Source: Primorskyibacter flagellatus (GTDB lineage: Bacteria > Pseudomonadota > Alphaproteobacteria > Rhodobacterales > Rhodobacteraceae). From it: a stretch of 64,000 nucleotides of DNA. Shown piece after piece: positions 1 to 64,000 of the stretch. Positions within the stretch are counted from its first letter, which is position 1. Each line of letters begins with the position of its first letter. The DNA lies in assembly GCF_014638275.1 (NCBI RefSeq), contig NZ_BMFJ01000001.1:2034338-2098337 (forward strand), read 5' to 3'. The translations under genes and the position numbers were made by a program. The notes beneath the pieces were generated by a model that made no database searches, was not told the DNA's origin, and saw only the letters and a program-made list of their open reading frames with translations.

Positions 1-509
1 GGCGCGATTTCCCCGGGGTGGTTCATGCCGATCTCGATCACCGCGACCTCGGTGTCCTTCGGCATCCGCGCCAGCGTCAGGGGCACACCCCAGTGGTTGT
101 TGTAGCTCGCCTCCGCCGCATGCACGCGCGCCTGTCCGCCGATGACGGTCTTCAGCATTTCCTTGGTGGAGGTCTTGCCGACCGAACCGGTCACCGCGAC
201 GACCTTTCCAGCGATCCGCGCGCGGGCGGCGCGGCCCATGGCCTCCAGCCCCCGCAGCACGTCCGGCACGACCAGCAGCGGCGCATCGGGCGCGACGTCG
301 TCGGGAATGCGGGAGACAAGCGCGGCCCCTGCCCCAAGCTCAAGCGCCTGCCGCACGAAATCATGGCCGTCCCGCGCCGCCGAGAGCGCGACAAACATGT
401 CGCCGCGCTGGATCGTCCGCGTGTCGATGGAGACCCCGGTGACGGACCAGTCGCCCCGCGCCTCGCCGCCGGTGGCCTGCGCGGCCTCCGCCGCCGTCCA
501 GAGCGTCAT
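1..509 (-). CDS. murF: UDP-N-acetylmuramoyl-tripeptide--D-Ala-D-Ala ligase, partial (MurF)
   Basis: MurF adds D-Ala-D-Ala to the UDP-MurNAc-tripeptide, the last cytoplasmic ligation in peptidoglycan precursor synthesis. Only about 169 N-terminal residues lie inside the window; the gene runs off position 1. The Mur-ligase P-loop TGSVGKTST (about residues 105-113) is followed by the EIGMNHPGEI segment typical of MurF. The ATG at 509 overlaps the murE stop by 4 bp (ATGA), so the two are probably translationally coupled within the dcw operon. Identity is strong because of motif and position. Confidence 0.95.
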   Translation of the reverse strand, partial: MTLWTAAEAAQATGGEARGDWSVTGVSIDTRTIQRGDMFVALSAARDGHDFVRQALELGAGAALVSRIPDDVAPDAPLLVVPDVLRGLEAMGRAARARIAGKVVAVTGSVGKTSTKEMLKTVIGGQARVHAAEASYNNHWGVPLTLARMPKDTEVAVIEIGMNHPGEIA

Positions 510-1999
510 GGCAGGCGTCCGTCCAGCGCGGACACGGCAACGCTGGCCTGTTCGCTGTCGTCAAAGGGAAAGACCGTGTCGCCGACGATCTGCCCGGTCT
601 CGTGCCCCTTCCCCGCGATCAGCAGCGCGTCGCCCGGTTGCAGGGCATCGACGGCGCGCAGGATCGCCTCGGCACGGTCGGCAACTTCGGTCGCCTCCGG
701 ACAGCCGAGCATGACCGCCTGCCGGATCGCGGCGGGGTCCTCGGACCTCGGGTTGTCGTCGGTCACGAACACCACATCCGCATTCTGCGCCGCCGCCTCG
801 CCCATGAGGGGGCGCTTGGTCCGGTCGCGGTCACCGCCGGCACCGATGACGGCGATCAGGCGGCCCATGACATGCGGGCGCAGGGCCTTGAGCGCGGTGG
901 CCACGGCGTCCGGAGTATGGGCATAGTCGACAAACACCGCCGCCCCGTTGGCGCGGCGCGCGGCCAGTTCCATGCGGCCATGCACGGTGACCAGCGCCGG
1001 CAGGGCGGCAAAGACCTCGTCCGGGTCCTCACCGGACAGGATCGCCATGCCGGCGGCGACCAGAACGTTTTCCGCCTGAAAGCCCCCGATCAGGTTAAGC
1101 TGCACCTGATGCACCTCTCCGTCAAAGCTGAAGCGGATGGTCTGGCTGTCGGCGTCATACCGGCGGTTGAGGATACAGAGCTCCGCCTCCTCATGGCTGC
1201 CGACGGTCAGCACGTCGAGCCCCCGTTCCGCCGCCAGTTCCGCCATGTCCTCGCCGCGCAGCCCGTCGATGTTGATGACCGCAGAGGCGTCGGGGGGCAG
1301 GACGCGGGTAAACAGCCCGGCCTTCGCCTCGAAGTATTCTTCAAAGTCGTGGTGGTAGTCGAGGTGGTCCTGCGTGAGGTTGGTGAACCCCCCGACCTTC
1401 AGCACCACGCCGTCCAGCCGCCGCTGCGCCAGCCCGTGCGACGACGCCTCCATCGCGCCATGGGTGACGCCCTCGTCGGTCACTTCGGCCAGCATGCGGT
1501 GCAGGGTGATCGGTTCGGGCGTGGTGTGCATCAGGGGGGCGGAATAGCTGCCCTCGACCCCCGTGGTGCCAAGGTTCACCGCCTCGCGCCCGACCAGCAT
1601 CCAGATCTGGCGCAGGAAGGTCGCAACCGATGTCTTGCCGTTGGTGCCCGTCACCGCCGCCATCACGCGCGGCTGCCGCCCGAACCAGAGCGATGCGGTA
1701 TAGGCCAGCGCCTGACGCGGGTCTTCGGCAATCACCACGGCGGCATCACTGTCGGCCAGGTCGTCGGCCGCGATCTTCGCGCCCTCCGCATCTGTCAGCA
1801 CGGCGACCGCGCCCTGCCGCAGCGCATACTGGATGAATTCGGCCCCGTGGACGCGCGTTCCGGGCATCGCGGCAAAGAGGAAACCGTCGCGCACGTCGCG
1901 GCTGTCGACGGCCAGCCCGGTGATGGCCACGTCGCGGCCGCCCTGCGCGGACAGGCCAAGCTGGCCCAGTGTCTGCGTTTGCCCTGCGTCCGCTGCCAT
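506..1999 (-). CDS. murE: UDP-MurNAc-L-Ala-D-Glu--meso-diaminopimelate ligase (MurE)
   Basis: Cytoplasmic Mur ligase of 497 aa, a usual length for MurE. It adds the third peptide residue to UDP-MurNAc-dipeptide. The ATP loop TGTNGKTS lies near residue 118. The DNPR motif (in TDDNPRSEDP, near residue 410) is the known signature of meso-DAP-specific rather than Lys-specific enzymes. It sits 18 bp downstream of ftsI and overlaps murF by 4 bp, as expected in an alphaproteobacterial dcw cluster. Confidence 0.97.
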   Translation of the reverse strand: MAADAGQTQTLGQLGLSAQGGRDVAITGLAVDSRDVRDGFLFAAMPGTRVHGAEFIQYALRQGAVAVLTDAEGAKIAADDLADSDAAVVIAEDPRQALAYTASLWFGRQPRVMAAVTGTNGKTSVATFLRQIWMLVGREAVNLGTTGVEGSYSAPLMHTTPEPITLHRMLAEVTDEGVTHGAMEASSHGLAQRRLDGVVLKVGGFTNLTQDHLDYHHDFEEYFEAKAGLFTRVLPPDASAVINIDGLRGEDMAELAAERGLDVLTVGSHEEAELCILNRRYDADSQTIRFSFDGEVHQVQLNLIGGFQAENVLVAAGMAILSGEDPDEVFAALPALVTVHGRMELAARRANGAAVFVDYAHTPDAVATALKALRPHVMGRLIAVIGAGGDRDRTKRPLMGEAAAQNADVVFVTDDNPRSEDPAAIRQAVMLGCPEATEVADRAEAILRAVDALQPGDALLIAGKGHETGQIVGDTVFPFDDSEQASVAVSALDGRLP

Positions 2000-2017
2000 C
2001 CCCGCTGCCTTTCCGGC

Positions 2018-3811
2018 TTAGTTCGATGTCAGCGTTATACCAGCGAGGTTGACGGGTGCAATCTCGGGCCGGAGGCCGAGCAGCGGGGCGATCCGCGTGA
2101 TCATCTCTGCCCCGACCGGCACGGCGGTCCAGCCGGCGGTGCGCCGTGGCTTGTCGCCCGAGGTCTCGACCGCTTCGTCCAGCGTCACGATCAGCACGTA
2201 GCGCGGGTCGTTCGCCGGGAACATGGAGGCGAAGGTGGTGATCGTCTTGTCCTTGAAATACCCGCCCGTGGGTTTGGGCTTGTCCGCCGTGCCGGTCTTG
2301 CCGCCGACCGAGTAGTGGTCGATGCGCGCGAAGGATGCGGTGCCTTCGGTCACAACACGGCGCAGCAGATCCTGGGACATGCGCGCGGCGGCGGTGGACA
2401 TGACCTGGGGCCCGTCCTGCGGCGCCTTCTGGGTCAGCAGGGTCGGGCGCACGCGCTTGCCGTTGTTGGCGATGGTCGCATAGGCGGCGGCCAGGTGCAG
2501 CGGGCTGACCGACATGCCATGACCGAAGGACACGGTCATCGTGGTCAGGTCGGACCAGTTCTTCTGGATCAGCGGCGCGCCGCTCGGGGCCTCGATCATC
2601 TCCACCGGCGTGGGTTCGAACAGGCCGAGATCGGCGAGGAACTGCTTCTGGCGTTCGCCGCCGATCTTCTCGGCAATGCGGGCGGTCCCGATGTTGGAGC
2701 TTTCGATGATGATCTCCGCCACGCTCATTTCCTTGCCGAGGTAATGGCTGTCGCGGATCGCATGGCGACCCCAGCGGATCGGGCCGCGGATGTCGATGAT
2801 CGTCTCGGGACTGACCAGCCCCATGTCCAGCGCCTGTGCGGCGGTGAAGATCTTGAAGGTGGAGCCAAGCTCGTACACCCCCTGCACCGCCCGATTGAAC
2901 AGCGGGCTGTCGTCGGGGTGGCCCTTGGTCGGCAGCGGCGGGCGGTTGTTCGGGTCGAAGTCGGGCAGCGACACCATCGAGATGATCTCGCCCGTCTTCA
3001 CATCCATCAGGACAGACGCGGCGCCCTTGGCGTTCATCACCCGCATCCCGCCGTAAAGCACCTGTTCGGCGGCCGCCTGCACGGTCAGGTCCAGCGACAG
3101 CTGCAGCGGACGTCCGCCGTTGGCCGGATCGGTGAGATAGTCGTCGAACTTCTTCTCGACCCCGGCGGTGCCGCGGATCTCGGCCGCATCCACGCCCTCT
3201 TCCCCGTAGCCCGCGCCGCCGAGGATATGGGCGGCAATCGCGCCGTTCGGGTACAGCCGCATCTCGCGCGGGCCGAACAGCAGGCCGGGCTCACCGATGT
3301 CATGCACGGCCTGACGCTGTTCGGGGCTGATGTTGCGGCGGATCCAGACGAAACGGCGGGATCCGGTGAAATCCTTCTCCAGCCGCTCGCGGTCGAGTTC
3401 CGGGAAGATCTCTGCCAGTTCGCGGGCGGCCTTCACGGGTTCGACCATCTGGTGCGGGTGTGCGTAAAGCGCAAAGGTGTCGAGGTTGGTGGCCAGGATC
3501 CGCCCCTGCCGGTCCACGATATCCCCGCGCTGCGCCACGATGGCCGAGCCGGCGGAGGAGGTGCGCGGTTCGGCGGGTTCGGATTCCGCCACGACCCACA
3601 TCTTGACCCCGATGGTCACGAAGGCGAGCGCGAACATCGCGCCCAGCACAAGGATCCGTCCCTCGGCCCGGACACGGGCGCGATCGCGCATCTCCTCGTG
3701 ACGCAGACGCAGGTTCTCCTTCTCGATGCTGTCGGGGTTCTCGCCCTTCTCGCGGGCTTCGAGGATACGGGCCAGCGGACGCAGCGGGATGCGGAGGGGC
3801 GTGTTGCTCAC
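2018..3811 (-). CDS. ftsI: Division-specific peptidoglycan transpeptidase FtsI (PBP3)
   Basis: Class B penicillin-binding protein that cross-links septal peptidoglycan. I place the start at the GTG at 3811, giving 597 aa; it overlaps the ftsL stop as GTGA, and the longer frame upstream only reads through ftsL and rsmH. A charged cytoplasmic N-terminus (about 50 aa) precedes one membrane segment (about residues 53-75). Transpeptidase motifs are complete: SxxK as STFK (Ser317), SxN as SSN (371-373) and KTG (505-507). An N-terminal PBP dimerisation region lies between. Confidence 0.95.
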   Translation of the reverse strand: MSNTPLRIPLRPLARILEAREKGENPDSIEKENLRLRHEEMRDRARVRAEGRILVLGAMFALAFVTIGVKMWVVAESEPAEPRTSSAGSAIVAQRGDIVDRQGRILATNLDTFALYAHPHQMVEPVKAARELAEIFPELDRERLEKDFTGSRRFVWIRRNISPEQRQAVHDIGEPGLLFGPREMRLYPNGAIAAHILGGAGYGEEGVDAAEIRGTAGVEKKFDDYLTDPANGGRPLQLSLDLTVQAAAEQVLYGGMRVMNAKGAASVLMDVKTGEIISMVSLPDFDPNNRPPLPTKGHPDDSPLFNRAVQGVYELGSTFKIFTAAQALDMGLVSPETIIDIRGPIRWGRHAIRDSHYLGKEMSVAEIIIESSNIGTARIAEKIGGERQKQFLADLGLFEPTPVEMIEAPSGAPLIQKNWSDLTTMTVSFGHGMSVSPLHLAAAYATIANNGKRVRPTLLTQKAPQDGPQVMSTAAARMSQDLLRRVVTEGTASFARIDHYSVGGKTGTADKPKPTGGYFKDKTITTFASMFPANDPRYVLIVTLDEAVETSGDKPRRTAGWTAVPVGAEMITRIAPLLGLRPEIAPVNLAGITLTSN

Positions 3812-4167
3812 AGCTTTTCCTCCGCCATGGAAAGGGTGGAAACCTCGACCGGGTTGGTGACGACCAGCGGCGCGACCTCGCGCTGCGGATAATCGACCTG
3901 GTCCATACGGCCGAACTGGTCTGGGGTGATCGGCAGCAGGGCGAGGGAGTCGAAGTTCAGTTCCGCCAGTTCGCTCAGACGGTCGGGGCGGTTCAGATAG
4001 GCCCATTCCGCGCGCAGGACGCCAAGCCGGGCACGGGCCTGCGCGATCTGATCCTGCAGGCGTTCGGCCTCGTTCACGATCTGCTTGGTGCGGTAGTTTT
4101 CCTGGTAGGCCCAGAAGCCAAGCCCGATCAGGGCGGCAAAGGACAGGATATAGAGCAACGTTCTCAT
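3808..4167 (-). CDS. ftsL: Cell division protein FtsL
   Basis: Small bitopic divisome protein of 119 aa. One N-terminal membrane segment (about residues 3-20) is followed by a heptad-rich region ([20 protein letters not shown], about 32-51), as in FtsL coiled coils that pair with FtsB and FtsQ. Position between rsmH and ftsI and 4-bp overlaps with both (ATGA with rsmH, GTGA with ftsI) support the call; sequence alone is poorly conserved in this family. Confidence 0.9.
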
Positions 4168-5171
4168 TGCAGTCTTCCCTGGAATTCCGGCATTCCCAAT
4201 GCCTTGCGGTCAATCTTTTCGGCCGGCGCCTCGGTCCGGCGGGCCACCCGCAGCCGGGCAGAGCGGGCGCGGGGGTTTGCGGCCAGTTCCTCGTCATCCG
4301 GGCCGACGGCCTTCCGGGTGACGGCGGCGAAGCGGGGCGCGTCCTCGGGCGCTTCGGGGGCATAGCGGTTCGACCGCCCTGCCCCGCCCGAGCGCATCTG
4401 GATGAAGCGTTTGACCATCCGGTCCTCGACCGAATGGAAGGTGACGACGGCCAGCATGCCGCCGGGCTTCAGCGCACGCTCGGCGGCCATCAGCCCCTCG
4501 GCCAGCGCGCCGTATTCGTCATTCACCGCGATGCGCAGCGCCTGGAAGGTGCGGGTCGCGGGGTGGGACTGGCCGGGCTTTGCGCGTGGCAGGCAGGACT
4601 CCACGATGCCGGCCAGGCGCAGGGTGGTGGTGATCGGGTCGGCGGCGCGTTCGCGCACGATGGTCCGCGCGATCCGGCGGGAGGCACGCTCCTCTCCATA
4701 AAGGAAGATCACGTCGGCAAGGTCGCCCTCCTCCATGCCGTTGACCAGATCGGCGGCGGTCGGTCCGCTCTGGCTCATCCGCATGTCGAGTGGACCTTCC
4801 TTCATGAAGGAAAACCCGCGTTCGGCAAGGTCCAGCTGCATCGACGATACGCCGAGGTCCAGAACCACGCCGTCCAGCGGTTCGCCCGCGATCTCGTCCA
4901 GATCGGCGAAGTTGCCCTGCCTCAGGTCGATCCGGCCCTCGTAGCCGCCGATCCAGCCTTCCGCCATCTCCGCCGCCAGCGGGTCCTGATCCACACCGAT
5001 CACGCGGTCGGCCCCGGCCTCGACCAGCCCGCGGGCATAGCCGCCCGCGCCGAAGGTGCCGTCAAGCCAGACGCCGGAAACCGGCGCGACCGCTTTCAGC
5101 AGGGGACGCAGCAGCACCGGGACATGGGGCGCGTCCGGGCCGGAAGTCTGACCGGGGGCGCGGGCGGCCAT
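4164..5171 (-). CDS. rsmH: 16S rRNA (cytosine(1402)-N(4))-methyltransferase RsmH
   Basis: SAM-dependent enzyme that N4-methylates C1402 in the 16S rRNA P-site region. The protein has 335 aa. It shows the SAM site [12 protein letters not shown] near residue 38 with the following acidic VIGVDQDP strand, the [13 protein letters not shown] motif near 105 and the [15 protein letters not shown] motif near 245, all typical of RsmH/MraW. It lies between mraZ (3 bp gap) and ftsL. Confidence 0.96.
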
Positions 5172-5174
5172 GGC

Positions 5175-5696
5175 TTACTCGCCCCCCTGCGCATCGCCGA
5201 ACATCATCGCGTCGATGGCGGCATCGGGGTCGAAATCCTCGCCCAGGGTGTCGTCCTGTGCGGCGACCTCGGCCTGGTAATCGTCGCGCTTCCAGAGCTG
5301 GAAGGTCTTCAGGTCACCGAGGAACGTCACGTATTCCTCTTTCCCGAGGTCCAGCTTCTCGCGCACGCGGGCGGGCACGACGATGCGGCCCGTGTCATCC
5401 ACGGTGACGGGAACGGCGCTGTGAATATAGTGCTGGCGCAGGGCCTTGCCGACCGCGTCGGCCTTGGGGCGGGAGGACAGCGCCGACTGGATTTCGGCGA
5501 TGGAGTCGATGGAGTAGCCCTCGACAAACCCCTTCAGGCGCGGGCCGCAGAGCAGCACCATGCGCGCGGGCTTGCCGGGTTGCCATTCGGGATCCTGCTT
5601 TTCGAGAACGCGGCGGAAGTCGACGGGGACGGACAGCCGGTACTTGGCGTCCACCTTCATGTCTTCGCTGCCCTGGAACCGCTCTATGTAAGCCAA
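5175..5696 (-). CDS. mraZ: Transcriptional regulator MraZ
   Basis: AbrB-fold DNA-binding regulator that heads and controls the dcw operon; 173 aa. Two MraZ repeats are visible, the first as KVDAKYRLSVPVDFR (about residues 15-29) and the second as VTVDDTGRIVVPARVREKL (about 99-117). The start is the TTG at 5696: the conserved RFQGS N-terminal motif begins at residue 6, and no ATG or GTG is in frame above it. A GAGG lies only 2 nt upstream of the TTG, which is unusually close. The C-terminal acidic tail exceeds the classic 150 aa form. Confidence 0.93.
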   Translation of the reverse strand: MAYIERFQGSEDMKVDAKYRLSVPVDFRRVLEKQDPEWQPGKPARMVLLCGPRLKGFVEGYSIDSIAEIQSALSSRPKADAVGKALRQHYIHSAVPVTVDDTGRIVVPARVREKLDLGKEEYVTFLGDLKTFQLWKRDDYQAEVAAQDDTLGEDFDPDAAIDAMMFGDAQGGE

Positions 5697-5747
5697 TTCC
5701 TCACGTCCCGTTCCCCCGTAAAGGTTTCCTGACCCCGGAAACGGAAA

Positions 5748-5784
5748 CGGCGGATAGGGGAAGCTGCCACTGCCCTATCCGCCG
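5748..5784 (-). promoter_or_regulatory. 12-bp perfect inverted repeat in the mraZ leader
   Basis: CGGCGGATAGGG at 5748-5759 is the exact reverse complement of 5773-5784, with a 13-nt loop. It lies about 50-90 nt upstream of the mraZ start on the transcribed strand, so it could be a leader hairpin or an operator. It is not followed by a T run. Function is inferred from position only. Confidence 0.5.
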
Positions 5785-6015
5785 CCCTCGTCCCGTTACC
5801 GGGTTGTCCGACTGCGCGTGCCACCTGGGGGGATGTCTGCTCGCCCACGCGCCGGATCTCTTGGTTTGATGAAAGCGGGTGCCTGTATGATCACTGCCTT
5901 GGGTTTTTATGAGGTCTTGACGCCTCGTTTCCCGTTCTCATCTTGTGAACCATGGATGCCATGGGCCTTGATGGGACGCAACAAGTATTTCGCCACTTTC
6001 CTTGCGCTCACAAGG

Positions 6016-6024
6016 TTATCCACA
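6016..6024 (+). promoter_or_regulatory. Consensus DnaA box 9-mer
   Basis: TTATCCACA is an exact match to the high-affinity DnaA box. It is single in this gap, so it does not define an origin. It might serve DnaA control of the division cluster, or be chance. Confidence 0.3.
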
Positions 6025-6418
6025 AGATCGCGTGACCGAAGCTTGATCGTATTCTTGGCAATTTTTCGCCTATATCGGGATCTTTATGGAACCATATACC
6101 ATATATAGACGTGATCCGTCTGACCCCAGTGCGTCCCATCAAATCCAAAGTTTTTTCAATCACAGGCAAATCGGCGGTCATTTTGGATGCAGCGCTTTCG
6201 TCGTGCGCCGTGAAAACCGGCAAAATCACCCTCGAATCACGGAATCGGGAGGGGTGCGCCCCCCGCATCCCACAATTGGCGGACCTCCTGTCCCACACGT
6301 CCCATCCCGGACCATGGCGCCCCCCGCGTCCCAAGACATCCCATCCGCGGGCCCCGGCGCGCCATTGCCTCCCCCTGCCGGCCGCGCGATACCTCAGGCG
6401 ACCGCCCCAGGAACTCCC

Positions 6419-6865
6419 ATGCCCGTCCACTTCCGCGCCGCCACCGCCGCCGACCTGCCCGCACTGATGGCGCTTCTCGCCGATGACGACCTCGGCCGGG
6501 GGCGGGAGGGCACCGATCCCGCCCCCTACCGCGCGGCCTTCGCGACCATCGACGCGGACCCGAACCAGATCTTCTGCGTCGCCGACCGGGACGGAGAGAT
6601 CGTCGGCATGCAGCAGATCACCTTCATTCCCGGCCTGTCCCGGAAGGGTGCCTGGCGCGGCATGATCGAGGCGGTGCGAGTCGCGCGGCACCGGCGGAAC
6701 GAAGGGATCGGCGGGCGGATGATCGAATGGGCGATTGCCGAATGCCGCTCACGCGGCTGCAGCCTAGTCCAGCTGACCTCCGACCGGACGCGCGAGGAGG
6801 CACACCGCTTCTACGACCGGCTTGGCTTCACTGCGTCGCATGTCGGATACAAGATGACTCTGTAG
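6419..6865 (+). CDS. GNAT family N-acetyltransferase
   Basis: Predicted cytoplasmic acetyl-CoA-dependent N-acetyltransferase of 148 aa; substrate unknown. The ATG at 6419 begins the typical FRAATAADLPALMALL N-terminus. The acetyl-CoA pyrophosphate loop appears as ARHRRNEGIGGRMIEWA (about residues 87-103), followed by the C-terminal VQLTSDRTREEAHRFYDRLGF segment common to GNATs acting on small molecules. It converges with mrp, 30 bp away. Confidence 0.9.
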   Translation: MPVHFRAATAADLPALMALLADDDLGRGREGTDPAPYRAAFATIDADPNQIFCVADRDGEIVGMQQITFIPGLSRKGAWRGMIEAVRVARHRRNEGIGGRMIEWAIAECRSRGCSLVQLTSDRTREEAHRFYDRLGFTASHVGYKMTL

Positions 6866-6895
6866 CGGGCCCTGCCTGGCGCCGCCCGACGGGCC

Positions 6896-7957
6896 TCAGG
6901 CCAGTCCGCCACGCACCAGACCCTCGGCCAGCCGTGCATAGGCCTCGGCCATCGGACCGTCCCCGGCAGCGACCGGGGTGCCCGCGTCCCCGCCAAGCCG
7001 GGTGTCGAGGTCGATCGGAAGCTGCGCCAGCAACGGCACGCCCATCCTCTCAGCCTCCGCCTTCACTCCGCCGTGGCCGAAGATCGCGTGCTCCGCCCCG
7101 CAGGAGGGGCAGACGAACATCGACATGTTCTCGATCAGCCCCAGCACCGGGGTCTTCAGCGTGGCGAACATGTCGATGGCCTTGCGCGCGTCGATCAGCG
7201 CCACGTCCTGCGGCGTCGACACCACCAGCGCGCCGGTGACCTCGGACCGCTGGCACAATGTCAGCTGCACGTCCCCGGTGCCCGGAGGCAGGTCGACGAT
7301 CAGCACGTCAAGTTCGCCCCAGTTCACCTGCCCAAGCATCTGCTGCAGCGCCCCCATAAGCATCGGACCGCGCCAGACCACGGCCTTGCCCTCCTCCATC
7401 ATGAAGCCGATGGACATGAGCGTGACGCCGTGGGCGCGCAGCGGTTCGATGATCTTGCCGTCGGCCGACGCCGGACGGCCGGAGGCGCCCATCATCCGTG
7501 GCTGCGAGGGACCGTATATATCAGCGTCCAGCAGACCGACCCGCCGCCCCTGTTTCGCCAGCGCCACGGCGAGGTTGGAGGAAACGGTGGATTTGCCCAC
7601 CCCGCCCTTGCCCGAGGCGATTGCCAGGATCCGGTCCACACCCGAGGGCTTCATCGGCCCTGCCTGCGGCGTCGGGTGGCCACCGACCTTGATTTGCGGC
7701 GGGCGTTCCTGCTGATGCGCGGTAAGCACGACGCTTACCTCAGAGACGCCGGGCAGCGCGCGCACCGCGTTCTCCACGATCTGGCGCAGGGTCGACATCT
7801 GGCGCGCCATCTCGGGCGACGGCGCTTCGATCACGAAGCGCACGACACCGTTTTCAGCACTGAGGGCGCGGATCATGTCCCGGCTGACCAGGGTTCCGCC
7901 GTCGGGAAGCTCCATTCGCTGCAGCGCAGCAACAACTGAGGTCCTGAGGTCGCTCAT
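6896..7957 (-). CDS. mrp: Iron-sulfur cluster carrier ATPase Mrp/ApbC
   Basis: P-loop ATPase that binds and transfers Fe-S clusters to apoproteins; 353 aa. An N-terminal MIP18-like (DUF59) domain (about 1-85) precedes the deviant Walker A motif GKGGVGKST (about residue 115). The CPSCG pair that holds the bridging Fe-S cluster is near residue 272. Conserved [11 protein letters not shown] and VDLPPGTGD motifs are present. No obvious operon partner lies on this strand. Confidence 0.95.
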
Positions 7958-8265
7958 GGCACGGCTCCGATCGGTATGCGATTCCTGTCTAGACCACTAA
8001 ATATGGGAGTGCCACCCATGCCACAGCCCCCGGTAACGTGGCGTCAATTGTCCTTTCGGAAAATCCACGCAGATTAAGATTTCATCACGGTCCGCCAACA
8101 CTGTTGAAAACCAACAACTTGCTGGCCGCTCCTTCAGTTGCATCCGCTGCATAGCTGCGTTGCAGCATCGGACGTTGTGCAAGCGCAGAAAAACCGTATC
8201 TTCATCTCAACACGACGCCGCAGGGCAATCCGGCCCGACACGGCACACTCGAAAGGCACTACCAA
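7958..8265. other. Divergent intergenic region, mrp / DUF1127 gene
   Basis: 308 bp separating two divergent genes, so it should carry promoters for both. It has relatively low GC. For the plus strand, TTGTGC (8176-8181) and TATCTT (8198-8203) sit 16 bp apart and could be a promoter. In Rhodobacter the equivalent gene is driven by RpoHI/RpoHII; I cannot assign the sigma factor here. Confidence 0.4.
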
Positions 8266-8484
8266 ATGACGATGATGACCGAAACCCGCACCGCAGCAGT
8301 GGCCCACTCCGGCCTGTTCTCGCGTATCGTGGCAGGTCTGACCGAGCGCTACACCCAATACGCGGCTTACCGGAAATGTGTGGCGGAGCTCTCTGCCCTG
8401 TCCGACCGCGAGCTCCGCGACCTGGGCCTGCACCGCTCCATGATCCGTTCCCTGGCACACGAAGAAGCCTACCGGAACGTCTGA
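8266..8484 (+). CDS. DUF1127 small Arg-rich protein (CcaF1-like)
   Basis: Small basic protein of 72 aa with the DUF1127 core ELSALSDRELRDLGLHRSMI (about residues 42-61). ATG codons also occur at 8269, 8272 and in the next few codons, so the exact start may differ slightly. In Rhodobacter sphaeroides a DUF1127 protein (CcaF1) is encoded directly upstream of, and co-transcribed with, the CcsR1-4 small RNAs and acts in RNA maturation and turnover. The same arrangement is seen here, with the RNA array starting about 10 bp after the stop, so I infer the same role. Confidence 0.85.
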   Translation: MTMMTETRTAAVAHSGLFSRIVAGLTERYTQYAAYRKCVAELSALSDRELRDLGLHRSMIRSLAHEEAYRNV

Positions 8485-8490
8485 GTTTTA

Positions 8491-8528
8491 CAGTTCGGAA
8501 GGCCCTCTCCTCCTCCCTGGGCCGACTG
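8491..8528 (+). ncRNA. CcsR-like stem-loop RNA, copy 1
   Basis: Hairpin whose loop carries CTCTCCTCCTCCCT with CCTCCTCCC at 8509-8517. Flanks pair as CAGT/ACTG and CCC/GGG plus CGG/CCG. It starts 6 bp after the DUF1127 stop. The loop is complementary to G-rich (Shine-Dalgarno-like) sequence, as in CcsR RNAs of Rhodobacter. Confidence 0.8.
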
Positions 8529-8534
8529 AAACCA

Positions 8535-8569
8535 GCGACGGCATCTCTCCTCCTCCCTGATGTCGTCGC
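8535..8569 (+). ncRNA. CcsR-like stem-loop RNA, copy 2
   Basis: CCTCCTCCC at 8549-8557 in the loop. The stem pairs GCGACGGCAT (8535-8544) with ATGTCGTCGC (8560-8569), one G-T opposition. The stem sequence differs from copy 1 while the loop is kept, which supports a structured RNA. Confidence 0.8.
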
Positions 8570-8610
8570 ACCTATCCCCGGAGCCGGGTAAGTCGCTCCG
8601 CAAAGAGATG

Positions 8611-8643
8611 CACCGGGCCCTCTCCTCCTCCCTGGGTTCGGTG
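8611..8643 (+). ncRNA. CcsR-like stem-loop RNA, copy 3
   Basis: CCTCCTCCC at 8624-8632. Stem arms CACCGGGCCC (8611-8620) and GGGTTCGGTG (8634-8643) pair with G-U pairs. The distance from copy 2 (75 bp motif to motif) is longer than the other intervals, leaving about 40 bp of spacer. Confidence 0.8.
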
Positions 8644-8652
8644 ACAGCAAGA

Positions 8653-8687
8653 CCGGCGGCCCCTCTCCTCCTCCCTGGGGTCGCCGG
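8653..8687 (+). ncRNA. CcsR-like stem-loop RNA, copy 4
   Basis: CCTCCTCCC at 8667-8675. CCGGCG (8653-8658) pairs with CGCCGG (8682-8687), with an inner CCCC/GGGG pairing. Confidence 0.8.
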
Positions 8688-8703
8688 GACTGCACTACCA
8701 GAT

Positions 8704-8735
8704 ACGGCGGCCCTCTCCTCCTCCCTGGGTCGACG
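8704..8735 (+). ncRNA. CcsR-like stem-loop RNA, copy 5
   Basis: CCTCCTCCC at 8717-8725. Stem formed by ACG and inner CCC with the matching GGG and CGT; weaker than the other copies. Confidence 0.7.
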
Positions 8736-8742
8736 TTAAACG

Positions 8743-8783
8743 AACCGCGGCGCCTCTCCTCCTCCCTGGCGTCGCGGTTTTTT
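8743..8783 (+). ncRNA. CcsR-like stem-loop RNA, copy 6, with terminator
   Basis: CCTCCTCCC at 8758-8766. AACCGCGGCGCC (8743-8754) pairs with GGCGTCGCGGTT (8768-8779), one G-T opposition, and runs straight into six T residues (8778-8783). The last copy therefore doubles as a Rho-independent terminator for the whole DUF1127-RNA transcript. Confidence 0.8.
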
Positions 8784-8852
8784 CTGTTTCCGGGGCTGTC
8801 TCAGCGTCACAGGCAAAAAAGTTCTCATCTCCGCATTTCCGCCCCTCGATCC

Positions 8853-8871
8853 CTCTTGATTAATCCAAGAG
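8853..8871. promoter_or_regulatory. Palindrome upstream of VPLPA-CTERM gene
   Basis: CTCTTG (8853-8858) and CAAGAG (8866-8871) form an inverted repeat around the AT-rich centre ATTAATC, about 50 bp before the ATG at 8922. Possible operator; no regulator is adjacent. Confidence 0.3.
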
Positions 8872-8921
8872 TCAGGATATGGGTCGCGCACTGATTTCCA
8901 GTTTACCTTTCCGAGGTTATA

Positions 8922-9656
8922 ATGAACAAATTAATGCTCTGCGCAGCTCTGGCTGCGTTCTCTTTCCCTGTGTCCGCCCTTGCCGTTTCGGCCCCCAGTG
9001 ACTTTGTCGTCACCAGGAGCGAAAACGGCGTCTCCGCGACGGTGATCGACGCGAACCACACACCGTTCTGGTTCGAAGAAATCCCGACCGAAGACGGTGG
9101 CCGCTACGTGGTCCACAACAACACCACGAACCTGTCGCTGATCGGGTTCGGCGTGACCAACTTCTTCGGCCTGCCCTACATCGACAACCCGGAGAACCCG
9201 GACGACCGCTTTTCCTACGGCCTGCCGACCTACAGCGTCAGCCAGGGGGATAACGAACTCTGGACGGTCTCCATCCTCGACAGCTGGCTCTGGACCGATG
9301 ACTACCTCTACGACGGCGGCTATTACTACGACGGAAACACCCAGTCGGCTGCGCAGCTGTTCGGGCCCTTCGGCAATATCCTGACGGATGCAGAGCCGAT
9401 CGCCTATTACTTCCAGGTCAGCGACGCCGATCTGCTTTATCCGGGGCTCAGTGCCAGCGGCTTCGGCTTCATCGAAGCGGCGCCGCATTCCGTCTTCTTC
9501 GGCGTCGCGGGTGACGACGCGGGCAATACCTACGCCTTCATCGTCGGCGGCCCGGTCAGCTCCGTTCCGCTGCCGGCACCGCTGCTGCTGCTGCTCGCCG
9601 GGTTCGGCAGCCTTGCCGCGCTGCACCGCCGCCGCCTGCACCGGACCCTCCACTGA
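8922..9656 (+). CDS. Exported VPLPA-CTERM protein
   Basis: 244 aa exported protein of unknown function. It has an N-terminal signal peptide (about residues 1-22) and a C-terminal sorting tail: VPLPA (about 215-219), a hydrophobic helix (LLLLLAGFGSLAALH) and a basic RRRLHR end. This tripartite tail is known from PEP-CTERM/VPLPA-CTERM proteins handled by an exosortase-type enzyme. The body is rich in Asp, Tyr and Gly. It shares an NNTTNLxLxGFGxTN segment with the next gene, so the two are paralogues. A strong terminator follows. Confidence 0.85.
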   Translation: MNKLMLCAALAAFSFPVSALAVSAPSDFVVTRSENGVSATVIDANHTPFWFEEIPTEDGGRYVVHNNTTNLSLIGFGVTNFFGLPYIDNPENPDDRFSYGLPTYSVSQGDNELWTVSILDSWLWTDDYLYDGGYYYDGNTQSAAQLFGPFGNILTDAEPIAYYFQVSDADLLYPGLSASGFGFIEAAPHSVFFGVAGDDAGNTYAFIVGGPVSSVPLPAPLLLLLAGFGSLAALHRRRLHRTLH

Positions 9657-9674
9657 GGAACCGGTTTAATCGAA

Positions 9675-9706
9675 CCGCGGCGCCAGCCCTCTGGCGCCGC
9701 GGTATT
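9675..9706 (+). terminator. Rho-independent terminator
   Basis: 12-bp perfect GC stem (9675-9686 with 9691-9702) around loop CCCT, followed by TATTTTATT. It closes the first VPLPA-CTERM gene. Confidence 0.85.
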
Positions 9707-9799
9707 TTATTGCGCGGGCATGGGTTCACTATTTCTTGATATAACGGTCACTTTGGATAAACTCACGTCATACAGATACATTCCATTTACGAGGTGACC

Positions 9800-10537
9800 A
9801 TGAAGACCATTGCCCTTGCTGCGGCGTTTGCCGCATTTGCCCTTCCCTCCCTTGCCGACGTCGTCGCGATCCCGTCTTTCCAGACCTATGTCGACACGAC
9901 CAGCGGTGCAGACCTGATCGATCCGACCATGGATGCGTTCTATCTGGTAGAGTCCGAAATCCCCGGCGGCGGGGCCTACACGATCTACAACAACACCACG
10001 AACCTCTACCTGACGGGCTTCGGCGCAACGAACCCCTACTACGGGATTCTCAGCGTCGGAGAGGTCGCACTTTCCGAATCCGGCGGGACGCCCGAATTCT
10101 CCAACGGCGAATACGCCGGCTACTGGAGCCCGGTCCTGCTCGCCAGCTACAACTGGTCCGTCTCGCTCGACCCGAGCTATCCGGACGGCGAAATCTATGG
10201 CGGCGGCTACTACTATGTGACGCCGGAAATGACGTTCGGGGACTCCAGCAACGTGCTGACGCCCGACGAACCCTATGGTTATTACTATTACGCTGAAGAC
10301 GGCCGGTTCCTTGATCCCGGCGCTTCCGCCAGCCTGTTCTTCTTCATCGAAGCCATCCCTGCCTCGACCCTGTTCGGCGTCGCGACGGACAACAACGGCG
10401 GGACCTATTCCTTCTACGGCAGCCAGGCGATGACCGGTGCGCCGGCGGTTCCCCTGCCCGCGGCCAGCCTGCTGCTGGTCGGTGGCCTTGGCGGGATCGC
10501 GGCGCTGCGGCGGCGTCGGATGCGCAAACTGGTCTGA
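9800..10537 (+). CDS. Exported VPLPA-CTERM protein, paralogue of the preceding gene
   Basis: 245 aa from the ATG at 9800, which has GAGG 5 nt upstream; a GTG at 9794 overlaps that ribosome site and is less likely. Signal peptide at about 1-18, then a Tyr/Gly/Pro-rich body and a VPLPAASLLLVGGLGGIAAL tail ending in RRRRMRKLV. It shares YxIYNNTTNLYLTGFGATN-like residues with the gene at 8922, indicating tandem duplication. It has its own promoter gap and terminator. Function unknown. Confidence 0.85.
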   Translation: MKTIALAAAFAAFALPSLADVVAIPSFQTYVDTTSGADLIDPTMDAFYLVESEIPGGGAYTIYNNTTNLYLTGFGATNPYYGILSVGEVALSESGGTPEFSNGEYAGYWSPVLLASYNWSVSLDPSYPDGEIYGGGYYYVTPEMTFGDSSNVLTPDEPYGYYYYAEDGRFLDPGASASLFFFIEAIPASTLFGVATDNNGGTYSFYGSQAMTGAPAVPLPAASLLLVGGLGGIAALRRRRMRKLV

Positions 10538-10557
10538 ATGGCCGGACAGACAGGAAC

Positions 10558-10584
10558 GGCCGTCCTCCCGGGGGCGGCCTTTTT
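10558..10584 (+). terminator. Rho-independent terminator
   Basis: GGCCG (10558-10562) pairs with CGGCC (10575-10579) and is followed by five T residues. It lies between the convergent VPLPA-CTERM and uvrD genes. Confidence 0.75.
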
Positions 10585-10587
10585 CGT

Positions 10588-12957
10588 TCAGAAGGGCACG
10601 TCGTTGCTCGCCATCACGAACTTGGCGACGACCTTTTTGGACCCGGCCTTTTCAAAGTCGATATCCAGCTTGTCACCCTCGATCCCGGTCACTGCGCCGT
10701 AGCCGAACTTCTGGTGAAACACCCGGTCGCCGACGGTGTAGGCGCTGACCGCCTCAAGGTCGATCACCTGGCTGCGGGTCTCGCGCGGCTGGCTGACGGG
10801 GCGATTGCCCGCGCGCGCCTGCATCCTTTGCCAGCCCGGAGAGTTGTAGACGTTCGTCTGCGCAACCTTCTGATCTATCGTGGAAGTTATGCCTTCGAAC
10901 CCCGGCGCGGCTGCGCCGTAGCCACCGCCATACAGGCCCGGCGGGGTCAGCACCTCCACATGCTCCTGCGGCAGTTCGTCGATGAAGCGCGACGGCAGCT
11001 GCGACTGCCATTGCCCGAACACCCGCCGGTTGCCCGCGAAGGAGATCGTGCAGACTTCCTCCGCCCGGGTGATGCCGACATAGGCAAGCCTGCGTTCCTC
11101 CTCCAGCCCCTTCAGTCCGCTTTCGTCCATGGAGCGCTGCGAGGGGAACAGACCATCCTCCCAGCCCGGAAGGAAGACGACCGGAAACTCCAGACCCTTG
11201 GCGGCGTGCAGGGTCATGATTGACACTTTCGCACCGGCCTCGTCGGTTTCGTTATCCATGATAAGGCTGACGTGTTCGAGAAAGCCCTGGAGATTGTCAA
11301 AGTTCTCAAGTGCCTTCACCAGTTCCTTCAGGTTCTCCAGCCGGCCGGGCGCTTCGGGCGTCTTGTCATTCTGCCACATCGTCGTGTAGCCGCTCTCGTC
11401 CAGGATCATCTCGGCGAGTTCGATGTGAGAGACGTCGGCATGGCCCGTCATCCGGCTCCACCGGTCGAGGTTGTCGACCAGCGCGCGCAATTCGCCCGCG
11501 CCCTTGCCGGTGATGCCGCCCTCGGCCAGCAGGATGCGCGCACCTTCGATCAGCGGGACTCCGTTGCGGCGCGCAATGACCTGAATATCCTGCTGTTTCT
11601 TGTCACCAAGACCCCGTTTGGGAGTATTGACGATCCGTTCAAAGGCGAGGTCATCGGACGGCGACACGACCAGCCGGAAATAGGCCATGGCATCGCGGAT
11701 CTCCAGCCGCTCGTAGAAACGCGGTCCGCCGATCACGCGGTAAGGTAAACCGATGGTAAGGAACCGGTCCTCGAACGCCCGCATCTGATGCGAGGCCCGG
11801 ACGAGGATCGCCATGGAGTCCAGCGACTTGGGCGCCATTCCTCGCGTGCCCTTCTGGGTCGCCTCGATCTCCTCTCCGATCCAGCGGGCCTCTTCCTCGC
11901 CGTCCCAATGGCCGATCAGGCGGACCTTCTCGCCGCCCTCCGCCTCGGTCCACAGCTCCTTTCCAAGCCGCCCCTCGTTGCCGCGGATCACCCCGGCGGC
12001 GGCGGCAAGGATATGTTCGGTCGACCGGTAATTCTGCTCCAGCCGGACAACCTTGGCTCCGGGAAAATCCTTTTCAAACCGCAGGATGTTGCCCACTTCT
12101 GCACCCCGCCAGCCATAGATGGACTGGTCGTCGTCGCCGACGCAGCAGATGTTCTTGTGCGCCCCGGCCAGCAGCCGCAGCCAGAGATACTGGGCGACGT
12201 TGGTATCCTGGTATTCGTCGACGAGGATGTATCTGAACCAGCGCTGATACTGCTCCAGCACGTCCGGATGCGTCTGGAAGATCGTGACCACGTGCAGCAA
12301 CAGGTCGCCGAAATCGGTCGCGTTCAGCTCCAGCAGGCGGCGCTGATACTGGTCGTACAGTTCCGTCCCGCGGTTGTTGAAGGCCGAGGCCTCCGCGTTC
12401 GGCACGTTCGACGGCGTCCAGGCGCGGTTCTTCCAGTGGTCGATAATGCCTGCCAGCTGACGGGCGGGCCATCGCTTTTCGTCGATATCGTTGGCGGCGA
12501 TCACCTGTTTCAGCAGGCGAATCTGGTCGTCGGTGTCGAGGATGGTGAAGTTGGATTTCAACCCGACCAGTTCCGCATGACGGCGCAGCAGCTTGACACA
12601 GATCGCGTGGAACGTGCCCAGCCACGGCATGCCTTCGACCGGCGCACCAAGCATGCGGGAGACGCGGTTCTTCATCTCCTTCGCGGCCTTGTTGGTAAAT
12701 GTCACGGCGAGGATTTCGTTCGGCCGCGCGCGCCCGGTGTTGAGCAGGTGCACGATGCGCGCGGTCAGCGCCTTGGTCTTGCCCGTGCCGGCCCCAGCGA
12801 GCATCAGCACCGGGCCGTCCATCGCCTCCACCGCCTCGCGCTGCGCGGGGTTCAGGTCGTCGAGGTAGGGCGTGGCGCGGGCCGACATGCCCGCCGCCAT
12901 CGCACGGGCGGAGAGCGAGGCGCCCTCGAAGGCGTCGTGTTCGTCATGGCTGCTCAT
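10588..12957 (-). CDS. uvrD: ATP-dependent DNA helicase UvrD/PcrA (SF1)
   Basis: 3'-5' helicase of DNA repair and replication restart. From the ATG at 12957 it has 789 aa; an in-frame ATG at 13005 would add 16 residues with no better ribosome site. SF1A motifs are complete: LNPAQREAV (Q motif), AGAGTGKT (Walker A), VDEYQDTN (Walker B), VGDDDQSIYGWRGA (III), LEQNYRS (IV), MTLHAAKGLEFPVVF (V) and YVGITRA (VI). A C-terminal Tudor-like segment (VGDRVFHQKFGYGAV) matches UvrD/PcrA rather than Rep. Confidence 0.96.
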   Translation of the reverse strand: MSSHDEHDAFEGASLSARAMAAGMSARATPYLDDLNPAQREAVEAMDGPVLMLAGAGTGKTKALTARIVHLLNTGRARPNEILAVTFTNKAAKEMKNRVSRMLGAPVEGMPWLGTFHAICVKLLRRHAELVGLKSNFTILDTDDQIRLLKQVIAANDIDEKRWPARQLAGIIDHWKNRAWTPSNVPNAEASAFNNRGTELYDQYQRRLLELNATDFGDLLLHVVTIFQTHPDVLEQYQRWFRYILVDEYQDTNVAQYLWLRLLAGAHKNICCVGDDDQSIYGWRGAEVGNILRFEKDFPGAKVVRLEQNYRSTEHILAAAAGVIRGNEGRLGKELWTEAEGGEKVRLIGHWDGEEEARWIGEEIEATQKGTRGMAPKSLDSMAILVRASHQMRAFEDRFLTIGLPYRVIGGPRFYERLEIRDAMAYFRLVVSPSDDLAFERIVNTPKRGLGDKKQQDIQVIARRNGVPLIEGARILLAEGGITGKGAGELRALVDNLDRWSRMTGHADVSHIELAEMILDESGYTTMWQNDKTPEAPGRLENLKELVKALENFDNLQGFLEHVSLIMDNETDEAGAKVSIMTLHAAKGLEFPVVFLPGWEDGLFPSQRSMDESGLKGLEEERRLAYVGITRAEEVCTISFAGNRRVFGQWQSQLPSRFIDELPQEHVEVLTPPGLYGGGYGAAAPGFEGITSTIDQKVAQTNVYNSPGWQRMQARAGNRPVSQPRETRSQVIDLEAVSAYTVGDRVFHQKFGYGAVTGIEGDKLDIDFEKAGSKKVVAKFVMASNDVPF

Positions 12958-13112
12958 GCGCGCAAGGATAGCCTGTCCCGGACCGGAACGGAAGGGCATG
13001 TTCACGGCTTGTTCACACGAATCGGCTGATATGTCCGGGTTCAGGGCGGACTGCCGGGGCCCATACGGTTGCTCTTGCCAAGGCTCCGGCGGCAGGACAC
13101 TGTCGCCGCGAA

Positions 13113-14261
13113 ATGGAACTCGATCTCGACTACCCGACTCTCGCCGACCTCAAGGCACGCGCCAGACGCCGGTTGCCGCATTTCGCGTGGGAATACCTCG
13201 ACAGCGGCACGGGCGGCGACATGGCCATCCGTCGGTCGCGCGCCGCTCTGGATGACGTGGTGCTGGCCCCGGCGGTGCTGAAGGGGCGCACCGTGCCGGA
13301 CCTGGGGACGACGCTGCTCGGGCGCAGCTATACCCGCCCCTGGGGGGTCTCTCCGGTCGGCATGACCGGACTGTTCTGGCCGGGGGCAGAGATCACCCTG
13401 GCGCAGCACTGCGTCGCGCAGGGGCTGCCGTTCGGGCTGTCCACGGTTGCCGCTGCCTCTGTCGAGGATCTGGCGCCGCATGTGGGCGACCGGGGCTGGT
13501 TCCAGCTCTACCCGCCGGCGGAACCCGCGCATTGCGAAGACCTGCTGGCCCGCGCGAAGGCGGCGGGGTTCCACACGCTGATCCTCACGGTTGACGTGCC
13601 CGGCCCCTCGCGGCGGGAACGGCAGCGGCGCGGCGGGCTGCGCACGCCGCCGTCGATCACACCGCGGCTGATGTGGCATTCGATGCAGCGCCCGGCCTGG
13701 GCTCTGGCGGTGGCCAGGGCGGGCACGCCCACGGTGCGGGGCCTGGCGAAATACGCTTCCGCCCACGAGCCGGCCCGGCATGTCGGGCTGGCTCCGCATG
13801 CGGCGCCGGATGTCGATCTTTACCACAAACTCAGAGAGATGTGGGACGGCCCGATCATCGCCAAGGGGGTGCTCGTGCCGTCTGACGCGGTGATGCTGCG
13901 CGATCTCGGCTTTGACGCGGTGTGGGTGTCCAACCATGGCGGGCGGCAATTTGACGGGCCTCCGGGTTCCGCGACCGCCCTGCCGCTGGTGCGCGCCGCC
14001 GTCGGGCCCGACTACCCGGTGATCTACGACGGCGCGATCGAGTCGGGCCTCGACGTGCTGCGAGCCATCGCGCTTGGCGCGGACTTCGTGATGCTCGGCC
14101 GGCCCTGGCTCTGGGGCGTCGCGGCCTTCGGCAAGGCCGGGGTGGCGCATGTGACGCATATCCTGACCGAGGACGTGACATCCGGCATGGTCCAGATGGG
14201 CCTCACCCGCCCGGTCGAGGTCCGCGACCGCCTGTGGGACAAGGTCGCTGCAAAGGCCTGA
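13113..14261 (+). CDS. FMN-dependent alpha-hydroxy-acid dehydrogenase (LldD-like)
   Basis: 382 aa member of the L-lactate/mandelate/glycolate oxidase family, which oxidises 2-hydroxy acids to 2-oxo acids with FMN. The N-terminal YPTLADLKARARRRLP is followed by the conserved WEYLDSGTGGD motif. The active-site region SNHGGRQFDGPP (His near residue 273) and the FMN phosphate segment YDGAIESGLDVLRAIALGAD are intact. The substrate cannot be told from motifs alone. It is alone on this strand between uvrD and pyc. Confidence 0.88.
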   Translation: MELDLDYPTLADLKARARRRLPHFAWEYLDSGTGGDMAIRRSRAALDDVVLAPAVLKGRTVPDLGTTLLGRSYTRPWGVSPVGMTGLFWPGAEITLAQHCVAQGLPFGLSTVAAASVEDLAPHVGDRGWFQLYPPAEPAHCEDLLARAKAAGFHTLILTVDVPGPSRRERQRRGGLRTPPSITPRLMWHSMQRPAWALAVARAGTPTVRGLAKYASAHEPARHVGLAPHAAPDVDLYHKLREMWDGPIIAKGVLVPSDAVMLRDLGFDAVWVSNHGGRQFDGPPGSATALPLVRAAVGPDYPVIYDGAIESGLDVLRAIALGADFVMLGRPWLWGVAAFGKAGVAHVTHILTEDVTSGMVQMGLTRPVEVRDRLWDKVAAKA

Positions 14262-14265
14262 CCTC

Positions 14266-14321
14266 CTTCATCTTGCCCGAAATATCCCGGGGGAGGCGCG
14301 GCACGCGCCTGGGGCAGCGCC
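14266..14321. repeat. Intergenic palindromic repeat, family A
   Basis: Contains TTGCCCGAAATATCCCGGGG followed by a GGGGCAGCGCCCC palindrome. The same first element recurs at 43857-43883 and, inverted, at 42556-42582; the GGGCAGCGCCC palindrome also follows the 43857 copy. Confidence 0.7.
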
Positions 14322-14440
14322 CCGACTTTGCACGTTTCGCAATCCGCAGACCCGGCAGTTTGCACTTCGCAAATTCGCCCCTTGCGCTGCGACGCGGCAT
14401 GTCGTTTGCTATGCGGAATATGCCCTATGGAGACTATCCC

Positions 14441-17400
14441 ATGGCCGATTTTGAAAAGATCCTCATTGCAAACCGTGGCGAGATCGCGATCCGCATCATG
14501 CGCGCCGCAAACGAGATGGGGAAAAAGACCGTCGCCGTCTACGCGGAGGAGGACAAGCTCGGCCTCCACCGTTTCAAGGCGGACGAGGCCTACCGGATCG
14601 GCGAGGGGCTGGGCCCCGTGGCGGCCTATCTCTCCATCCCGGAAATCATCCGCGTGGCCAAGATGTCGGGCGCGGATGCGATCCACCCCGGCTATGGTCT
14701 GCTGTCGGAAAACCCCGATTTCGTGGATGCCTGCGACGCGGCGGGCATCACCTTCATCGGGCCGAAGGCCGCGACGATGCGTGCGCTTGGCGACAAGGCC
14801 TCCGCCCGCCGCGTGGCGGTGGAGGCCGGGGTGCCGGTGATCCCGGCGACCGAGGTGCTCGGCGACGATTTCGACGCCATCGCGCAGGAGGCCGGGGAGA
14901 TCGGCTATCCGCTGATGCTCAAGGCGTCCTGGGGCGGCGGCGGGCGCGGCATGCGCCCGATCAACGGCCCGAAGGAGTTGAAGGAAAAGGTGCTGGAGGG
15001 CCGGCGCGAGGCCGAGGCCGCCTTTGGCAACGGCGAGGGCTACCTCGAAAAGATGATCCTGCGCGCACGTCATGTTGAGGTGCAGATCCTCGGCGACAAG
15101 GCGGGCAACATCTACCACCTGTTCGAGCGGGACTGTTCCGTCCAGCGCCGCAACCAGAAGGTCGTCGAACGCGCGCCCGCCCCCTATCTGACCGACGCTC
15201 AGCGGGCGGAGATCTGCGAACTGGGCCGCAAGATCTGCGCCCATGTGAATTACGAATGCGCCGGCACCGTCGAATTCCTGATGGATATGGATACGGAGCA
15301 GTTCTACTTCATCGAGGTGAACCCCCGCGTGCAGGTCGAACACACCGTCACCGAAGAGGTGACCGGCATCGACATCGTGCAGGCCCAGATCCTGATTGCC
15401 GAGGGCAAGACGCTGGCGGAGGCGACCGGAAAGCCCTCCCAGGGCGACATCACCTTGCACGGCCACGCCTTGCAGACCCGGATCACGACCGAGGATCCGC
15501 AGAACAACTTCATCCCCGACTACGGGCGGCTGACGGCCTACCGGTCCGCCACCGGCATGGGGATCCGGCTCGACGGCGGCACGGCCTATGCGGGCGGCGT
15601 CATCACGCGCTACTACGACTCGCTTCTGGTCAAGGTCACGGCCTGGGCGCAGACGCCGGAAAAGGCGATCTCGCGGATGGACCGGGCGCTGCGCGAATTC
15701 CGTATCCGGGGCGTCAGCACGAACATCGCCTTTGTCGAGAACCTGCTCAAGCACCCGACGTTCCTGTCGAACCAGTACACCACCAAGTTCATCGACACGA
15801 CGCCCGAGCTCTTCGACTTCGCCCCGAGGCTCGACCGCGGCACCAAGGTTCTGACCTATATCGCGGACATCACCGTGAACGGCCATCCGGAAACCGCGGG
15901 CCGCGTGAAACCCGCCGAAGGGTACAAGACCCCCCTCGCCCCGCCGCCGCATGGCGATGCCACGGTCGGCACACGCACGCTGCTTGACAGCAAGGGGCCG
16001 AAGGGCGTGGTGGAGTGGCTTGAGAAACAGACCCGCGTTCTCATCACCGACACCACCATGCGCGACGGGCACCAGTCGCTTCTGGCCACCCGGATGCGGT
16101 CGATCGACATGATCCGCGCGGCGCCGGCCTATGCGGCGAACCTCTCGCCCCTGTTCTCGGTGGAATGCTGGGGCGGGGCGACCTTCGACGTGGCCTACCG
16201 GTTCCTGCAGGAATGCCCCTGGCAGCGGCTGCGCGACATCCGCAAGGCCATGCCGAACATCATGACCCAGATGCTGCTGCGCGGATCGAACGGTGTCGGA
16301 TATACCAACTATCCCGACAACGTGGTGCAGGAATTCGTCCGTCAGGCGGCGGAGACGGGCATCGACGTGTTCCGGGTCTTCGACTCGCTGAACTGGGTCG
16401 AAAACATGCGCGTGGCGATGGATGCCGTAGTTGAATCGGGGAAAATCTGTGAGGGCGCCGTTTGTTACACCGGCGACCTGCTGGACCCGGCGCGGGCCAA
16501 GTACGACCTGAAGTACTATGTCGCCATGGGGAAAGAGCTGAAGGCGGCGGGCGCGCATATCCTCGGGCTCAAGGACATGGCCGGGCTGCTGAAACCGGCC
16601 GGCGCGCGGATCCTCATCAAGGCGCTGAAGGAGGAGGTCGGTCTGCCCGTCCACTTCCACACCCACGACACGTCGGGCATCGGCGGGGCGACCATCCTGG
16701 CGGCGGTGGATGCGGGCGTCGATATCGTGGACTGCGCGCTCGACAGCTTCTCGGGCAACACCTCGCAGCCGACCATGGGCTCCATCGTCGAGGCGCTGAA
16801 GGGGTCCGAACGCGATCCGGGGCTGGATATTGCCGAGGTGCGGCGACTTTCGGACTATTTCGAAGCGGTGCGCGGCCAGTACGCGGCGTTTGAATCCGGC
16901 ATGCAGGCCCCTGCCTCCGAGGTCTACCTGCACGAAATGCCCGGCGGCCAGTTCACCAACCTCAAGGCGCAGGCCCGCTCCATGGGGCTGGAAGAACGCT
17001 GGCACGAGGTGGCCGAGACCTATGCCGAGGTCAACCAGATGTTCGGCGACATCGTGAAGGTCACGCCTTCCTCCAAGGTGGTCGGGGACATGGCGCTGAT
17101 GATGGTCTCGCAGGGCCTCACGCGGGCAGAGGTCGAGGATCCGGCGAAGGAGGTCTCCTTCCCCGATTCCGTCATCGACATGATGCGCGGCAACCTCGGC
17201 CAGCCGCCGGGCGGCTTCCCGGATGCCATCGTGAAGAAGGCCCTGAAGGGAGAGGCGCCGAACCTCGAACGCCCGGGCAAGCACCTGCCCCCCGTCGACC
17301 TTGAGGCGAAGCGGGCCGAGATCAGCGCAGCGCTCGACGGGGTCGACATCGACGACGAGGATCTCAACGGCTACCTGATGTATCCCAAGGTCTTTCAGGA

Positions 17401-17881
17401 TTACGGCGCGCGTCACGCGATCTACGGTCCCGTGCGCTGCCTTCCGACGCTGACCTTCTTCTACGGCATGCAGCCGGGGGAGGAGATCACGGCGGAAATC
17501 GACCCCGGCAAGACGCTGGAGATCCGGCTCGTCACCGTCGGCGACACGCAGGACGACGGCGAGGTCCGGGTGTTCTTCGAACTGAACGGCCAGCCCCGCG
17601 TGATCCGCGTGCCCGACCGCAAGGCAACCGGCGCGAAGGCCGCGCGCCCCAAGGCCGACCCGGCGAATGCGGGCCACGTCGCCGCGCCGATGCCCGGGGT
17701 TGTCGCCTCGCTCGCCGTGGCGGCTGGGGCGCAGGTGAAGGAGGGCGACCTGCTGCTCACCATCGAGGCCATGAAGATGGAGACCGGCCTGCACGCCGAC
17801 CGCGCCGGTGTGGTGAAGGCCGTGCATGTATCGGCGGGTGCGCAGATCGACGCGAAGGATCTGCTGATCGAGCTGGAATAG
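14441..17881 (+). CDS. pyc: Pyruvate carboxylase
   Basis: Biotin enzyme that carboxylates pyruvate to oxaloacetate, refilling the TCA cycle. 1146 aa from the ATG at 14441, which has GGAG 9 nt upstream; this is the usual single-chain length. Domains in order: biotin carboxylase (about 1-460; IANRGEIAIRI at the N-terminus and ATP-grasp GGGGRGM), carboxyltransferase (DTTMRDGHQSLLATRMR near 540, metal-binding HFHTHDTSG near 740), central tetramerisation region, and a C-terminal biotinyl domain with EAMKMETG, whose second Lys carries biotin. Confidence 0.97.
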   Translation: MADFEKILIANRGEIAIRIMRAANEMGKKTVAVYAEEDKLGLHRFKADEAYRIGEGLGPVAAYLSIPEIIRVAKMSGADAIHPGYGLLSENPDFVDACDAAGITFIGPKAATMRALGDKASARRVAVEAGVPVIPATEVLGDDFDAIAQEAGEIGYPLMLKASWGGGGRGMRPINGPKELKEKVLEGRREAEAAFGNGEGYLEKMILRARHVEVQILGDKAGNIYHLFERDCSVQRRNQKVVERAPAPYLTDAQRAEICELGRKICAHVNYECAGTVEFLMDMDTEQFYFIEVNPRVQVEHTVTEEVTGIDIVQAQILIAEGKTLAEATGKPSQGDITLHGHALQTRITTEDPQNNFIPDYGRLTAYRSATGMGIRLDGGTAYAGGVITRYYDSLLVKVTAWAQTPEKAISRMDRALREFRIRGVSTNIAFVENLLKHPTFLSNQYTTKFIDTTPELFDFAPRLDRGTKVLTYIADITVNGHPETAGRVKPAEGYKTPLAPPPHGDATVGTRTLLDSKGPKGVVEWLEKQTRVLITDTTMRDGHQSLLATRMRSIDMIRAAPAYAANLSPLFSVECWGGATFDVAYRFLQECPWQRLRDIRKAMPNIMTQMLLRGSNGVGYTNYPDNVVQEFVRQAAETGIDVFRVFDSLNWVENMRVAMDAVVESGKICEGAVCYTGDLLDPARAKYDLKYYVAMGKELKAAGAHILGLKDMAGLLKPAGARILIKALKEEVGLPVHFHTHDTSGIGGATILAAVDAGVDIVDCALDSFSGNTSQPTMGSIVEALKGSERDPGLDIAEVRRLSDYFEAVRGQYAAFESGMQAPASEVYLHEMPGGQFTNLKAQARSMGLEERWHEVAETYAEVNQMFGDIVKVTPSSKVVGDMALMMVSQGLTRAEVEDPAKEVSFPDSVIDMMRGNLGQPPGGFPDAIVKKALKGEAPNLERPGKHLPPVDLEAKRAEISAALDGVDIDDEDLNGYLMYPKVFQDYGARHAIYGPVRCLPTLTFFYGMQPGEEITAEIDPGKTLEIRLVTVGDTQDDGEVRVFFELNGQPRVIRVPDRKATGAKAARPKADPANAGHVAAPMPGVVASLAVAAGAQVKEGDLLLTIEAMKMETGLHADRAGVVKAVHVSAGAQIDAKDLLIELE

Positions 17882-18296
17882 GGACGGCAGCGGGGTGAAG
17901 GGCTGTGCCAGCCTCCTCCCACCGTCTTCCGCCAGCGGGCACCGACCCGGCGGGTTAGAGCCCGATCCATGCCCGCTCTGACGCGCTCCGTTTAGGCACA
18001 CCGCAGACCACGTCAGACCGGCTTCGGCCCGGCGGTTGCGCGACCTCCACAAGCCGGACGGCGCGGCATGGGCGATTTCCCCGTCACCATCCTACCCGCC
18101 ACCTCCGCTCCGCCAATCTGTGCCCCCAACTCCCCGTCACCATCCGGCTTGACCGGAGGATGACGGCTTTGACAGTCACTGCCCCGGATGGCCGAGACAC
18201 GCCCCACGCCACCCCGCGCAACGAAAAATCGCGCTTCCGCAAAATTCCCCCTTGCAGGCGGGCGGCGTTCTTTATAAATCCCCCCTACCCAAGGAA
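17882..18296. other. Intergenic region between pyc and tRNA-Gly
   Basis: 415 bp with no supported gene. CCCGTCACCATCC occurs twice in slightly varied form. The second copy (18138-18166) continues into a palindromic CGGCTTGACCGGAGGATGACGG-like element related to the large inverted repeat at 46045-46132. The tRNA promoter must lie at the right end. Confidence 0.5.
18138..18166. repeat. REP-like element, family D (single arm)
   Basis: Carries a short palindrome around CTTGACC with flanking GGATGACGG. It resembles one arm of the 29-bp inverted repeat at 46045-46132. Confidence 0.5.
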
Positions 18297-18371
18297 GCGG
18301 GCGTAGCTCAGGGGTAGAGCATAACCTTGCCAAGGTTAGGGTCGGGCGTTCGAATCGCCTCGCCCGCTCCA
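18297..18371 (+). tRNA. tRNA-Gly(GCC)
   Basis: Cloverleaf of 75 nt with encoded CCA. The acceptor stem GCGGGCG (18297-18303) pairs with CGCCCGC (18361-18367). The D arm reads GCTCAGGGGTAGAGC. The anticodon arm TAACC-TTGCCAA-GGTTA gives anticodon GCC. The T loop is TTCGAAT. tRNA genes are frequent integration sites, and an accessory region starts about 1 kb downstream. Confidence 0.98.
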
Positions 18372-18557
18372 AAATTCACCGGATGAACATGCGGCGTATC
18401 CCCTTCGGGGGAGACGCCGCTGTTCCCGTTGCATACCCCCCCGGCCGACAGGCAAATTTCCGCGCATACATCCTCCGATTGTTTCCGGGGTTGACCCAGT
18501 CCGGACGGCTGGTCACCCTTCGCGACATTGAACCGACCCTTTTGACAGGACATTGAC

Positions 18558-19223
18558 ATGAAGACCTATGTGCTCGCGGCCTGCGCCGCCCTTCTTCCCA
18601 TTGCCGCGACGGCCGCCCCGGTGGCGCTCAGCTACACCGGTACGGTGTCGAGCATCAACGAAGCCGACAACAGCCCGCTGATCTCCTACGGCCCCTACGC
18701 CATCGGCGATTCCGTCGCGGGCGACATCATGCTGGACGTGACGGCCGGGGTGGCCTCGGTCACCAGCTTCAGCCTGACGGTCAACGGCAACCTCTTCACC
18801 GCCGGATCGGCGACGGCGGATGTGCGTGACAACGTCGCCGCCGGCTCCAGCGCGCCGGAGCGGGACACCTTCCGCGTCACCGGCACCTCGATCACCGGCC
18901 CCTCGGCCTTCGGGACGGACGCGCCCGTGGTGATGCAGTTCGCCATCGGCGGCACCGACACCTCGGTCCTCTCGGACGAAACGTTCCCGACGGCCGCCCA
19001 GCTCTTCGCCCTGTTCGCGGCGGACACCGTGGGCGGCGACTTGAACTACCTCTCCTTCGACGACGCGTCGCCGACCGGCTACCCGGACGTCCGCTTCACG
19101 CTGGACACGTTTCTCGTCAACGGAGAGTCCTCCGCCCCTGCCGTCCCCCTGCCCGCCGGCCTGCCGCTGATCCTGGCCGGTGTCGGATCGCTCGCCCTTC
19201 TGCGCCGCCGCGCGAAGGTCTGA
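18558..19223 (+). CDS. Exported VPLPA-CTERM protein
   Basis: 221 aa. Signal peptide at about 1-19 ending in ATAAP, beta-rich body of unknown function, and a C-terminal tail VPLPAGLPLILAGVGSLALL followed by RRRAKV. The body differs from the pair at 8.9-10.5 kb, so only the sorting signal is shared. The ATG lies 13 nt after a GACAGGA stretch. A terminator follows the stop. Confidence 0.85.
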   Translation: MKTYVLAACAALLPIAATAAPVALSYTGTVSSINEADNSPLISYGPYAIGDSVAGDIMLDVTAGVASVTSFSLTVNGNLFTAGSATADVRDNVAAGSSAPERDTFRVTGTSITGPSAFGTDAPVVMQFAIGGTDTSVLSDETFPTAAQLFALFAADTVGGDLNYLSFDDASPTGYPDVRFTLDTFLVNGESSAPAVPLPAGLPLILAGVGSLALLRRRAKV

Positions 19224-19246
19224 GAGCGGGACAGATACGGTGATGC

Positions 19247-19271
19247 GGAAAGGGGCCCTCGGGGGCCCCTT
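19247..19271 (+). terminator. Rho-independent terminator
   Basis: 10-bp stem AAAGGGGCCC / GGGCCCCTTT with tetraloop TCGG, ending in a T run. It closes the VPLPA-CTERM gene. Confidence 0.85.
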
Positions 19272-19793
19272 TTTGGTGGGTTGGGGTTTATAGCAGGGTG
19301 GCAGGTTTTGTCGCGGCGGGAGTGGATCATAGGGTCGCTTTTCGGCCCCAACCTGCCTTTCATCCTTCATTTTGCGAACGACCGCTTCCGCTCAGCCAGT
19401 TGTATAAACGTCTGGTTTCGTCGGAATACTGCGGAATAGCCATTGCGCCGAGATAGGGCTGATCATCGCAAGCGTGGTGGAAGGGATACGTTTCGGCCGC
19501 GGCGGTGATCGGAAAGACCGGCCAACAGGGACGCAGAGGTTAGCAAGAGTGCGCGAACGGATTGTGAGCACTTCTTTTGTCGCAACTAAGTGTGCCTTCG
19601 CGATCGCATTGTCGACTACTTCGTGAGACCAGTCGACCCGCGTCTTGGGATGGTTCTACAGGTCGAAGGACGTCAAGATCAGATCCCGGGTCTCCGGCGG
19701 ACGCAAGATCAGCTGGCGCGATCCGAGAGAAACCGGAATATCAAATCAATATATGGTCTTATGCGTGATAGTGACAAATGGCTTCCCTGAGAC
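19272..19793. other. Non-coding start of the accessory region
   Basis: About 520 bp without a supported gene, with lower GC than the flanks. A 46-codon open stretch on the minus strand (about 19370-19510) has no good start codon and ends in a plain stop; it may be a gene remnant. Short frames on the plus strand have no recognisable features. Confidence 0.5.
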
Positions 19794-20009
19794 TTAAGAC
19801 TTCCGTCCGCCGGATCGGCGTCGCCCGTATCCACCACAATTGGGCACGGCGGTGCGCCAGACAGATGATCTTTTGCAGTGTGGACATATCCTTTCGCCGA
19901 ACCCTTCACTCCAGAAGTTCGCGCGGCAATTGAGGCAAAGTCGATTGGCCGCGATGTCATCCCGCGCTTTTGCGGTCTCAAGGTCTGCGTTTTCGGGCGT
20001 ATGTTTCAC
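19794..20009 (-). CDS. Small zinc-ribbon protein
   Basis: 71 aa from the GTG at 20009, which overlaps the upstream stop as GTGA and has GAGGAG about 5 nt before it. Two CxxC knuckles, CLNC and CPHC, 17 residues apart (about residues 27-47), should bind one zinc ion. The tail is basic (GRRRSGGRKS). The fold suggests nucleic-acid or protein binding; no specific role can be given. It is coupled to the helical small protein upstream. Confidence 0.7.
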   Translation of the reverse strand: MKHTPENADLETAKARDDIAANRLCLNCRANFWSEGFGERICPHCKRSSVWRTAVPNCGGYGRRRSGGRKS

Positions 20010-20173
20010 TCGCTCTCCTCGCATCTCCGAAGACGCTCCATGTCCCGAATGGCGCGCCTGATGAGAATTGGAATGCATTCATCATCGGCACCGGACGTTG
20101 CAGAATATCTTTCGAGAAGAAATCGCCACTTTTGCATGGCCTCGATCCATGTCTTTGCGGGATCCGCAAGCAT
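20006..20173 (-). CDS. Small helical hypothetical protein
   Basis: 55 aa if read from the ATG at 20173; a GTG at 20215 would add 14 residues. No ribosome site clearly decides between them. The sequence LADPAKTWIEAMQKWRFLLE and IPILIRRAIRDMERLRR looks like two amphipathic helices. The stop overlaps the start of the zinc-ribbon gene, so they form a translationally coupled pair. I do not recognise the family. Confidence 0.55.
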   Translation of the reverse strand: MLADPAKTWIEAMQKWRFLLERYSATSGADDECIPILIRRAIRDMERLRRCEESE

Positions 20174-20383
20174 TTGGTTTTCGAGGCTTTCCAGATGCGG
20201 TTGCGCCGATGGCACCGAAAGCAGCCGACCATGGGCGGATCGGCGCCGCTTTTCTGCGTCATGTCTTTCAGCCGCAGTCCTGCGACCGTGAAGATAGATC
20301 GGTTCATCTCACATGGTAGCGTTCCGATTTCTGCCGAAAGGCTGAGCGTGATGGGATTGGCAATTTTCCTGTGTATGACCAGT

Positions 20384-20875
20384 TCATTCTCCGATCCCTG
20401 GACGCCAGCTCCCATAACGTGGGCCAATTACACTCGTCTCTTTTGATACGCTCGAATCCTTGGGATGGCTCGTTGTGCCAGCGCGGTTCTGCCTCTGCTG
20501 CGGGCGAGCCGAGTAGAGATCGCGTAGCTCTTCCTCGATTACACCGTCCGCTTTCATGACGAGATGGGTCATCGGGTCTGCCAGCATCTCTTCCAGGAAG
20601 AAGTCCGTAAGAGCCTTGCCAGTCAGTTTATCCTTGGCAACAGCACTTTCAAACTCAGCAAGTGGCACTGCGAGGGTTCGGTTGAGTCCAGGATGTGACG
20701 CTCTCGGATGCAGGCGCACAAGCACTGACGAGGCCCACGTGCCAGGATCCATCTGGTCAAAAGGCTCGACCAGTTCGGACTCGATCTCATATTCACCCGG
20801 CGGCAGTGTCTCGTTGAAACTCGGGAGTTCAAACGGTTGGAGGACAACGGCAGTTGTCTTGATCCAGGCGGGCAT
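20384..20875 (-). CDS. Hypothetical protein
   Basis: 163 aa, unrecognised. The ATG at 20875 has a good GGAG site 8 nt upstream. The N-terminal half looks like beta strands (MPAWIKTTAVVLQPFELPSF), the middle is mixed, and the C-terminal 40 residues are polar and probably disordered. No signal peptide or membrane segment. It lies between the transglutaminase-like gene and the small coupled pair, all on the minus strand. Confidence 0.6.
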   Translation of the reverse strand: MPAWIKTTAVVLQPFELPSFNETLPPGEYEIESELVEPFDQMDPGTWASSVLVRLHPRASHPGLNRTLAVPLAEFESAVAKDKLTGKALTDFFLEEMLADPMTHLVMKADGVIEEELRDLYSARPQQRQNRAGTTSHPKDSSVSKETSVIGPRYGSWRPGIGE

Positions 20876-20992
20876 CTCAATTCTCCAATACGGCTTTTAG
20901 CTGGGGTTGACAGGAAGGATGCACGACCGGGTCTGTCGACCTGCGAGCGGAAGTTGGGAACATCGGCACAACCGGTGTGAACATGCCGCCGA

Positions 20993-21829
20993 CTATTTTC
21001 GGGAACCCGGCGCAGCCTCGGCAGGGTCATTCTTGGCATCCCACGTCCAGACGTCGAAATGCGTCAACGTGCTGGGTCCGAATGTCTGGGTCAGAGGAAC
21101 ATCTGAAGCATCCCGGCCACGCGCTATCAGTATCCGACCAAATCGAGGACTGTTGTTTCGTGGATCAAAGACCCACCACCGGCCACCGAGGAAGACCTCC
21201 ATCCACGCTGCGAAATCGTCAGGGGCGTGTGGCTCGGGCTGGCCAAATTCGCTCAGATATCCCGTGCAGTAGCGTGCCGGGATATTCATGCATCGACAGA
21301 AGGCGATGGCGAGATGGGCAAAATCCCGACACACGCCCTGGCGTCCGGACAGGGTCTGGGACGCCGTACGGGTCGCGCTGGCTTGCATGTAGTCAAATGA
21401 GACCGACAAATGTACGAAATCGCAGATCGCCTGAACCCGCGCCCAGCCCGGCGGAGTATCCTCGAAAAGGCGCCACGCTTCTTCCGACAGGACATCGGTA
21501 TCGCAATAACGACTGCCAAGCAGATAGACCAACGTATCGAAAGGCAGATCCTCGACGGCTTGCTGTGCGGCATCGGGTGCTACTGGATCAGGCAGCCCGG
21601 TGTCGCGGAATATTCCGTCTGTGGTCAGGGTGAAGTCCCCCGCCGGTGCCACCATTCGCGTGCACCAGTTTCCGTAACCGTCGCGATAGCTTTCCAGCGG
21701 GACGCTCGGGTCGGTTACGAGATAATCGGCACGCTCCAGATCGCCGAAGCGCGAATAGTGCACGTTCAGCATGGCGACCAATGGCGTCGGCTGTGTCAGC
21801 TGATACCGCAGCCGACAGCCGATCCGCAT
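20993..21829 (-). CDS. Transglutaminase-like cysteine protease-fold protein
   Basis: 278 aa from the ATG at 21829. The catalytic Cys lies in GVCRDFAHLAIAFCR, the His/Trp region in DDFAAWMEVFLGGRWWVFDPRN gives the Asp, and CTGYL lies between: the order of the bacterial transglutaminase-like (TGc) family, whose members are proteases or amidases more often than cross-linkers. The N-terminal half (MRIGCRLRYQL...) is the beta-sandwich usual in this family. No signal peptide is visible. It follows the Cys-repeat gene by 40 bp, suggesting joint expression. Confidence 0.85.
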   Translation of the reverse strand: MRIGCRLRYQLTQPTPLVAMLNVHYSRFGDLERADYLVTDPSVPLESYRDGYGNWCTRMVAPAGDFTLTTDGIFRDTGLPDPVAPDAAQQAVEDLPFDTLVYLLGSRYCDTDVLSEEAWRLFEDTPPGWARVQAICDFVHLSVSFDYMQASATRTASQTLSGRQGVCRDFAHLAIAFCRCMNIPARYCTGYLSEFGQPEPHAPDDFAAWMEVFLGGRWWVFDPRNNSPRFGRILIARGRDASDVPLTQTFGPSTLTHFDVWTWDAKNDPAEAAPGSRK

Positions 21830-21869
21830 GCGTATGCCGGGCGTGTTGTCGTGAAATTCAGAAGGTTTT

Positions 21870-22673
21870 CTATCGTCCAAGGGTGCACTCCCCATTCTTA
21901 AGGTGAAACCCGGAGTCACAACTCCAGCGGTTGCCAGATCGATCAAGATGAGCGTTCGCCGGAAGGTTGATCGCGACACAAACAGAGTTCCTTGCTTCAT
22001 ATCCACGTTCGCACCGCCATCCCGGGCCATAGCTGGCCGGGTCGAGAAATGAATTCGCAGGCAGGACCACCGCGTTGCAGCGGTCGTCGATAGCAAAGAA
22101 ACCCCTCTCGCAAGCCCATTCCGCGCCATATGCCGAATTGGTAAGATAGCCGTTCTCGGGAACTGCAATTGGAACGCAAGCGTCGGCCGATGGTGTGAAA
22201 CCGCGGTCGCATGTCCAGCCGGAACCCGAAGGCTCCTCGTTCAGATACGCGTTCTCCGGCAAGACGATCGCAACGCAATCATCGCGATCCTCCCGATATC
22301 CGCGATCGCACTGCCAGTCCTGCCCTGACGATCTAAGGAAGGCATTTTCGGGGACAGGTATGGCTTTGCAGGATGTCGTGCCGACGTTTTGGTAACCCCT
22401 CCTGCACGCCCACCCGGGACCATAGGACCGGCCAGTTGCGTAGGCATTGTCCGGGATATCAATGGCGACGCAAGCCGCGCCGTTCACTTTGTAACCAAGC
22501 TTGCAGTCCCAGCCTTCGCCATAGCTTCTTTCCTGTCCGTTCTCCGGGATCGGTCCGACACCGTCCTGTGCAACGACCTGAAAGCCCAGAATGGAGATCA
22601 TGAAGCCCGTTGCGAGCACGGCCCAGCCGTGGCGCGTGATGTGCGGTATTGCCCTTGCGACGAAGGCTTTCAT
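21870..22673 (-). CDS. Secreted Cys-rich tandem-repeat protein
   Basis: 267 aa. After an N-terminal hydrophobic segment (about residues 16-35; signal peptide or anchor) there are seven tandem units of about 33 residues. Consensus: YGxGWxCxRGY, about six variable residues, CxAIxxPENAYL. Each unit has two Cys, 14 in total, which suggests one disulfide per unit in the periplasm or outside the cell. The family is not one I can name. The start overlaps the upstream membrane-protein stop by 4 bp. Binding or structural roles are possible but unproven. Confidence 0.75.
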   Translation of the reverse strand: MKAFVARAIPHITRHGWAVLATGFMISILGFQVVAQDGVGPIPENGQERSYGEGWDCKLGYKVNGAACVAIDIPDNAYATGRSYGPGWACRRGYQNVGTTSCKAIPVPENAFLRSSGQDWQCDRGYREDRDDCVAIVLPENAYLNEEPSGSGWTCDRGFTPSADACVPIAVPENGYLTNSAYGAEWACERGFFAIDDRCNAVVLPANSFLDPASYGPGWRCERGYEARNSVCVAINLPANAHLDRSGNRWSCDSGFHLKNGECTLGR

Positions 22674-23056
22674 CCTTCATCCGCCGGTACTTCGGCCTGC
22701 TCTGGTACAGCGTCGAGGTCGAGCGATGCGAGGCAGGCCTGAGCAATGTCACGATCCGGCGCTTCGGCTCCGGGGACGGTCGACCAGCCGGCTTCCATCA
22801 CCACATTCCGGCGCTGGTAACTTGAGGCGTCTCGGATGGCCTCCAGCTTTGTGCCGCGCTCGGGATCGGCCCGCGCGATATCGAGGCAGACCGGGACCAA
22901 GGCCGCAACCACGTCGTCGCGGGACATCTTCTCCGCCATGTCCTGCGCAGTGCCGCCGGTTACCCAGCCGCCCCATGTAAAGCCGACGATGCCGACAATG
23001 ATCGCGCCCGTCACGGCACCATAAATGCCAGGCTTGAGCCATTCGGGAGTGTTCAT
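22670..23056 (-). CDS. Single-pass membrane hypothetical protein
   Basis: 128 aa. One membrane segment near the N-terminus (GIYGAVTGAIIVGIVGFTWGGW, about residues 10-31) is followed by a soluble domain with two Cys (VPVCLDIARAD and IAQACLASLDL) and an acidic tail. No known domain recognised. It is first in a minus-strand run with the Cys-repeat and transglutaminase-like genes; the ATGA overlap with the next gene supports co-translation. The ATG at 23056 has AGGAGGAT just upstream. Confidence 0.7.
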   Translation of the reverse strand: MNTPEWLKPGIYGAVTGAIIVGIVGFTWGGWVTGGTAQDMAEKMSRDDVVAALVPVCLDIARADPERGTKLEAIRDASSYQRRNVVMEAGWSTVPGAEAPDRDIAQACLASLDLDAVPEQAEVPADEG

Positions 23057-23809
23057 GGAATATCCTCCTGCGGAGAAAGCGCCGCATCGCTATGAGAGCT
23101 TGTCCGGGTCGCAGTCGGCTGCCGGTCCAGCTTGGTCTGATCGCCGACGCGAGAGACGCCGGAAGCCACTTCTCAAACATGCTCCCGCTGCACATCACCA
23201 CGCGAGAGATGACGGGAACGCCGTTTCAGTGTAAGCAGCGGCGGCAGATCGGCAGCGCAGTTCGAGGTACGAATGTCCGCGTTTTCGATATCTACTCCGA
23301 GCACCTTTTCCATGCTCTTGAGTGCCGCCACTTGGCCGACATACGCCACCCGACGACAGTCGAGCCTTGAGACTTGGCCTGCACGAAGCTCGGGTTATTG
23401 GGGCTTCACGTTATCCTTGTGCGAACCAGTTGGTCCGGGGTCGCCGCCGAGCGCATGATATGCCGGGTCAGCCCAGGCGGTCCCGGGGCAACGTGACCCG
23501 TCACATTATTGGATCGGGTCCCGCCGATAGCGGGGTCCCCCCTACGTGATTTGGGAAAACGGTTCGTCACGGCCAAGTGCGGCTATACAAGCCGCCTGCC
23601 CACGCGGCAGAACAATGACGTTACTTTCCAAGTGGGGTTGCGTGAAAGTTTTGTCAATAGCACCGCCCCAAAAAGAAAGGAAATTTCTGAACATCAAGGC
23701 TTCCCTTGTATTCGGCTCTGCGAAGGCGCATGTAAGAAGAGCTAACGTTTTTTCTCTGCGACCCGCTGCTTCCGTTCTTCCGGCTTCAGTCGATCTCTCA
23801 GTCTGACTT
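23057..23809. other. Intergenic region upstream of csp
   Basis: About 750 bp without a convincing gene on either strand; the short open frames lack plausible starts and composition. It must carry the promoter for the minus-strand operon (right after 23057) and, near its right end, the csp promoter. It may be decayed coding DNA. Confidence 0.5.
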
Positions 23810-23838
23810 TGCCGGGCTGCCGCATTGTGCGGGCAGCA
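23810..23838 (+). promoter_or_regulatory. Conserved csp leader hairpin, copy 1
   Basis: 29-nt element almost identical (one change) to 27767-27795. GCTGCC pairs with GGCAGC, with an inner GCA/TGC pairing. It ends 22 nt before the csp start codon and just ahead of its AGGAG site, so it lies in the 5' untranslated leader. A role in cold-responsive translation or as an operator is inference. Confidence 0.6.
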
Positions 23839-23860
23839 TCCAGAACAGGAGACCACGGAT

Positions 23861-24067
23861 ATGGCCAATGGCACCGTGAAATGGTTCAACACAACTAAAG
23901 GCTTCGGCTTCATCGAGCCGGAATCGGGCGGCAAGGACGTCTTCGTCCACATGTCGGCCGTCGAGCGCTCGGGCCTGACCGGCCTTGCCGATGGGCAAAA
24001 GGTGACCTTCGACGTAGAGGCCGGTCGTGACGGCCGCGAAAGCGCGATCAATCTCGCGGCTGTTTGA
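23861..24067 (+). CDS. CspA-type cold shock protein
   Basis: 68 aa single cold-shock domain that binds RNA/ssDNA and can melt secondary structure. RNP1 (KGFGFIEP) and RNP2 (VFVHMSAV) are intact. The start is ATG 23861 with AGGAG 12 nt upstream; the frame is open further upstream but the conserved [10 protein letters not shown] begins here. Over 80% of residues match the copy at 27817. A GC hairpin follows the stop. Confidence 0.95.
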
Positions 24068-24077
24068 CCACGCAGAA

Positions 24078-24101
24078 CGGGCGCTCCAACGCGAGCGCCC
24101 G
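24078..24101 (+). terminator. GC hairpin after csp copy 1
   Basis: CGGGCGCTC (24078-24086) and GAGCGCCCG (24093-24101) form a 9-bp perfect stem with a 6-nt loop, 10 nt after the stop. There is no T run, so it may be an attenuator or RNA stabiliser rather than a full terminator. The second csp is followed by a different GC hairpin in a like position. Confidence 0.5.
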
Positions 24102-24107
24102 GACACC

Positions 24108-25136
24108 GTGGATACACCCCGTTCCGACCGCGAAATCCCTGACGATGCACACCAGTGGTCGCGCATCCTGATACGGTACCGCGAGCCCCGGACAGTGCGC
24201 AGCGTCCGTGAACTGGTCGTGACGCTTGTTCCGCTTCTCGCCATATGGACCCTTGCCTGGTGGGCCTTGACCTATAGCGCGGCGCTGACTGTGCTGCTCG
24301 CTCTGTTCAACGCGGCATTCCTTGTGCGGCTCTTCATGATCCAGCACGATTGCGGTCATGGCTCTTTCTTTCACAGCAAACGGCTGTGCAAATGGGTTGG
24401 ACGCGCAATCGGCGTGATAACCCTCACGCCCTATGACGTCTGGCGCCAGACCCACGCGGTGCACCACGCCTCCACAGGCAACCTTGACCGGCGCGGGATG
24501 GGCGACCTTCCGACCATGACGGTTGCAGAATATCGCGCGAAAAGCAGACCTGATCGGGCCCTATATCGCCTTGTCCGCCATCCGGTGTTTATCTTTGGTG
24601 TGGCGCCGTTCTATATCTTCTTTCTTCAGAACCGGCTCCCGGTCGGCCTCATGCGGTCCGGTTGGAAATACTGGTTCAGTGCCATGGCGACTAACGCTGT
24701 TATTGCCGCAATCCTCACCACGGTCGTCTGGTTCGGCGGCTGGCAACCGGTGGTCCTTGTCTTCTTTCCGACGATTTTTCTCGCAGCGATGATTGGCATG
24801 TGGTTCTTCTACATCCAGCACCAGTTCGAGCACACGTCCTGGAGTGATGATAGTGATTGGGACATCCAGACAGCGGCCCTCAAGGGAAGTTCATACTACG
24901 ACCTTCCACCCATCCTGCGGTGGTTTTCGGGAAACATCGGCGTCCATCATGTCCACCATCTTGCAAGCCGGATCCCGTTCTACCGTCTGCCCGAAGTCCT
25001 TCGGGACCACGACGCGCTCACGACTATGAACCGTGTGACTTTGCTGGAAAGCTTCGCCTGCGCGCGACTTGCGCTCTGGGACCAGAGCGAGCGTCGGCTC
25101 GTAACGTTCGCCGAAGCACGACGTGTGACGGCGTGA
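24108..25136 (+). CDS. Membrane fatty-acid desaturase
   Basis: Di-iron membrane desaturase, 342 aa from the GTG at 24108. An upstream in-frame GTG at 24027 would overlap csp by 41 bp and run through the hairpin, so I prefer 24108, though its ribosome site is poor. The three His boxes are present: HDCGHGS, HAVHH (before ASTGNLDRRG) and HHVHH near the C-terminus, with several hydrophobic segments between. Following a cold-shock gene, it fits lipid-fluidity adjustment in the cold; that link is inferred from context. Confidence 0.88.
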   Translation: MDTPRSDREIPDDAHQWSRILIRYREPRTVRSVRELVVTLVPLLAIWTLAWWALTYSAALTVLLALFNAAFLVRLFMIQHDCGHGSFFHSKRLCKWVGRAIGVITLTPYDVWRQTHAVHHASTGNLDRRGMGDLPTMTVAEYRAKSRPDRALYRLVRHPVFIFGVAPFYIFFLQNRLPVGLMRSGWKYWFSAMATNAVIAAILTTVVWFGGWQPVVLVFFPTIFLAAMIGMWFFYIQHQFEHTSWSDDSDWDIQTAALKGSSYYDLPPILRWFSGNIGVHHVHHLASRIPFYRLPEVLRDHDALTTMNRVTLLESFACARLALWDQSERRLVTFAEARRVTA

Positions 25137-25185
25137 TTCCTGCACGTGTTCAACGATCCATTCATCCTACCCGGAGAAAGCCATC

Positions 25186-25863
25186 ATGAAACCTATCAGC
25201 ACCAACGCACGCACGGCCACCGGCCGCGAGCTTTTCAGGGACAAACCCAAAAAGAAACCAGCCCCCAAAACGTCTGACGCTACAATTGCGATCCAACGGG
25301 GAGAGCACGGTCGCTACCAGGTAAAGTCCGGGTACATGTCCGGCGAATTCGTCGCCCGTGCCTTTCCGAAAGCCCCTTCGAACGCCCGCGGCCTGATTGC
25401 CGAAGCGACAGGCGAGACCGAGGAAGCGGCGATTGCCGCTCTGCACGACATCATCGATGCACGAGAAACCCGACGACGCGCAGATCGTCGCGTCGACCCA
25501 CAGACCGGTATTTCGATCCCGAGCAATGAGGAATATGCTGAAGCGCTCGATCAGGTCGCCTTGACGCGCCCGCAACGGGCAATGCTGACAACCCTGGCTC
25601 TGGCCGGCGATGACGGATTGACAGATGCTGGTTTGGCTCGGTCTGCCGGTTACAAATCTCGGGCGGCAGCCAATCGAGCCTTCACCAACGCAGGGAAGCT
25701 GATCGCCAACTACCTTGATGTTCAGACATCATCCGAGAGCCGTCCAAATGAATCCGGGGACGCGTATTTCCTGGGGTATCGGGGTCCTCAGAGGAACGAA
25801 GATGATCCGGGGAACTGGATACTCCACGCAGAAGTGCGCTATGCCGTCAGGATCGGAATGTAA
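25186..25863 (+). CDS. Hypothetical protein with a winged-helix-like C-terminus
   Basis: 225 aa, soluble. The ATG at 25186 has GGAGAAAG upstream. A basic N-terminus (KPKKKPAPK) precedes a small beta-rich region, then residues about 118-175 read like a helical DNA-binding fold (TRPQRAMLTTLALAGDDGLT, then GLARSAGYKSRAAANRAFTN). I suggest a DNA-binding role only weakly. It starts 49 bp after the desaturase stop on the same strand. Confidence 0.65.
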   Translation: MKPISTNARTATGRELFRDKPKKKPAPKTSDATIAIQRGEHGRYQVKSGYMSGEFVARAFPKAPSNARGLIAEATGETEEAAIAALHDIIDARETRRRADRRVDPQTGISIPSNEEYAEALDQVALTRPQRAMLTTLALAGDDGLTDAGLARSAGYKSRAAANRAFTNAGKLIANYLDVQTSSESRPNESGDAYFLGYRGPQRNEDDPGNWILHAEVRYAVRIGM

Positions 25864-26065
25864 GGCCGTCGGCCAGAACATCATCCAGACGCTTTAGCGA
25901 CCTAATGCTGAATCGGCGCTCCACAATGTGAAGTTGTTTGGATCGACAGCGTTTTGATGCTGAGCCCAACCAGCATTTGTGTATGAGACGTCTTTTTCTT
26001 AGATGCCGCTTCGCGTAGCAATCGGCCCTGTCCAAACAATGGGGTCTGTCCGGGATTCCGTCCCG

Positions 26066-27169
26066 TTATTCACGGGCCTTGCCAGGCATCCGGAACGTGA
26101 AGCAAATAATCTCATCGCATGTGACGTCGATGGTGCCACCATGAGCCTTGGCGATTTCAGAGGCGATGTAGAGGCCCAGACCGAGCCCTTGCTTGCCGGC
26201 AGCGCCGTTTCGCTCGAACGGATCAAACAACTTTGCCATGGACGCGGCCGGAATGGGCTCTCCATTGTTGCAGACGGCAATCTCAAGGTGCCCGGGCTCT
26301 GGTGTCGTTACATCGAGCGTCACAGGGTGCGCCGGGTCGCCGTGCACGAGCGCATTGCCAAGCAGGTTCGAAACGAGTTGGCCAATCCGCCATGTGTCGC
26401 AATTGACCGGTTCGGTGATCGCCAAATCGAGTTCTATCTCGCGCATCGGGTCGACGGACTTCAGTTCCTCCACCGCCTGGACGATCGCGCTTTCAAGGTC
26501 GCCATTGCCTATGTCCAGTTCGATCCCGCCACCCAGTCGGTTGCGGGCGAAATCCAGCACGTTGTCGATCAGGCGCGACATGCGCTGCACGCTGCCCTGC
26601 ATCAGAAGGAGCAGTTCCGCTTTTTTCACTTCATCGAGGTCGCGAGACAGCATCCGGATGGCCGACGACATCGACGCCACTGGGTTTCGCAGGTCATGGC
26701 CCAGAACGGCCACGAATTGTTCGCGCAGTTCGCCGTGGTCCTGTTCTGCGGACAGCCGGGTCTCGGCTGAGGCACGCGCGTCGATAAGTTCGCGTTCGTA
26801 TTCACGGCGCGCGGCGGCCTGGACCAGAACTAGGCACGTGATGCGGGACACCCCGTCGCCGTGGGTATTTGCGCTCATCATCACTGGGGTTGTGGTTCCG
26901 TCCTTTGCGGCAAGGTCAAGACTGACCCCCGAGACATCCTGTTGCAGTCGAAGGAGCGGCAGAAGGCTGGTTTCGAAAACGACGCTGCTGGCATGGCTGA
27001 AGATCGACGTCACAGGCTGCCCGGCGAAGTCGTCGGGCGCCACGGCAACCCAGTCGGACAGCGTCCTGTTCGCGGACATCACCTGACCGAGTTCGTCGAT
27101 CAGGACGAACCCGCAGGGCGCATTGTCAAACAGTTCGCGGGTCGGCGCCGCCTCGCCATCCGCAGGCAT
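26066..27169 (-). CDS. PAS-domain sensor histidine kinase
   Basis: 367 aa cytosolic kinase with no membrane segment. A PAS domain (about 8-125; FDNAPCGFVLIDELGQVMSA) is followed by a HisKA dimerisation/phosphoacceptor helix (VLGHDLRNPVASM; His near residue 155) and an HATPase_c domain with N box (LLGNALVHGDP), G1 (VCNNGEP) and G2 (GKQGLGLGLYI) motifs. The ATG directly follows the stop of the hydrolase remnant, so both were one transcript. In Bacillus, RsbQ hydrolase pairs with a PAS protein (RsbP) in stress signalling; here the partner seems lost. Confidence 0.92.
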   Translation of the reverse strand: MPADGEAAPTRELFDNAPCGFVLIDELGQVMSANRTLSDWVAVAPDDFAGQPVTSIFSHASSVVFETSLLPLLRLQQDVSGVSLDLAAKDGTTTPVMMSANTHGDGVSRITCLVLVQAAARREYERELIDARASAETRLSAEQDHGELREQFVAVLGHDLRNPVASMSSAIRMLSRDLDEVKKAELLLLMQGSVQRMSRLIDNVLDFARNRLGGGIELDIGNGDLESAIVQAVEELKSVDPMREIELDLAITEPVNCDTWRIGQLVSNLLGNALVHGDPAHPVTLDVTTPEPGHLEIAVCNNGEPIPAASMAKLFDPFERNGAAGKQGLGLGLYIASEIAKAHGGTIDVTCDEIICFTFRMPGKARE

Positions 27170-27526
27170 TCAGAGGAAACCCCGCATGGCAGCGACAATT
27201 TGTTCCGGCGCGCTGAAATGCGGACAGTGGCCCTTCGCGTCAACCACGACCAGCGAACTGACTGGGACCACATCGCGGACGTATCCCGCCAATGAGGCGT
27301 AACGGTCACGATCACAGGCAGACTTATCCGTCCCAGCTGCGCCCACGTCGTCAAAGGTCATCACACCGAAGTCGTTGTCGAAGCTTGGCGCAACAAACCG
27401 CCACAGCGTCTGGTCGCACCCGAAACCGTGCGCGAACACCATATGTCGGCCACTGGCCCACGCAGGTCTCACGTTGTGTCGCGTCAGTGCGGACAAGGGC
27501 ACTCCGTTCTTCGATAAGTATGGCAT
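27170..27526 (-). pseudogene. RsbQ-like alpha/beta hydrolase with internal deletion
   Basis: The N-terminal part (RHNVRPAWASGRHMVFAHGF, then GCDQTLWRFVAPSF) matches the start of RsbQ-type hydrolases. It then jumps from SLAGYVRDV directly to VVVDAKGHCPHFSAPEQIVA, the normal C-terminus. About 150 residues are missing, including the GHS nucleophile elbow and the acidic residue, while the final His (GHCPH) remains. The frame is kept, so a short protein of about 118 aa could still be made, but it cannot be an active hydrolase. Alternative start: GTG at 27502. Confidence 0.8.
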
Positions 27527-27766
27527 GGTCGCGACCAACTGTGTCGAGCGGTACCTCAAGAGTCCATGGTAGCCCCGCTGACGCAGGATGATGTGGTTTA
27601 GTTTTCTGTCGCTCAGTCTATGGCGCGTCGCGATTTATCTGGGCCGTCAGGCAGATCGACATTGCAAATAGGCACGGTCGCCCTCATATATGGTGAGCTT
27701 ACGTTTATCTTCTCGAACCTCTGCCTCCGACAAGACGGCTCTCAGTTGATCGATCAGGACCGACTG

Positions 27767-27795
27767 TGCCGGGCTGCCGCATTCTGCGGGCAGCA
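27767..27795 (+). promoter_or_regulatory. Conserved csp leader hairpin, copy 2
   Basis: Near-identical to 23810-23838 and placed 21 nt before the second csp start. GCTGCC (27773-27778) pairs with GGCAGC (27789-27794); GCA/TGC continue the stem past one bulged G. Flanking sequence is not conserved, so the element itself is under selection or was recently duplicated with the gene. Confidence 0.6.
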
Positions 27796-27816
27796 CTTAT
27801 TTTGGAGAACACGGAT

Positions 27817-28023
27817 ATGGCCAATGGCACCGTGAAATGGTTCAACGCAACTAAAGGTTTCGGCTTCATCGAGCCCGAAACAGGCAGCAAGGATGTCTTC
27901 CTGCATATATCCGCCGTGGAACGCGCGGGTCTGACCCGTATCGAAGATGGTCAGAAGGTGACTTTCGACGTCGAAGCTGGTCGTGACGGTCGCGAGTCCG
28001 CTGCCAACCTGGCTCTCGCTTGA
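27817..28023 (+). CDS. CspA-type cold shock protein, second copy
   Basis: 68 aa cold-shock domain with RNP1 KGFGFIEP and RNP2 VFLHISAV. ATG at 27817 with TTGGAG 13 nt upstream. Paralogue of the gene at 23861; the first 25 codons are almost identical at the DNA level, and the leader hairpin is shared. A GC hairpin follows at 28051-28082. Confidence 0.95.
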   Translation: MANGTVKWFNATKGFGFIEPETGSKDVFLHISAVERAGLTRIEDGQKVTFDVEAGRDGRESAANLALA

Positions 28024-28050
28024 AGCGGTCCCTTCAGGACCTCATTCAAG

Positions 28051-28082
28051 GCGTCCCCCCGCAGCGTGGCAACGGGGGACGC
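28051..28082 (+). terminator. GC hairpin after csp copy 2
   Basis: GCGTCCCCC (28051-28059) pairs perfectly with GGGGGACGC (28074-28082) around a 14-nt loop, 28 nt after the csp stop. No T run follows. Likely a terminator/attenuator or 3' stabiliser. Confidence 0.5.
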
Positions 28083-28112
28083 TACTTGAAAGCGGAGGGC
28101 ACATTCAAGGAC

Positions 28113-28262
28113 ATGCCCGAGCAACCCCGCACGCAGCTGGATAAGACCACGGCAGCGGCGAAATTGATCCTTGAAGAAGAGGCGCGGGAACGCGCTGCCA
28201 AAGGCGAACGTCTGAAAGCCGCGAGAGCTGCGCGAGATGCGGGCGCGAAGAACGATGAGTGA
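28113..28262 (+). CDS. Small basic helical protein
   Basis: 49 aa from the ATG at 28113. The frame is open back to a TTG at 28020 that touches the csp stop, but the GC hairpin at 28051-28082 lies inside that extension, so a later start is likely. The sequence TTAAAKLILEEEARERAAKG continues into ERLKAARAARDAG: one long charged helix. Short proteins of this look are common in Rhodobacterales. Function unknown. Confidence 0.5.
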   Translation: MPEQPRTQLDKTTAAAKLILEEEARERAAKGERLKAARAARDAGAKNDE

Positions 28263-28416
28263 AATCGCCGAAGTCGTGACGGAGCCGGCGTTGAACCCAA
28301 GTGACAGGCTTGTAACCACAACACCCGATTACCGTGGCATGGACCTTAGCTGGCGAGAGTTTTTCGTGAAGCTGGGCGACGGACGCCTGCTGGCATCCCA
28401 ATCTGATCCTTGTTGA
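28255..28416 (+). CDS. Very small hypothetical protein
   Basis: 53 aa open frame starting at an ATG that overlaps the previous stop (ATGAGTGA), a common coupling arrangement. Sequence includes DYRGMDLSWREFFVKLGDGR. No family recognised. It could also be the 5' remnant of a longer gene, as the region is decayed. Confidence 0.35.
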   Translation: MSEIAEVVTEPALNPSDRLVTTTPDYRGMDLSWREFFVKLGDGRLLASQSDPC

Positions 28417-28513
28417 AGCAGCGCCTCTTGGACGCGCGAGGCCTTGTGTCGGCGGCAGTTCCGTGTGGCAGCGCGACAGTTCTGTCATCGCGCGTGATTT
28501 CGCTGTCTACTAA

Positions 28514-28539
28514 GGAACCAAGACCCCAATTGACCTGTT
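28514..28539 (+). promoter_or_regulatory. Possible EcfG (general stress sigma) promoter
   Basis: GGAAC (28514-28518), 17 bp, then TGTT (28536-28539). The alphaproteobacterial EcfG consensus is GGAAC-N16/17-CGTT, so one base differs. It lies about 65 bp before the response-regulator start. Confidence 0.4.
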
Positions 28540-28604
28540 GATGACGTAGGGTCTCGTGTCCACCGCTTAGCGGCGCGCTTCCAATTCAGCGAAAGGTGCG
28601 TGCC

Positions 28605-28982
28605 ATGGATCGAAACTCACGGTCATTCGAAATCCTGCTTGTCGAGGATGACGCGATAATCCGGATGGACCTTTCTCTGTGTCTTTTCGACTTGGGGCAT
28701 TCCGTCCGCGAGGCAGCAGATGCAGACAAAGCGGTCGCCTTGATTTCGGACGGCATAGATTTCGACTTTCTGGTCACTGACATCGACATGCCTGGCTCTA
28801 TGGACGGGCTGGCCTTGGCGAGATATGTCAGGGACATGGGGACTGGCTGCCATATTGTGGTAATTTCCGGCGGCACCCATCTTGCACCAATGGACCTTCC
28901 GCCGGGAAGCCTTTTCCTGCGCAAGCCTTTGATTTTGCACGATTTGAAAGCCGCTTTGAGCAAGTTCGAAGCCAGGCATTGA
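28605..28982 (+). CDS. Single-domain response regulator (REC)
   Basis: 125 aa receiver domain without output domain, like CheY or Sma0114-type regulators. ILLVEDDAIIRMD gives the acidic pocket, TDIDMPG holds the phosphoacceptor Asp (near residue 57), and LRKPL carries the conserved Lys. The ATG at 28605 has AAGG 7 nt upstream; a GTG at 28596 is an alternative. It may receive phosphate from the nearby PAS histidine kinase, which is encoded 1.4 kb away on the other strand; that pairing is a guess. Confidence 0.9.
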   Translation: MDRNSRSFEILLVEDDAIIRMDLSLCLFDLGHSVREAADADKAVALISDGIDFDFLVTDIDMPGSMDGLALARYVRDMGTGCHIVVISGGTHLAPMDLPPGSLFLRKPLILHDLKAALSKFEARH

Positions 28983-29066
28983 GGACGTTCCCGTGCCGTA
29001 ATTTCCCGAACTAACATAGTCAAATGCAATCAAGTCAACTGACGCGTTACGGCCGAAATCTTTTTT

Positions 29067-29480
29067 TGGCGCATTGTCGGCTGGTTGATGCAGAGCCGTC
29101 AGACGACCGATGTCGTGCTGCAAGCGCTTTTGATGGCGACATGGCGGAGAAAGCCAAGAGAAAAGGTTCTGATTCACTCGGACCAAGGCAGCCAGTTCAC
29201 CAGCATGGACTGGGCCGCGTTCCTGCGGGCACACAATCTGGAGCACTCGATGAGCCGCCGCGGGAACTGCCACGACAATGCAGTAGCCGAGAGCTTCTTC
29301 AACCTGCTCAAGCGCGAGCGGATCAGGCGTCGGACCTACCGAACGCGCGCGGAGGCAAGGCTGGACATGTTCGACTACATCGAGGTGTTCTACAACCCGA
29401 AGCGCAAGCACACCCGGAATGAAATGCTTTCACCCGTCGACTTCGAACGGCAGCAGAAACTGAGACACGAAGGCGTCTAA
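29067..29480 (+). mobile_element. IS3-family transposase remnant (OrfB C-terminal part)
   Basis: About 137 codons encode the C-terminal end of an IS3-type DDE transposase: RIVGWLMQSRQTTDVV, IHSDQGSQFTS (second Asp), NAVAESFFNLLKRE (catalytic Glu) and YNPKRKHT. Similarity starts abruptly at about 29067; the first catalytic Asp, the rest of OrfB and OrfA are missing. No inverted repeats are recognisable. It marks the right edge of the accessory region. Confidence 0.9.
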
Positions 29481-29751
29481 GTAACGCGGGGCTATTCAAT
29501 GCTGCATTCTTAGTTGTCGTAAATAGCTCATTTCGCGCGGCGGACCGGATTATTTTTAGATCGAAAAACAAAGGCGCTAATGGCTTCGTACCTTGAACCA
29601 GACGATCGTGCACGGCGCAGCGAATGGCAGCACCCCGCCCTTCGACAACGTCTCTCCTCTCCCGTACGTGTGGCCGGCCGCGATTAACCACATCACCGCC
29701 CACTGCATCGTCGCCCATTCGGTCCCCCGCTCCGAAACCCAGCCCCATCCC

Positions 29752-32700
29752 CTACCCCGCCTTCGCCAGCAGCGTCGCGTTCCCCCCGGCCGCCGTCGTG
29801 TCGATGCAGACCGCGCGTTCGTGGGCATAGGCCGCCGGGTCCAGCGGGGCGGTGATGAGGGGGAGGATCGGGCCCTCGCGCTGCGCCAGTTGCGCACGCA
29901 GGGCGGGGTCGGCTGCGGCGACGGCGTTGAGAGGCAGGGTCCGCAGCGCCTCGGGCGGGACGGTGCCTGACAGGGCCCGCAGCGGGATGTCGGCGCGCAG
30001 CAGGGCGGACAGGACCTCCGGCGCGGCGGGGGCGACGGCCAGCACCGCGTTGTCGGTGCCAAGCGCCTGGACGACCTGCGCCAGCAGCGTCTCCGCATCC
30101 GGGCCGAGGCAGAGCACCCGGCCCCGTGCGACCAGGCTCAGCCGGTTGGATTCGCCGGTCGGCCCCGGAAGGTCCAGCGGCCCCATGTCGAGCGCGGCGA
30201 CCGCGCTCATTGCCTCTGCCGCCGCGCCTCGCAGCAGGGCGCGCAGGGTGGAGATGCGGTCGCCACGCTTGGCCCAGGCGGAGGGAGAAAGCGCGTCGAG
30301 GGCGGAGGTGAGCATGGCCGTGGGGATGGCCTCCGCCTGCGTCGCCTCGGGGGTGGCGGCGACGGGCGCGCGGCGGAAGCGCGACAGGTAAAGCGGACCG
30401 CCCGCCTTGGGTCCGGTGCCGGAGAGCCCCTCCCCCCCGAAGGGCTGGGAACCGACCACCGCGCCGATCTGGTTGCGGTTCACGTAGAGGTTGCCGACAT
30501 GCAGCGCGTCGACCACCTGCTGCACGCGGGAGTCGATCCGCGTGTGCAGCCCGAAGGTCAGGCCGTAGCCCTTCGCGTTCACATCGGCGATCACCCGATC
30601 CAGCTGGTCCGCATCGAAGCGGGCGACGTGCAGGACGGGGCCGAAAATCTCACGATCCATCTCCGCGATGCCGGAGACGCGGAAGACATGGGGGGCGACG
30701 AAGAGCCCGTCCTGCGGCGCGTCGAGCCGCTTGATGAGCCGGCCTTTCCCTTCCATGTCAGCGCAGTAGGCGGCGATGGTGTCGCGGGCCTCGGCGTCGA
30801 TGACGGGGCCGGTGTCGGTCGACAGGTGCCAGGGATCGCCAATCGTCAGGCTGTCCATCGCGCCCGAGAGCATCTCGATCACCTTCTCCTCCACGTCGCG
30901 CTGGACGTAGAGGATGCGCAGCGCGGAACAGCGCTGCCCGGCGCTCTGGAAGGCAGAGGCGAGGATGTCGCGCACGGCCTGTTCCGGCAGGGCGGTGGAG
31001 TCCACGACCATGGCGTTCAGCCCGCCGGTTTCCGCGATCAGCATGGCCTCGGGGGCGGTCTGCGCGAGCTGACGGTTGATGATCTGCGCGACCTCGGTCG
31101 AGCCGGTGAAGCAGACCCCGGTGATGCGCGGATCGGCCGTGAGCGGGGCGCCGACCGAGGGGCCGTCGCCGGGCAGGAGGTGCAGCACTTCGACGGGAAC
31201 CCCGGCCTCGTGCATCAGGGCCGTGGCGCGGGCGGCGATCAGCGGGGTCTGCTCGGCCGGCTTGGCGATGACGGCGTTGCCGGTGACCAGCGCGGCGGCG
31301 ATCTGACCGGTGAAGATGGCGAGCGGGAAGTTCCAGGGGCTGATGCAGGCGATCACGCCGCGGGCGATGGTGTCCCTTTCGGCGCGGGCGGCCTGATTAG
31401 CATAGTAGCGCAGGAAATCAACGGCTTCGCGGATTTCCGCGACACCGTCGGAGAGCGTCTTGCCCGCCTCACGCGTGCAGAGCGCCAGCAGTTCGGGCGT
31501 GTGGGTTTCGTAAAGGTCCGCCGTGGCGCGCAGAATGTCGGCGCGGGTGGCAACCGGGGTGGCGGCCCAGCCGGGCTGGGCAGCGGCGGCGGTGGAAATG
31601 GCGGCGTGGACCATCCATTCAGAGGTTTCAGATACCTGTCCGACGATATCAGTACTGTCGGCGGGGTTGACCACGTTGCGGGTCATTTTTCCGATCCCCG
31701 CCTGCCACTGGTAACCTTTTGCGAAGGGTTTTCTGCCAGTCTCGATGTCGGAAAGGTCGCGCGGGTCGGTCAGGTCCCACCCCTTCGCGGCCGTTCTGCC
31801 CGCGCCGTAGATGGCGGCTGGATGGGCGATGGCCGGGTTGGGCGCGCCGTCGCAATGGGCAAAGGGATCGCGGGCGATCGTCTCCGGCGCGACGGCGTCG
31901 TCGACGATCTGGTGCACGAAGGAGGAGTTGGCGCCGTTTTCGAGCAGGCGGCGGACGAGATAGGCGAGAAGGTCACGATGCGCCCCGACCGGGGCGTAGA
32001 TGCGGCAGCGGGTGCCGTGGGTCTTGAGGACGGCGTCATGCAGGGCTTCGCCCATGCCGTGGAGGCGCTGGAATTCGAAGGTATCTTCGGGCGCGCCCGT
32101 GGCGGCGGCTCCGGGGTCGGAGGGTTCGCCCCTGGCGACAGGTCCGGCGGTGGCCCCGTCCGTGGCGACGGGCCCCGTGGTGGCGGGTCCGGTGGCGGCG
32201 GGTCCGTCCGTGCCGGCGGCTCCGGTGATGGGCGGGCCATTGGCGGCACTTCCGGTGGCGGCGGGATGGTTCGCAGGGTCGACCGGCTCCGCGACGGCGC
32301 GGGGCTTTGCATTGTCCCCGCGGGCCATGTGCAGGATGGCGGCGACGGTATGGGCGTTGTGCGTGGCGAACTGCGGGTAGATGCGGTCGCGCATGTCCAG
32401 GAGCTTGCGGGCGTTGGCGATGTAGCTGACATCGGTGTTGGCCTTGCGGGTGAAGACCGGGAAACCGGAGAGGCCGAGGACCTGGGCGCGCTTGATCTCC
32501 GTGTCCCAGTAGGCGCCCTTGACGAGCCGGACCATGATCCGGCGGTCAAGACGGGTGGCCAGGGCATAGAGCCAGTCGAGCACGTGGGCGGCGCGGGGGC
32601 CATAGGCCTGCACCACCACGCCGAAGCCGTCCCAACCGGCCAGCGTCGGGTCGGAGAGCACGGCTTCGATCACGTCGAGGGAGAGGTCGAGGCGGTCCTG

Positions 32701-33549
32701 TTCCTCTGCGTCGATGTTGAAGCCGATGCCGGCGTCCTTCGCTGCGCGGGCCAGTTGCAGAGTCCGGGCAGTGAGGTCGGGCAGCATGGTGTCGGTCTTG
32801 GCGACCTCGTACCGCGGGTGCAGGGCGGAGAGCTTGACCGAGATGCCGGGGTTGGTGCGGATGTCGCCGGTGGTCGCGGCGGCGGCGATGGCGGCGATGG
32901 CCTGGGCATAGGCGCCGTGGTAGCGCATCGCGTCGTCTTCGGTGCGGGCGGCTTCGCCGAGCATGTCGTAACTGTAGGTGAAGCCCTGCCTTTCGCGGGT
33001 CTTGGCGCGGGTCATCGCCTCGCGGATGTCGCGGCCAAGGACGAACTGCGATCCCATCTCGCGCATGGCACGGCCGACGGCCGTGCGGATCACGGGTTCG
33101 CCAAGGCGGCGAACCATGCCGCGCAGGGCGCCGACGACGCCGTCGTCCTCCTCATCGTCGAGCACGCGGCCGGTCAGCATCAGCGCCCAGGTGGAGGCAT
33201 TGACCATGAGCGAGCCGGAGTCGCCGACATGCGCGCCCCAGTCGTGCGGCGCGATCTTGTCCTGGATCAGGTCGTCGATGGTTTCGGCGTCCGGCACGCG
33301 CAGCAGCGCTTCGGCCAGGCACATGAGGGCGACGCCCTCTTTCGTGGAAAGTCCGTATTCGGCGAGGAAGCTTTCCATCATTCCGGGCGCGGCGGCAGAG
33401 CGGACGCGGCGGATCAGACCGGCCGCATCGGCGGAGACAGCGGCGCGGTCCGTGTCGGAGAGCGCGGCCTGATCGATCAGTCGGGAGAGCGCGTCGCCCT
33501 CGGGACCGAGGGTGGCGGCGCGGAGGGCAGTGCGGATGTCCGTGAGCAT
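29752..33549 (-). CDS. putA: Bifunctional proline dehydrogenase / P5C dehydrogenase (PutA)
   Basis: Oxidises proline to glutamate in two steps. 1265 aa from the ATG at 33549, which has AGGAG 6 nt upstream. The N-terminal PRODH half has LDRRIMVRLVKGAYWDTEIK and FQRLHGMGEAL; the P5CDH half has SPWNFPLAIFTGQIAAAL, the catalytic Cys in SAGQRCSALRI and ETGGLNAMVV. There is no ribbon-helix-helix DNA-binding domain at the N-terminus, so regulation falls to the divergent Lrp-type gene. An odd low-complexity insertion interrupts the PRODH domain (32080-32318). Confidence 0.96.
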   Translation of the reverse strand: MLTDIRTALRAATLGPEGDALSRLIDQAALSDTDRAAVSADAAGLIRRVRSAAAPGMMESFLAEYGLSTKEGVALMCLAEALLRVPDAETIDDLIQDKIAPHDWGAHVGDSGSLMVNASTWALMLTGRVLDDEEDDGVVGALRGMVRRLGEPVIRTAVGRAMREMGSQFVLGRDIREAMTRAKTRERQGFTYSYDMLGEAARTEDDAMRYHGAYAQAIAAIAAAATTGDIRTNPGISVKLSALHPRYEVAKTDTMLPDLTARTLQLARAAKDAGIGFNIDAEEQDRLDLSLDVIEAVLSDPTLAGWDGFGVVVQAYGPRAAHVLDWLYALATRLDRRIMVRLVKGAYWDTEIKRAQVLGLSGFPVFTRKANTDVSYIANARKLLDMRDRIYPQFATHNAHTVAAILHMARGDNAKPRAVAEPVDPANHPAATGSAANGPPITGAAGTDGPAATGPATTGPVATDGATAGPVARGEPSDPGAAATGAPEDTFEFQRLHGMGEALHDAVLKTHGTRCRIYAPVGAHRDLLAYLVRRLLENGANSSFVHQIVDDAVAPETIARDPFAHCDGAPNPAIAHPAAIYGAGRTAAKGWDLTDPRDLSDIETGRKPFAKGYQWQAGIGKMTRNVVNPADSTDIVGQVSETSEWMVHAAISTAAAAQPGWAATPVATRADILRATADLYETHTPELLALCTREAGKTLSDGVAEIREAVDFLRYYANQAARAERDTIARGVIACISPWNFPLAIFTGQIAAALVTGNAVIAKPAEQTPLIAARATALMHEAGVPVEVLHLLPGDGPSVGAPLTADPRITGVCFTGSTEVAQIINRQLAQTAPEAMLIAETGGLNAMVVDSTALPEQAVRDILASAFQSAGQRCSALRILYVQRDVEEKVIEMLSGAMDSLTIGDPWHLSTDTGPVIDAEARDTIAAYCADMEGKGRLIKRLDAPQDGLFVAPHVFRVSGIAEMDREIFGPVLHVARFDADQLDRVIADVNAKGYGLTFGLHTRIDSRVQQVVDALHVGNLYVNRNQIGAVVGSQPFGGEGLSGTGPKAGGPLYLSRFRRAPVAATPEATQAEAIPTAMLTSALDALSPSAWAKRGDRISTLRALLRGAAAEAMSAVAALDMGPLDLPGPTGESNRLSLVARGRVLCLGPDAETLLAQVVQALGTDNAVLAVAPAAPEVLSALLRADIPLRALSGTVPPEALRTLPLNAVAAADPALRAQLAQREGPILPLITAPLDPAAYAHERAVCIDTTAAGGNATLLAKAG
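32080..32318 (-). other. Low-complexity insertion within PutA
   Basis: About 80 residues (roughly 411-490) made almost only of Ala, Gly, Pro, Thr, Val and Asp (ATGPATTGPVATDG style), between MARGD and EFQRLHGMGE. These two flanks are normally close together in PRODH domains. The DNA is a degenerate tandem array of GGCGGGTCCGG-like units, in frame. Probably a disordered loop from repeat expansion. Confidence 0.8.
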
Positions 33550-33765
33550 GAGGGGCTCCTTCTCGTTGATCGGGCTCGTTGGTCGGGCGGGCTGGCCGGC
33601 GTGTCCGGCGGGGCGGTCTGGCGGCGCCGGTATTTGGCGGGGCGGGTGTCTGTCGGGTGTCGGTCTGGTATCGCTTTGGGGCATCATACACCGGGATTTG
33701 AGGTGTTGCGTTTCTGTAAACCTGACCGTTCGCAGGCCAAAATTCCTTTTATTCGGGATGATTTC

Positions 33766-33779
33766 AGGTCATATGACCT
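33766..33779. promoter_or_regulatory. 14-bp palindrome in the putA/lrp gap
   Basis: AGGTCATATGACCT is a perfect palindrome ending 3 bp before the regulator's ATG. Probable binding site of the Lrp-type regulator for autoregulation; it also displaces a normal ribosome site. Confidence 0.5.
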
Positions 33780-33782
33780 ATC

Positions 33783-34265
33783 ATGAACGACATTTCCGAC
33801 GATCTGGACCGCATCGACCGCCGTATCCTGGCCGCTTTGGCCAAAGACGCGCGTCTGTCCCTGGCGGCACTGTCGGAGAAGGTCGGGCTGTCCAAGACAC
33901 CGGTCGCCGCGCGGCTCAAGCGGTTGGAAACAGAGGGGTATATCCTCGGTTACCACGCGGCGCTGGACGCGGAACGCCTGGGTCTGGCGCAGGTCGCCTT
34001 CGTGCAGGTCACGCTGTCGGGGACCACGGCGCCGCAGCTTGAGGCGTTCAATCACGCGGTCCGGGAGGCGCCTGAGATCGAGGCCTGCCACATGATCGCG
34101 GGGGGATTCGATTACCTGCTGAAGATCCGGACCCGCGACGTGGCGGCCTATCGCCGGGCGCTGACCGACCTGATCGCGCATCTTCCGCATGTGGCGCAGA
34201 CCTCGACCTTCATGGCGATGGAGGTGGTGAAGGACGGCACGCCGGTGATCCCCCGCGCCCGCTGA
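33783..34265 (+). CDS. Lrp/AsnC family regulator, likely proline-responsive (PutR)
   Basis: 160 aa. N-terminal winged HTH (LDRIDRRILAALAKDARLSL, then AALSEKVGLSKTPVAARLKRL) and C-terminal RAM ligand-binding/oligomerisation domain. It is divergent from putA with a 233-bp gap. In Rhodobacter capsulatus and agrobacteria an Lrp-type PutR activates putA in response to proline; the same arrangement is seen here, so the function is inferred from synteny. Confidence 0.9.
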   Translation: MNDISDDLDRIDRRILAALAKDARLSLAALSEKVGLSKTPVAARLKRLETEGYILGYHAALDAERLGLAQVAFVQVTLSGTTAPQLEAFNHAVREAPEIEACHMIAGGFDYLLKIRTRDVAAYRRALTDLIAHLPHVAQTSTFMAMEVVKDGTPVIPRAR

Positions 34266-34366
34266 GTACGGCGTCAGGGGCCGGGGCGAGTTGCGCCCGC
34301 CGGCGGGGCATGTATCACTCCGCCCTGACAGGCGCCGGACGACGGCCCCGACAGGAGGAGGATTTC

Positions 34367-35215
34367 ATGCGGTTTTTTGCGTTCACGCGGGACGGGGTTG
34401 CGGGGCTGGCGGTGCGAACGGACACCGGGCTGGCGGGGCTGATGGCGGAGGATGCCTCCTACACTGGGTCGCTGGACGACCTGATCCGATCGGGCAGGCT
34501 GGCGGCGGCGGGCAAGGTGTTGGCGGCGGGCGATGCGATCGACGAGGCCTCTGTTACCCCCGCACTGCCGTTCCGGCGGGCGGGGAAGGTTCTGTGCGTC
34601 GGGCTGAACTACGCCGACCACGCGGCCGAGACGAACCACGCGCCGCCGCCCTATCCCACGGTCTTCGTGCGCTTCAACGACAACCTGGTCGCGCATGAGG
34701 GGGCGCTGGTGAAGCCGGCGGCGTCGGAGCAGTTCGACTACGAGGGCGAGATGGTGGCGGTGATCGGCAAGCGGGGCCGGTCGATCCCGAAGGCGCAGGC
34801 GCTGGCCCATGTCGCGGGGTACACCCTGTTCAACGACGGATCGATCCGGGATTTCCAGATGGCGACGCCGCAGTGGACGCTGGGCAAGAACTTCGATGCG
34901 ACCGGGGCCATGGGGCCGGATTTCGTGACGGCGGACATGCTGCCCGAGGGGGCCTCGGGCCTCGCGATCCGGACGCGGCTGAACGGGGAGGTCGTGCAGG
35001 AGTCCAACACCGCGCAGCTGATCTATGACGTGGCAACGCTGGTGGAGAAACTGTCGGCCGTGATGACGCTGGAGGTCGGCGACCTGATTGTCACCGGCAC
35101 GCCCGCCGGGGTCGGGATGGCGCGGAAGCCTCCGCTCTGGATGAAGGCCGGGGATGTGGTGGAGGTCGAGGTCGAGGGGATCGGGGTGCTGCGCAATCCG
35201 GTGGTGGCGGAGTGA
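34367..35215 (+). CDS. Fumarylacetoacetate hydrolase (FAH) family protein
   Basis: 282 aa from the ATG at 34367 with a strong AGGAGGAGG site. The FAH fold core is complete: KVLCVGLNYADHAAETN, the metal ligands in FDYEGEMVAVIGKRG (Glu-x-Glu pattern as YEGE) and FNDGSIRDFQ (Asp), and TPAGVG near the C-terminus. The family includes fumarylpyruvate hydrolases, oxaloacetate decarboxylases and isomerases of aromatic catabolism; the substrate is undetermined. It follows the Lrp gene by about 100 bp. Confidence 0.9.
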   Translation: MRFFAFTRDGVAGLAVRTDTGLAGLMAEDASYTGSLDDLIRSGRLAAAGKVLAAGDAIDEASVTPALPFRRAGKVLCVGLNYADHAAETNHAPPPYPTVFVRFNDNLVAHEGALVKPAASEQFDYEGEMVAVIGKRGRSIPKAQALAHVAGYTLFNDGSIRDFQMATPQWTLGKNFDATGAMGPDFVTADMLPEGASGLAIRTRLNGEVVQESNTAQLIYDVATLVEKLSAVMTLEVGDLIVTGTPAGVGMARKPPLWMKAGDVVEVEVEGIGVLRNPVVAE

Positions 35216-35247
35216 GGCCGGGTCGGGTCCTGCTCTGGCGGTGATGA

Positions 35248-35284
35248 CCCCCTCCCTGGCCCTCCCCCTGCAGGGGGAGGGGAG
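35248..35284. repeat. Intergenic palindromic repeat, family C
   Basis: CCCTCCCTGGCCCTCCCCCT then AGGGGGAGGGG. Same family at 41421-41457 and, degenerate, at 39523-39550. Confidence 0.7.
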
Positions 35285-35323
35285 TGCGTCTGGTGGATGT
35301 TTGGACTGGCGAGGAGCGGGGTT

Positions 35324-35364
35324 CCCCTCACCCTGACCCTCTCCCCCGGGGGGAGAGGGAACCT
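35324..35364. repeat. Intergenic palindromic repeat, family B
   Basis: CCTCACCCTGACCCTCTCCC followed by the palindromic half GGGAGAGGGAACC. Other copies: 35426-35465 (inverted), 39403-39445 and 41491-41530. Confidence 0.75.
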
Positions 35365-35425
35365 GTTGCGCTAAGCGGTTTCTGACGTGCTTTTGCCGGG
35401 GGCCTGCGCTTGGCGTCCCAAGGGC

Positions 35426-35465
35426 GGCTCCCTCTCCCCGCGGGGGAGAGGGATGGGGTGAGGGG
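35426..35465. repeat. Intergenic palindromic repeat, family B, inverted copy
   Basis: Inverted relative to 35324-35364, 61 bp away, so the two copies could form a large stem between the FAH gene and the ABC operon end. Confidence 0.75.
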
Positions 35466-35479
35466 GCTGCCCCCTGCCC

Positions 35480-36502
35480 TTACTTCTGAAGTTCGGTCCA
35501 GATGGCGTTGTAGTATTCCTTCGCCTCGTCCGAGCAGGCCGGGTTGAACTTGCCCGCGGCCTTTAGTTCCTCCGGCACGACGATCTCGGGCGCGTCCTTC
35601 ATTTCGGGCGGCATGAAGGCCTCGGACCCGTCGATGCCGTTGGCGTAGCGGGCGAAGGCGGAGATCATGGCGGCGTTTTCCGGGTCCATGATGAAGTTCA
35701 CGAAGAGCTTCGCGTTGTCGGGGTTCTGCGCGTCGGCGAGGATGCCGACGTTGTCCATCCAGACGATGTAACCTTCCTTGGGATAGCCATAGGCCACGTC
35801 GGGGTTGTTTTCCCGTGCGCGGAAGGTCGATCCGTTCCAGTTGACCGTCGCCACGACGTCGCCGTTCGACAGCTTTTCGGTCATGCCGTAGTCCATCGAC
35901 AGCCATTTGGCCTTGGCGGCGACCAGCGCATCGCGGGCCTTTTTCAGGTCGTCCTTGTTGGTCGAGCAGGGTTCACCGCCGACATACATCAGGGCGAGCG
36001 AGACGACGTCCTGCATCTCGGGCACGACATTGACCTTGCCTTCAAGCTCCGGCGGCGGGTTCAGCCAGATGTCGGAGGTGTTGATGTCCCCGCCATAGGC
36101 CGAGGTGTTCACCGCCACGCCGGTTGTGCCCCACTGCCAGGGCACGGTGTATTCGCGCATCGGGTCCCAGTCGACCTCTTTCCAGTTGGCGGAGATGTTC
36201 TTGTAGTTCTCCATCTCCGGGATGCCGGGCTTCATGAGAAGGCCCTTTTCGATGTAGGTCGGGACGTAGCTGTGGGTCGGGACGACGATGTCGAAGCCGT
36301 GCCCGCCCGCCTCGATCTTGGCGAGAGCGGTGGTGTTGGAATCGAAGTCGGTGATCGTGACCTCGACGTCGAATTCCTTCTCGAACTTCTCGATCAGCTC
36401 GGGGCTGGTGTAGTTGCCCCAGTTGTAGATGTTCAGCTTGCCCTCCGCCGTGGCGGCGGTGGCCGCCGCGATGGCAAGCGCGGATGTCAGAACCAGTTTC
36501 AT
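35480..36502 (-). CDS. Periplasmic polyamine-binding protein (PotD/PotF-like)
   Basis: 340 aa extracellular solute-binding protein. Signal peptide at about 1-19 (ends ATAATAEG), then the family start KLNIYNWGNYTSPELIEKFE. NWNGSTFRARENNPDVAYGY and EGYIVWMDNVGI match spermidine/putrescine-binding proteins. It is the last gene of a four-gene minus-strand ABC operon (ATPase, two permeases, binding protein). Polyamine import is the family's usual job; the exact ligand is not fixed by sequence. Confidence 0.92.
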   Translation of the reverse strand: MKLVLTSALAIAAATAATAEGKLNIYNWGNYTSPELIEKFEKEFDVEVTITDFDSNTTALAKIEAGGHGFDIVVPTHSYVPTYIEKGLLMKPGIPEMENYKNISANWKEVDWDPMREYTVPWQWGTTGVAVNTSAYGGDINTSDIWLNPPPELEGKVNVVPEMQDVVSLALMYVGGEPCSTNKDDLKKARDALVAAKAKWLSMDYGMTEKLSNGDVVATVNWNGSTFRARENNPDVAYGYPKEGYIVWMDNVGILADAQNPDNAKLFVNFIMDPENAAMISAFARYANGIDGSEAFMPPEMKDAPEIVVPEELKAAGKFNPACSDEAKEYYNAIWTELQK

Positions 36503-36531
36503 GTGTCACTCCTAGTTGGTCGGTACGGGGT

Positions 36532-37344
36532 TCATCCCCGCTTTCTGGTGAGCAGGAAGAAGGCCGTCAGCAGCAGTACTGTCAGCCCGAGCAGCGCCGT
36601 GGAGATCGCGTTGACCTCGGGCGTGACCGCGCGGCGCAGCTGACCCAGCATGTAGGTCGGCAGCGTATCCTGTCCGGCGGATTTGACGAACTCGGTTATG
36701 ATGACGTCATCGAGCGAGATGACGAAGGAGAGCATGGCCCCCGCCGCGATGCCCGGCGCCATGAGCGGCAGGGTGATGCGGCGGAAGGTCTGGAACGGGG
36801 TGGCATAGAGGTCCGCCGCCGCGCGTTCCAGCGTCAGGTCCATACCTTCCAGGCGGGCGCGGATCGGCAGGTAGGCGAAGGGCACGCAGAAGGCCGAATG
36901 CGCGAGGATCAGGTAGGCGAGCCCTGTGTAGCCGGTCGCTTTCTTTATCGCGGCGAAAAAGATCAGGAGCGCAACGGCGGTGACGATTTCGGGCACCATC
37001 AGGGGCTGGTTGATCATCACGTAGACGAAGGTCTGGCCCTTGAACTTCTTGCGCCGCGTGGTGCCGAGCGCGGCGAGGGTGGCGAGGGTCGAGGCGATCA
37101 GCGCGGCGGAGACGGCGATGACGAGGGAGCGCACCGTCGCCTCCTGCACCGTGTCGTTTTCCCAGGCGATGGCGTACCAGCGAAAGGAGAACCCGCCCCA
37201 GAGCGCGACGGAGTTCGACGCGTTGAAGGAGTAGATCACCATGGTGATGATCGGCACGTAGAGCAGCACGAAGGCGAGGATGGCGATGGTGGCGAAGCCC
37301 GGCATCGCGGTGATGGAGAAGGGTTTCGCACGGCGTTCAGACAT
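36532..37344 (-). CDS. Polyamine ABC transporter permease (PotC-like)
   Basis: 270 aa inner-membrane permease with about six hydrophobic segments. The EAA loop appears as EGMDLTLERAAADLYATPFQ followed by TFRRITLPLMAPGI, which contacts the ATPase. Its start overlaps the end of the upstream permease by 8 bp. Second of the two permeases. Confidence 0.93.
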   Translation of the reverse strand: MSERRAKPFSITAMPGFATIAILAFVLLYVPIITMVIYSFNASNSVALWGGFSFRWYAIAWENDTVQEATVRSLVIAVSAALIASTLATLAALGTTRRKKFKGQTFVYVMINQPLMVPEIVTAVALLIFFAAIKKATGYTGLAYLILAHSAFCVPFAYLPIRARLEGMDLTLERAAADLYATPFQTFRRITLPLMAPGIAAGAMLSFVISLDDVIITEFVKSAGQDTLPTYMLGQLRRAVTPEVNAISTALLGLTVLLLTAFFLLTRKRG

Positions 37345-38224
37345 TCTGCCGATCCTCCGAGGAGGTCACGCGGACATAGGCCAGCAGGGCGGCCATCACG
37401 ATGAAGAGGAGCAGCATGGAGAGCGCCGCGCCGAGCGGCCAGTTGCGCCCCTGCCCGAACTGAAGGTCGATGAAGTTGCCGATCATCATGTTCTTGCCAC
37501 CGCCGAGGATGCGCGGTGTCACGTAGGCCCCGAGCGAGGGCACGAAGACGAGGATGGAGCCCGCGACGATACCCGGGCGCACGATCGGTACGATGATCCG
37601 GCGCAGGACCAGCAGGCGGGAGGCGTAAAGGTCGTAGGCGGCCTCGATCAGGCGGAAGTCGAAGCGGTCGATGGCGGCGAAGAGCGGCAGCACCATCAGC
37701 GGCAGGTAGACATAGGCCATGCCGATCAGGACGGCTCCGTCGGTGTAGAGGATCTGGATCGGGGCGTCGATCAGGCCGAGCCATTGCAGGAAGGAGTTGA
37801 GAAGGCCCTGATTCCGGATCACCTCGAGAATGGCGAAGGTGCGGATCAGCAGGTTGGTCCAGAAGGGGATGGTGATCAGGAACAGCCACATCGCCCGCCG
37901 GTTCGGGGGCTGGGTGGCGATGAACCAGGCGGTCGGGAAGCCGATGACGAAGGTGACGAGCGTGGTCAGGAGGGAGAGCTTCACCGAACGCCAGAGGATC
38001 GTCAGATGCGCGTCGGCGGCTGAGACGGTGTCGTCGAAGATGTCGCGTTCGAAGAAGACGCGGAACCAGGCCTCGGTCGTGAAGGACCATTCCACGCCCG
38101 AGAAGTCGCCGGGTTCGAGGAAGGAATAGACCGCGACGATCAGCAGCGGCCCCGCCGCGCCGACCACCAGCAGGATCAGCGCGGGAAGGGAGAGGAGCCA
38201 GCCGTTCCTCGCGGACTGGTTCAT
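37337..38224 (-). CDS. Polyamine ABC transporter permease (PotB-like)
   Basis: 295 aa inner-membrane permease. Hydrophobic segments begin at residues 10-35 (LLSLPALILLVVGAAGPLLI). The EAA loop reads IEAAYDLYASRLLVLRRIIV then PIVRPGIV, and GNFIDLQFGQGRNWPLGAAL is typical of PotB/PotH. One base separates it from the ATPase gene upstream. Confidence 0.93.
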   Translation of the reverse strand: MNQSARNGWLLSLPALILLVVGAAGPLLIVAVYSFLEPGDFSGVEWSFTTEAWFRVFFERDIFDDTVSAADAHLTILWRSVKLSLLTTLVTFVIGFPTAWFIATQPPNRRAMWLFLITIPFWTNLLIRTFAILEVIRNQGLLNSFLQWLGLIDAPIQILYTDGAVLIGMAYVYLPLMVLPLFAAIDRFDFRLIEAAYDLYASRLLVLRRIIVPIVRPGIVAGSILVFVPSLGAYVTPRILGGGKNMMIGNFIDLQFGQGRNWPLGAALSMLLLFIVMAALLAYVRVTSSEDRQNV

Positions 38225-38225
38225 G

Positions 38226-39284
38226 TCAGCCCTCCTCCAGCACCTGCACCGATCCCGGCACGGGGGCGAGGCGCAGGGTCTGGCCCGCGCTCAGCCCGAC
38301 GTCGCCGGAGGGCGGGGATTGCAGGCGGGCGACCAGATCGGTGCCGTCGCCGAGCCGCAGGTGACAATGCGTGTCGGTGCCGAAATAGACCGTCTGGGTC
38401 AGGGTGGCGGTGAGCGGGCCGTCGTCGGCGATGCGGATCTGTTCGGGGCGGATGGCGAGGGTCACGGGCCCCTGCCCCGCCCCCGGGACAGCGAGGGTTT
38501 CGCCGGTGGCGATGCGGACGGTGTCACCGGCGGCGGTGCCGGTGAGGAAGTTGGTTTCGCCGATGAAATCCGCGACGAAGCGGTTGACGGGTCCGTTGTA
38601 GATCTCCCTCGGGCCTCCGACCTGCTGGAGCTTGCCGGCCTTCATCACGCCGATGCGGTCGGACATGGTCAGCGCCTCCTCCTGATCGTGGGTGACGAAG
38701 ACGAAGGTGATGCCGGTTTCGGTCTGGAGCCGCTTGAGTTCCAGCTGCATCTCCTTCCTCAGCTTCAGGTCGAGGGCGGAGAGCGGTTCGTCGAGCAGCA
38801 GAACCTCGGGCTCCGGAGCCAGCGCGCGGGCGAGTGCCACGCGCTGCTGCTGGCCGCCGGAGAGCATGGCGGGCTTGCGTTCGGCCATCTGATCCAACTG
38901 GACGAGGCGCAGCATGTCGGTCACGCGGGGGGCGATTTCGGACTTCGGGCGGCCAAGCATTTCGAGGCCGAAGGCGATGTTGCGGGCGACGGAGAGGTGG
39001 GGGAAGAGCGCGTAGCTTTGAAACACCGTGTTGACGCGGCGCCTGTTGGGCGGGATCGCGGTGATGTCCTTTCCCGAGAGCAGGATCTGACCGGAGGTCG
39101 GGGTTTCGAACCCGGCGATCAGGCGGAGGAGAGTCGTCTTGCCGCAGCCGGAGGGTCCGAGGAGGGTGAAGAACTCTCCTTTGCGGATCGACAGGGAGAC
39201 ATCATCCAGCGCCTTCACGGCGTACTGCCCCTGCCCGTAGTGGCGGGCGGCATTGACGGCTTCGACGGCGGTATCTGTGGTCAC
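38226..39284 (-). CDS. Polyamine ABC transporter ATPase (PotA-like)
   Basis: 352 aa, first gene of the transport operon. Walker [10 protein letters not shown] (near 40), Q loop, signature [15 protein letters not shown], Walker [13 protein letters not shown] and switch His in [13 protein letters not shown]-terminal TOBE domain (from about 240: [18 protein letters not shown]) is usual for PotA and related importers. Repeat families B and C separate it from the DUF2783 gene. Confidence 0.95.
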
Positions 39285-39402
39285 ATGGCACCTCCGGAGG
39301 TCAGTAGAGCGCAGGAACTGTGCGGTTTCAACCTTTTAGGCCGCGGGTGCGGGAGGGTGACGCTACGTGCGCCTGCGGGGTGGACCGTATCGGTGTCGGG
39401 GT

Positions 39403-39445
39403 GCCCCCTCACCCTAACCCTCTCCCCCCGGGGGAGAGGGAACCT
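39403..39445. repeat. Intergenic palindromic repeat, family B
   Basis: CCTCACCCTAACCCTCTCCC with the reverse-complement GGGAGAGGGAACC. Lies upstream of the polyamine operon start. Confidence 0.75.
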
Positions 39446-39522
39446 GTGGCGCGGGGGGATCGGACGTCGCGCCCTCGCACACCCTGCCCCTGTCGACTCC
39501 TTGAACACCCTCCCCCTGTCGC

Positions 39523-39550
39523 CCCCTCCCTGACCTGCAGGGGGAGGGGA
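39523..39550. repeat. Intergenic palindromic repeat, family C (degenerate)
   Basis: CCCTCCCTGACCTGCAGGGG then GAGGGG; shorter than the other family C copies, consistent with an internal deletion. Confidence 0.55.
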
Positions 39551-39574
39551 TGAGTTGCGCGGGGTGGCTGGGTG

Positions 39575-39766
39575 TCAGACCTCGCGGGCGGCGGCGAGGG
39601 CCTCGGTCAGGACCTCGGCATCGCCGATGTGGTTGGCGAGCAGCAGGATCAGGCGGGCGTTCAGGGCTTCGCTTTCCTCGTCGGTGAGGCCTTCGTGGGT
39701 GCGGATCAGCTCTGCGTAGAACTGGTCGGGGGCGGTGATGTTGGGGCGGGTGTTGAGCTTGGCCAT
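39575..39766 (-). CDS. DUF2783 family small protein
   Basis: 63 aa with no membrane segment. The central FYAELIRTHEGLTDEESEAL then NARLILLLANHIGD is the DUF2783 pattern. It overlaps the stop of the FAD monooxygenase by one base (TGATG), so it is translated with it. DUF2783 proteins are known as small companions of flavin monooxygenases in aromatic-degradation clusters; what they do is not established. Confidence 0.8.
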   Translation of the reverse strand: MAKLNTRPNITAPDQFYAELIRTHEGLTDEESEALNARLILLLANHIGDAEVLTEALAAAREV

Positions 39767-41379
39767 CAGGTGTCCTCCCGGCAGGTGGTGCGGCGCAGGG
39801 CGCGGCGGACGGCGGTGTCGTCGTAGGTGGCTGCGCGATATACGACGTGCTGGTCTGGGCGGATCAGGTAGACCGCCGATGCGGCCTGTCCGAGGTAGCG
39901 GGCTGCGAGCGCCCCCGTCGGATCGTCGGCGGCCGACAGCGCGAGGCGGCGGATGGTGATGCCGTCGGCCAGCGTGTCCGGTGCCCCGGCGTCGATGGTC
40001 AGCAGGGTGAAGCCGTCGCGCAGGCGGTCGAGCAGGTAGCCGTCTCCGAGCGGTGCATCCGGACAGGCGGAGCCGGGGCGGGTTCTGGCGGGGCCGCCGG
40101 GCAGATCGTCGGCGCCGGTCAGGGACAGGCCGTCATAGGTGCAGGGCACCGACAGGCGGCCGGAATTGACCAGCGGGCGGGCAAAGTCGTACCGCCCGGC
40201 GAGGCGAAGGACGGCATTGCGGAAGGTATGGCTGACCCGCGACTTCGGCGTGATGAAATCGGTGGAGCGCGTGGAGTTGAGGATGTTTTCGTCGGCCGCG
40301 TGACGGCGTTCCTCGTCATAGCTGTCGAGCAGGGTGTCGGGGGCTTCCTCCCGGATCACCATGGCGAGTTTCCAGCCGAGGTTGTCGGCGTCCTGGATGC
40401 CGGAATTGGCCCCGCGCGCACCGAAGGGGCTGACCTGATGCGCCGAGTCCCCGGCAAAGATCACCCGGTCGTGGCGAAAACGGGTCATGCGACGGCACTG
40501 GAAGGTGTAGACGGAGGTCCAGACGAGGTCGTAGCCCACATCCGGGCCGAGCATGGCGGTGAGGCGGCGTCTGACGTTCTCCTCCCGCAGTTCCTCGGTC
40601 CGGTCGATGTCCCAGCCGATCTGGAAGTCGACGCGCCAGACCCCGTCGGGCTGGCGGTGGAGCAGCGTGGAGGCCCCGGCCCTGTGCGACGGTTCAAACC
40701 AGAACCAGCGTTCGGTCGGGAAGTCGGCGGTCATGGTGATGTCGGCGATCAGGAAGTTGTCCTGAAAGACCCGGCCGTCGAAGTCGAGCCCCATCATCCG
40801 GCGGATCGGAGAGGAGGCGCCGTCGCAGGCCACCAGCCAGTCGGTTTCGATCTCGCAGGGGCCGTCCGGCGTGGTGACGGTGAGCGTCGTGTGGTCCGGC
40901 TGGCGGTCGATCTGCGTGACCCGGTTGCCGCCGCGCAGGTCGATCGGCGCGCCTTCGGCCTGGGCCGTGCGGATGCGGTCGACAAGGAAGCGTTCGACGT
41001 GGAACTGCTGGAGGTTGATGAAGGCGGGGAAGCGGTGGCCGTCCTCGGGCAGGAGATTGAATTCAAAGACCTTGCGGTCCTCGTGGAAGACCTTGCCGAG
41101 GTTCCAGACGACCCCCTTGTCCAGCATCGGCGCGGCGGCGCCGTAGCGGTCGGCAATCTCGAGCGTACGCTTGGCGAAGCAGATGGCGCGGGAGCCTTCC
41201 CCGACGCCCTCCTGATCGTCGAGCAGCAGGACCGGCACGCCGCGCAGGCCGAGGTCGAGTGCTGTGGCGAGGCCGACGGGGCCTCCGCCGACCACGGTGA
41301 CGGGATGGCGTCGGGGGGAGGCCGCGTCCTGGTCGGGGTGCCGGGCGTAGGGGTAGAGGCGGTCGGTGCGGTCTGGCAT
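39766..41379 (-). CDS. FAD-dependent aromatic monooxygenase (MhpA/PheA-like)
   Basis: 537 aa from the ATG at 41379. An N-terminal Rossmann FAD motif (VTVVGGGPVGLATALDLGLRG) is followed by the class A hydroxylase DG motif (VACDGASSPIRRMMG) and the second FAD site (VIFAGDSAHQVSPFGARGAN), then a thioredoxin-like C-terminal part. Class A flavin hydroxylases add OH to phenolic substrates using NAD(P)H. Its position next to hmgA/fahA suggests a phenolic acid feeding homogentisate, but the substrate is not shown by sequence. Confidence 0.9.
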   Translation of the reverse strand: MPDRTDRLYPYARHPDQDAASPRRHPVTVVGGGPVGLATALDLGLRGVPVLLLDDQEGVGEGSRAICFAKRTLEIADRYGAAAPMLDKGVVWNLGKVFHEDRKVFEFNLLPEDGHRFPAFINLQQFHVERFLVDRIRTAQAEGAPIDLRGGNRVTQIDRQPDHTTLTVTTPDGPCEIETDWLVACDGASSPIRRMMGLDFDGRVFQDNFLIADITMTADFPTERWFWFEPSHRAGASTLLHRQPDGVWRVDFQIGWDIDRTEELREENVRRRLTAMLGPDVGYDLVWTSVYTFQCRRMTRFRHDRVIFAGDSAHQVSPFGARGANSGIQDADNLGWKLAMVIREEAPDTLLDSYDEERRHAADENILNSTRSTDFITPKSRVSHTFRNAVLRLAGRYDFARPLVNSGRLSVPCTYDGLSLTGADDLPGGPARTRPGSACPDAPLGDGYLLDRLRDGFTLLTIDAGAPDTLADGITIRRLALSAADDPTGALAARYLGQAASAVYLIRPDQHVVYRAATYDDTAVRRALRRTTCREDT

Positions 41380-41420
41380 GTGCGTTCGGGCCTGTGGCCC
41401 CCCTCGTTGCGGGCCTGTGC

Positions 41421-41457
41421 CCCCCTCCCTGACCCTCCCCCTCAAAGGGGGAGGGGA
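41421..41457. repeat. Intergenic palindromic repeat, family C
   Basis: CCCTCCCTGACCCTCCCCCT, short loop, then AGGGGGAGGGG. Confidence 0.7.
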
Positions 41458-41490
41458 TTGTGTTGTGCGGGGTGGATCGGTTGCGCGCGA

Positions 41491-41530
41491 TCCCCCTCAC
41501 CCTGGCCCTCTCCCCCGGGGGGAGAGGGAA
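41491..41530. repeat. Intergenic palindromic repeat, family B
   Basis: CCTCACCCTGGCCCTCTCCC and its reverse-complement half GGGAGAGGGAA, 35 bp from the family C copy. Confidence 0.75.
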
Positions 41531-41560
41531 GCCGTCGCGCGGGGTGACAGGCGGCGCGCC

Positions 41561-42508
41561 CTAGCCCTGCAGCTGGTCCCACATCTCCCTGTCGCGCTCC
41601 GCCGTCCAGATGCGGGGTGTGTCGATGCCGCGGGCCTCGTCATAGGCGCGGGCGACGTTGAAGGGCAGGCAATGTTCATAGATCGCGTAGTCCGCGAATT
41701 TCGGGTCGCATTCGGCGCGCACGGCCTCCCAGGCCTCCTTGAGCGTGCCGCCGCGGGCGGCGACCTTCTGCACGGGGCGATAGGTGGAGCGGATGAAATC
41801 CTTGGTGTTCGCGATGGCCTCCGCCACCCTGTCGGCACCGATGAGCGCGTCGCCCCGGCCCGGTGCGATGGCCCTGGGATCGTAGGCGGCGACGGCGTCG
41901 AGCGTGGCGGGCCAGTCGGTGAAATGCCCGTCACCGCAGTAGCAGGCGGAGTGGTATTCGACGATGTCGCCGGTGTACAGCACCTCTTCGTCGGGCACCC
42001 AGACCACCGCGTCACCGGCGGTGTGTGCACGTCCGACCTGGGCGATGTCGACCCGGCGGGTGCCGAGCCAGACGGTCATGGAGCCGGTGAAGGTGGTGGT
42101 GGGCCAGGTGAGGCCGGGGATCTCCTCGTGCCCCTGGAAGAGACGCGGGAAGCGGGCGAATTCGCTGTCCCAGTCTTCCTGTCCGCGCTCGGCGACCATG
42201 GCGCGGGTGGTGGCGGACATGATGACCTCTCGCGCGCCATAGGCGGCTGCGCCGAGCACGCGGACGGCGTGGTAGTGGGTCAGCACGAGATGGGAGATCG
42301 GCTTGTCGGTGACGGAGCGCACGCAGTCGATCACCTTCCGGGCAAGGCGCGGGGTGGCCTGGGCCTCGACGATCATGACGGAGTCATCGCCGACGATGAC
42401 GCCGGTGTTAGGATCGCCTTCCGCGGTGAAGGCATAGATGTCGCGGCCGACCTCGGTGAAGGAAACGGTCTTTTCGGTGAGGTCGCCTGCGGAGGCAAAG
42501 CCTTTCAT
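41561..42508 (-). CDS. MBL-fold protein with altered metal motif
   Basis: 315 aa from the ATG at 42508. The fold is metallo-beta-lactamase-like: IVGDDSVMIVEAQ strand, LTHYHAVRVLGA loop, GRAHTAGDAVVWVPDEEVLYTGDIVEY. The standard HxHxDH reads H-Y-H-A-V-R, so the third acidic ligand and the last His are replaced, while the later His (GRAHTAGD) and Asp (TGDIVE) remain. It may bind one metal or have lost hydrolysis. It lies between the monooxygenase and fahA genes in the homogentisate cluster; role unknown. Confidence 0.8.
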   Translation of the reverse strand: MKGFASAGDLTEKTVSFTEVGRDIYAFTAEGDPNTGVIVGDDSVMIVEAQATPRLARKVIDCVRSVTDKPISHLVLTHYHAVRVLGAAAYGAREVIMSATTRAMVAERGQEDWDSEFARFPRLFQGHEEIPGLTWPTTTFTGSMTVWLGTRRVDIAQVGRAHTAGDAVVWVPDEEVLYTGDIVEYHSACYCGDGHFTDWPATLDAVAAYDPRAIAPGRGDALIGADRVAEAIANTKDFIRSTYRPVQKVAARGGTLKEAWEAVRAECDPKFADYAIYEHCLPFNVARAYDEARGIDTPRIWTAERDREMWDQLQG

Positions 42509-42555
42509 GATGTGCCTTTCTCGGGTCGTGGGGCCGGTGGCGGGGTCGTGCGCCT

Positions 42556-42582
42556 CCGGCGGGGATATTTCGGGCAAGATGA
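42556..42582. repeat. Intergenic repeat, family A, inverted copy
   Basis: GGGATATTTCGGGCAAGATG is the reverse complement of the family A core at 14266 and 43857. Lies between fahA and the MBL gene. Confidence 0.7.
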
Positions 42583-42585
42583 CTG

Positions 42586-43839
42586 TCAGACGTCGGGCGC
42601 GGGCAGGACCTGTCCCGCGCAGTCGCCGAAGCCGATGCGGTAGCCGTCGCCCCGCGCCGCGCCGCGCAGGGTGACGGTGTCGCCGTCCTCGAGAAACGCG
42701 CGGGTGTCTCCGGTGTCGAGCGGGATCGGTTCCTTCCCGCCCCAGCTGAGTTCCAGCAGGGCGGCGCGCTGGTGCTTTTCAGGGCCGGAGATGGTGCCGG
42801 AGCCCAGCAGATCGCCAACCCGCATCGGACAGCCGGAGGTCGTGTGATGGGTCAGTTGCTGGGCGGAGTTGTAGTAGAGGTATTTCGTGTTCGACCGGCA
42901 GATCACGGTTTCGTCCGCCCCGTCCGGGGCGAGGGTGACGGAGAGGTCGATGTCGTAGGCGGAGTCCCCTTTCGCGTCGAGGTAGGGGAGCAGGTCGCGG
43001 GAGCGCTCCGGGGGCGGGCAGCGGAACGGGGCGAGCGCGGCGGCGGTGACGATCCAGGGGGAGATGGTGGTGGCTGTGGCCTTGGCCTGGAAGGGGCCGA
43101 GGGGCTGGGCCTCCCACCTCTGGATGTCGCGGGCGGACCAGTCGTTGAGCAGGACGTAGCCGAAGATCATCTCCCCGGCCCGCTTCAGGGAGATCATGCC
43201 GTCCGAGGGCTGGCCCACGATGGCGCCGAATTCCAGTTCGAAGTCGAAGCGTTTCGAGGCGCCGAAAACCGGCAGTTCGCGGGTCGGCAGCTGGCCAAGC
43301 GGGCGGCGCACCGGCGTGCCCGAGACCACGACCGACGAGGCGCGCCCGTTGTAGCCGATCGGCATGGAGAGCCAGTTGGCCGAGAGCGGATCGCCGTCTG
43401 GACGGAAGATCCGCCCGACATTTTCCGCGTGATGGCGGCCGGAGTAGAAGTCGGTGTATTCGCTGACCCGGAACGGCATGTGAAGGTCCACCGACCATCC
43501 GGGCACGAGCGCGGGGCGCAGCGCCGATTGGGCGCGGTCGGGGGCGTCTTCGGAGAGCGCTTCGGTCAGCATGGCGCGCAGATCGGCCCAGGTTTCCGGG
43601 CCGAGCGCCATGAAGGCGTTCCAGCTGTCCTCGCGGAAAGGATCGGGGCCGTCCTCGGTCAGGCGCAGCACGCCGGTTTCGCTCAGCGCGAAGAGGTCGA
43701 GGATGTGATCGCCGATGGCCACGCCCATGCGCCGGCCGTCGAGGTCGGGCGTGGAGAACACGCCGTAGGGCAGGTTGTTGAGCGGGAAATCCGTGTCCGG
43801 CGCATTCGCGCTCTCCACCCAGCTTCTCAGTAGCGGCAT
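42586..43839 (-). CDS. fahA: Fumarylacetoacetase
   Basis: Last enzyme of tyrosine/homogentisate breakdown, splitting fumarylacetoacetate to fumarate and acetoacetate. 417 aa from ATG 43839 with AGGGAGGAG upstream. Key residues seen: YTDFYSGRHHAENVG (metal Asp and catalytic His), FELEFGAIVG (two metal Glu) and LLNDWSARDIQRWE (metal Asp). N-terminal SH3-like domain as NNLPYGVFSTPD. It follows hmgA in the operon, with a family A repeat in the 91-bp gap. Confidence 0.96.
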   Translation of the reverse strand: MPLLRSWVESANAPDTDFPLNNLPYGVFSTPDLDGRRMGVAIGDHILDLFALSETGVLRLTEDGPDPFREDSWNAFMALGPETWADLRAMLTEALSEDAPDRAQSALRPALVPGWSVDLHMPFRVSEYTDFYSGRHHAENVGRIFRPDGDPLSANWLSMPIGYNGRASSVVVSGTPVRRPLGQLPTRELPVFGASKRFDFELEFGAIVGQPSDGMISLKRAGEMIFGYVLLNDWSARDIQRWEAQPLGPFQAKATATTISPWIVTAAALAPFRCPPPERSRDLLPYLDAKGDSAYDIDLSVTLAPDGADETVICRSNTKYLYYNSAQQLTHHTTSGCPMRVGDLLGSGTISGPEKHQRAALLELSWGGKEPIPLDTGDTRAFLEDGDTVTLRGAARGDGYRIGFGDCAGQVLPAPDV

Positions 43840-43856
43840 GGCTCCTCCCTGCCCTT

Positions 43857-43924
43857 TCATCTTGCCGGAAATATCCCGGGGGTGAATTGAGCCCGCGAGG
43901 GCTCAAGAGGGGGCAGCGCCCCCT
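43857..43924. repeat. Intergenic palindromic repeat, family A
   Basis: TTGCCGGAAATATCCCGGGG core, then GAGCCCGCGAGGGCTC and GGGGGCAGCGCCCCC palindromes. The compound hairpins lie between hmgA and fahA and may affect mRNA processing. Confidence 0.7.
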
Positions 43925-43930
43925 TGCCCG

Positions 43931-45292
43931 TCACTTCACACCGGGCGTTCCGTCGAACTTCTTCTCGAGACTGTCCCAGCAGTCGATGTAGTTGTCCTGA
44001 AGCGGCGCCTCGGTCGCGGCGAATTCGGTCAGGTGCTGCGGGAAGCGGGTTTCGAACATGAAGGACATGGTGTTGTCGAGCTTGTGCGGCTTGAGCTCGG
44101 CGTTCGACGCGCCCTCGAACGCCTCCCGGTCGGGGCCGTGGGGCAGCATCATGTTGTGCAGCGACATGCCGCCGGGAACGAAGCCCTGCGGCTTGGCGTC
44201 GTACTGGCCGTAGATGTTGCCCATGAGCTCGGACATGACGTTCTTGTGGTACCAGGGCGGGCGGAAGGTGTTTTCGGCGACCGACCAGCGTTCGCGGAAC
44301 AGGACGAAGTCGATGTTGGCGGTGCCCTCCACGCCCGACGGCGCGGTCAGGACGGTGAAGATCGACGGGTCGGGATGGTCGAAGAGGACGGCGCCGACGG
44401 GGCAGTAGGTGGTGAGGTCGTATTTCACCGGCGCATAGTTGCCATGCCAGGCGACGACGTCGAGCGGCGAGTGGCCGATCTTCGTCTCATGGAACTGGCC
44501 GCACCACTTGATGGTGAGGGTGGAGGGGGTTTCGCGGTCCTCGAACGCGGCGACCGGGGTCTTGAAGTCGCGGCGGTTGGCGAGGCAGTTGGCGCCGATC
44601 GGCCCGCGCCCCGGCAGGGCGAACTTCTGACCGTAGTTTTCGCAGACAAAGCCGCGTGCGGGGCCTTCGAGCAGTTCGACCCGGTAGACGAGGCCGCGGG
44701 GCAGGATGGCGATCTCCTGCGGGGCGAGGTCGATGATGCCGAGTTCGGTGCAGAAGCGCAGACGGCCTTCCTGCGGGACGACGAGCAGTTCGCTGTCGGC
44801 AGAGTAGAAATAGGCGTCCTGCATGGAGGCGGTGACAAGATAGATGTGGGAGGCCATGCCGAGCTGCGTGTTCACATCGCCCGCCGTGGTCATGGTGCGC
44901 ATGCCGGTAAGCCAGGTCAGCGGCGTCTCTGAATGAGGGACCGGATCCCATCTGTACTGGCCGAGGGAGGTCACGTCGGCTGGCACATGCGGAGCCGTCT
45001 TCCAGTAGGGCAGGTCGATGCGTTCGTAACGGCCGGAATGCTTGACCGAGGGGCGGATGCGGTAACACCAGGTGCGTTCGTTCTGGTGGCTGGGCGCGGT
45101 GAAGGCGGTGCCGGAGAGCTGTTCGCCGTATAGGCCGTAGTTGCATTTCTGGGGCGAATTCATGCCCTGGGGGAGCGCACCGGGCAGCGCCTCCGTCTCG
45201 AAATCGTTGCCGAAGCCGGGCATGTAGCCTTCGTGCGGGCCGGTCAGGCCGGGCGCGCGGATCATGCCTTTGGGCAGGTCCTGTCGGGTCAT
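43931..45292 (-). CDS. hmgA: Homogentisate 1,2-dioxygenase
   Basis: Fe(II) ring-cleavage enzyme that turns homogentisate into maleylacetoacetate; 453 aa. The C-terminal iron site is clear: His in PPWYHKN, Glu in MSELMGN and His in [10 protein letters not shown]-terminal [18 protein letters not shown] is characteristic. It starts the minus-strand homogentisate operon and is divergent from a MarR regulator 116 bp away. No maleylacetoacetate isomerase gene follows in the cluster. Confidence 0.97.
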
Positions 45293-45346
45293 GGGGTCCT
45301 CCTCCGCGGCGGTCTGGCGCGGGACTCAGCGTATGCGGAGAAGATT

Positions 45347-45362
45347 CGTTGCAAATGCTACG
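45347..45362. promoter_or_regulatory. Possible MarR operator between hmgA and marR
   Basis: CGTTGC-AAAT-GCTACG is an inverted repeat with one mismatch in six, located in the only promoter gap of the divergent pair. Candidate binding site; not confirmed. Confidence 0.4.
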
Positions 45363-45408
45363 AGGTCAAGTTTAATCTTTCCCGGCGCCCCCTGCCGGAA
45401 GGACCGAG

Positions 45409-45906
45409 ATGGCCGACGACCGCCCCCACTTGCCCGCGTTCGACCTTGCGGGGTTCACCCCGTACCGGCTGGCCGTCGCGGCGAAGAGGACAAGCGAGGA
45501 ACTGGCGCGGCAGTACCGGGCGCGGTTCGGGATCTCGATTCCCGAATGGCGGGTGCTGGTGCATCTGGCCCATGCCGGCGATGTGTCGGTCCGCGATATA
45601 GAGGCACGGGTGGCGATGGAGAAATACGAGGTCAGCCGCGCCGCCAAGCGGCTGGCCGGGGCCGGGCTGATCGTGAAGCGCGCCCATGAAGGCGACCGGC
45701 GGCTGGTGCGGCTGGCGCTGACGGCGGAGGGGGAGGCGCTGATGCGCGACCTGCTGCCTTTGGCGCAGGCCTATCAGGAGGAAATCGACCGAAGGCTCGG
45801 CGCGGCCCTGACCGGGCTGGAGGCAGGGCTGGACCGTCTGCTGGCAGACTGGGAGATTCCGGCGACGGAAGGTGGCGGCCGGGTGTGGCATGAGCCGGAA
45901 GTGTGA
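45409..45906 (+). CDS. MarR family regulator of homogentisate catabolism
   Basis: 165 aa winged-helix repressor. ISIPEWRVLVHLAHAGDVSV and MEKYEVSRAAKRLAGAGLIV form the HTH, DRRLVRLALTAEGEAL the wing. ATG 45409 has GAAGGA 6 nt upstream. The divergent layout with hmgA is common for HmgR-type regulators that are released by homogentisate or a related aromatic acid; the ligand here is inferred. Confidence 0.9.
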   Translation: MADDRPHLPAFDLAGFTPYRLAVAAKRTSEELARQYRARFGISIPEWRVLVHLAHAGDVSVRDIEARVAMEKYEVSRAAKRLAGAGLIVKRAHEGDRRLVRLALTAEGEALMRDLLPLAQAYQEEIDRRLGAALTGLEAGLDRLLADWEIPATEGGGRVWHEPEV

Positions 45907-45929
45907 GCGGGATGGTGGGGTGACGTGCT

Positions 45930-45948
45930 GGTGGGGTGGAACCCCACC
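45930..45948. repeat. Short intergenic hairpin repeat
   Basis: GGTGGGG pairs with CCCCACC around TGGAA, followed by CTACGGG. Intergenic element of repeat type with no gene. Confidence 0.45.
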
Positions 45949-46044
45949 CTACGGGAGCGTAACGAGGGTGCCTTGGGGCGGGAGCGGTTTCTTTGAGGGT
46001 AGAAGCGGTGGTGCGGGGTTCGAGAGGTTGCTTCGGGACGTCGG

Positions 46045-46132
46045 CGTCATCCTCGGACTTGATCCGAGGATCTCTCTGGGCGGGGGAGACTTCGGTTGGC
46101 GGGAGATCCTCGGATCAAGTCCGAGGATGACG
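46045..46132. repeat. 29-bp perfect inverted repeat (family D)
   Basis: Arms 46045-46073 and 46104-46132 are exact reverse complements with a 30-bp spacer; each arm also contains its own palindrome around TCGGACTTGATCCGA. It lies between the convergent MarR and VanZ genes and could act as a two-way terminator. A related single arm is at 18138-18166. Confidence 0.85.
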
Positions 46133-46155
46133 TTGACCGCAGGGATGAGCGGCGA

Positions 46156-46539
46156 CTACCGGCGGCGGCGCATGGCGCTCCAGTCGCGGCTGAGGGCGAG
46201 ACCGGCGGCGGCTCCGATCAGGGCTCCGGCAGCGTCGGCCAGGAGGTCGGCCCATTCGCGGAAGCGGCCGACGTAGGGCTGGATGATCTCGATCGCAGCG
46301 CCGTAGGCCACGGCGGCCAGCAGCACCCACGGGATCCAGCGCGGGCGGGTGACGGACAGCGGCAGGGTCAGCAGGCCGAAGGCGACGAGGTGATGCAGCT
46401 TGTCCGAACCGCCGACCTCTATCACCACGATCGGGCGCAGGGTGAACCAGCCGATGGCGAGGGCGATCAGCAAGGTCGCGGCGAGGCTGAGGCGGTAAGG
46501 CAAGGCGGTCTCCGTCCGGGTCGGGACCCGGTGAAGCAT
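46156..46539 (-). CDS. VanZ-like membrane protein
   Basis: 127 aa with about four hydrophobic segments: LAATLLIALAIGWFTLRP, HLVAFGLLTLPLSV, WVLLAAVAYGAAIEIIQP and AAGALIGAAAGLAL. The D/K-LHHLVAFG and E-IIQPYVGR-EWADLLADAAG motifs are the VanZ-family signature. The function outside enterococcal teicoplanin resistance is unknown. It lies just downstream of the ABC-2 operon on the same strand (28 bp gap) and may be co-transcribed. Confidence 0.85.
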   Translation of the reverse strand: MLHRVPTRTETALPYRLSLAATLLIALAIGWFTLRPIVVIEVGGSDKLHHLVAFGLLTLPLSVTRPRWIPWVLLAAVAYGAAIEIIQPYVGRFREWADLLADAAGALIGAAAGLALSRDWSAMRRRR

Positions 46540-46567
46540 TGCGCGGCGCGGAAGTCCAGAGCGCCGG

Positions 46568-47704
46568 TCAGTCCAGCGTCTGACGGTAGCGGCGCATGGC
46601 GATGGCGGAGATTACCAGCAGGATCAGCAGGATCGCGATCACATTGCCCATGACGTCCGACAGGTCCGCGCCCTTCAGCATCACCTTGCGCACCAGCCGC
46701 AGGAAATGCGTGGCCGGGATGGCCGAGCCGATGGTCTGCGCCCAGCCCGGCATGGCGGCGAAGGGAAACATGAACCCGGACAGCAGGATCGTCGGCAGCA
46801 GCGTGAAGAAGGAGACCTGCATCGCCTGCATCTGGCTGCGCGCCACGGTCGAGATCAGGAAGCCGAGCGCGAGGTTGACCACGATGAACAGGTTGAAGCC
46901 GACGAAGAAGGCGAGCGGCGACCCGGTGAAAGGTACGCCGAAGAGCGCGCGGGCGAGGATCAGGAAGACCAGCGTCTGCACGTAGCCGACCAGCACATAG
47001 GGGGCGATCTTGCCCGCCATGACCTCGGCCGGGCGGACGGGGGTGGCGATCAGGGTCTCCATCGTGCCGCGTTCTCCCTCGCGGACGATGGCGACGGCGG
47101 TGATCATCACCATGGTCATGGAGAGGATGACGGCCAGCAGGCCGGGCACGATGTTGAGAGAGGTTTCGCCTTCGGGGTTGTAGGCGCGGTGCACGGTGAC
47201 GCCGAAGGGCGCGGCGGGGCGGGCGGCAGTGGCGAGCGGGCCGGTCAGGGTGGCGGCCATGGCGGTGTCGATGATCCCCGGCATGGCCCCCGCCGCCCCG
47301 CCGATGGCGGTCGGGTCGGTGCCATCGGCCTCGACCAGGATGTCGGGTTTCAGGCCGCGCAGCACGTCGCGTTCGAAATCCGGCGGGATGACCACGACGA
47401 AGTTGGCGGTGCCGTCGCGGAGTGCGCGGTCGCCTTCGCCGGGGCCGGTCACGACTCCCTGAAAATCGAAGAAGGTCGATGTCTCCATCCCCGACAGGAT
47501 CGCGCGGGTGATCGGGCCTTCGTCGGCCATCTCCACCAGCGTGGGCAGGTGGCGGGGGTCGGAGTTGATGGCGTAACCGAAGATCAGCAGCTGCATGATC
47601 GGGACGCCGATCATCATCACGAAGGTGATGCGGTCGCGGCGCATCTGGACGAATTCCTTGGACAGGACCGCCAGAAACCGGCCCGGGGAGAAGTCGAAGG
47701 TCAT
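46568..47704 (-). CDS. ABC-2 type exporter permease (YhhJ/YbhR-like)
   Basis: 378 aa inner-membrane protein. N-terminal cytoplasmic helix and first membrane segment (DRITFVMMIGVPIMQLLIFG), large extracytoplasmic domain (about 50-175), then five membrane segments at the C-terminus starting near 180. EGERGTMETLIATPVRPAEVM and PATHFLRLVRKVMLKGADL are typical of ABC-2 permeases. It overlaps the ATPase gene by 4 bp. With the HlyD protein it should form a drug or lipid efflux system. Confidence 0.92.
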   Translation of the reverse strand: MTFDFSPGRFLAVLSKEFVQMRRDRITFVMMIGVPIMQLLIFGYAINSDPRHLPTLVEMADEGPITRAILSGMETSTFFDFQGVVTGPGEGDRALRDGTANFVVVIPPDFERDVLRGLKPDILVEADGTDPTAIGGAAGAMPGIIDTAMAATLTGPLATAARPAAPFGVTVHRAYNPEGETSLNIVPGLLAVILSMTMVMITAVAIVREGERGTMETLIATPVRPAEVMAGKIAPYVLVGYVQTLVFLILARALFGVPFTGSPLAFFVGFNLFIVVNLALGFLISTVARSQMQAMQVSFFTLLPTILLSGFMFPFAAMPGWAQTIGSAIPATHFLRLVRKVMLKGADLSDVMGNVIAILLILLVISAIAMRRYRQTLD

Positions 47705-48639
47705 GCCGCCGCCCCGCTGAAATTGTCTGCCGCGCCGCTCATCAGGTAGATGAAGGCTTCCTCAAGTTCGGCCTCCTTGCGTTCCCACTTCTGCGGGCCT
47801 TTCATCCGGGCCGCCAGCGCGTCGAGCGCTGCCGCGTCGGTGCCGGAGACATGCAGCACCGCGCCGAAGCGGGCGACCTGGGCGACCGCGTCCTCGGCCC
47901 GCAGCCGGGTCTCGAGCGCGGTGATGTCGGGGCCGGTGACGCGGTAGGTGGAGAGGCCGATCATCTTCGGGATCTCGGCGGCGACGCCGGAGATCAGTTT
48001 CTTGCCGTAAGCGATGTAGGCGATGAAGTCGCACTGGATCGCCTCGTCCATGTAGTGGGTTGAGACCAGCACGGTGACCCCGGCGGCGGAAAGCTTGCGA
48101 ATCTCGTCCCAGAAATCCCGCCGCGCCTTGGGGTCGACCCCGGCGGTCGGTTCGTCCAGCAGGAGCAGCTGCGGGTCGTGGATCATGCAGGCAGCCAGTG
48201 CGAGGCGCTGTTTCCACCCGCCCGAGAGCGTACCGGCCAGCTGCCCCGCCCGGTCGGTCAGGCCAAGATCGGCGAGGGTTTCGGTGACGCGGCTGCGGCG
48301 GTCGGGCACGGCGAACATGCGCGCGATGAAGTCGAGGTTCTCGCGGATGGTGAGGTCTTCGTAGAGGGAGAACTTCTGGGTCATGTAGCCGACCCGCGCC
48401 TTGATCTTGGCCTGTTCGGTCAGGATGTCGTAACCGAGGCAGGCCCCCTGCCCCGCGTCGGGTGTCAGAAGGCCGCACATCATGCGGATCGTCGTGGTCT
48501 TGCCCGATCCGTTCGGACCGAGGAAACCGTAGATCGCACCCTTCGGCACCTGCATGTCGAAGTCGTCGACGACGGTCCGGCCCGAAAACCGCTTGGTCAG
48601 ACCGGTGACGGAAATGGCGTTTTCGACATCGGCGGTCAT
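47701..48639 (-). CDS. ABC exporter ATPase (YbhF-like, single domain)
   Basis: 312 aa. Walker A GPNGSGKTTT (near 42), signature LSGGWKQRLALA, Walker B LLLLDEPTAGVDP and switch VLVSTHYMDEA; the AQ of the usual C-terminal DUF4162-like region is followed by an extra alpha/beta part. Pairs with the ABC-2 permease. Overlaps both neighbours by 4 bp. Confidence 0.94.
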   Translation of the reverse strand: MTADVENAISVTGLTKRFSGRTVVDDFDMQVPKGAIYGFLGPNGSGKTTTIRMMCGLLTPDAGQGACLGYDILTEQAKIKARVGYMTQKFSLYEDLTIRENLDFIARMFAVPDRRSRVTETLADLGLTDRAGQLAGTLSGGWKQRLALAACMIHDPQLLLLDEPTAGVDPKARRDFWDEIRKLSAAGVTVLVSTHYMDEAIQCDFIAYIAYGKKLISGVAAEIPKMIGLSTYRVTGPDITALETRLRAEDAVAQVARFGAVLHVSGTDAAALDALAARMKGPQKWERKEAELEEAFIYLMSGAADNFSGAAA

Positions 48640-49586
48640 GGCTGCGGGCTCAGCGTCAGAGGCTGGCCGGGGAGCAGGCCCTCTGCACCGTCCAGCCGCG
48701 CCTCGGCCCGGTAGACAAGCCGCGCGCGTTCCTCGCGCGAGTAGATGATCGGCGGGGTGTACTGCGGCGTGGTGGCCAGCCGGGTGACGGTGGCGGTGAC
48801 GCCCGCCGGGCAGCCGTTGCAGCTGACGGTCAGGGTCTGGCCGGTGCGGATGCTGGCGCGGTCGGGTTCGGGCACGAAGAACAGCGCCTTGAGCGCGTCG
48901 GGCGGGAAGATGGCGATGACGGGCGCCCCTGCCCCGGCCACCTCTCCGCCCGTGTAATAGACCTTGTCGACGAACCCTGCGGCGGGGGACGTGACCTCCC
49001 GGTCGTCCAATGCGGTCTTCGCGTCGTCGCGTTTCGCCAGAGCCGCGCGCAGGCTTGCCTCCGCGGCGATCCTCTGGGCGTCGCGGGCGGGCAGTTCGGC
49101 GACCTGAAGCTGGGCCTGAAGCTGCGCGACCTTCGCGGAGGCGCTTTCGAAGGCGGTGCGGTCGGCGTCGACGCGGGCCTGCGACACCGCGCCGGTATCG
49201 CGCAGGGTTTCGGAGCGGGTGAGATTGGTCGCCGCCAGCTTCTGATCGGCGCGGGACTGCTGAAGCGAGGCGCGGATGACATCGATCTCCTCGCTCCGCG
49301 ACCCGGTGGAAAGGTTGTCGAGATTGGCGCGCGCGACGGCCACCTCCGCCTCCGCCCCGCGCAGGGCGGCGGTCTGGTGCGCGTCGTCGAGCCGGAACAT
49401 CAGGTCGCCGGTCGCGACGCGGTCCCCTTCGGCCACGGCGATGTCGGAGAGGCGCCCGGCGGAGGCTGGGGCGACATAGACGTAATCGGCCTCCGCATAG
49501 CCGTTGTAGGCGGGGGTCTGGGGGCCGCCGAGGGCGGGGAAGACGGCGGCGGCGAGGGACAGGGCCCAGTCGGACAGGTCGTTCAT
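48636..49586 (-). CDS. HlyD-type periplasmic adaptor (membrane fusion) protein
   Basis: 316 aa. Weak N-terminal hydrophobic segment, biotinyl-lipoyl half (YVYVAPASAGRLSDIAVAEG, then DRVATGDLMFRLD), coiled-coil hairpin (about 75-190, rich in Ala/Glu/Arg), second lipoyl half (VTSPAAGFVDKVYYTGGEVA) and beta-barrel. Links the ABC-2 exporter to an outer-membrane channel, as YbhG does. Overlaps the TetR gene by 4 bp. Confidence 0.9.
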   Translation of the reverse strand: MNDLSDWALSLAAAVFPALGGPQTPAYNGYAEADYVYVAPASAGRLSDIAVAEGDRVATGDLMFRLDDAHQTAALRGAEAEVAVARANLDNLSTGSRSEEIDVIRASLQQSRADQKLAATNLTRSETLRDTGAVSQARVDADRTAFESASAKVAQLQAQLQVAELPARDAQRIAAEASLRAALAKRDDAKTALDDREVTSPAAGFVDKVYYTGGEVAGAGAPVIAIFPPDALKALFFVPEPDRASIRTGQTLTVSCNGCPAGVTATVTRLATTPQYTPPIIYSREERARLVYRAEARLDGAEGLLPGQPLTLSPQP

Positions 49587-50242
49587 CGGGGTGTATCCGG
49601 GTGATCCGGGTCGGGGGCGAGCCCGGCCAGGACGATGGAGAGGTGGTTGTCGATCAGCCGGTCCATGGCGAGCCCGTCGTCGGGGCGGATGCCGAATACC
49701 TCGGACAGGAGGATGTGGATCATCACAGGGCCGACGACGGTGCGGGTGGTGAGTTCGGGATCGACGGCGCGGATGTGTCCGCCCTGCACCCCCTGTTCGA
49801 GAAGCGCGCGCACCGCCGGCAGCGCCTGGTCGAGCACGGAGTCGCGGAACATGGCGGCGATCTGGGGCGTGGCCGCAGATTCCCGCAGGATCATGACCGG
49901 GATCTTGCGCGTTTCGCCCTGCATCAGCGTGGTGGCGATGCGGCGGAGGAAGGCGGCGATCAGCGGACGCGGATCGCCCCGGTAGCCATGCATCCGGTCG
50001 AAGGTGTCGGCGGCGATCGGAGCGATGGTGCGCTGCACCAGCCCTTCGAGGATCGCAGCCTTGGAAGGAAAGTAGAGGTACACGGCCCCCTTGGACACCC
50101 CCGCCTGCCCCGCGATCTGATCCACGGTGGTGGCCGCAAACCCCTGCCCGGCAAAGAGCGTGAGGGCGGCGTCCAGCACCTCGTCGGGGCGGGCTTCGGC
50201 GCGGCGGCGGAACTTGGGCTGTCTGGGCGAGTCGCTTGTCAT
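49583..50242 (-). CDS. TetR family repressor of the export operon
   Basis: 219 aa. N-terminal TetR HTH: VLDAALTLFAGQGFAATTVD then QIAGQAGVSKGAVYLYFPSKAAIL; C-terminal ligand domain of the YbiH/CecR type. First gene of the exporter operon, so it probably represses itself and the pump and is relieved by a substrate. A near-perfect TetR operator lies 13 bp before the start. Confidence 0.92.
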   Translation of the reverse strand: MTSDSPRQPKFRRRAEARPDEVLDAALTLFAGQGFAATTVDQIAGQAGVSKGAVYLYFPSKAAILEGLVQRTIAPIAADTFDRMHGYRGDPRPLIAAFLRRIATTLMQGETRKIPVMILRESAATPQIAAMFRDSVLDQALPAVRALLEQGVQGGHIRAVDPELTTRTVVGPVMIHILLSEVFGIRPDDGLAMDRLIDNHLSIVLAGLAPDPDHPDTPR

Positions 50243-50254
50243 GCCAAATTACTA

Positions 50255-50270
50255 ACCGACCGGTCAGTTA
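50255..50270. promoter_or_regulatory. TetR operator
   Basis: AACCGACCGGTCAGTT is a 16-bp palindrome with one mismatch, close to the GACCGGTC core bound by many TetR proteins. It sits directly upstream of the TetR start codon. Confidence 0.65.
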
Positions 50271-50476
50271 TTAGCAACGCGGCAATGTCACCCTGCGTCA
50301 GTCCTGGTCCTGTCCGGGGCAACGGGCGAGGCGGCTTCGGCTGAAAACCGCCGTAACAAAAGCGGATCTTGATCTGTGGACGCTCTGTGGCAGGCTTTAC
50401 GCATTAAGGTACGACGATCATCCCGGCCGGAGCCGGGACAATCTTTTCAAATGCGATTTGCAGTGAGGGTTAAACA

Positions 50477-51292
50477 ATGAAACTTTTTCTTTCCCTGACG
50501 TCACTTGCCCTGTGCGGGCTGGCCGGAGCGGCCGCCGCCGCCCCCGTTAACCTGAATACATGGACCGCCGAATCATATGCCTCGGTCGCGGGCTTCCCGG
50601 ACGGGCAGTGGGAGGTCGCGGTGGACGGTTCCTCTGTCTTCCAGACCAGAAACGGGCAGCCGACGATGTTCGTATCGGACTTCGACGCACAGGGGTCCGA
50701 GGTGTCCGGCAAGATCAAGGTCACCGGCAGCGACGACGATTTCATCGGCTTCGTGCTGGGATTCAGCGCCGGTGAGCGTCTGGACCCGCTGGCCGATTAC
50801 CTGCTGATTTCCTGGAAGGGTGGCAACCAGAGCTACGACTTTGGCCAGGGCGATGATGGTCCCGCAACGCTCGCGGCGCGCGGGCTGTCGGTGTCGCGGG
50901 TCACGGGCATTCCGCAGGCCAATGAGTTCTGGGGTCACGTCGACTATGCCCCGAGCACCAGCGGCGGCGTGGAAGAACTTCAGCGGGGCGCGACGCTTGG
51001 CTCGACGGGCTGGGTGCGGAACGTTGAGTACGACTTCTCCTTCGACTTCGGACCGAACAACCTTGTCGTCACGGTCGACGGGGTGGAGCAGTTGAACATC
51101 ACCGGCAGCTTCGACGACGGCGGCATCGGGTTCTACAACTTCAGCCAGGCGGGCGTGATCTACTCTGCCTTCGAAAAGGACCAGGGGTCGTTCCCGACCG
51201 TGCCGCTTCCGGCAGGGCTGGGACTGATGCTTTCGGCCGCAGCAGGGCTGGGCCTTGTGCGGCGCGGACGGGGCCGGCAATTCCGGCTCTGA
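50477..51292 (+). CDS. Exported VPLPA-CTERM protein, lectin/LamG-like body
   Basis: 271 aa. Signal peptide about 1-21 (ends AAAAAPV). The body looks like a jelly-roll domain (FVSDFDAQGSEVSGKIKVTG, GFVLGFSAGE, FDDGGIGFYNFSQAGVIYSA), as in PEP-CTERM proteins related to thrombospondin type 3 C-terminal domains; that match is by eye. C-terminal tail VPLPAGLGLMLSAAAGLGLV then RRGRGRQFRL. It lies alone, flanked by a GC hairpin. Confidence 0.82.
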   Translation: MKLFLSLTSLALCGLAGAAAAAPVNLNTWTAESYASVAGFPDGQWEVAVDGSSVFQTRNGQPTMFVSDFDAQGSEVSGKIKVTGSDDDFIGFVLGFSAGERLDPLADYLLISWKGGNQSYDFGQGDDGPATLAARGLSVSRVTGIPQANEFWGHVDYAPSTSGGVEELQRGATLGSTGWVRNVEYDFSFDFGPNNLVVTVDGVEQLNITGSFDDGGIGFYNFSQAGVIYSAFEKDQGSFPTVPLPAGLGLMLSAAAGLGLVRRGRGRQFRL

Positions 51293-51318
51293 CCACGCGC
51301 ATCTCCGGGAATGCAATG

Positions 51319-51348
51319 CGCGCCCGATCCCGGAGGGGACCGGGCGCG
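51319..51348 (+). terminator. Strong GC hairpin after VPLPA-CTERM gene
   Basis: CGCGCCCG (51319-51326) pairs with CGGGCGCG (51341-51348), and TCCC with GGGA inside. Only a weak T content follows. Sits between convergent genes. Confidence 0.5.
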
Positions 51349-51420
51349 TCTGCTTGGGTGCGCAGTGGTCCCGGCGGTATGACCATCGGGCGTTTATGCA
51401 GTGTCCGGACGCCCTAGGGG

Positions 51421-52383
51421 TCAGGCCGCGGCGATGCCGAAGCGCTGCCGGTAGGCGGCAGGTGCGGTCCCGACGAGCTTCTGGAACAGCTTCCGGAAGG
51501 CCGCGGGGTCGGCGTAACCCACATTCCAGGCGATGCGGTCGACGGGGTCGTGCGTCCGTTCAAGGCTTTCCCGCGCCTTGGCGATGCGCACCTGCTGCAG
51601 GTAGGCATTGGGCCGGTGACCCGTGGCCGCGGTGAACCGGCGCAGGAAGGTGCGTTCGGTCAGACCGGCGACGGCGTGCAGGTCCGACTGCTGAAGCGGC
51701 TGCGCGAAATGCGCATGCAGATGGTGCTGGGCCCGCCGGATGTTTTCGTCGCCATGATCGAACCGCGGGATGAAGGCCGCGAAGGGCCGCTGGCTGGAGC
51801 GCGGCGGGTCGATCAGCAGGAACCGCGCGGTGGCCAGCATGGTTGCCGGGCCGAGAAACCGGTCGACCAGCGTCAGACCAAGGTCCGTCCAGGCGAGGAT
51901 GCCGCCCGCGGTGACAATATCGCCGTCGTCCAGCACCATGCGGTCGTCGGCGACATCGATCTCCGGGAACCGGCGGGCAAGCTGTTCGGCAAAGGCCCAG
52001 TGGGTGGTGGCGCGGCGCCCGCTCATCAGCCCGGTTTCCGCCAGCACGAAGGCCCCGGCGCAGACTGAGCCGAGCACCGTCCCCTCCGCATGCTGATCCC
52101 GCAGCCAGGCGGCGGCGGCAGGAAAGGGGCCCATCCGTTCGGGCATCACCAGGCTGGGCGGCGCGATGGCGTGGCTGAGCCGGTGCGGCTGGCCGGGATG
52201 ACTGTCCCATGTGCAGGTGACATCCGCGCCCTGCGCTTCCCAGTGGGATACGCGCAGACTGGGCCCGCCAGCCCATTCCCCTGCAATGCGGAACAGGTCG
52301 GTCATCCCGTAGACGGCCGAAAGCTGGCAGTCGGGATAGATCAGGAGGCCGATTTCAGCCACCGGAACCGGGGGACGCGCCAT
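51421..52383 (-). CDS. GlxA-type AraC family transcriptional regulator
   Basis: 320 aa. N-terminal DJ-1/PfpI-like domain (about 8-190) with the elbow Cys in [15 protein letters not shown] and the TTHWAF motif; C-terminal AraC HTH (about 210-315; [20 protein letters not shown], then [19 protein letters not shown]). Divergent from the chloroperoxidase-like hydrolase with a 94-bp gap, so it probably controls that gene. Inducer unknown. Confidence 0.92.
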
Positions 52384-52477
52384 TGTCGGTTATGCCTCTG
52401 TCATTGTCAGATTCGCCACGTCCCTTCCTGCACCCGTCTGGCTATCTCTGTCCATGTCGAAACCGGAAGGACATGCA

Positions 52478-53416
52478 ATGACACCCGATCCCACACGACG
52501 GGCAATTCTAAGGAGCGCGACGGCTGCGGCGGCGCTCATGGCCCTGCCGACCTCAATTCTCGCTCAGACAGAAGGAGCTTTTACCATGGCTACGATCACC
52601 ACCCGCGACGGCACCGAACTCTTCTACAAGGACTGGGGGCCCAAGGACGCCCAGCCCGTCGTCTTCCACCACGGCTGGCCGCTTTCGGGCGACGACTGGG
52701 ACAACCAGATGCTGTTCTTCCTGGGCCAGGGCTATCGCGTGATCGCCCATGACCGGCGGGGCCACGGCCGGTCCGAACAGGTCTCGGACGGACATGACAT
52801 GGACCATTACGCCGACGACGTGGCGGACCTGGCGCGGGCTCTCGACCTGAAGGACGCCATCCACATCGGCCACTCCACCGGCGGCGGCGAGGTGGCGCGC
52901 TATGTCGCCCGGGCAGAGCCGGGGAGGGTCGCGAAGGCCGCACTGCTTGGCGCGGTGCCGCCGATCATGGTCCGTACGGAGGCCAACCCCGACGGCGTAC
53001 CGTCCGAGGTGTTCGACGGCTTCCGCGCCGCACTGGCCGCGAACCGGGCGCAGTTCTACCTCGACGTGGCGTCCGGTCCGTTCTACGGGTTCAACCGCGA
53101 CGGCGCGGAGGTGAGCGAGGGGCTGATCCGGAACTGGTGGCGGCAGGGCATGGCCGGGGGTGCCAAGGCGCATTACGATGGCATCCGGGCGTTTTCGGAA
53201 ACCGACTTCACCGAGGATCTGAAAGCCATCAGCCAGCCGGTTCTGCTGCTGCATGGTGAGGATGACCAGGTCGTTCCGATCGACAACTCCGCCCACAAGG
53301 CGATCAAACTGCTGCGGAACGGGACGCTGAAAACCTACCCCGGGCTGTCGCACGGGTTCTTTGCGACCCACCCCGACCTCGTCAACGCCGACCTGCTGGC
53401 CTTTGCCCGCGGCTGA
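52478..53416 (+). CDS. Alpha/beta hydrolase, non-haem chloroperoxidase type
   Basis: 312 aa from the ATG at 52478 (AAGGAC site). Catalytic triad: Ser in GHSTGGGE, Asp in HGEDDQVVP, His in LSHGFFA; oxyanion motif [14 protein letters not shown]. Proteins of this type make peracids or hydrolyse esters. The first 36 residues look like a Tat leader ([19 protein letters not shown]). An internal ATG at 52586 has a much stronger site (AGAAGGAG) and begins the canonical [18 protein letters not shown], so a 276-aa cytosolic form is also possible. Confidence 0.9.
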
Positions 53417-53513
53417 GACCGCAACGGCCGGCTGGCCGGAGGCCCGCGCTTCGGGCCAGCCGTTTATCAGCCGACAATCCCGCCGGATGCAACGCTACAT
53501 GCGGGTTTGTCCG

Positions 53514-53529
53514 GATTATCGGAAATATC
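53514..53529. promoter_or_regulatory. Possible LysR box upstream of ohr
   Basis: GATTATCGGAAATATC matches 13 of 16 positions of the palindrome at 55035-55050 (read on the opposite strand). Located about 80 bp before the ohr start. Confidence 0.35.
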
Positions 53530-53605
53530 GACACAGGCTGCACCGGGCCTGCAGCGGGCTGCGAGCCCGGTTCCGCCCGCGCCACCCCAATTCAAGGAGA
53601 CTCCC

Positions 53606-54031
53606 ATGACCATACTCTACACCACCCACGCCACGGCCACCGGACAGGGCCGCGACGGTGTCGCCAGCGTCGAGGACGGGGCGCTGACCCTGTCGCTGTC
53701 CACCCCCAAGGCACTTGGCGGCGCGGGGGGTGACGGGACCAACCCCGAACAGCTGTTCGCCAGCGGCTACGCGGCCTGTTTCCTGAGCGCGCTGCGCTTT
53801 GTCGCCGGTCGCCGGAAGCAGGGCCTGCCGGACGACACAAGCATCACCGTCACCGTGGGCATCGGCCCGCGTCCGGAGGGGGCAGGATTTGCGCTGGACA
53901 TCGCGCTGTCGGCGAACCTGCCCGGGCTGGACGCAGCAATCGCCGCGAAGCTGGTGGAGGAGGCGCATGCCACCTGCCCCTATTCGCATCTTGCCCGCGC
54001 GGGGGCAGACGTGCGGGTAAGCATCGCCTGA
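53606..54031 (+). CDS. Organic hydroperoxide resistance protein (Ohr/OsmC family)
   Basis: 141 aa thiol peroxidase that reduces organic peroxides. ATG 53606 has AAGGAG 6 nt upstream. The peroxidatic Cys lies in GYAACFLSALRFVAG and the resolving Cys in HATCPYSHLAR; the N-terminal YTTHATATGQGRDGVAS and VEEAHATCPYS segments point to Ohr rather than OsmC. It sits between the hydrolase and the convergent LysR gene; no OhrR-type regulator is next to it. Confidence 0.9.
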   Translation: MTILYTTHATATGQGRDGVASVEDGALTLSLSTPKALGGAGGDGTNPEQLFASGYAACFLSALRFVAGRRKQGLPDDTSITVTVGIGPRPEGAGFALDIALSANLPGLDAAIAAKLVEEAHATCPYSHLARAGADVRVSIA

Positions 54032-54125
54032 CACCTGCGCACCGACATCCGGCAGGGGCACCGGGGGCTGCGGTCCCGGCGGTGCCCCTGCCCTTTGCCT
54101 GCCCTGCCCGCAGTTCTGCCCGCCG

Positions 54126-55031
54126 TCAGCGGCTGCGGGACGAAGACCGGGCCAGTTCGCGGGCGAGGTCGACAAAGACCTTGAAGGCCGCGGGCGGGTT
54201 GCGCCGGCTGGGATAGTAGAGGCAGAGCGGGGCGAGCGGCGGCGTCCATTCCGCAAGCACCCGAACCAGACGACCGGCCTCAATATCTGCCAGAACGTCG
54301 GATTCCATGAAATAACCGATCCCGACCGACTCCAGCACCGCGATCCGGGCGAGGCTCGCCTCGTCCAGCGTGATCGGCCCGTCGACGTCGATCTGAACCG
54401 CTTCCCCCCCGGATTCGAACTGCCAGCGAAACATGGCGCCGTTTGGCAGGCGGGTGCGGATGCAGGCATGGGCCAGCAGGTCGGAGGGCACGCGGGGCGG
54501 GTCACGGGTTTCGAGGTAGCCAGGCGAGGCCACCACCGCATAGCGGCGGGCGGGACCGACCGGGATGGCTATCATGTCACTGGGCACGAATGGCTGGCTG
54601 CGCACCCCGAAGTCGAAACCGTCGGCCACGATGTCGACAAGGTTGCCCTCGGTCACGACATCGACGCGGACGCCGGGAAACCGCCGGAGAAATTCCAGGA
54701 TCAGCGGCGACAGGATCTCGCGTCCTGCGGTGGCAAAGGTGTTGATCCGCAGCGTTCCGGTCGGCGTTTCCTGCTGCGATCGCACCGTATCGAGCGCCTG
54801 GTGGATGTCCCGGAGCGCGGGGCTGACCTGATCGACGAAGCGTTCCCCTGCCCCGGTCAGGGACACGCTGCGCGTCGTGCGGTTGAACAGGCGGACGCCA
54901 AGCTGTTCCTCGAGCTTGGCAATCGCGTTGCTCAGCGCGCTGGTCGACATGCCGAGGTCGAGCGCCGCCGCGCGGAAGGACCCCCGGCGGCTGATCGCCA
55001 GAACCGCGTCGAAATCCGTCAGCCTGTACAT
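54126..55031 (-). CDS. LysR family transcriptional regulator
   Basis: 301 aa. N-terminal winged HTH ([20 protein letters not shown] then [20 protein letters not shown]) and a periplasmic-binding-protein-like effector domain. Divergent from the SnoaL-like/SDR pair with a 163-bp gap that holds two copies of an ATTATCCCGATWAT motif; it probably regulates that pair and itself. The C-terminus is Arg/Ser-rich (ARSSSRSR). Confidence 0.92.
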
Positions 55032-55034
55032 GAT

Positions 55035-55050
55035 GATTATCCCGATAATC
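55035..55050. promoter_or_regulatory. LysR box 1 (perfect dyad)
   Basis: GATTATCCCGATAATC is a perfect 7-bp inverted repeat with a 2-bp centre, starting 4 bp upstream of the LysR start codon. Fits autoregulation. Confidence 0.6.
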
Positions 55051-55066
55051 GCAATGCCACATCAAG

Positions 55067-55082
55067 AATTATCCCGATTATC
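55067..55082. promoter_or_regulatory. LysR box 2
   Basis: AATTATCCCGATTATC repeats box 1 with two changes, 32 bp (about three helical turns) further on. Paired sites on one face of the helix are usual for LysR tetramers. Confidence 0.55.
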
Positions 55083-55194
55083 AGCAAGAGGTCAAAGCCA
55101 TAGGTTGAGCCACACGACACGGACCAAGAGCACGGCCGGCAACTCCGGCACGTGGACCTGACCGGCAGCGCCAGTTCAACCAAGGAGACAGATC

Positions 55195-55524
55195 ATGAGC
55201 ATCGACCTACCCGGGGTCATCGACACCTATTTCAGGGCCGACAAGACCGGCAGAGCGAGCGCAATTTCGGAGTGTTTCACGCCGGACGCCGTCGTTACCG
55301 ACGAGGGCAACACTTACACCGGGCGCGACGCGATCCGGCAGTGGATGGCGAACGCCTCGACCCGATACACCTACACGGTGGAGCCCTTCGGGATCACCGA
55401 AGAGGGTGGACGAACGGTCGTGACCAGCCACCTCGTCGGAACCTTTCCCGGCAGCCCCGTCGATCTGCGTTACATCTTCGTCCTGAAGGGCGACTTGATC
55501 GCGGAACTGGAGATCGTGCCATGA
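55195..55524 (+). CDS. SnoaL/NTF2-like protein
   Basis: 109 aa small cone-fold protein. Starts ATG 55195 with CAAGGAG 8 nt upstream. [20 protein letters not shown] then [20 protein letters not shown] matches the SnoaL-like pattern. The family includes isomerases, dehydratases and ligand-binding proteins, so no reaction can be given. The stop overlaps the SDR start (ATGA). Confidence 0.85.
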
Positions 55525-56300
55525 CCCCCTTCGTGACCCTTGAGGGCAAACGCGCGCTCATCACCTCCGGCACCCGCGGGGCCGGCGCGGCCACGGTACG
55601 GCTGTTCGCGGACCTCGGCGCCCGCGTCCTGACAACCGCGCGGACGCGGCCGGAAGGGATGGCAGAGTCCATGTTCGTCGCGGCCGACCTGACACGGCCC
55701 GAGGGCTGTGCGACCGTGGCGCGGGCTGTGCGCGACAGGCTTGGCGGGGTGGACGTGGTTGTCCACATGCTTGGCGGATCCTCCGCCCCGGCGGGCGGTT
55801 ACCGGGCGCTTGACGACGACGCATGGCAGGAGGAGATCGACCTGAACCTGATGCCCGCCGTCCGTCTGGACCGGGTGCTGCTGCCGGAGATGGAGCGGCA
55901 GGGATCGGGCGTGGTGATCCATGTCACCTCCATCCAGCGCCAGCTGCCGCTGCCGGACGCGACCACCGCCTATGCCGCCGCGAAGGCCGCGCTGTCGACC
56001 TACAGCAAGAGCCTGTCCAAGGAGGTGTCGCCGAAAGGCGTGCGGGTGGTGCGGGTTTCTCCCGGCTGGATCGAGACGGAGTCCGCCGTCGCCCTGGCAG
56101 AACGGCTGGCCGCAGAGCACCATGTCGATGTCGAGCGGGGCAAGCAGATGATCATGGACTCCTTGGGCGGAGTCCCGATCGGCCGCCCCTCCCGGCCGGA
56201 GGAGATCGCGAACCTGATCGCCTTCGTCGCCTCTGACCGGGCGGGAACGATCACCGGCACCGAATACGTGATCGACGGCGGGACAGTACCGACCGCCTGA
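55521..56300 (+). CDS. Short-chain dehydrogenase/reductase
   Basis: 259 aa classical-type SDR. Cofactor motif [15 protein letters not shown] (a TGxxxGxG variant with Ser in place of the first Gly), catalytic Ser in [11 protein letters not shown] and YAAAK (Tyr and Lys). [10 protein letters not shown] and the C-terminal [14 protein letters not shown] are standard. Substrate unknown. Coupled to the SnoaL-like gene and likely under LysR control. Confidence 0.9.
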
Positions 56301-56478
56301 ACGTGCTGGTTGCGGGGGCAGGACGGGACCGGACAAAATCGCGCCGGCACCGCCAAGAACATGCGTCCCGAGAGGTGTCGCATTGATCCCGGCTGGCGCC
56401 ACCGGTCCGATTTCCCGCACCCATCCTGTCGCCGCCGCCCGCCATCGGCAGGGGCGGTCGCGACCCGACCGCCGGCCT

Positions 56479-58008
56479 TCAGGTCAGATCGGCGGGCAGG
56501 ATGTCGGTCGGCAGGTTCTGGTAGCACACCGGACGCAGGAAGCGCCGGATGGAGAGCGTGCCGACCGACGTTGCACCAAAGTTGGTCGAGGCTGGATAAG
56601 GGCCGCCGTGCACCATCGACTCTGCCACTTCGACACCGGTCGGGAACCCGTTGGCAAGGATGCGCCCGGCCTTGCGTTCGAGGATGGGCATGAGGTCAGC
56701 AGCCAGTCCCGTATCGGCGGGGTCCATGTGGATCGTCGCGGTCAACTGACCCGCGAGACTGCGCGCCACCTTTGCCATTTCGGCCGCGTTCCCAACGGTC
56801 ACGACCAGGCCAAGCGGGCCGAACACCTCTTCGGTCAGGGTATGGTTACCCAGCCAGTCCGCGGCGGACACACGGAACAGGAAGGGTCTGGCCTCACGGC
56901 GGTCGCAGGTCGAGGTCAGAACATCCTGCACGCCATGCTGCCCGCCGATCCTGGCGGCGCCGGAGGAATAGGCCTGCGTGATCCCGTCGGTCAGCATGAC
57001 CTGCGCACCGGTGTCGGAGAGTGCTTCGCGGGTTGCCTCCACAAAGGTGTCGGCGTCGGGGCCTTCGATCACGACAGCGATGCCGGGGTTGGTGCAGAAC
57101 TGGCCCGCGCCCATGGCCAGCGACCCGGCCCAGCCCCTGCCGAGGTCCCCCGCCCGCGCAGCGAGGGCGGCGGGAAGCATGAACATCGGGTTGACGGAAC
57201 CCAGTTCGCCGAAGAACGGGATCGGTTCGGGACGCCGTGCGCACAGGTCGAACAGGGCGCGGCCCCCGGTCAGAGAGCCGGTAAATCCGACGGCCCGGAT
57301 GAGCGGATGCTGCACGAGCGCCTGGCCGACCTCAAGATTCCCTCCCTGGACAAGGGAGAACACGCCTGCGGGCATACCGCAGGCCTGAATGGCGGCATGG
57401 ATTGCCTCGGCCACGATCTCGCCGGTGCCGGGATGGGCGCCGTGCCCCTTCACGACCACGGGGCAGCCTGCGGCCAGCGCGGCGGCGGTGTCGCCCCCGG
57501 CGGTGGAAAAGGCGAGCGGGAAGTTGGAGGCGCCGAACACCGCCACCGGACCGATCGGGCGCTGGATCATTCGCAGGTCCGGACGTGGCAGCGGCTGGCG
57601 GTCCGGCAGGGCCTTGTCGTGCCGACGGTCAAGGTAATCTCCCTGCCGGATGTGCGAGGCGAACAGGCGCAGCTGGCCGGTGGTCCGGCCACGCTCTCCC
57701 TCAAGCCGGGCAGCGGGCAGCCCGGTTTCCTCGGTCCCGATCTTCGTGATGGCGGTGCCGCGCGCCTCGATCTCGTCCGCGATCCGGTCGAGGAAGGCCG
57801 CCCGCTCCTCCCGCGTTGTATAGCCGTAGGTCCAGAAGGCATCTTCGGCGGCCTGACAGGCACGATTCACCAGATCAGGTGAGCCAACCGAAAAGGCATG
57901 CGCGTCGCCATGGGCGGGGTCGGACATGAACGTCGTTTCGGTTGCTATCCAGTCGCCGGCAATCAGGTGTTTTCCGTGTGGCGTGAAAGGGGTTGCGGCG
58001 CCGTCCAT
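56479..58008 (-). CDS. Aldehyde dehydrogenase, 2-oxoglutarate semialdehyde type
   Basis: 509 aa from ATG 58008 (AGGAGA site). It belongs to the ALDH group of NADP-dependent 2,5-dioxovalerate dehydrogenases: RPIGPVAVFGASNFPLAFST, VGFTGSLTGGRAL, GELGSVNPMFMLP (catalytic Glu), and Cys in GAGQFCTNPGIAVV. These enzymes make 2-oxoglutarate at the end of oxidative pentose/uronate pathways. Last gene of the TRAP/sugar-acid operon, so 2-oxoglutarate semialdehyde is the probable substrate. Confidence 0.88.
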   Translation of the reverse strand: MDGAATPFTPHGKHLIAGDWIATETTFMSDPAHGDAHAFSVGSPDLVNRACQAAEDAFWTYGYTTREERAAFLDRIADEIEARGTAITKIGTEETGLPAARLEGERGRTTGQLRLFASHIRQGDYLDRRHDKALPDRQPLPRPDLRMIQRPIGPVAVFGASNFPLAFSTAGGDTAAALAAGCPVVVKGHGAHPGTGEIVAEAIHAAIQACGMPAGVFSLVQGGNLEVGQALVQHPLIRAVGFTGSLTGGRALFDLCARRPEPIPFFGELGSVNPMFMLPAALAARAGDLGRGWAGSLAMGAGQFCTNPGIAVVIEGPDADTFVEATREALSDTGAQVMLTDGITQAYSSGAARIGGQHGVQDVLTSTCDRREARPFLFRVSAADWLGNHTLTEEVFGPLGLVVTVGNAAEMAKVARSLAGQLTATIHMDPADTGLAADLMPILERKAGRILANGFPTGVEVAESMVHGGPYPASTNFGATSVGTLSIRRFLRPVCYQNLPTDILPADLT

Positions 58009-58090
58009 GTGCGTCTCCTGTGTTTGGGCCGGGAGGGTGCTGCGATCCGGCAGCTGCAATCCCCCGGAGTATTTCCTGCGAAGGGAAGGG

Positions 58091-58816
58091 TCAGCCGTTC
58101 TTCCTGGCGAGCCAGGCGTCGAAATTCTTCTGGTTTTCTTCCTTGGTGCAGGGATAGAGGCCGATGATCGGGGTGCCGTTCAGCACCTCCTCCAGCACGA
58201 AGGCCTCGAAATCCTCCATTCCCGCGCAGACTTCGGCGATTTCATCCGCAAGATGCGCGGGGATGACCATGACACCGTCGCCGTCACCGACCAGCACGTC
58301 GCCGGGGAACACCGCGACGCCACCGCAGCCGATCGGCACGTTGATGTCGAGCGCTTCGTGTTTCGTCAGGTTGGTGGGCGCGGAGGGGCCGGCGCAGAAG
58401 GCGGGCATGTCGAGCGCGCCGATGCCGTCGAAGTCCCGGAAGCCCCCGTCAGAGACGACGCCGGCACAGCCGCGCACATCCATCCGGGTGATCAGGATCG
58501 ACCCGGCAGTGGCGGCGGTCGCGTCCTGGCGCGCGTCCATCACGAGGATCTGGCCCGGCGGGCAGGTTTCGACCGCGACGCGCTGCGGATGCTCGGGGTT
58601 CCTGAACTCCTCCAGAGTGTTGCGGTCTTCGCGGGCCGGTATGTAGCGGAGGGTGAAGGCCTGACCGACCATGGTCTCGGCCTTCTTCGCGACCGGCTTC
58701 ACCCCCTGGATGAACTGGTTGCGCAGCCCGCGTTTGTAGAGCTGCGTCGCGATGGAGGCGGTCGAGATACGCTTCAGGCGGTCGCGCGTGGTGTCGGAGA
58801 GGACGTAGTCGGTCAT
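58091..58816 (-). CDS. RraA-like protein (aldolase/dehydratase family)
   Basis: 241 aa. The RraA/HMG-aldolase fold is recognisable: GQAFTLRYIPAREDRNTLEE, LVMDARQDATAATAGSILITRM and the metal/substrate loop RGCAGVVSDGGFRDFDGI. C-terminal NPI-like VGDGDGVMVIPAHLADEIAE is complete. The family holds 4-hydroxy-4-methyl-2-oxoglutarate and oxaloacetate aldolases; members in sugar-acid operons are of less certain function. It lies 8 bp after the dehydratase. Confidence 0.85.
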   Translation of the reverse strand: MTDYVLSDTTRDRLKRISTASIATQLYKRGLRNQFIQGVKPVAKKAETMVGQAFTLRYIPAREDRNTLEEFRNPEHPQRVAVETCPPGQILVMDARQDATAATAGSILITRMDVRGCAGVVSDGGFRDFDGIGALDMPAFCAGPSAPTNLTKHEALDINVPIGCGGVAVFPGDVLVGDGDGVMVIPAHLADEIAEVCAGMEDFEAFVLEEVLNGTPIIGLYPCTKEENQKNFDAWLARKNG

Positions 58817-58823
58817 TGGGGCC

Positions 58824-60557
58824 TCAGAAGATATCAGGTTCGCCGGCGGTCTTGCCGAAATCGGATTGCAGGAAGTCGAAGTCGCAGCCCTGATCGGCCT
58901 GCGTGACGTGTTTGGAGAACATCCAGCCCCAGCCCCGTTCGAAACGGGGTTCGGGGGCGGTCCAGGCCTTCTTGCGTTCGGCCAGTTCGTCCTCCGGCAC
59001 CAGCATGTCGAGCGTGCGGGCGGGCAGGTCGAGGCGCACGATGTCGCCCGTCTTCAGCAGCGCGAGCGGGCCGCCGACGTAAGCCTCGGGCGAGACATGC
59101 AGGACGCAGGCGCCGTAGGAGGTGCCCGACATGCGCGCATCGGAGATCCGCAGCATGTCGCGGTGGCCCTGCCTGATCAGCGCCTTGGGGATGGGCAGCA
59201 TGCCCCATTCCGGAAAGCCGGGGCCGCCGAGAGGGCCAGCGTTGCGGAGGACCATGACGTGATCGGGCGTGACCTCGGCGTCTTCGTCGTCGACGAACTT
59301 CTTCATCTCGGGATAGCTGTCGAAGACCACCGCGGGGCCTTCGTGCACGTGATATTTCGGGTCGCAGGCGGCAGGCTTGATGACCGCGCCCGACGGGCAG
59401 AGGTTGCCCTTGAGCACCGCCAGGGACCCTTCGTGGTACACCGGGTTCGACAGGGGCCGGATCACGTCATCGTTGTAGACCACCGCACCTTCCAGGTTCT
59501 CGCCCACGGTCCTGCCGGTGACGGTCATGCAGGAGGTGTCGAGCCGGTCCTCGATCTGCTTCATCAGGGCGCGGAGGCCACCGGCGTAGTAGAAGTCCTC
59601 CATCAGGTAGTCCTTGCCGGAGGGGCGGACGTTGGCGATCAGCGGCGTATTGCGGCCGAGTTCGTCCAGTTCCTCCAGTTGCATCGGGACGCCGGCGCGG
59701 CGCGCCATGGCGATCAGATGGACAACGGCGTTGGTGGAACAGCCCGTGGCCATGGCGACGATGGCGGCGTTGCGGCAGGCCCCGGCGGTGATGATCTTTT
59801 CGGGGGTCAGGTCTTCCCAGACCATTTCGACGATCCGGCGCCCGCAGGAGGCGGACATGCGCTGGTGGTTGGCATCCACGGCAGGGATCGAGGACGCGCC
59901 CGGCAGGGTGATCCCCATGGCGTCTGCAATCGCGGTCATGGTCGAAGCCGTGCCCATGGTCATGCAGGTCCCGGCGGACCGGGCGATCCCCCCCTGCACG
60001 CCCAGCCATTCCTCGTCCGAGATGTTCCCGGCGCGCCGCTCGTCCCAGTATTTCCAGGCGTCGGAGCCGGAGCCGAGGATCTTGCCCGCGTAGTTGCCGC
60101 GCAGCATCGGACCGGCAGGCAGGTAGATCAGCGGCACGCCCGCCGAGATCGCGCCCATGACCAGACCCGGCGTGGTCTTGTCGCATCCACCCATGAGCAC
60201 AACGCCGTCCAGCGGGTGACAGCGGATCATCTCCTCCGTCTCCATCGCCAGCATGTTGCGGTAAAGCATCGAGGTCGGCTTGATGTTGCTTTCGTCGACC
60301 GACAGCGCCGGCATTTCGACCGGGAAGCCGCCCGCCTGAAGCACTCCGCGCTTCACGTCCTGCACGCGGTCCTTGAAATGGGCATGGCAGGTGTTGAGTT
60401 CGGACCAGGTGTTCAGCACGCCGATCACCGGCTTGCCGCGAAAGTCCTCCTCTCCGTAGCCAAGCTGCATCATCCGCGACCGGTGCCCGAAGGAGCGGAG
60501 GTCGTCGGGCGCGAACCAGCGGGCGGAACGGAGATCGTCGGGGGTCTTGCGGGTCAT
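58824..60557 (-). CDS. IlvD/Edd family sugar-acid dehydratase (L-arabinonate type)
   Basis: 577 aa Fe-S dehydratase. The three cluster Cys are in SELNTCHAHF, GGCDKTTPG and GTCMTMGTAS; the C-terminal SDARMSGTSYGACVLHVSPE is typical of pentonate dehydratases (arabinonate/xylonate) rather than IlvD proper. It would convert a pentonate to 2-keto-3-deoxypentonate. It follows the small one-helix gene by 5 bp in the TRAP operon. Exact sugar acid is uncertain. Confidence 0.88.
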   Translation of the reverse strand: MTRKTPDDLRSARWFAPDDLRSFGHRSRMMQLGYGEEDFRGKPVIGVLNTWSELNTCHAHFKDRVQDVKRGVLQAGGFPVEMPALSVDESNIKPTSMLYRNMLAMETEEMIRCHPLDGVVLMGGCDKTTPGLVMGAISAGVPLIYLPAGPMLRGNYAGKILGSGSDAWKYWDERRAGNISDEEWLGVQGGIARSAGTCMTMGTASTMTAIADAMGITLPGASSIPAVDANHQRMSASCGRRIVEMVWEDLTPEKIITAGACRNAAIVAMATGCSTNAVVHLIAMARRAGVPMQLEELDELGRNTPLIANVRPSGKDYLMEDFYYAGGLRALMKQIEDRLDTSCMTVTGRTVGENLEGAVVYNDDVIRPLSNPVYHEGSLAVLKGNLCPSGAVIKPAACDPKYHVHEGPAVVFDSYPEMKKFVDDEDAEVTPDHVMVLRNAGPLGGPGFPEWGMLPIPKALIRQGHRDMLRISDARMSGTSYGACVLHVSPEAYVGGPLALLKTGDIVRLDLPARTLDMLVPEDELAERKKAWTAPEPRFERGWGWMFSKHVTQADQGCDFDFLQSDFGKTAGEPDIF

Positions 60558-60562
60558 GAAAC

Positions 60563-60724
60563 TTATCCGTTCAGTGCGAAGGTCAGCCAGAGCAGTCCGG
60601 CGGTCAGGAACACGCCCACGATCTCGGGCCAGTTGCCGAAGTCATAGCCGTCGATGCTCTCTTCCTCCCCGAACTCGGGGGCAGAGATATCTTCGTCCTG
60701 GCGGGTGAGATCGTGGTCGGACAT
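60563..60724 (-). CDS. Small one-helix membrane protein of the TRAP operon
   Basis: 53 aa, from the ATG at 60724, 10 bp after dctM, to a TAA 5 bp before the dehydratase start. An acidic N-terminal half (DEDISAPEFGEEESIDGYDF) precedes one membrane segment (about residues 34-51, VGVFLTAGLLWLTFAL). An AGGAGC site lies before the ATG. Tight packing inside the operon and clean composition support a real gene. It might be an accessory subunit of the transporter. Confidence 0.65.
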   Translation of the reverse strand: MSDHDLTRQDEDISAPEFGEEESIDGYDFGNWPEIVGVFLTAGLLWLTFALNG

Positions 60725-60734
60725 GAGACGCTCC

Positions 60735-62051
60735 TTAATCCAGCATCGACGGCAGCCAGAGCGCGAGCTCCGGAATGAAGAGCACGAGGAACAATCCCAG
60801 GGCCTGCAATGCGATGAAGGGCAGCACGGCGACGAAGATGTCCTGAAGCTCGATACCTTTCGGCGCCACTGACTTGAGGAAGAAGCAGGCGGGCCCGAAG
60901 GGGGGTGACAGGTAGTAGATCTGGATGTTCATCGCAAAGAGCACGCCGAACCAGACCGGGTCGAACCCGAGGTCGATCACCACGGGGGCGAAGATCGGAA
61001 CCGTGATGAAGATGATCGCGATCCATTCCAGAAAGGTGCCCAACACCATCACGATCAGCATCATCACGATGATGACGGTCAGCGGCGCAACATCCAGCCC
61101 GGTCAGCAGACCGCGCAGGAATTCGCCGCCGCCGATGCGATTGTAGATCCCGATCAGCGACACGGCGCCGAGCACCAGCCAGATGATCGAACCTACGGTC
61201 AGGACCGTCTGGCGCATCGCGTCCCGTGCCATGCGCCAGTTCAGCTCTCCCCGCAGCGCGGCGACGACCAGGGCACCGACGGCACCAATGGCCGCGGCCT
61301 CGGTCACCGTGGCGATGCCGGAGTAGATGACCCCCAGAACCGCACCGATCAGGATCGCCGGAAGGATGACGCCCTTCATGAACTTCAGCCGCTGCAGGAA
61401 GGGCAGGCCGGTCTCCGGGATATCGTAGATCGGGGCCAGGGACGGATTCAGGCGCACCCGGACCAGGATATAGACGATGTAGAGCGAGGCGAGGATCAGG
61501 CCCGGAACGGCAGAGGCCGCGAAAAGCTTGGTGATCGAAACCTGCGCCGCAAGCCCGTAGATGATGAGCACGACGGACGGCGGGATCAGCGTGGCCAGTG
61601 CCCCGGCGGCGCAGATGATGCCGATCGACAGGTGCTTGTCATACCCAAGGCGCAGCATCTGCGGCAGGGCGATCAGGCCCAGCATCACGATCTCTCCGCC
61701 CATGATACCCGACATGGCGGCCAGCACGACGGCCACGATGCAGGTCTGCACCCCGACCGATCCGCGGAATCGCCCGCCCATGATCGCCATGCTGTCGAAC
61801 AGCGACTTGGCGATGCCCGATCGTTCCAGAACGTTGGCCATGAACACGAAGAACGGCACCGCGATCAGTTCGTATTTGTGCAGCACTTCGCTGACGTTCG
61901 CCGCGACGATGAAAAAGCCCGCGCGTTCGCCGAAGTAGAGGATGGCCGTGGCCAGCGAAACCGTGAGGGTTGTCACGCCAAGCGGCACACCAACCGCCAT
62001 CAGCGCCAGAAGCGCGAGGACGATCAGAAGGGTAATGATTTCAATGCCCAC
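60735..62051 (-). CDS. dctM: TRAP transporter large permease (DctM)
   Basis: 438 aa with about 12 hydrophobic segments starting at residue 3 (IEIITLLIVLALLALMAVGV). GIMGGEIVMLGLIALPQML and LIPPSVVLIIYG are DctM signatures, and the C-terminal YYLSPPFGPACFFLKSVAP is conserved. It overlaps the DctQ gene by 11 bp. Transports an organic or sugar acid with Na+ in partnership with DctP and DctQ. Confidence 0.95.
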   Translation of the reverse strand: MGIEIITLLIVLALLALMAVGVPLGVTTLTVSLATAILYFGERAGFFIVAANVSEVLHKYELIAVPFFVFMANVLERSGIAKSLFDSMAIMGGRFRGSVGVQTCIVAVVLAAMSGIMGGEIVMLGLIALPQMLRLGYDKHLSIGIICAAGALATLIPPSVVLIIYGLAAQVSITKLFAASAVPGLILASLYIVYILVRVRLNPSLAPIYDIPETGLPFLQRLKFMKGVILPAILIGAVLGVIYSGIATVTEAAAIGAVGALVVAALRGELNWRMARDAMRQTVLTVGSIIWLVLGAVSLIGIYNRIGGGEFLRGLLTGLDVAPLTVIIVMMLIVMVLGTFLEWIAIIFITVPIFAPVVIDLGFDPVWFGVLFAMNIQIYYLSPPFGPACFFLKSVAPKGIELQDIFVAVLPFIALQALGLFLVLFIPELALWLPSMLD

Positions 62052-62562
62052 TGGACGAAGCCTTTTCGGTGCGCTGGAACCAGCGGATGATGTTGGCGAT
62101 CAGTTGTGCGAGATAAAGCACGCAGCCGACGACGATCAGCACCTTGAAAATCGTGGGCTGGATCGAATTGAAGGCGGTGCCGGAATACTCGGTGCGTGAC
62201 AGCACTTTCATGGCCGGTTTCCATAGGGCCATCGTCAGCACAAGCACCGCACCGAAGGCGATGACCAGCTGGGCCAGACGAAAGATCCGCCAGATGCGCT
62301 CTCCGACAACCAGCTCAAGCATGGTGATCGAGATGTGGCGGTTGCGTTCAGTGACGAAACCGACCGACAGGACCCAGGCGGCGGCGCAGAGCGTCATCGC
62401 CGTTTCGGTCGACCATACAGTCGGCGCATCGAAGCCGTAACGCATGACGACCTCGGCCGCCGAGATCGCGATGCAGGCGAAGAAAAGGATGGAACAGCCC
62501 TGGCCGATGAAGACGCTGAAACGGTCCATCCCTTCGGCATAGCGGGCCAGAAGGTTCTTCAT
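62041..62562 (-). CDS. dctQ: TRAP transporter small permease (DctQ)
   Basis: 173 aa from ATG 62562; a start at 62598 would add 12 residues. Four membrane segments (for example GQGCSILFFACIAISAAEVV and LVIAFGAVLVLTMALW). The RNRHISITMLELVVGERIWR loop is the usual DctQ motif. It lies between dctP (57 bp gap) and dctM. Confidence 0.93.
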   Translation of the reverse strand: MKNLLARYAEGMDRFSVFIGQGCSILFFACIAISAAEVVMRYGFDAPTVWSTETAMTLCAAAWVLSVGFVTERNRHISITMLELVVGERIWRIFRLAQLVIAFGAVLVLTMALWKPAMKVLSRTEYSGTAFNSIQPTIFKVLIVVGCVLYLAQLIANIIRWFQRTEKASSSGH

Positions 62563-62619
62563 GATACCCCCGGACAGCAGAAGAAGCCGCCGCGCCATGA
62601 TCGGCGCGGCGGCAGTGGG

Positions 62620-63645
62620 TCAGTTCTTGAACAGACCAATTTCCGTCATGTACTTGATGTTCGCATCAAGCGCTTCCTGGGCAAGTTCCGACTTGGTTGC
62701 GTATTCCTGCCACTGTTCCCGCGCCACTTCGCGCAGCTTGTCGCGGCTTTCCTGCGGCCAGTCGATGACCTCGATCTTGCCGGCTGCGGCGTCGCGTGCT
62801 GCCAGTTCCTTGTCCAGCTTGGTGACTTCGGCGGCCATGGCGTACATGGCGTCGTACCACCAGGTTTTCAGGGCGGTCTGGTCCTCGGCGGACATCGCCT
62901 CCCAATTCTCCTTGTTGATGGTGAACTGCATCGACGGCATCGAGTGGATGCCGGGATAGAGCGGGTACGGCGCGACGTCATGCAGACCGGTCGCGTCGTT
63001 GTTCACGTAGGCCGAGGCGTCAGCCGCATCGACGATGCCCTTTTCCAGCGCACCGAACACCTCGGAGAACGGGATCGAAACGGGCGACGCGCCAGCCGCC
63101 TGGAAAACCGCTGCGGCGAGACCTTCAGGTGAGCGGATCTTCTTTCCGGCCAGTTCTTCGAAGCTGCGGATCGGGGTGCGGGCGGGCAGTGCCTCGCGGG
63201 AATAGGGGCCGCAGGCCACGACCTGCACCTCGCCGCCGGTCACGGAATCCGCAGCTTTCTGCATCATCGCCTCACCGCCGCCGTCCTTGCAGAAGCCGAT
63301 CATCTGTTCGGGCGTGTCGTATCCCGAGATCAGGTCGCCCATGATGGCATAGGCTGGTTCCAGGCCTGCGAAGTAGTTCACCGAGGTGAAGTCGCCGTCC
63401 AGAACGCCGGCAGCGACCGCTTCGGGCGTTTCGCGGGCGGGCACAACCGAACCGTTCGGCGTCAGCACGATCTCGATCCGACCGTCGGTCATTTCCTTGA
63501 TCTTCGGCAGCCAGCTCTCGGTCAGGTACTGGGTCGAAAAGTCGCCCGCGTTGAACGAGGTCTGGATGTTGAGCGTCTCGGCATGCGCGATCGTCGCAAT
63601 CACGGATGCGCATCCGCCGATAAGGGCGGCTTTTGCGAAATTCAT
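62620..63645 (-). CDS. dctP: TRAP transporter substrate-binding protein (DctP)
   Basis: 341 aa. Signal peptide about 1-22 (ends ATIAHAE), then the DctP-type start TLNIQTSFNAGDFSTQYLTE. Substrate-contact region LPARTPIRSFEELAGKKIRS carries the Arg that binds carboxylates in this family. First gene of the operon; the divergent GntR gene lies 131 bp away. With the dehydratase downstream, a sugar acid is the likely ligand. Confidence 0.93.
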   Translation of the reverse strand: MNFAKAALIGGCASVIATIAHAETLNIQTSFNAGDFSTQYLTESWLPKIKEMTDGRIEIVLTPNGSVVPARETPEAVAAGVLDGDFTSVNYFAGLEPAYAIMGDLISGYDTPEQMIGFCKDGGGEAMMQKAADSVTGGEVQVVACGPYSREALPARTPIRSFEELAGKKIRSPEGLAAAVFQAAGASPVSIPFSEVFGALEKGIVDAADASAYVNNDATGLHDVAPYPLYPGIHSMPSMQFTINKENWEAMSAEDQTALKTWWYDAMYAMAAEVTKLDKELAARDAAAGKIEVIDWPQESRDKLREVAREQWQEYATKSELAQEALDANIKYMTEIGLFKN

Positions 63646-63699
63646 TGGGTCTCCTCCCGTAACCTGCCGGGAGGTTATCCGCCCGGGCCAAGTAATGTG

Positions 63700-63711
63700 C
63701 TAATATATTAG
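63700..63711. promoter_or_regulatory. 12-bp AT palindrome between dctP and gntR
   Basis: CTAATATATTAG is a perfect palindrome in the divergent promoter gap, the likely operator of the GntR regulator or part of its -10 region. Confidence 0.45.
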
Positions 63712-63776
63712 TTCCCACTCGGCAAGAGTTCTTTATAGTCCCCAGCAAATCCAAGTGACGAAGTGCGGTTACGCCC

Positions 63777-64000
63777 ATGCCGAACGACATGACCAGGACC
63801 CAACAGCGCCGCCGGCAGCCTCTCCGGCGCGGCTCGGCCAGTTCTGCCCTGCATGATTCCCTGCGCGATCGTATCCTGAACCTCGACCTTGTCCCGGGGC
63901 AGAGTATTTCCCGCTCCGCAATCGCTGCGGAGTATCAGGTCAGTCTTACACCGGTCCGTGACGCGCTCATCAAGCTGGAGGAAGAGGGGCTCATCGACAC
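63777..64000 (+). CDS. GntR family regulator, partial (FadR/FCD type likely)
   Basis: About 74 N-terminal residues are in the window. The winged HTH is clear: ALHDSLRDRILNLDLVPGQS, ISRSAIAAEYQVSLTPVRDA and LIKLEEEGLID. The ligand domain lies beyond position 64000. Divergent from dctPQM, so it likely controls the sugar-acid operon. Confidence 0.92.
   Translation, partial: MPNDMTRTQQRRRQPLRRGSASSALHDSLRDRILNLDLVPGQSISRSAIAAEYQVSLTPVRDALIKLEEEGLID

Follow-up and report, generated by a model that had tools for sequence, protein, structure and literature searches.

The window, a stretch of 64,000 nucleotides from Primorskyibacter flagellatus, very probably holds an operon of the ccaF1-CcsR type (CIN1/cuckoo), in which the gene for a DUF1127 protein is followed by three two-hairpin RNAs that would be released from its 3' untranslated region by RNase E and would pair through their loops with ribosome binding sites. 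The gene, the six hairpins, their pairwise grouping, the covariation of their stems and the conservation of both the array and the upstream region are directly visible in the genomes compared. The DUF1127 gene lies immediately 5' of the array, both on the plus strand (Table 1), and the identity of its product reaches 83% in Pseudooceanicola. As the first-pass annotation had proposed, the locus is laid out like the ccaF1-CcsR locus of Rhodobacter sphaeroides, with a genuine DUF1127 gene (by its Pfam match) and then, on the same strand, tandem hairpins bearing CCUCCUCCC loops. This layout is already known as CIN1 (PMC10253847, partial text), and such loops, together with a varying number of hairpins, are known from rhizobia (PMC3927594, PMC7143759 and PMC10746234, partial texts). 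The window operon is an ordinary, well-conserved member of the DUF1127-CcsR (CIN1/cuckoo) kind: it shares the DUF1127 gene, the tandem two-hairpin CCUCCUCCC units and a presumed final terminator hairpin with ccaF1-CcsR1-4 of R. sphaeroides (CIN1; RF02791), whereas it most likely has three units and not four, and scores 41.6-49.0 bits against RF02791.

Table 1. Features of the operon and of the related stand-alone copy (window coordinates, except where a contig is named)
Feature	Position	Strand	Evidence
VtlR-box-like TGCATAGCTGCGTTG	8148-8162	+	13/15 match, judged by eye, with the Brucella box in reverse complement
Promoter-like TTGTGC-N16-TATCTT, with a GCAG box between	8175-8202	+	conservation in relatives
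DUF1127 gene, 72 aa, ccaF1-like	8266-8484	+	Pfam PF06568, 51.4 bits, E 9.1e-14
Hairpin 1 (unit 1, first)	8494-8530	+	fold; Rfam CcsR1 and R1 matches
Hairpin 2 (unit 1, second)	8535-8569	+	fold; Rfam CcsR1 and R1 matches
Spacer hairpin without CCUCCUCCC loop, between units 1 and 2	8579-8600	+	fold
Hairpin 3 (unit 2, first)	8609-8646	+	fold; Rfam CcsR1 and R1 matches
Hairpin 4 (unit 2, second)	8653-8687	+	fold; Rfam CcsR1 and R1 matches
Hairpin 5 (unit 3, first)	8704-8736	+	fold; Rfam CcsR1 and R1 matches
Hairpin 6 (unit 3, second) with T6, presumed intrinsic terminator	8742-8783	+	sequence, fold
Stand-alone two-hairpin CcsR-type unit (L131)	contig C6, about 4661-4745	-	R1, 72.2 bits

Six copies of CTCTCCTCCTCCCT occur within 8493-8780, the motif TCCTCCTCCC starting at 8508, 8548, 8623, 8666, 8716 and 8757 (motif-to-motif spacings of 40, 75, 43, 50 and 41). 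In the minimum-free-energy fold of 8485-8790 (-134.9 kcal/mol; z = -5.43, with 0 of 100 shuffles equally stable) all six hairpins form with the same 13-nt loop, TCTCCTCCTCCCT, on stems that vary. The earlier description of six hairpins with one loop after the DUF1127 gene is thereby borne out in six of six, and so is the likeness of that loop to an anti-Shine-Dalgarno (aSD) sequence, which is what CCUCCUCCC is. The last copy was also said to form a terminator: hairpin 6 (8742-8780) runs into T6 (8778-8783), and from this combination of hairpin and T-run we presume an intrinsic terminator. A terminator scan that accepts loops of 3-8 nt only reported none at the array end.

The spacing of the hairpins and their matches to RNA models indicate that the six most likely make up three two-hairpin RNAs of the CcsR type. 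The Rfam model RF02791 (CcsR1), which comprises two hairpins and 83 positions, matches the window at 8493-8574 (49.0 bits), 8607-8692 (41.6 bits) and 8701-8783 (44.4 bits); thus, the covariance search that had been suggested as a check gives three consecutive matches, one per pair, although all of them stay below the cut-off of 65.3 bits. For this reason a default-cut-off Rfam search of the window returns tRNA only. The RF02344 model (ar14) scores 51.0 and 47.0 bits, likewise short of its cut-off (58.8 bits). The rhizobial RNAs behind it (alpha-r14/NfeR1) resemble the array in repeating the CCUCCUCCC loop in hairpins of variable stem, but each of them has three hairpins and is served by its own sigma-70 promoter, and a DUF1127 gene goes unmentioned in the partial texts that describe them. 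A clade model (R1), built in part from the window units themselves, gives 85.6 bits for unit 1 (8492-8572), 78.1 bits for unit 2 and 89.0 bits for unit 3.

In the five closest named relatives (L001-L005) the spacings run 40-41, 72-74, 42, 48-50 and 41-42; the uneven spacer that the first-pass annotation had placed between copies 2 and 3 is present (75 nt) and separates unit 1 from unit 2, and these relatives keep it at 72-74 nt. The short/long rhythm of the window also recurs in longer arrays. With spacings of up to 47 nt counted as short and 48-95 nt as long, and with comparisons touching a spacing above 95 nt set aside, the window and the 80 named loci together show a switch between the two classes in 280 of 311 pairs of neighbouring spacings; when spacings are shuffled within arrays, the average is 171 and the highest value 199. 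Detection by motif only, under the same rules, yields 325 of 333, where shuffled arrays average 195 and never exceed 222. Four loci (L045, L069, L071 and L078) account for 28 of the 31 failures in the first count, and two of these (L069 and L071) for 6 of the 8 in the second. We take the R. sphaeroides transcript RS0680a to be CcsR1. It has been published with two stem loops, each carrying an aSD motif (PMC3927594, 2011, partial text).

Since the spacing alternates, the CcsR1 model matches pairs and the published transcript has two stem loops, we read the window as three RNAs and not as the six originally proposed. That each hairpin is an RNA of its own, so that an enlarged CcsR array would yield six molecules of about 35 nt, is very unlikely: to the alternation in both counts, the three matches of a two-hairpin model and the published transcript (PMC3927594, partial text) is added the free-standing two-hairpin copy on contig C6. 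The existence of such a lone unit, with its promoter-like sequence and T-run, means that a two-hairpin pair can stand alone. Six separate RNAs were accordingly rejected on the grounds of spacing, model and transcript. Counting hairpins doubles the apparent number of CcsR RNAs, and for the window the unit is hereby corrected.

Minimum-energy folds place a short hairpin with another loop in most of the long spacers. The one between units 1 and 2 (own z only -0.67) recurs with near-identical sequence, loop included, in the five closest relatives. In a set of 58 spacers (60-80 nt) drawn from 21 hand-picked arrays, and being related not independent of one another, the mean z is -1.65, and 29 of the 58 fall below -1.5. 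These folds hint that a spacer hairpin is a likely part of the repeat, where it might perhaps shield or steer cleavage.

The stems covary around a near-constant loop. In an alignment of 49 sequences (A1, consisting of 48 of 115 extracted units and the contig C6 copy) 18 of the 20 stem pairs show changes on both sides. The share of paired cells is 90.9% (70.6% shuffled), the covariation score is 0.610 (0.238 shuffled) and both sides are changed in 218 cells (70.5 shuffled), none of the three values being reached in 500 shuffles; sliding the partner column by 1-3 lowers pairing to 35-50%. Each locus contributed no more than two units to the 115, its first and its last (the window contributed three), and identical units were removed. 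Units were extracted only if they had the exact loop and four or more stem pairs, and six loci (L011, L038, L045, L069, L071 and L078) were excluded from this step; they were kept in the spacing counts and, where a short spacing was present, in the motif-only stems. In the stem-filtered count of 188 pairs, the first-hairpin stems (eight positions) are paired at 0.816 against 0.535 shuffled (maximum 0.569), and the second-hairpin stems at 0.795 against 0.611 (maximum 0.635).

Because such a filter favours pairing through its demand for the exact loop and four stem pairs, the stems were recounted in 238 pairs, which come from 77 loci and were selected on motif and spacing only, free of any stem filter. 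Pairing is then 0.749 in the first hairpin (0.499 shuffled, maximum 0.533) and 0.793 in the second (0.601 shuffled, maximum 0.626). Hence, the view that the stems change with compensating bases holds in related genomes, where covariation exceeds that of shuffles with and without the filter. The loop is exact in 476 of 510 hairpins detected with one mismatch allowed; the invariant loop columns of A1 are partly a product of selection, as the exact loop was demanded there.

This constancy bears on the idea that the hairpins serve the mRNA only, as a 3'-end stability or termination cassette of the DUF1127 gene. Their place in the 3' region of that gene and the terminator-like hairpin at their end would suit such a role; a structural role, however, needs no constant loop on changing stems, and the two-hairpin unit also occurs without a DUF1127 gene (tblastn over ten stretches of 8-12 kb, below), so that we consider a cassette of this kind extremely improbable.

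The first-pass annotation had also regarded the array as larger than the four RNAs of R. sphaeroides. Counted in units it is most likely smaller (three), and counted in hairpins it is unexceptional. Six is the commonest number, found in 20 of 81 sets when the stem filter is applied and in 26 of 81 by motif only (window included), while more than six are detected in 26 of 80 named relatives by either count, up to 14, these being detection counts that are likely too low where the loop has changed. The notion of an unusually large array was thus rejected. The cuckoo RNA family shares with these arrays a conserved loop motif, helices without sequence conservation and several hairpins; it has been described with 2-4 hairpins (PMC4504443, partial text), whereas the Rhodobacterales arrays reach their highest number as several two-hairpin units. 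Copy number differs widely across the family. One relative (G051) has fourteen motifs at a single locus (L132), where five of the spacers measure 75-76 nt and three of the units score equally, a pattern as after recent tandem duplication of the whole unit.

R1 detects one or more units in 79 of the 80 named loci, 29 of which were used in building the model, and units in 85 of 100 genomes of a family sample; a two-motif pattern is present in 86 of 149 family genomes. RF02791 matches 49 of 61 genomes of another family set and exceeds its cut-off in only 4, so that CcsR loci probably go unannotated as a rule. R1 matches are rare outside the family: in a class sample, R1 matches 3 of 115 genomes (one being the genome of the window and another a family member) under strict filters by which weak matches may be lost. 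Among the matches listed, several other family genomes have units on more than one contig, and dispersed copies of the unit seem common in the family.

Divergent from the DUF1127 gene lies a gene for an Mrp/NBP35-type ATPase (6896-7957, minus strand). An mrp gene falls inside the 2.5-kb flank at 32 of the 80 named loci, which we count in favour of reading the locus as a CcsR operon.

Upstream of the DUF1127 gene, TTGTGC is conserved at 80 of 81 loci (L012 lacks it), and a TATCTT-like sequence is also seen in close relatives; a sigma-70 scan reported no promoter at 8175-8202. For the ccaF1-CcsR operon of R. sphaeroides an RpoHI/RpoHII promoter has been reported (PMC10253847, partial text). The box preceding the promoter-like sequence of the window resembles the VtlR box of Brucella, CAATGCAGCCATGCA, a genus in which VtlR acts on three DUF1127 genes and one sRNA (PMC12595884, partial text), and it fits the form GCAT-N3-TG-N3-T given by PMC7486931 (partial text), where VtlR acts on sRNAs in Agrobacterium. 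Sequences similar to TGCATAGCTGCGTTG are visible upstream in relatives; the commonest form in Ruegeria loci, judged by eye, misfits GCAT-N3-TG-N3-T, with A or G at the second T.

Within the genome, TGCATRGCNGCRTTG has two exact matches, the window site and one inside a coding ORF, and up to one mismatch the box is found ten times against once in the control. Three matches besides that of the window were inspected, of which one lies inside a coding ORF, one inside trxB and one in an intergenic region. The pattern GCTGCNNTGCNG-N4-24-TTGTGC occurs twice in the genome, before both RNA loci, and never as a reversed control; having been written after both loci were seen, it speaks for rarity and not for a predicted likeness.

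These sites lead us to infer a factor that binds the VtlR-like box. The window operon resembles the VtlR/LsrB regulon of Brucella and Agrobacterium in carrying such a box before a DUF1127-sRNA operon, but differs in that no LysR-like ORF was recognised by eye in the 7 kb around trxB of its own genome. As no LysR neighbour of trxB was recognised and LsrB is described as found only in Rhizobiales (PMC11975290, partial text), VtlR stays only a lead.

Co-transcription, processing, stress induction and mode of action are carried over from R. sphaeroides and the rhizobia, and on their pattern one stress-inducible transcript would comprise the DUF1127 ORF and, in the 3' untranslated region, the three two-hairpin RNAs. 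RNase E, influenced by the DUF1127 protein, would cut the single-stranded linkers between units and free three RNAs, each about 80 nt long, of which the third would end at the terminator. On each of them two CCUCCUCCC loops would be exposed, which would pair with purine-rich ribosome binding sites and lower the translation or stability of the bound mRNAs; by our own reasoning, the number of loops, and not differences among them, would set the strength of the effect. At the CIN1 locus, RNase E and CcaF1 act in processing and CcaF1 promotes CcsR maturation (PMC10253847, partial text), whereas raised CcaF1 has been found to interfere with this maturation (PMC8307010), so the role of CcaF1 is not a simple one. 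For DUF1127 proteins, action through contact with proteins, as opposed to RNA binding, has also been reported (PMC12501420).

Many equal loops in variable stems would also suit a sponge, i.e. an array that mainly titrates an RNA-binding protein (Hfq, the DUF1127 protein or another pyrimidine binder) in place of pairing with mRNAs. In R. sphaeroides an interaction of the CcsR RNAs with Hfq is indeed reported (PMC8307010), as is a trans effect of CcaF1 on CcsR levels (PMC10253847, partial text); yet CcsR1-4 are reported to target the flhR mRNA there (PMC8307010), and the aSD motifs of NfeR1 act on mRNAs, genetic work having confirmed that they are redundant regulatory motifs (PMC7143759, partial text). 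In the genome of the window, GGGAGGAGG followed by ATG after 2-12 nt is found at 21 places, against 2 for the reversed pattern, an excess that ordinary Shine-Dalgarno sites would also give (two of the 21 places are the antisense of RNA loci, and several lack a plausible gene start). Taken together, a sponge appears very unlikely as the main function.

With regard to the preferred reading, in which the loops pair with mRNAs, the sequence hints weakly at one target. GGGAGGAGG, the full complement of the loop core, stands at the ribosome binding site of pdhA, the gene for the pyruvate dehydrogenase E1 alpha subunit (TIGR03182; G000:C1:795859-795876, L158), and CcsR1-4 are reported to affect the pyruvate dehydrogenase complex in R. 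sphaeroides (PMC8307010). The predicted pairing of this site with the loop (-20.0 kcal/mol) is stronger than that of each of 37 window ORFs. From 61 genomes, 30 pdhA loci were obtained, of which one (L216) gave no start. In the remaining 29 the median is -14.8 kcal/mol against -6.4 for the 37 window ORFs, and complementary runs of at least 6 occur in 22 of 29 against 5 of 37, the controls being unmatched, mechanically called ORFs. The pairing is not taken as specific to pdhA, given such controls and the chance that the gene just has a strong Shine-Dalgarno sequence; we regard its site as a good first candidate target and not as evidence of regulation.

The surprise lies outside the window, in stand-alone copies on plasmids. 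Searched with R1 at E <= 0.001, the genome yields four units: three lie in the window, and the fourth, itself among the sequences of the model, is on contig C6 (75.6 kb), where the match spans 4662-4742. The C6 copy is a single pair with a T-run and with promoter-like upstream elements similar to those of the operon; the ORF upstream of it (211 aa) has no Pfam or NCBIfam match. The contig is a probable plasmid, since relatives of its RNA copy lie on plasmids: the 261 bases around the copy match 18 PLSDB plasmid records at 74-92% identity (at least 80% of the query being covered in five), 15 of them typed as mobilizable. These fall into nine name groups (Sulfitobacter 6, Phaeobacter 3, Ruegeria 2, Pseudosulfitobacter 2 and five others once each). 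The chromosomal array retrieves only 3 records from the plasmid collection, as weak matches.

Nine of the 18 plasmid regions were examined for context. Four (H1, H3, H5 and H9) have a common ParB/DUF3768 backbone, with a strawberry-notch gene next in three; in H15 the ParB and DUF3768 genes are nearby on the opposite strand, a pcaF gene precedes the copies in H14 and H18, and H16 and H17 are in other contexts. R1 assigns one unit to each of these nine copies and to the C6 copy (48.6-73.6 bits), and none of the ten reaches an Rfam cut-off. With the window DUF1127 protein as query, tblastn gave no match at E up to 1 in any of the ten stretches (8-12 kb) that surround the stand-alone copies, and recovered both control loci. 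Plasmid copies of a CcsR-type RNA were not met with in a search of a literature collection without Reinkensmeier and Giegerich 2015, Billenkamp 2015 and Grutzner 2021.

We tentatively put forward a joint reading, possible but short of probable, in which the single CcsR-type unit would be a mobile sRNA of Rhodobacterales plasmids, carrying operon-like upstream elements and its own terminator without an adjacent DUF1127 gene. It would answer to the same regulator as the host array, which may be a LysR-type protein reading the VtlR-like box, and would add loop dose or plasmid-borne control to the stress circuit of the host; the chromosomal repeat would correspondingly be a two-hairpin unit plus a plain hairpin in the long spacers. 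If transcribed, the plasmid copies would offer a natural test of dose action by aSD loops, and would be a case of a host stress RNA that plasmids carry from one genus to another.

Downstream of the operon, a weak R1 match (24.9 bits, 9637-9706) covers a hairpin of terminator type (GCGGCGCC...GGCGCCGC) that follows the next gene; its stem is like that of hairpin 6, and it lacks the CCUCCUCCC loop. Two adjoining genes there (8922-9656 and 9794-10537) encode proteins with VPLPA-CTERM-like ends, the first scoring 20.5 bits against TIGR03370, below the cut-off of 25.35, and the second 30.2 bits, above it.
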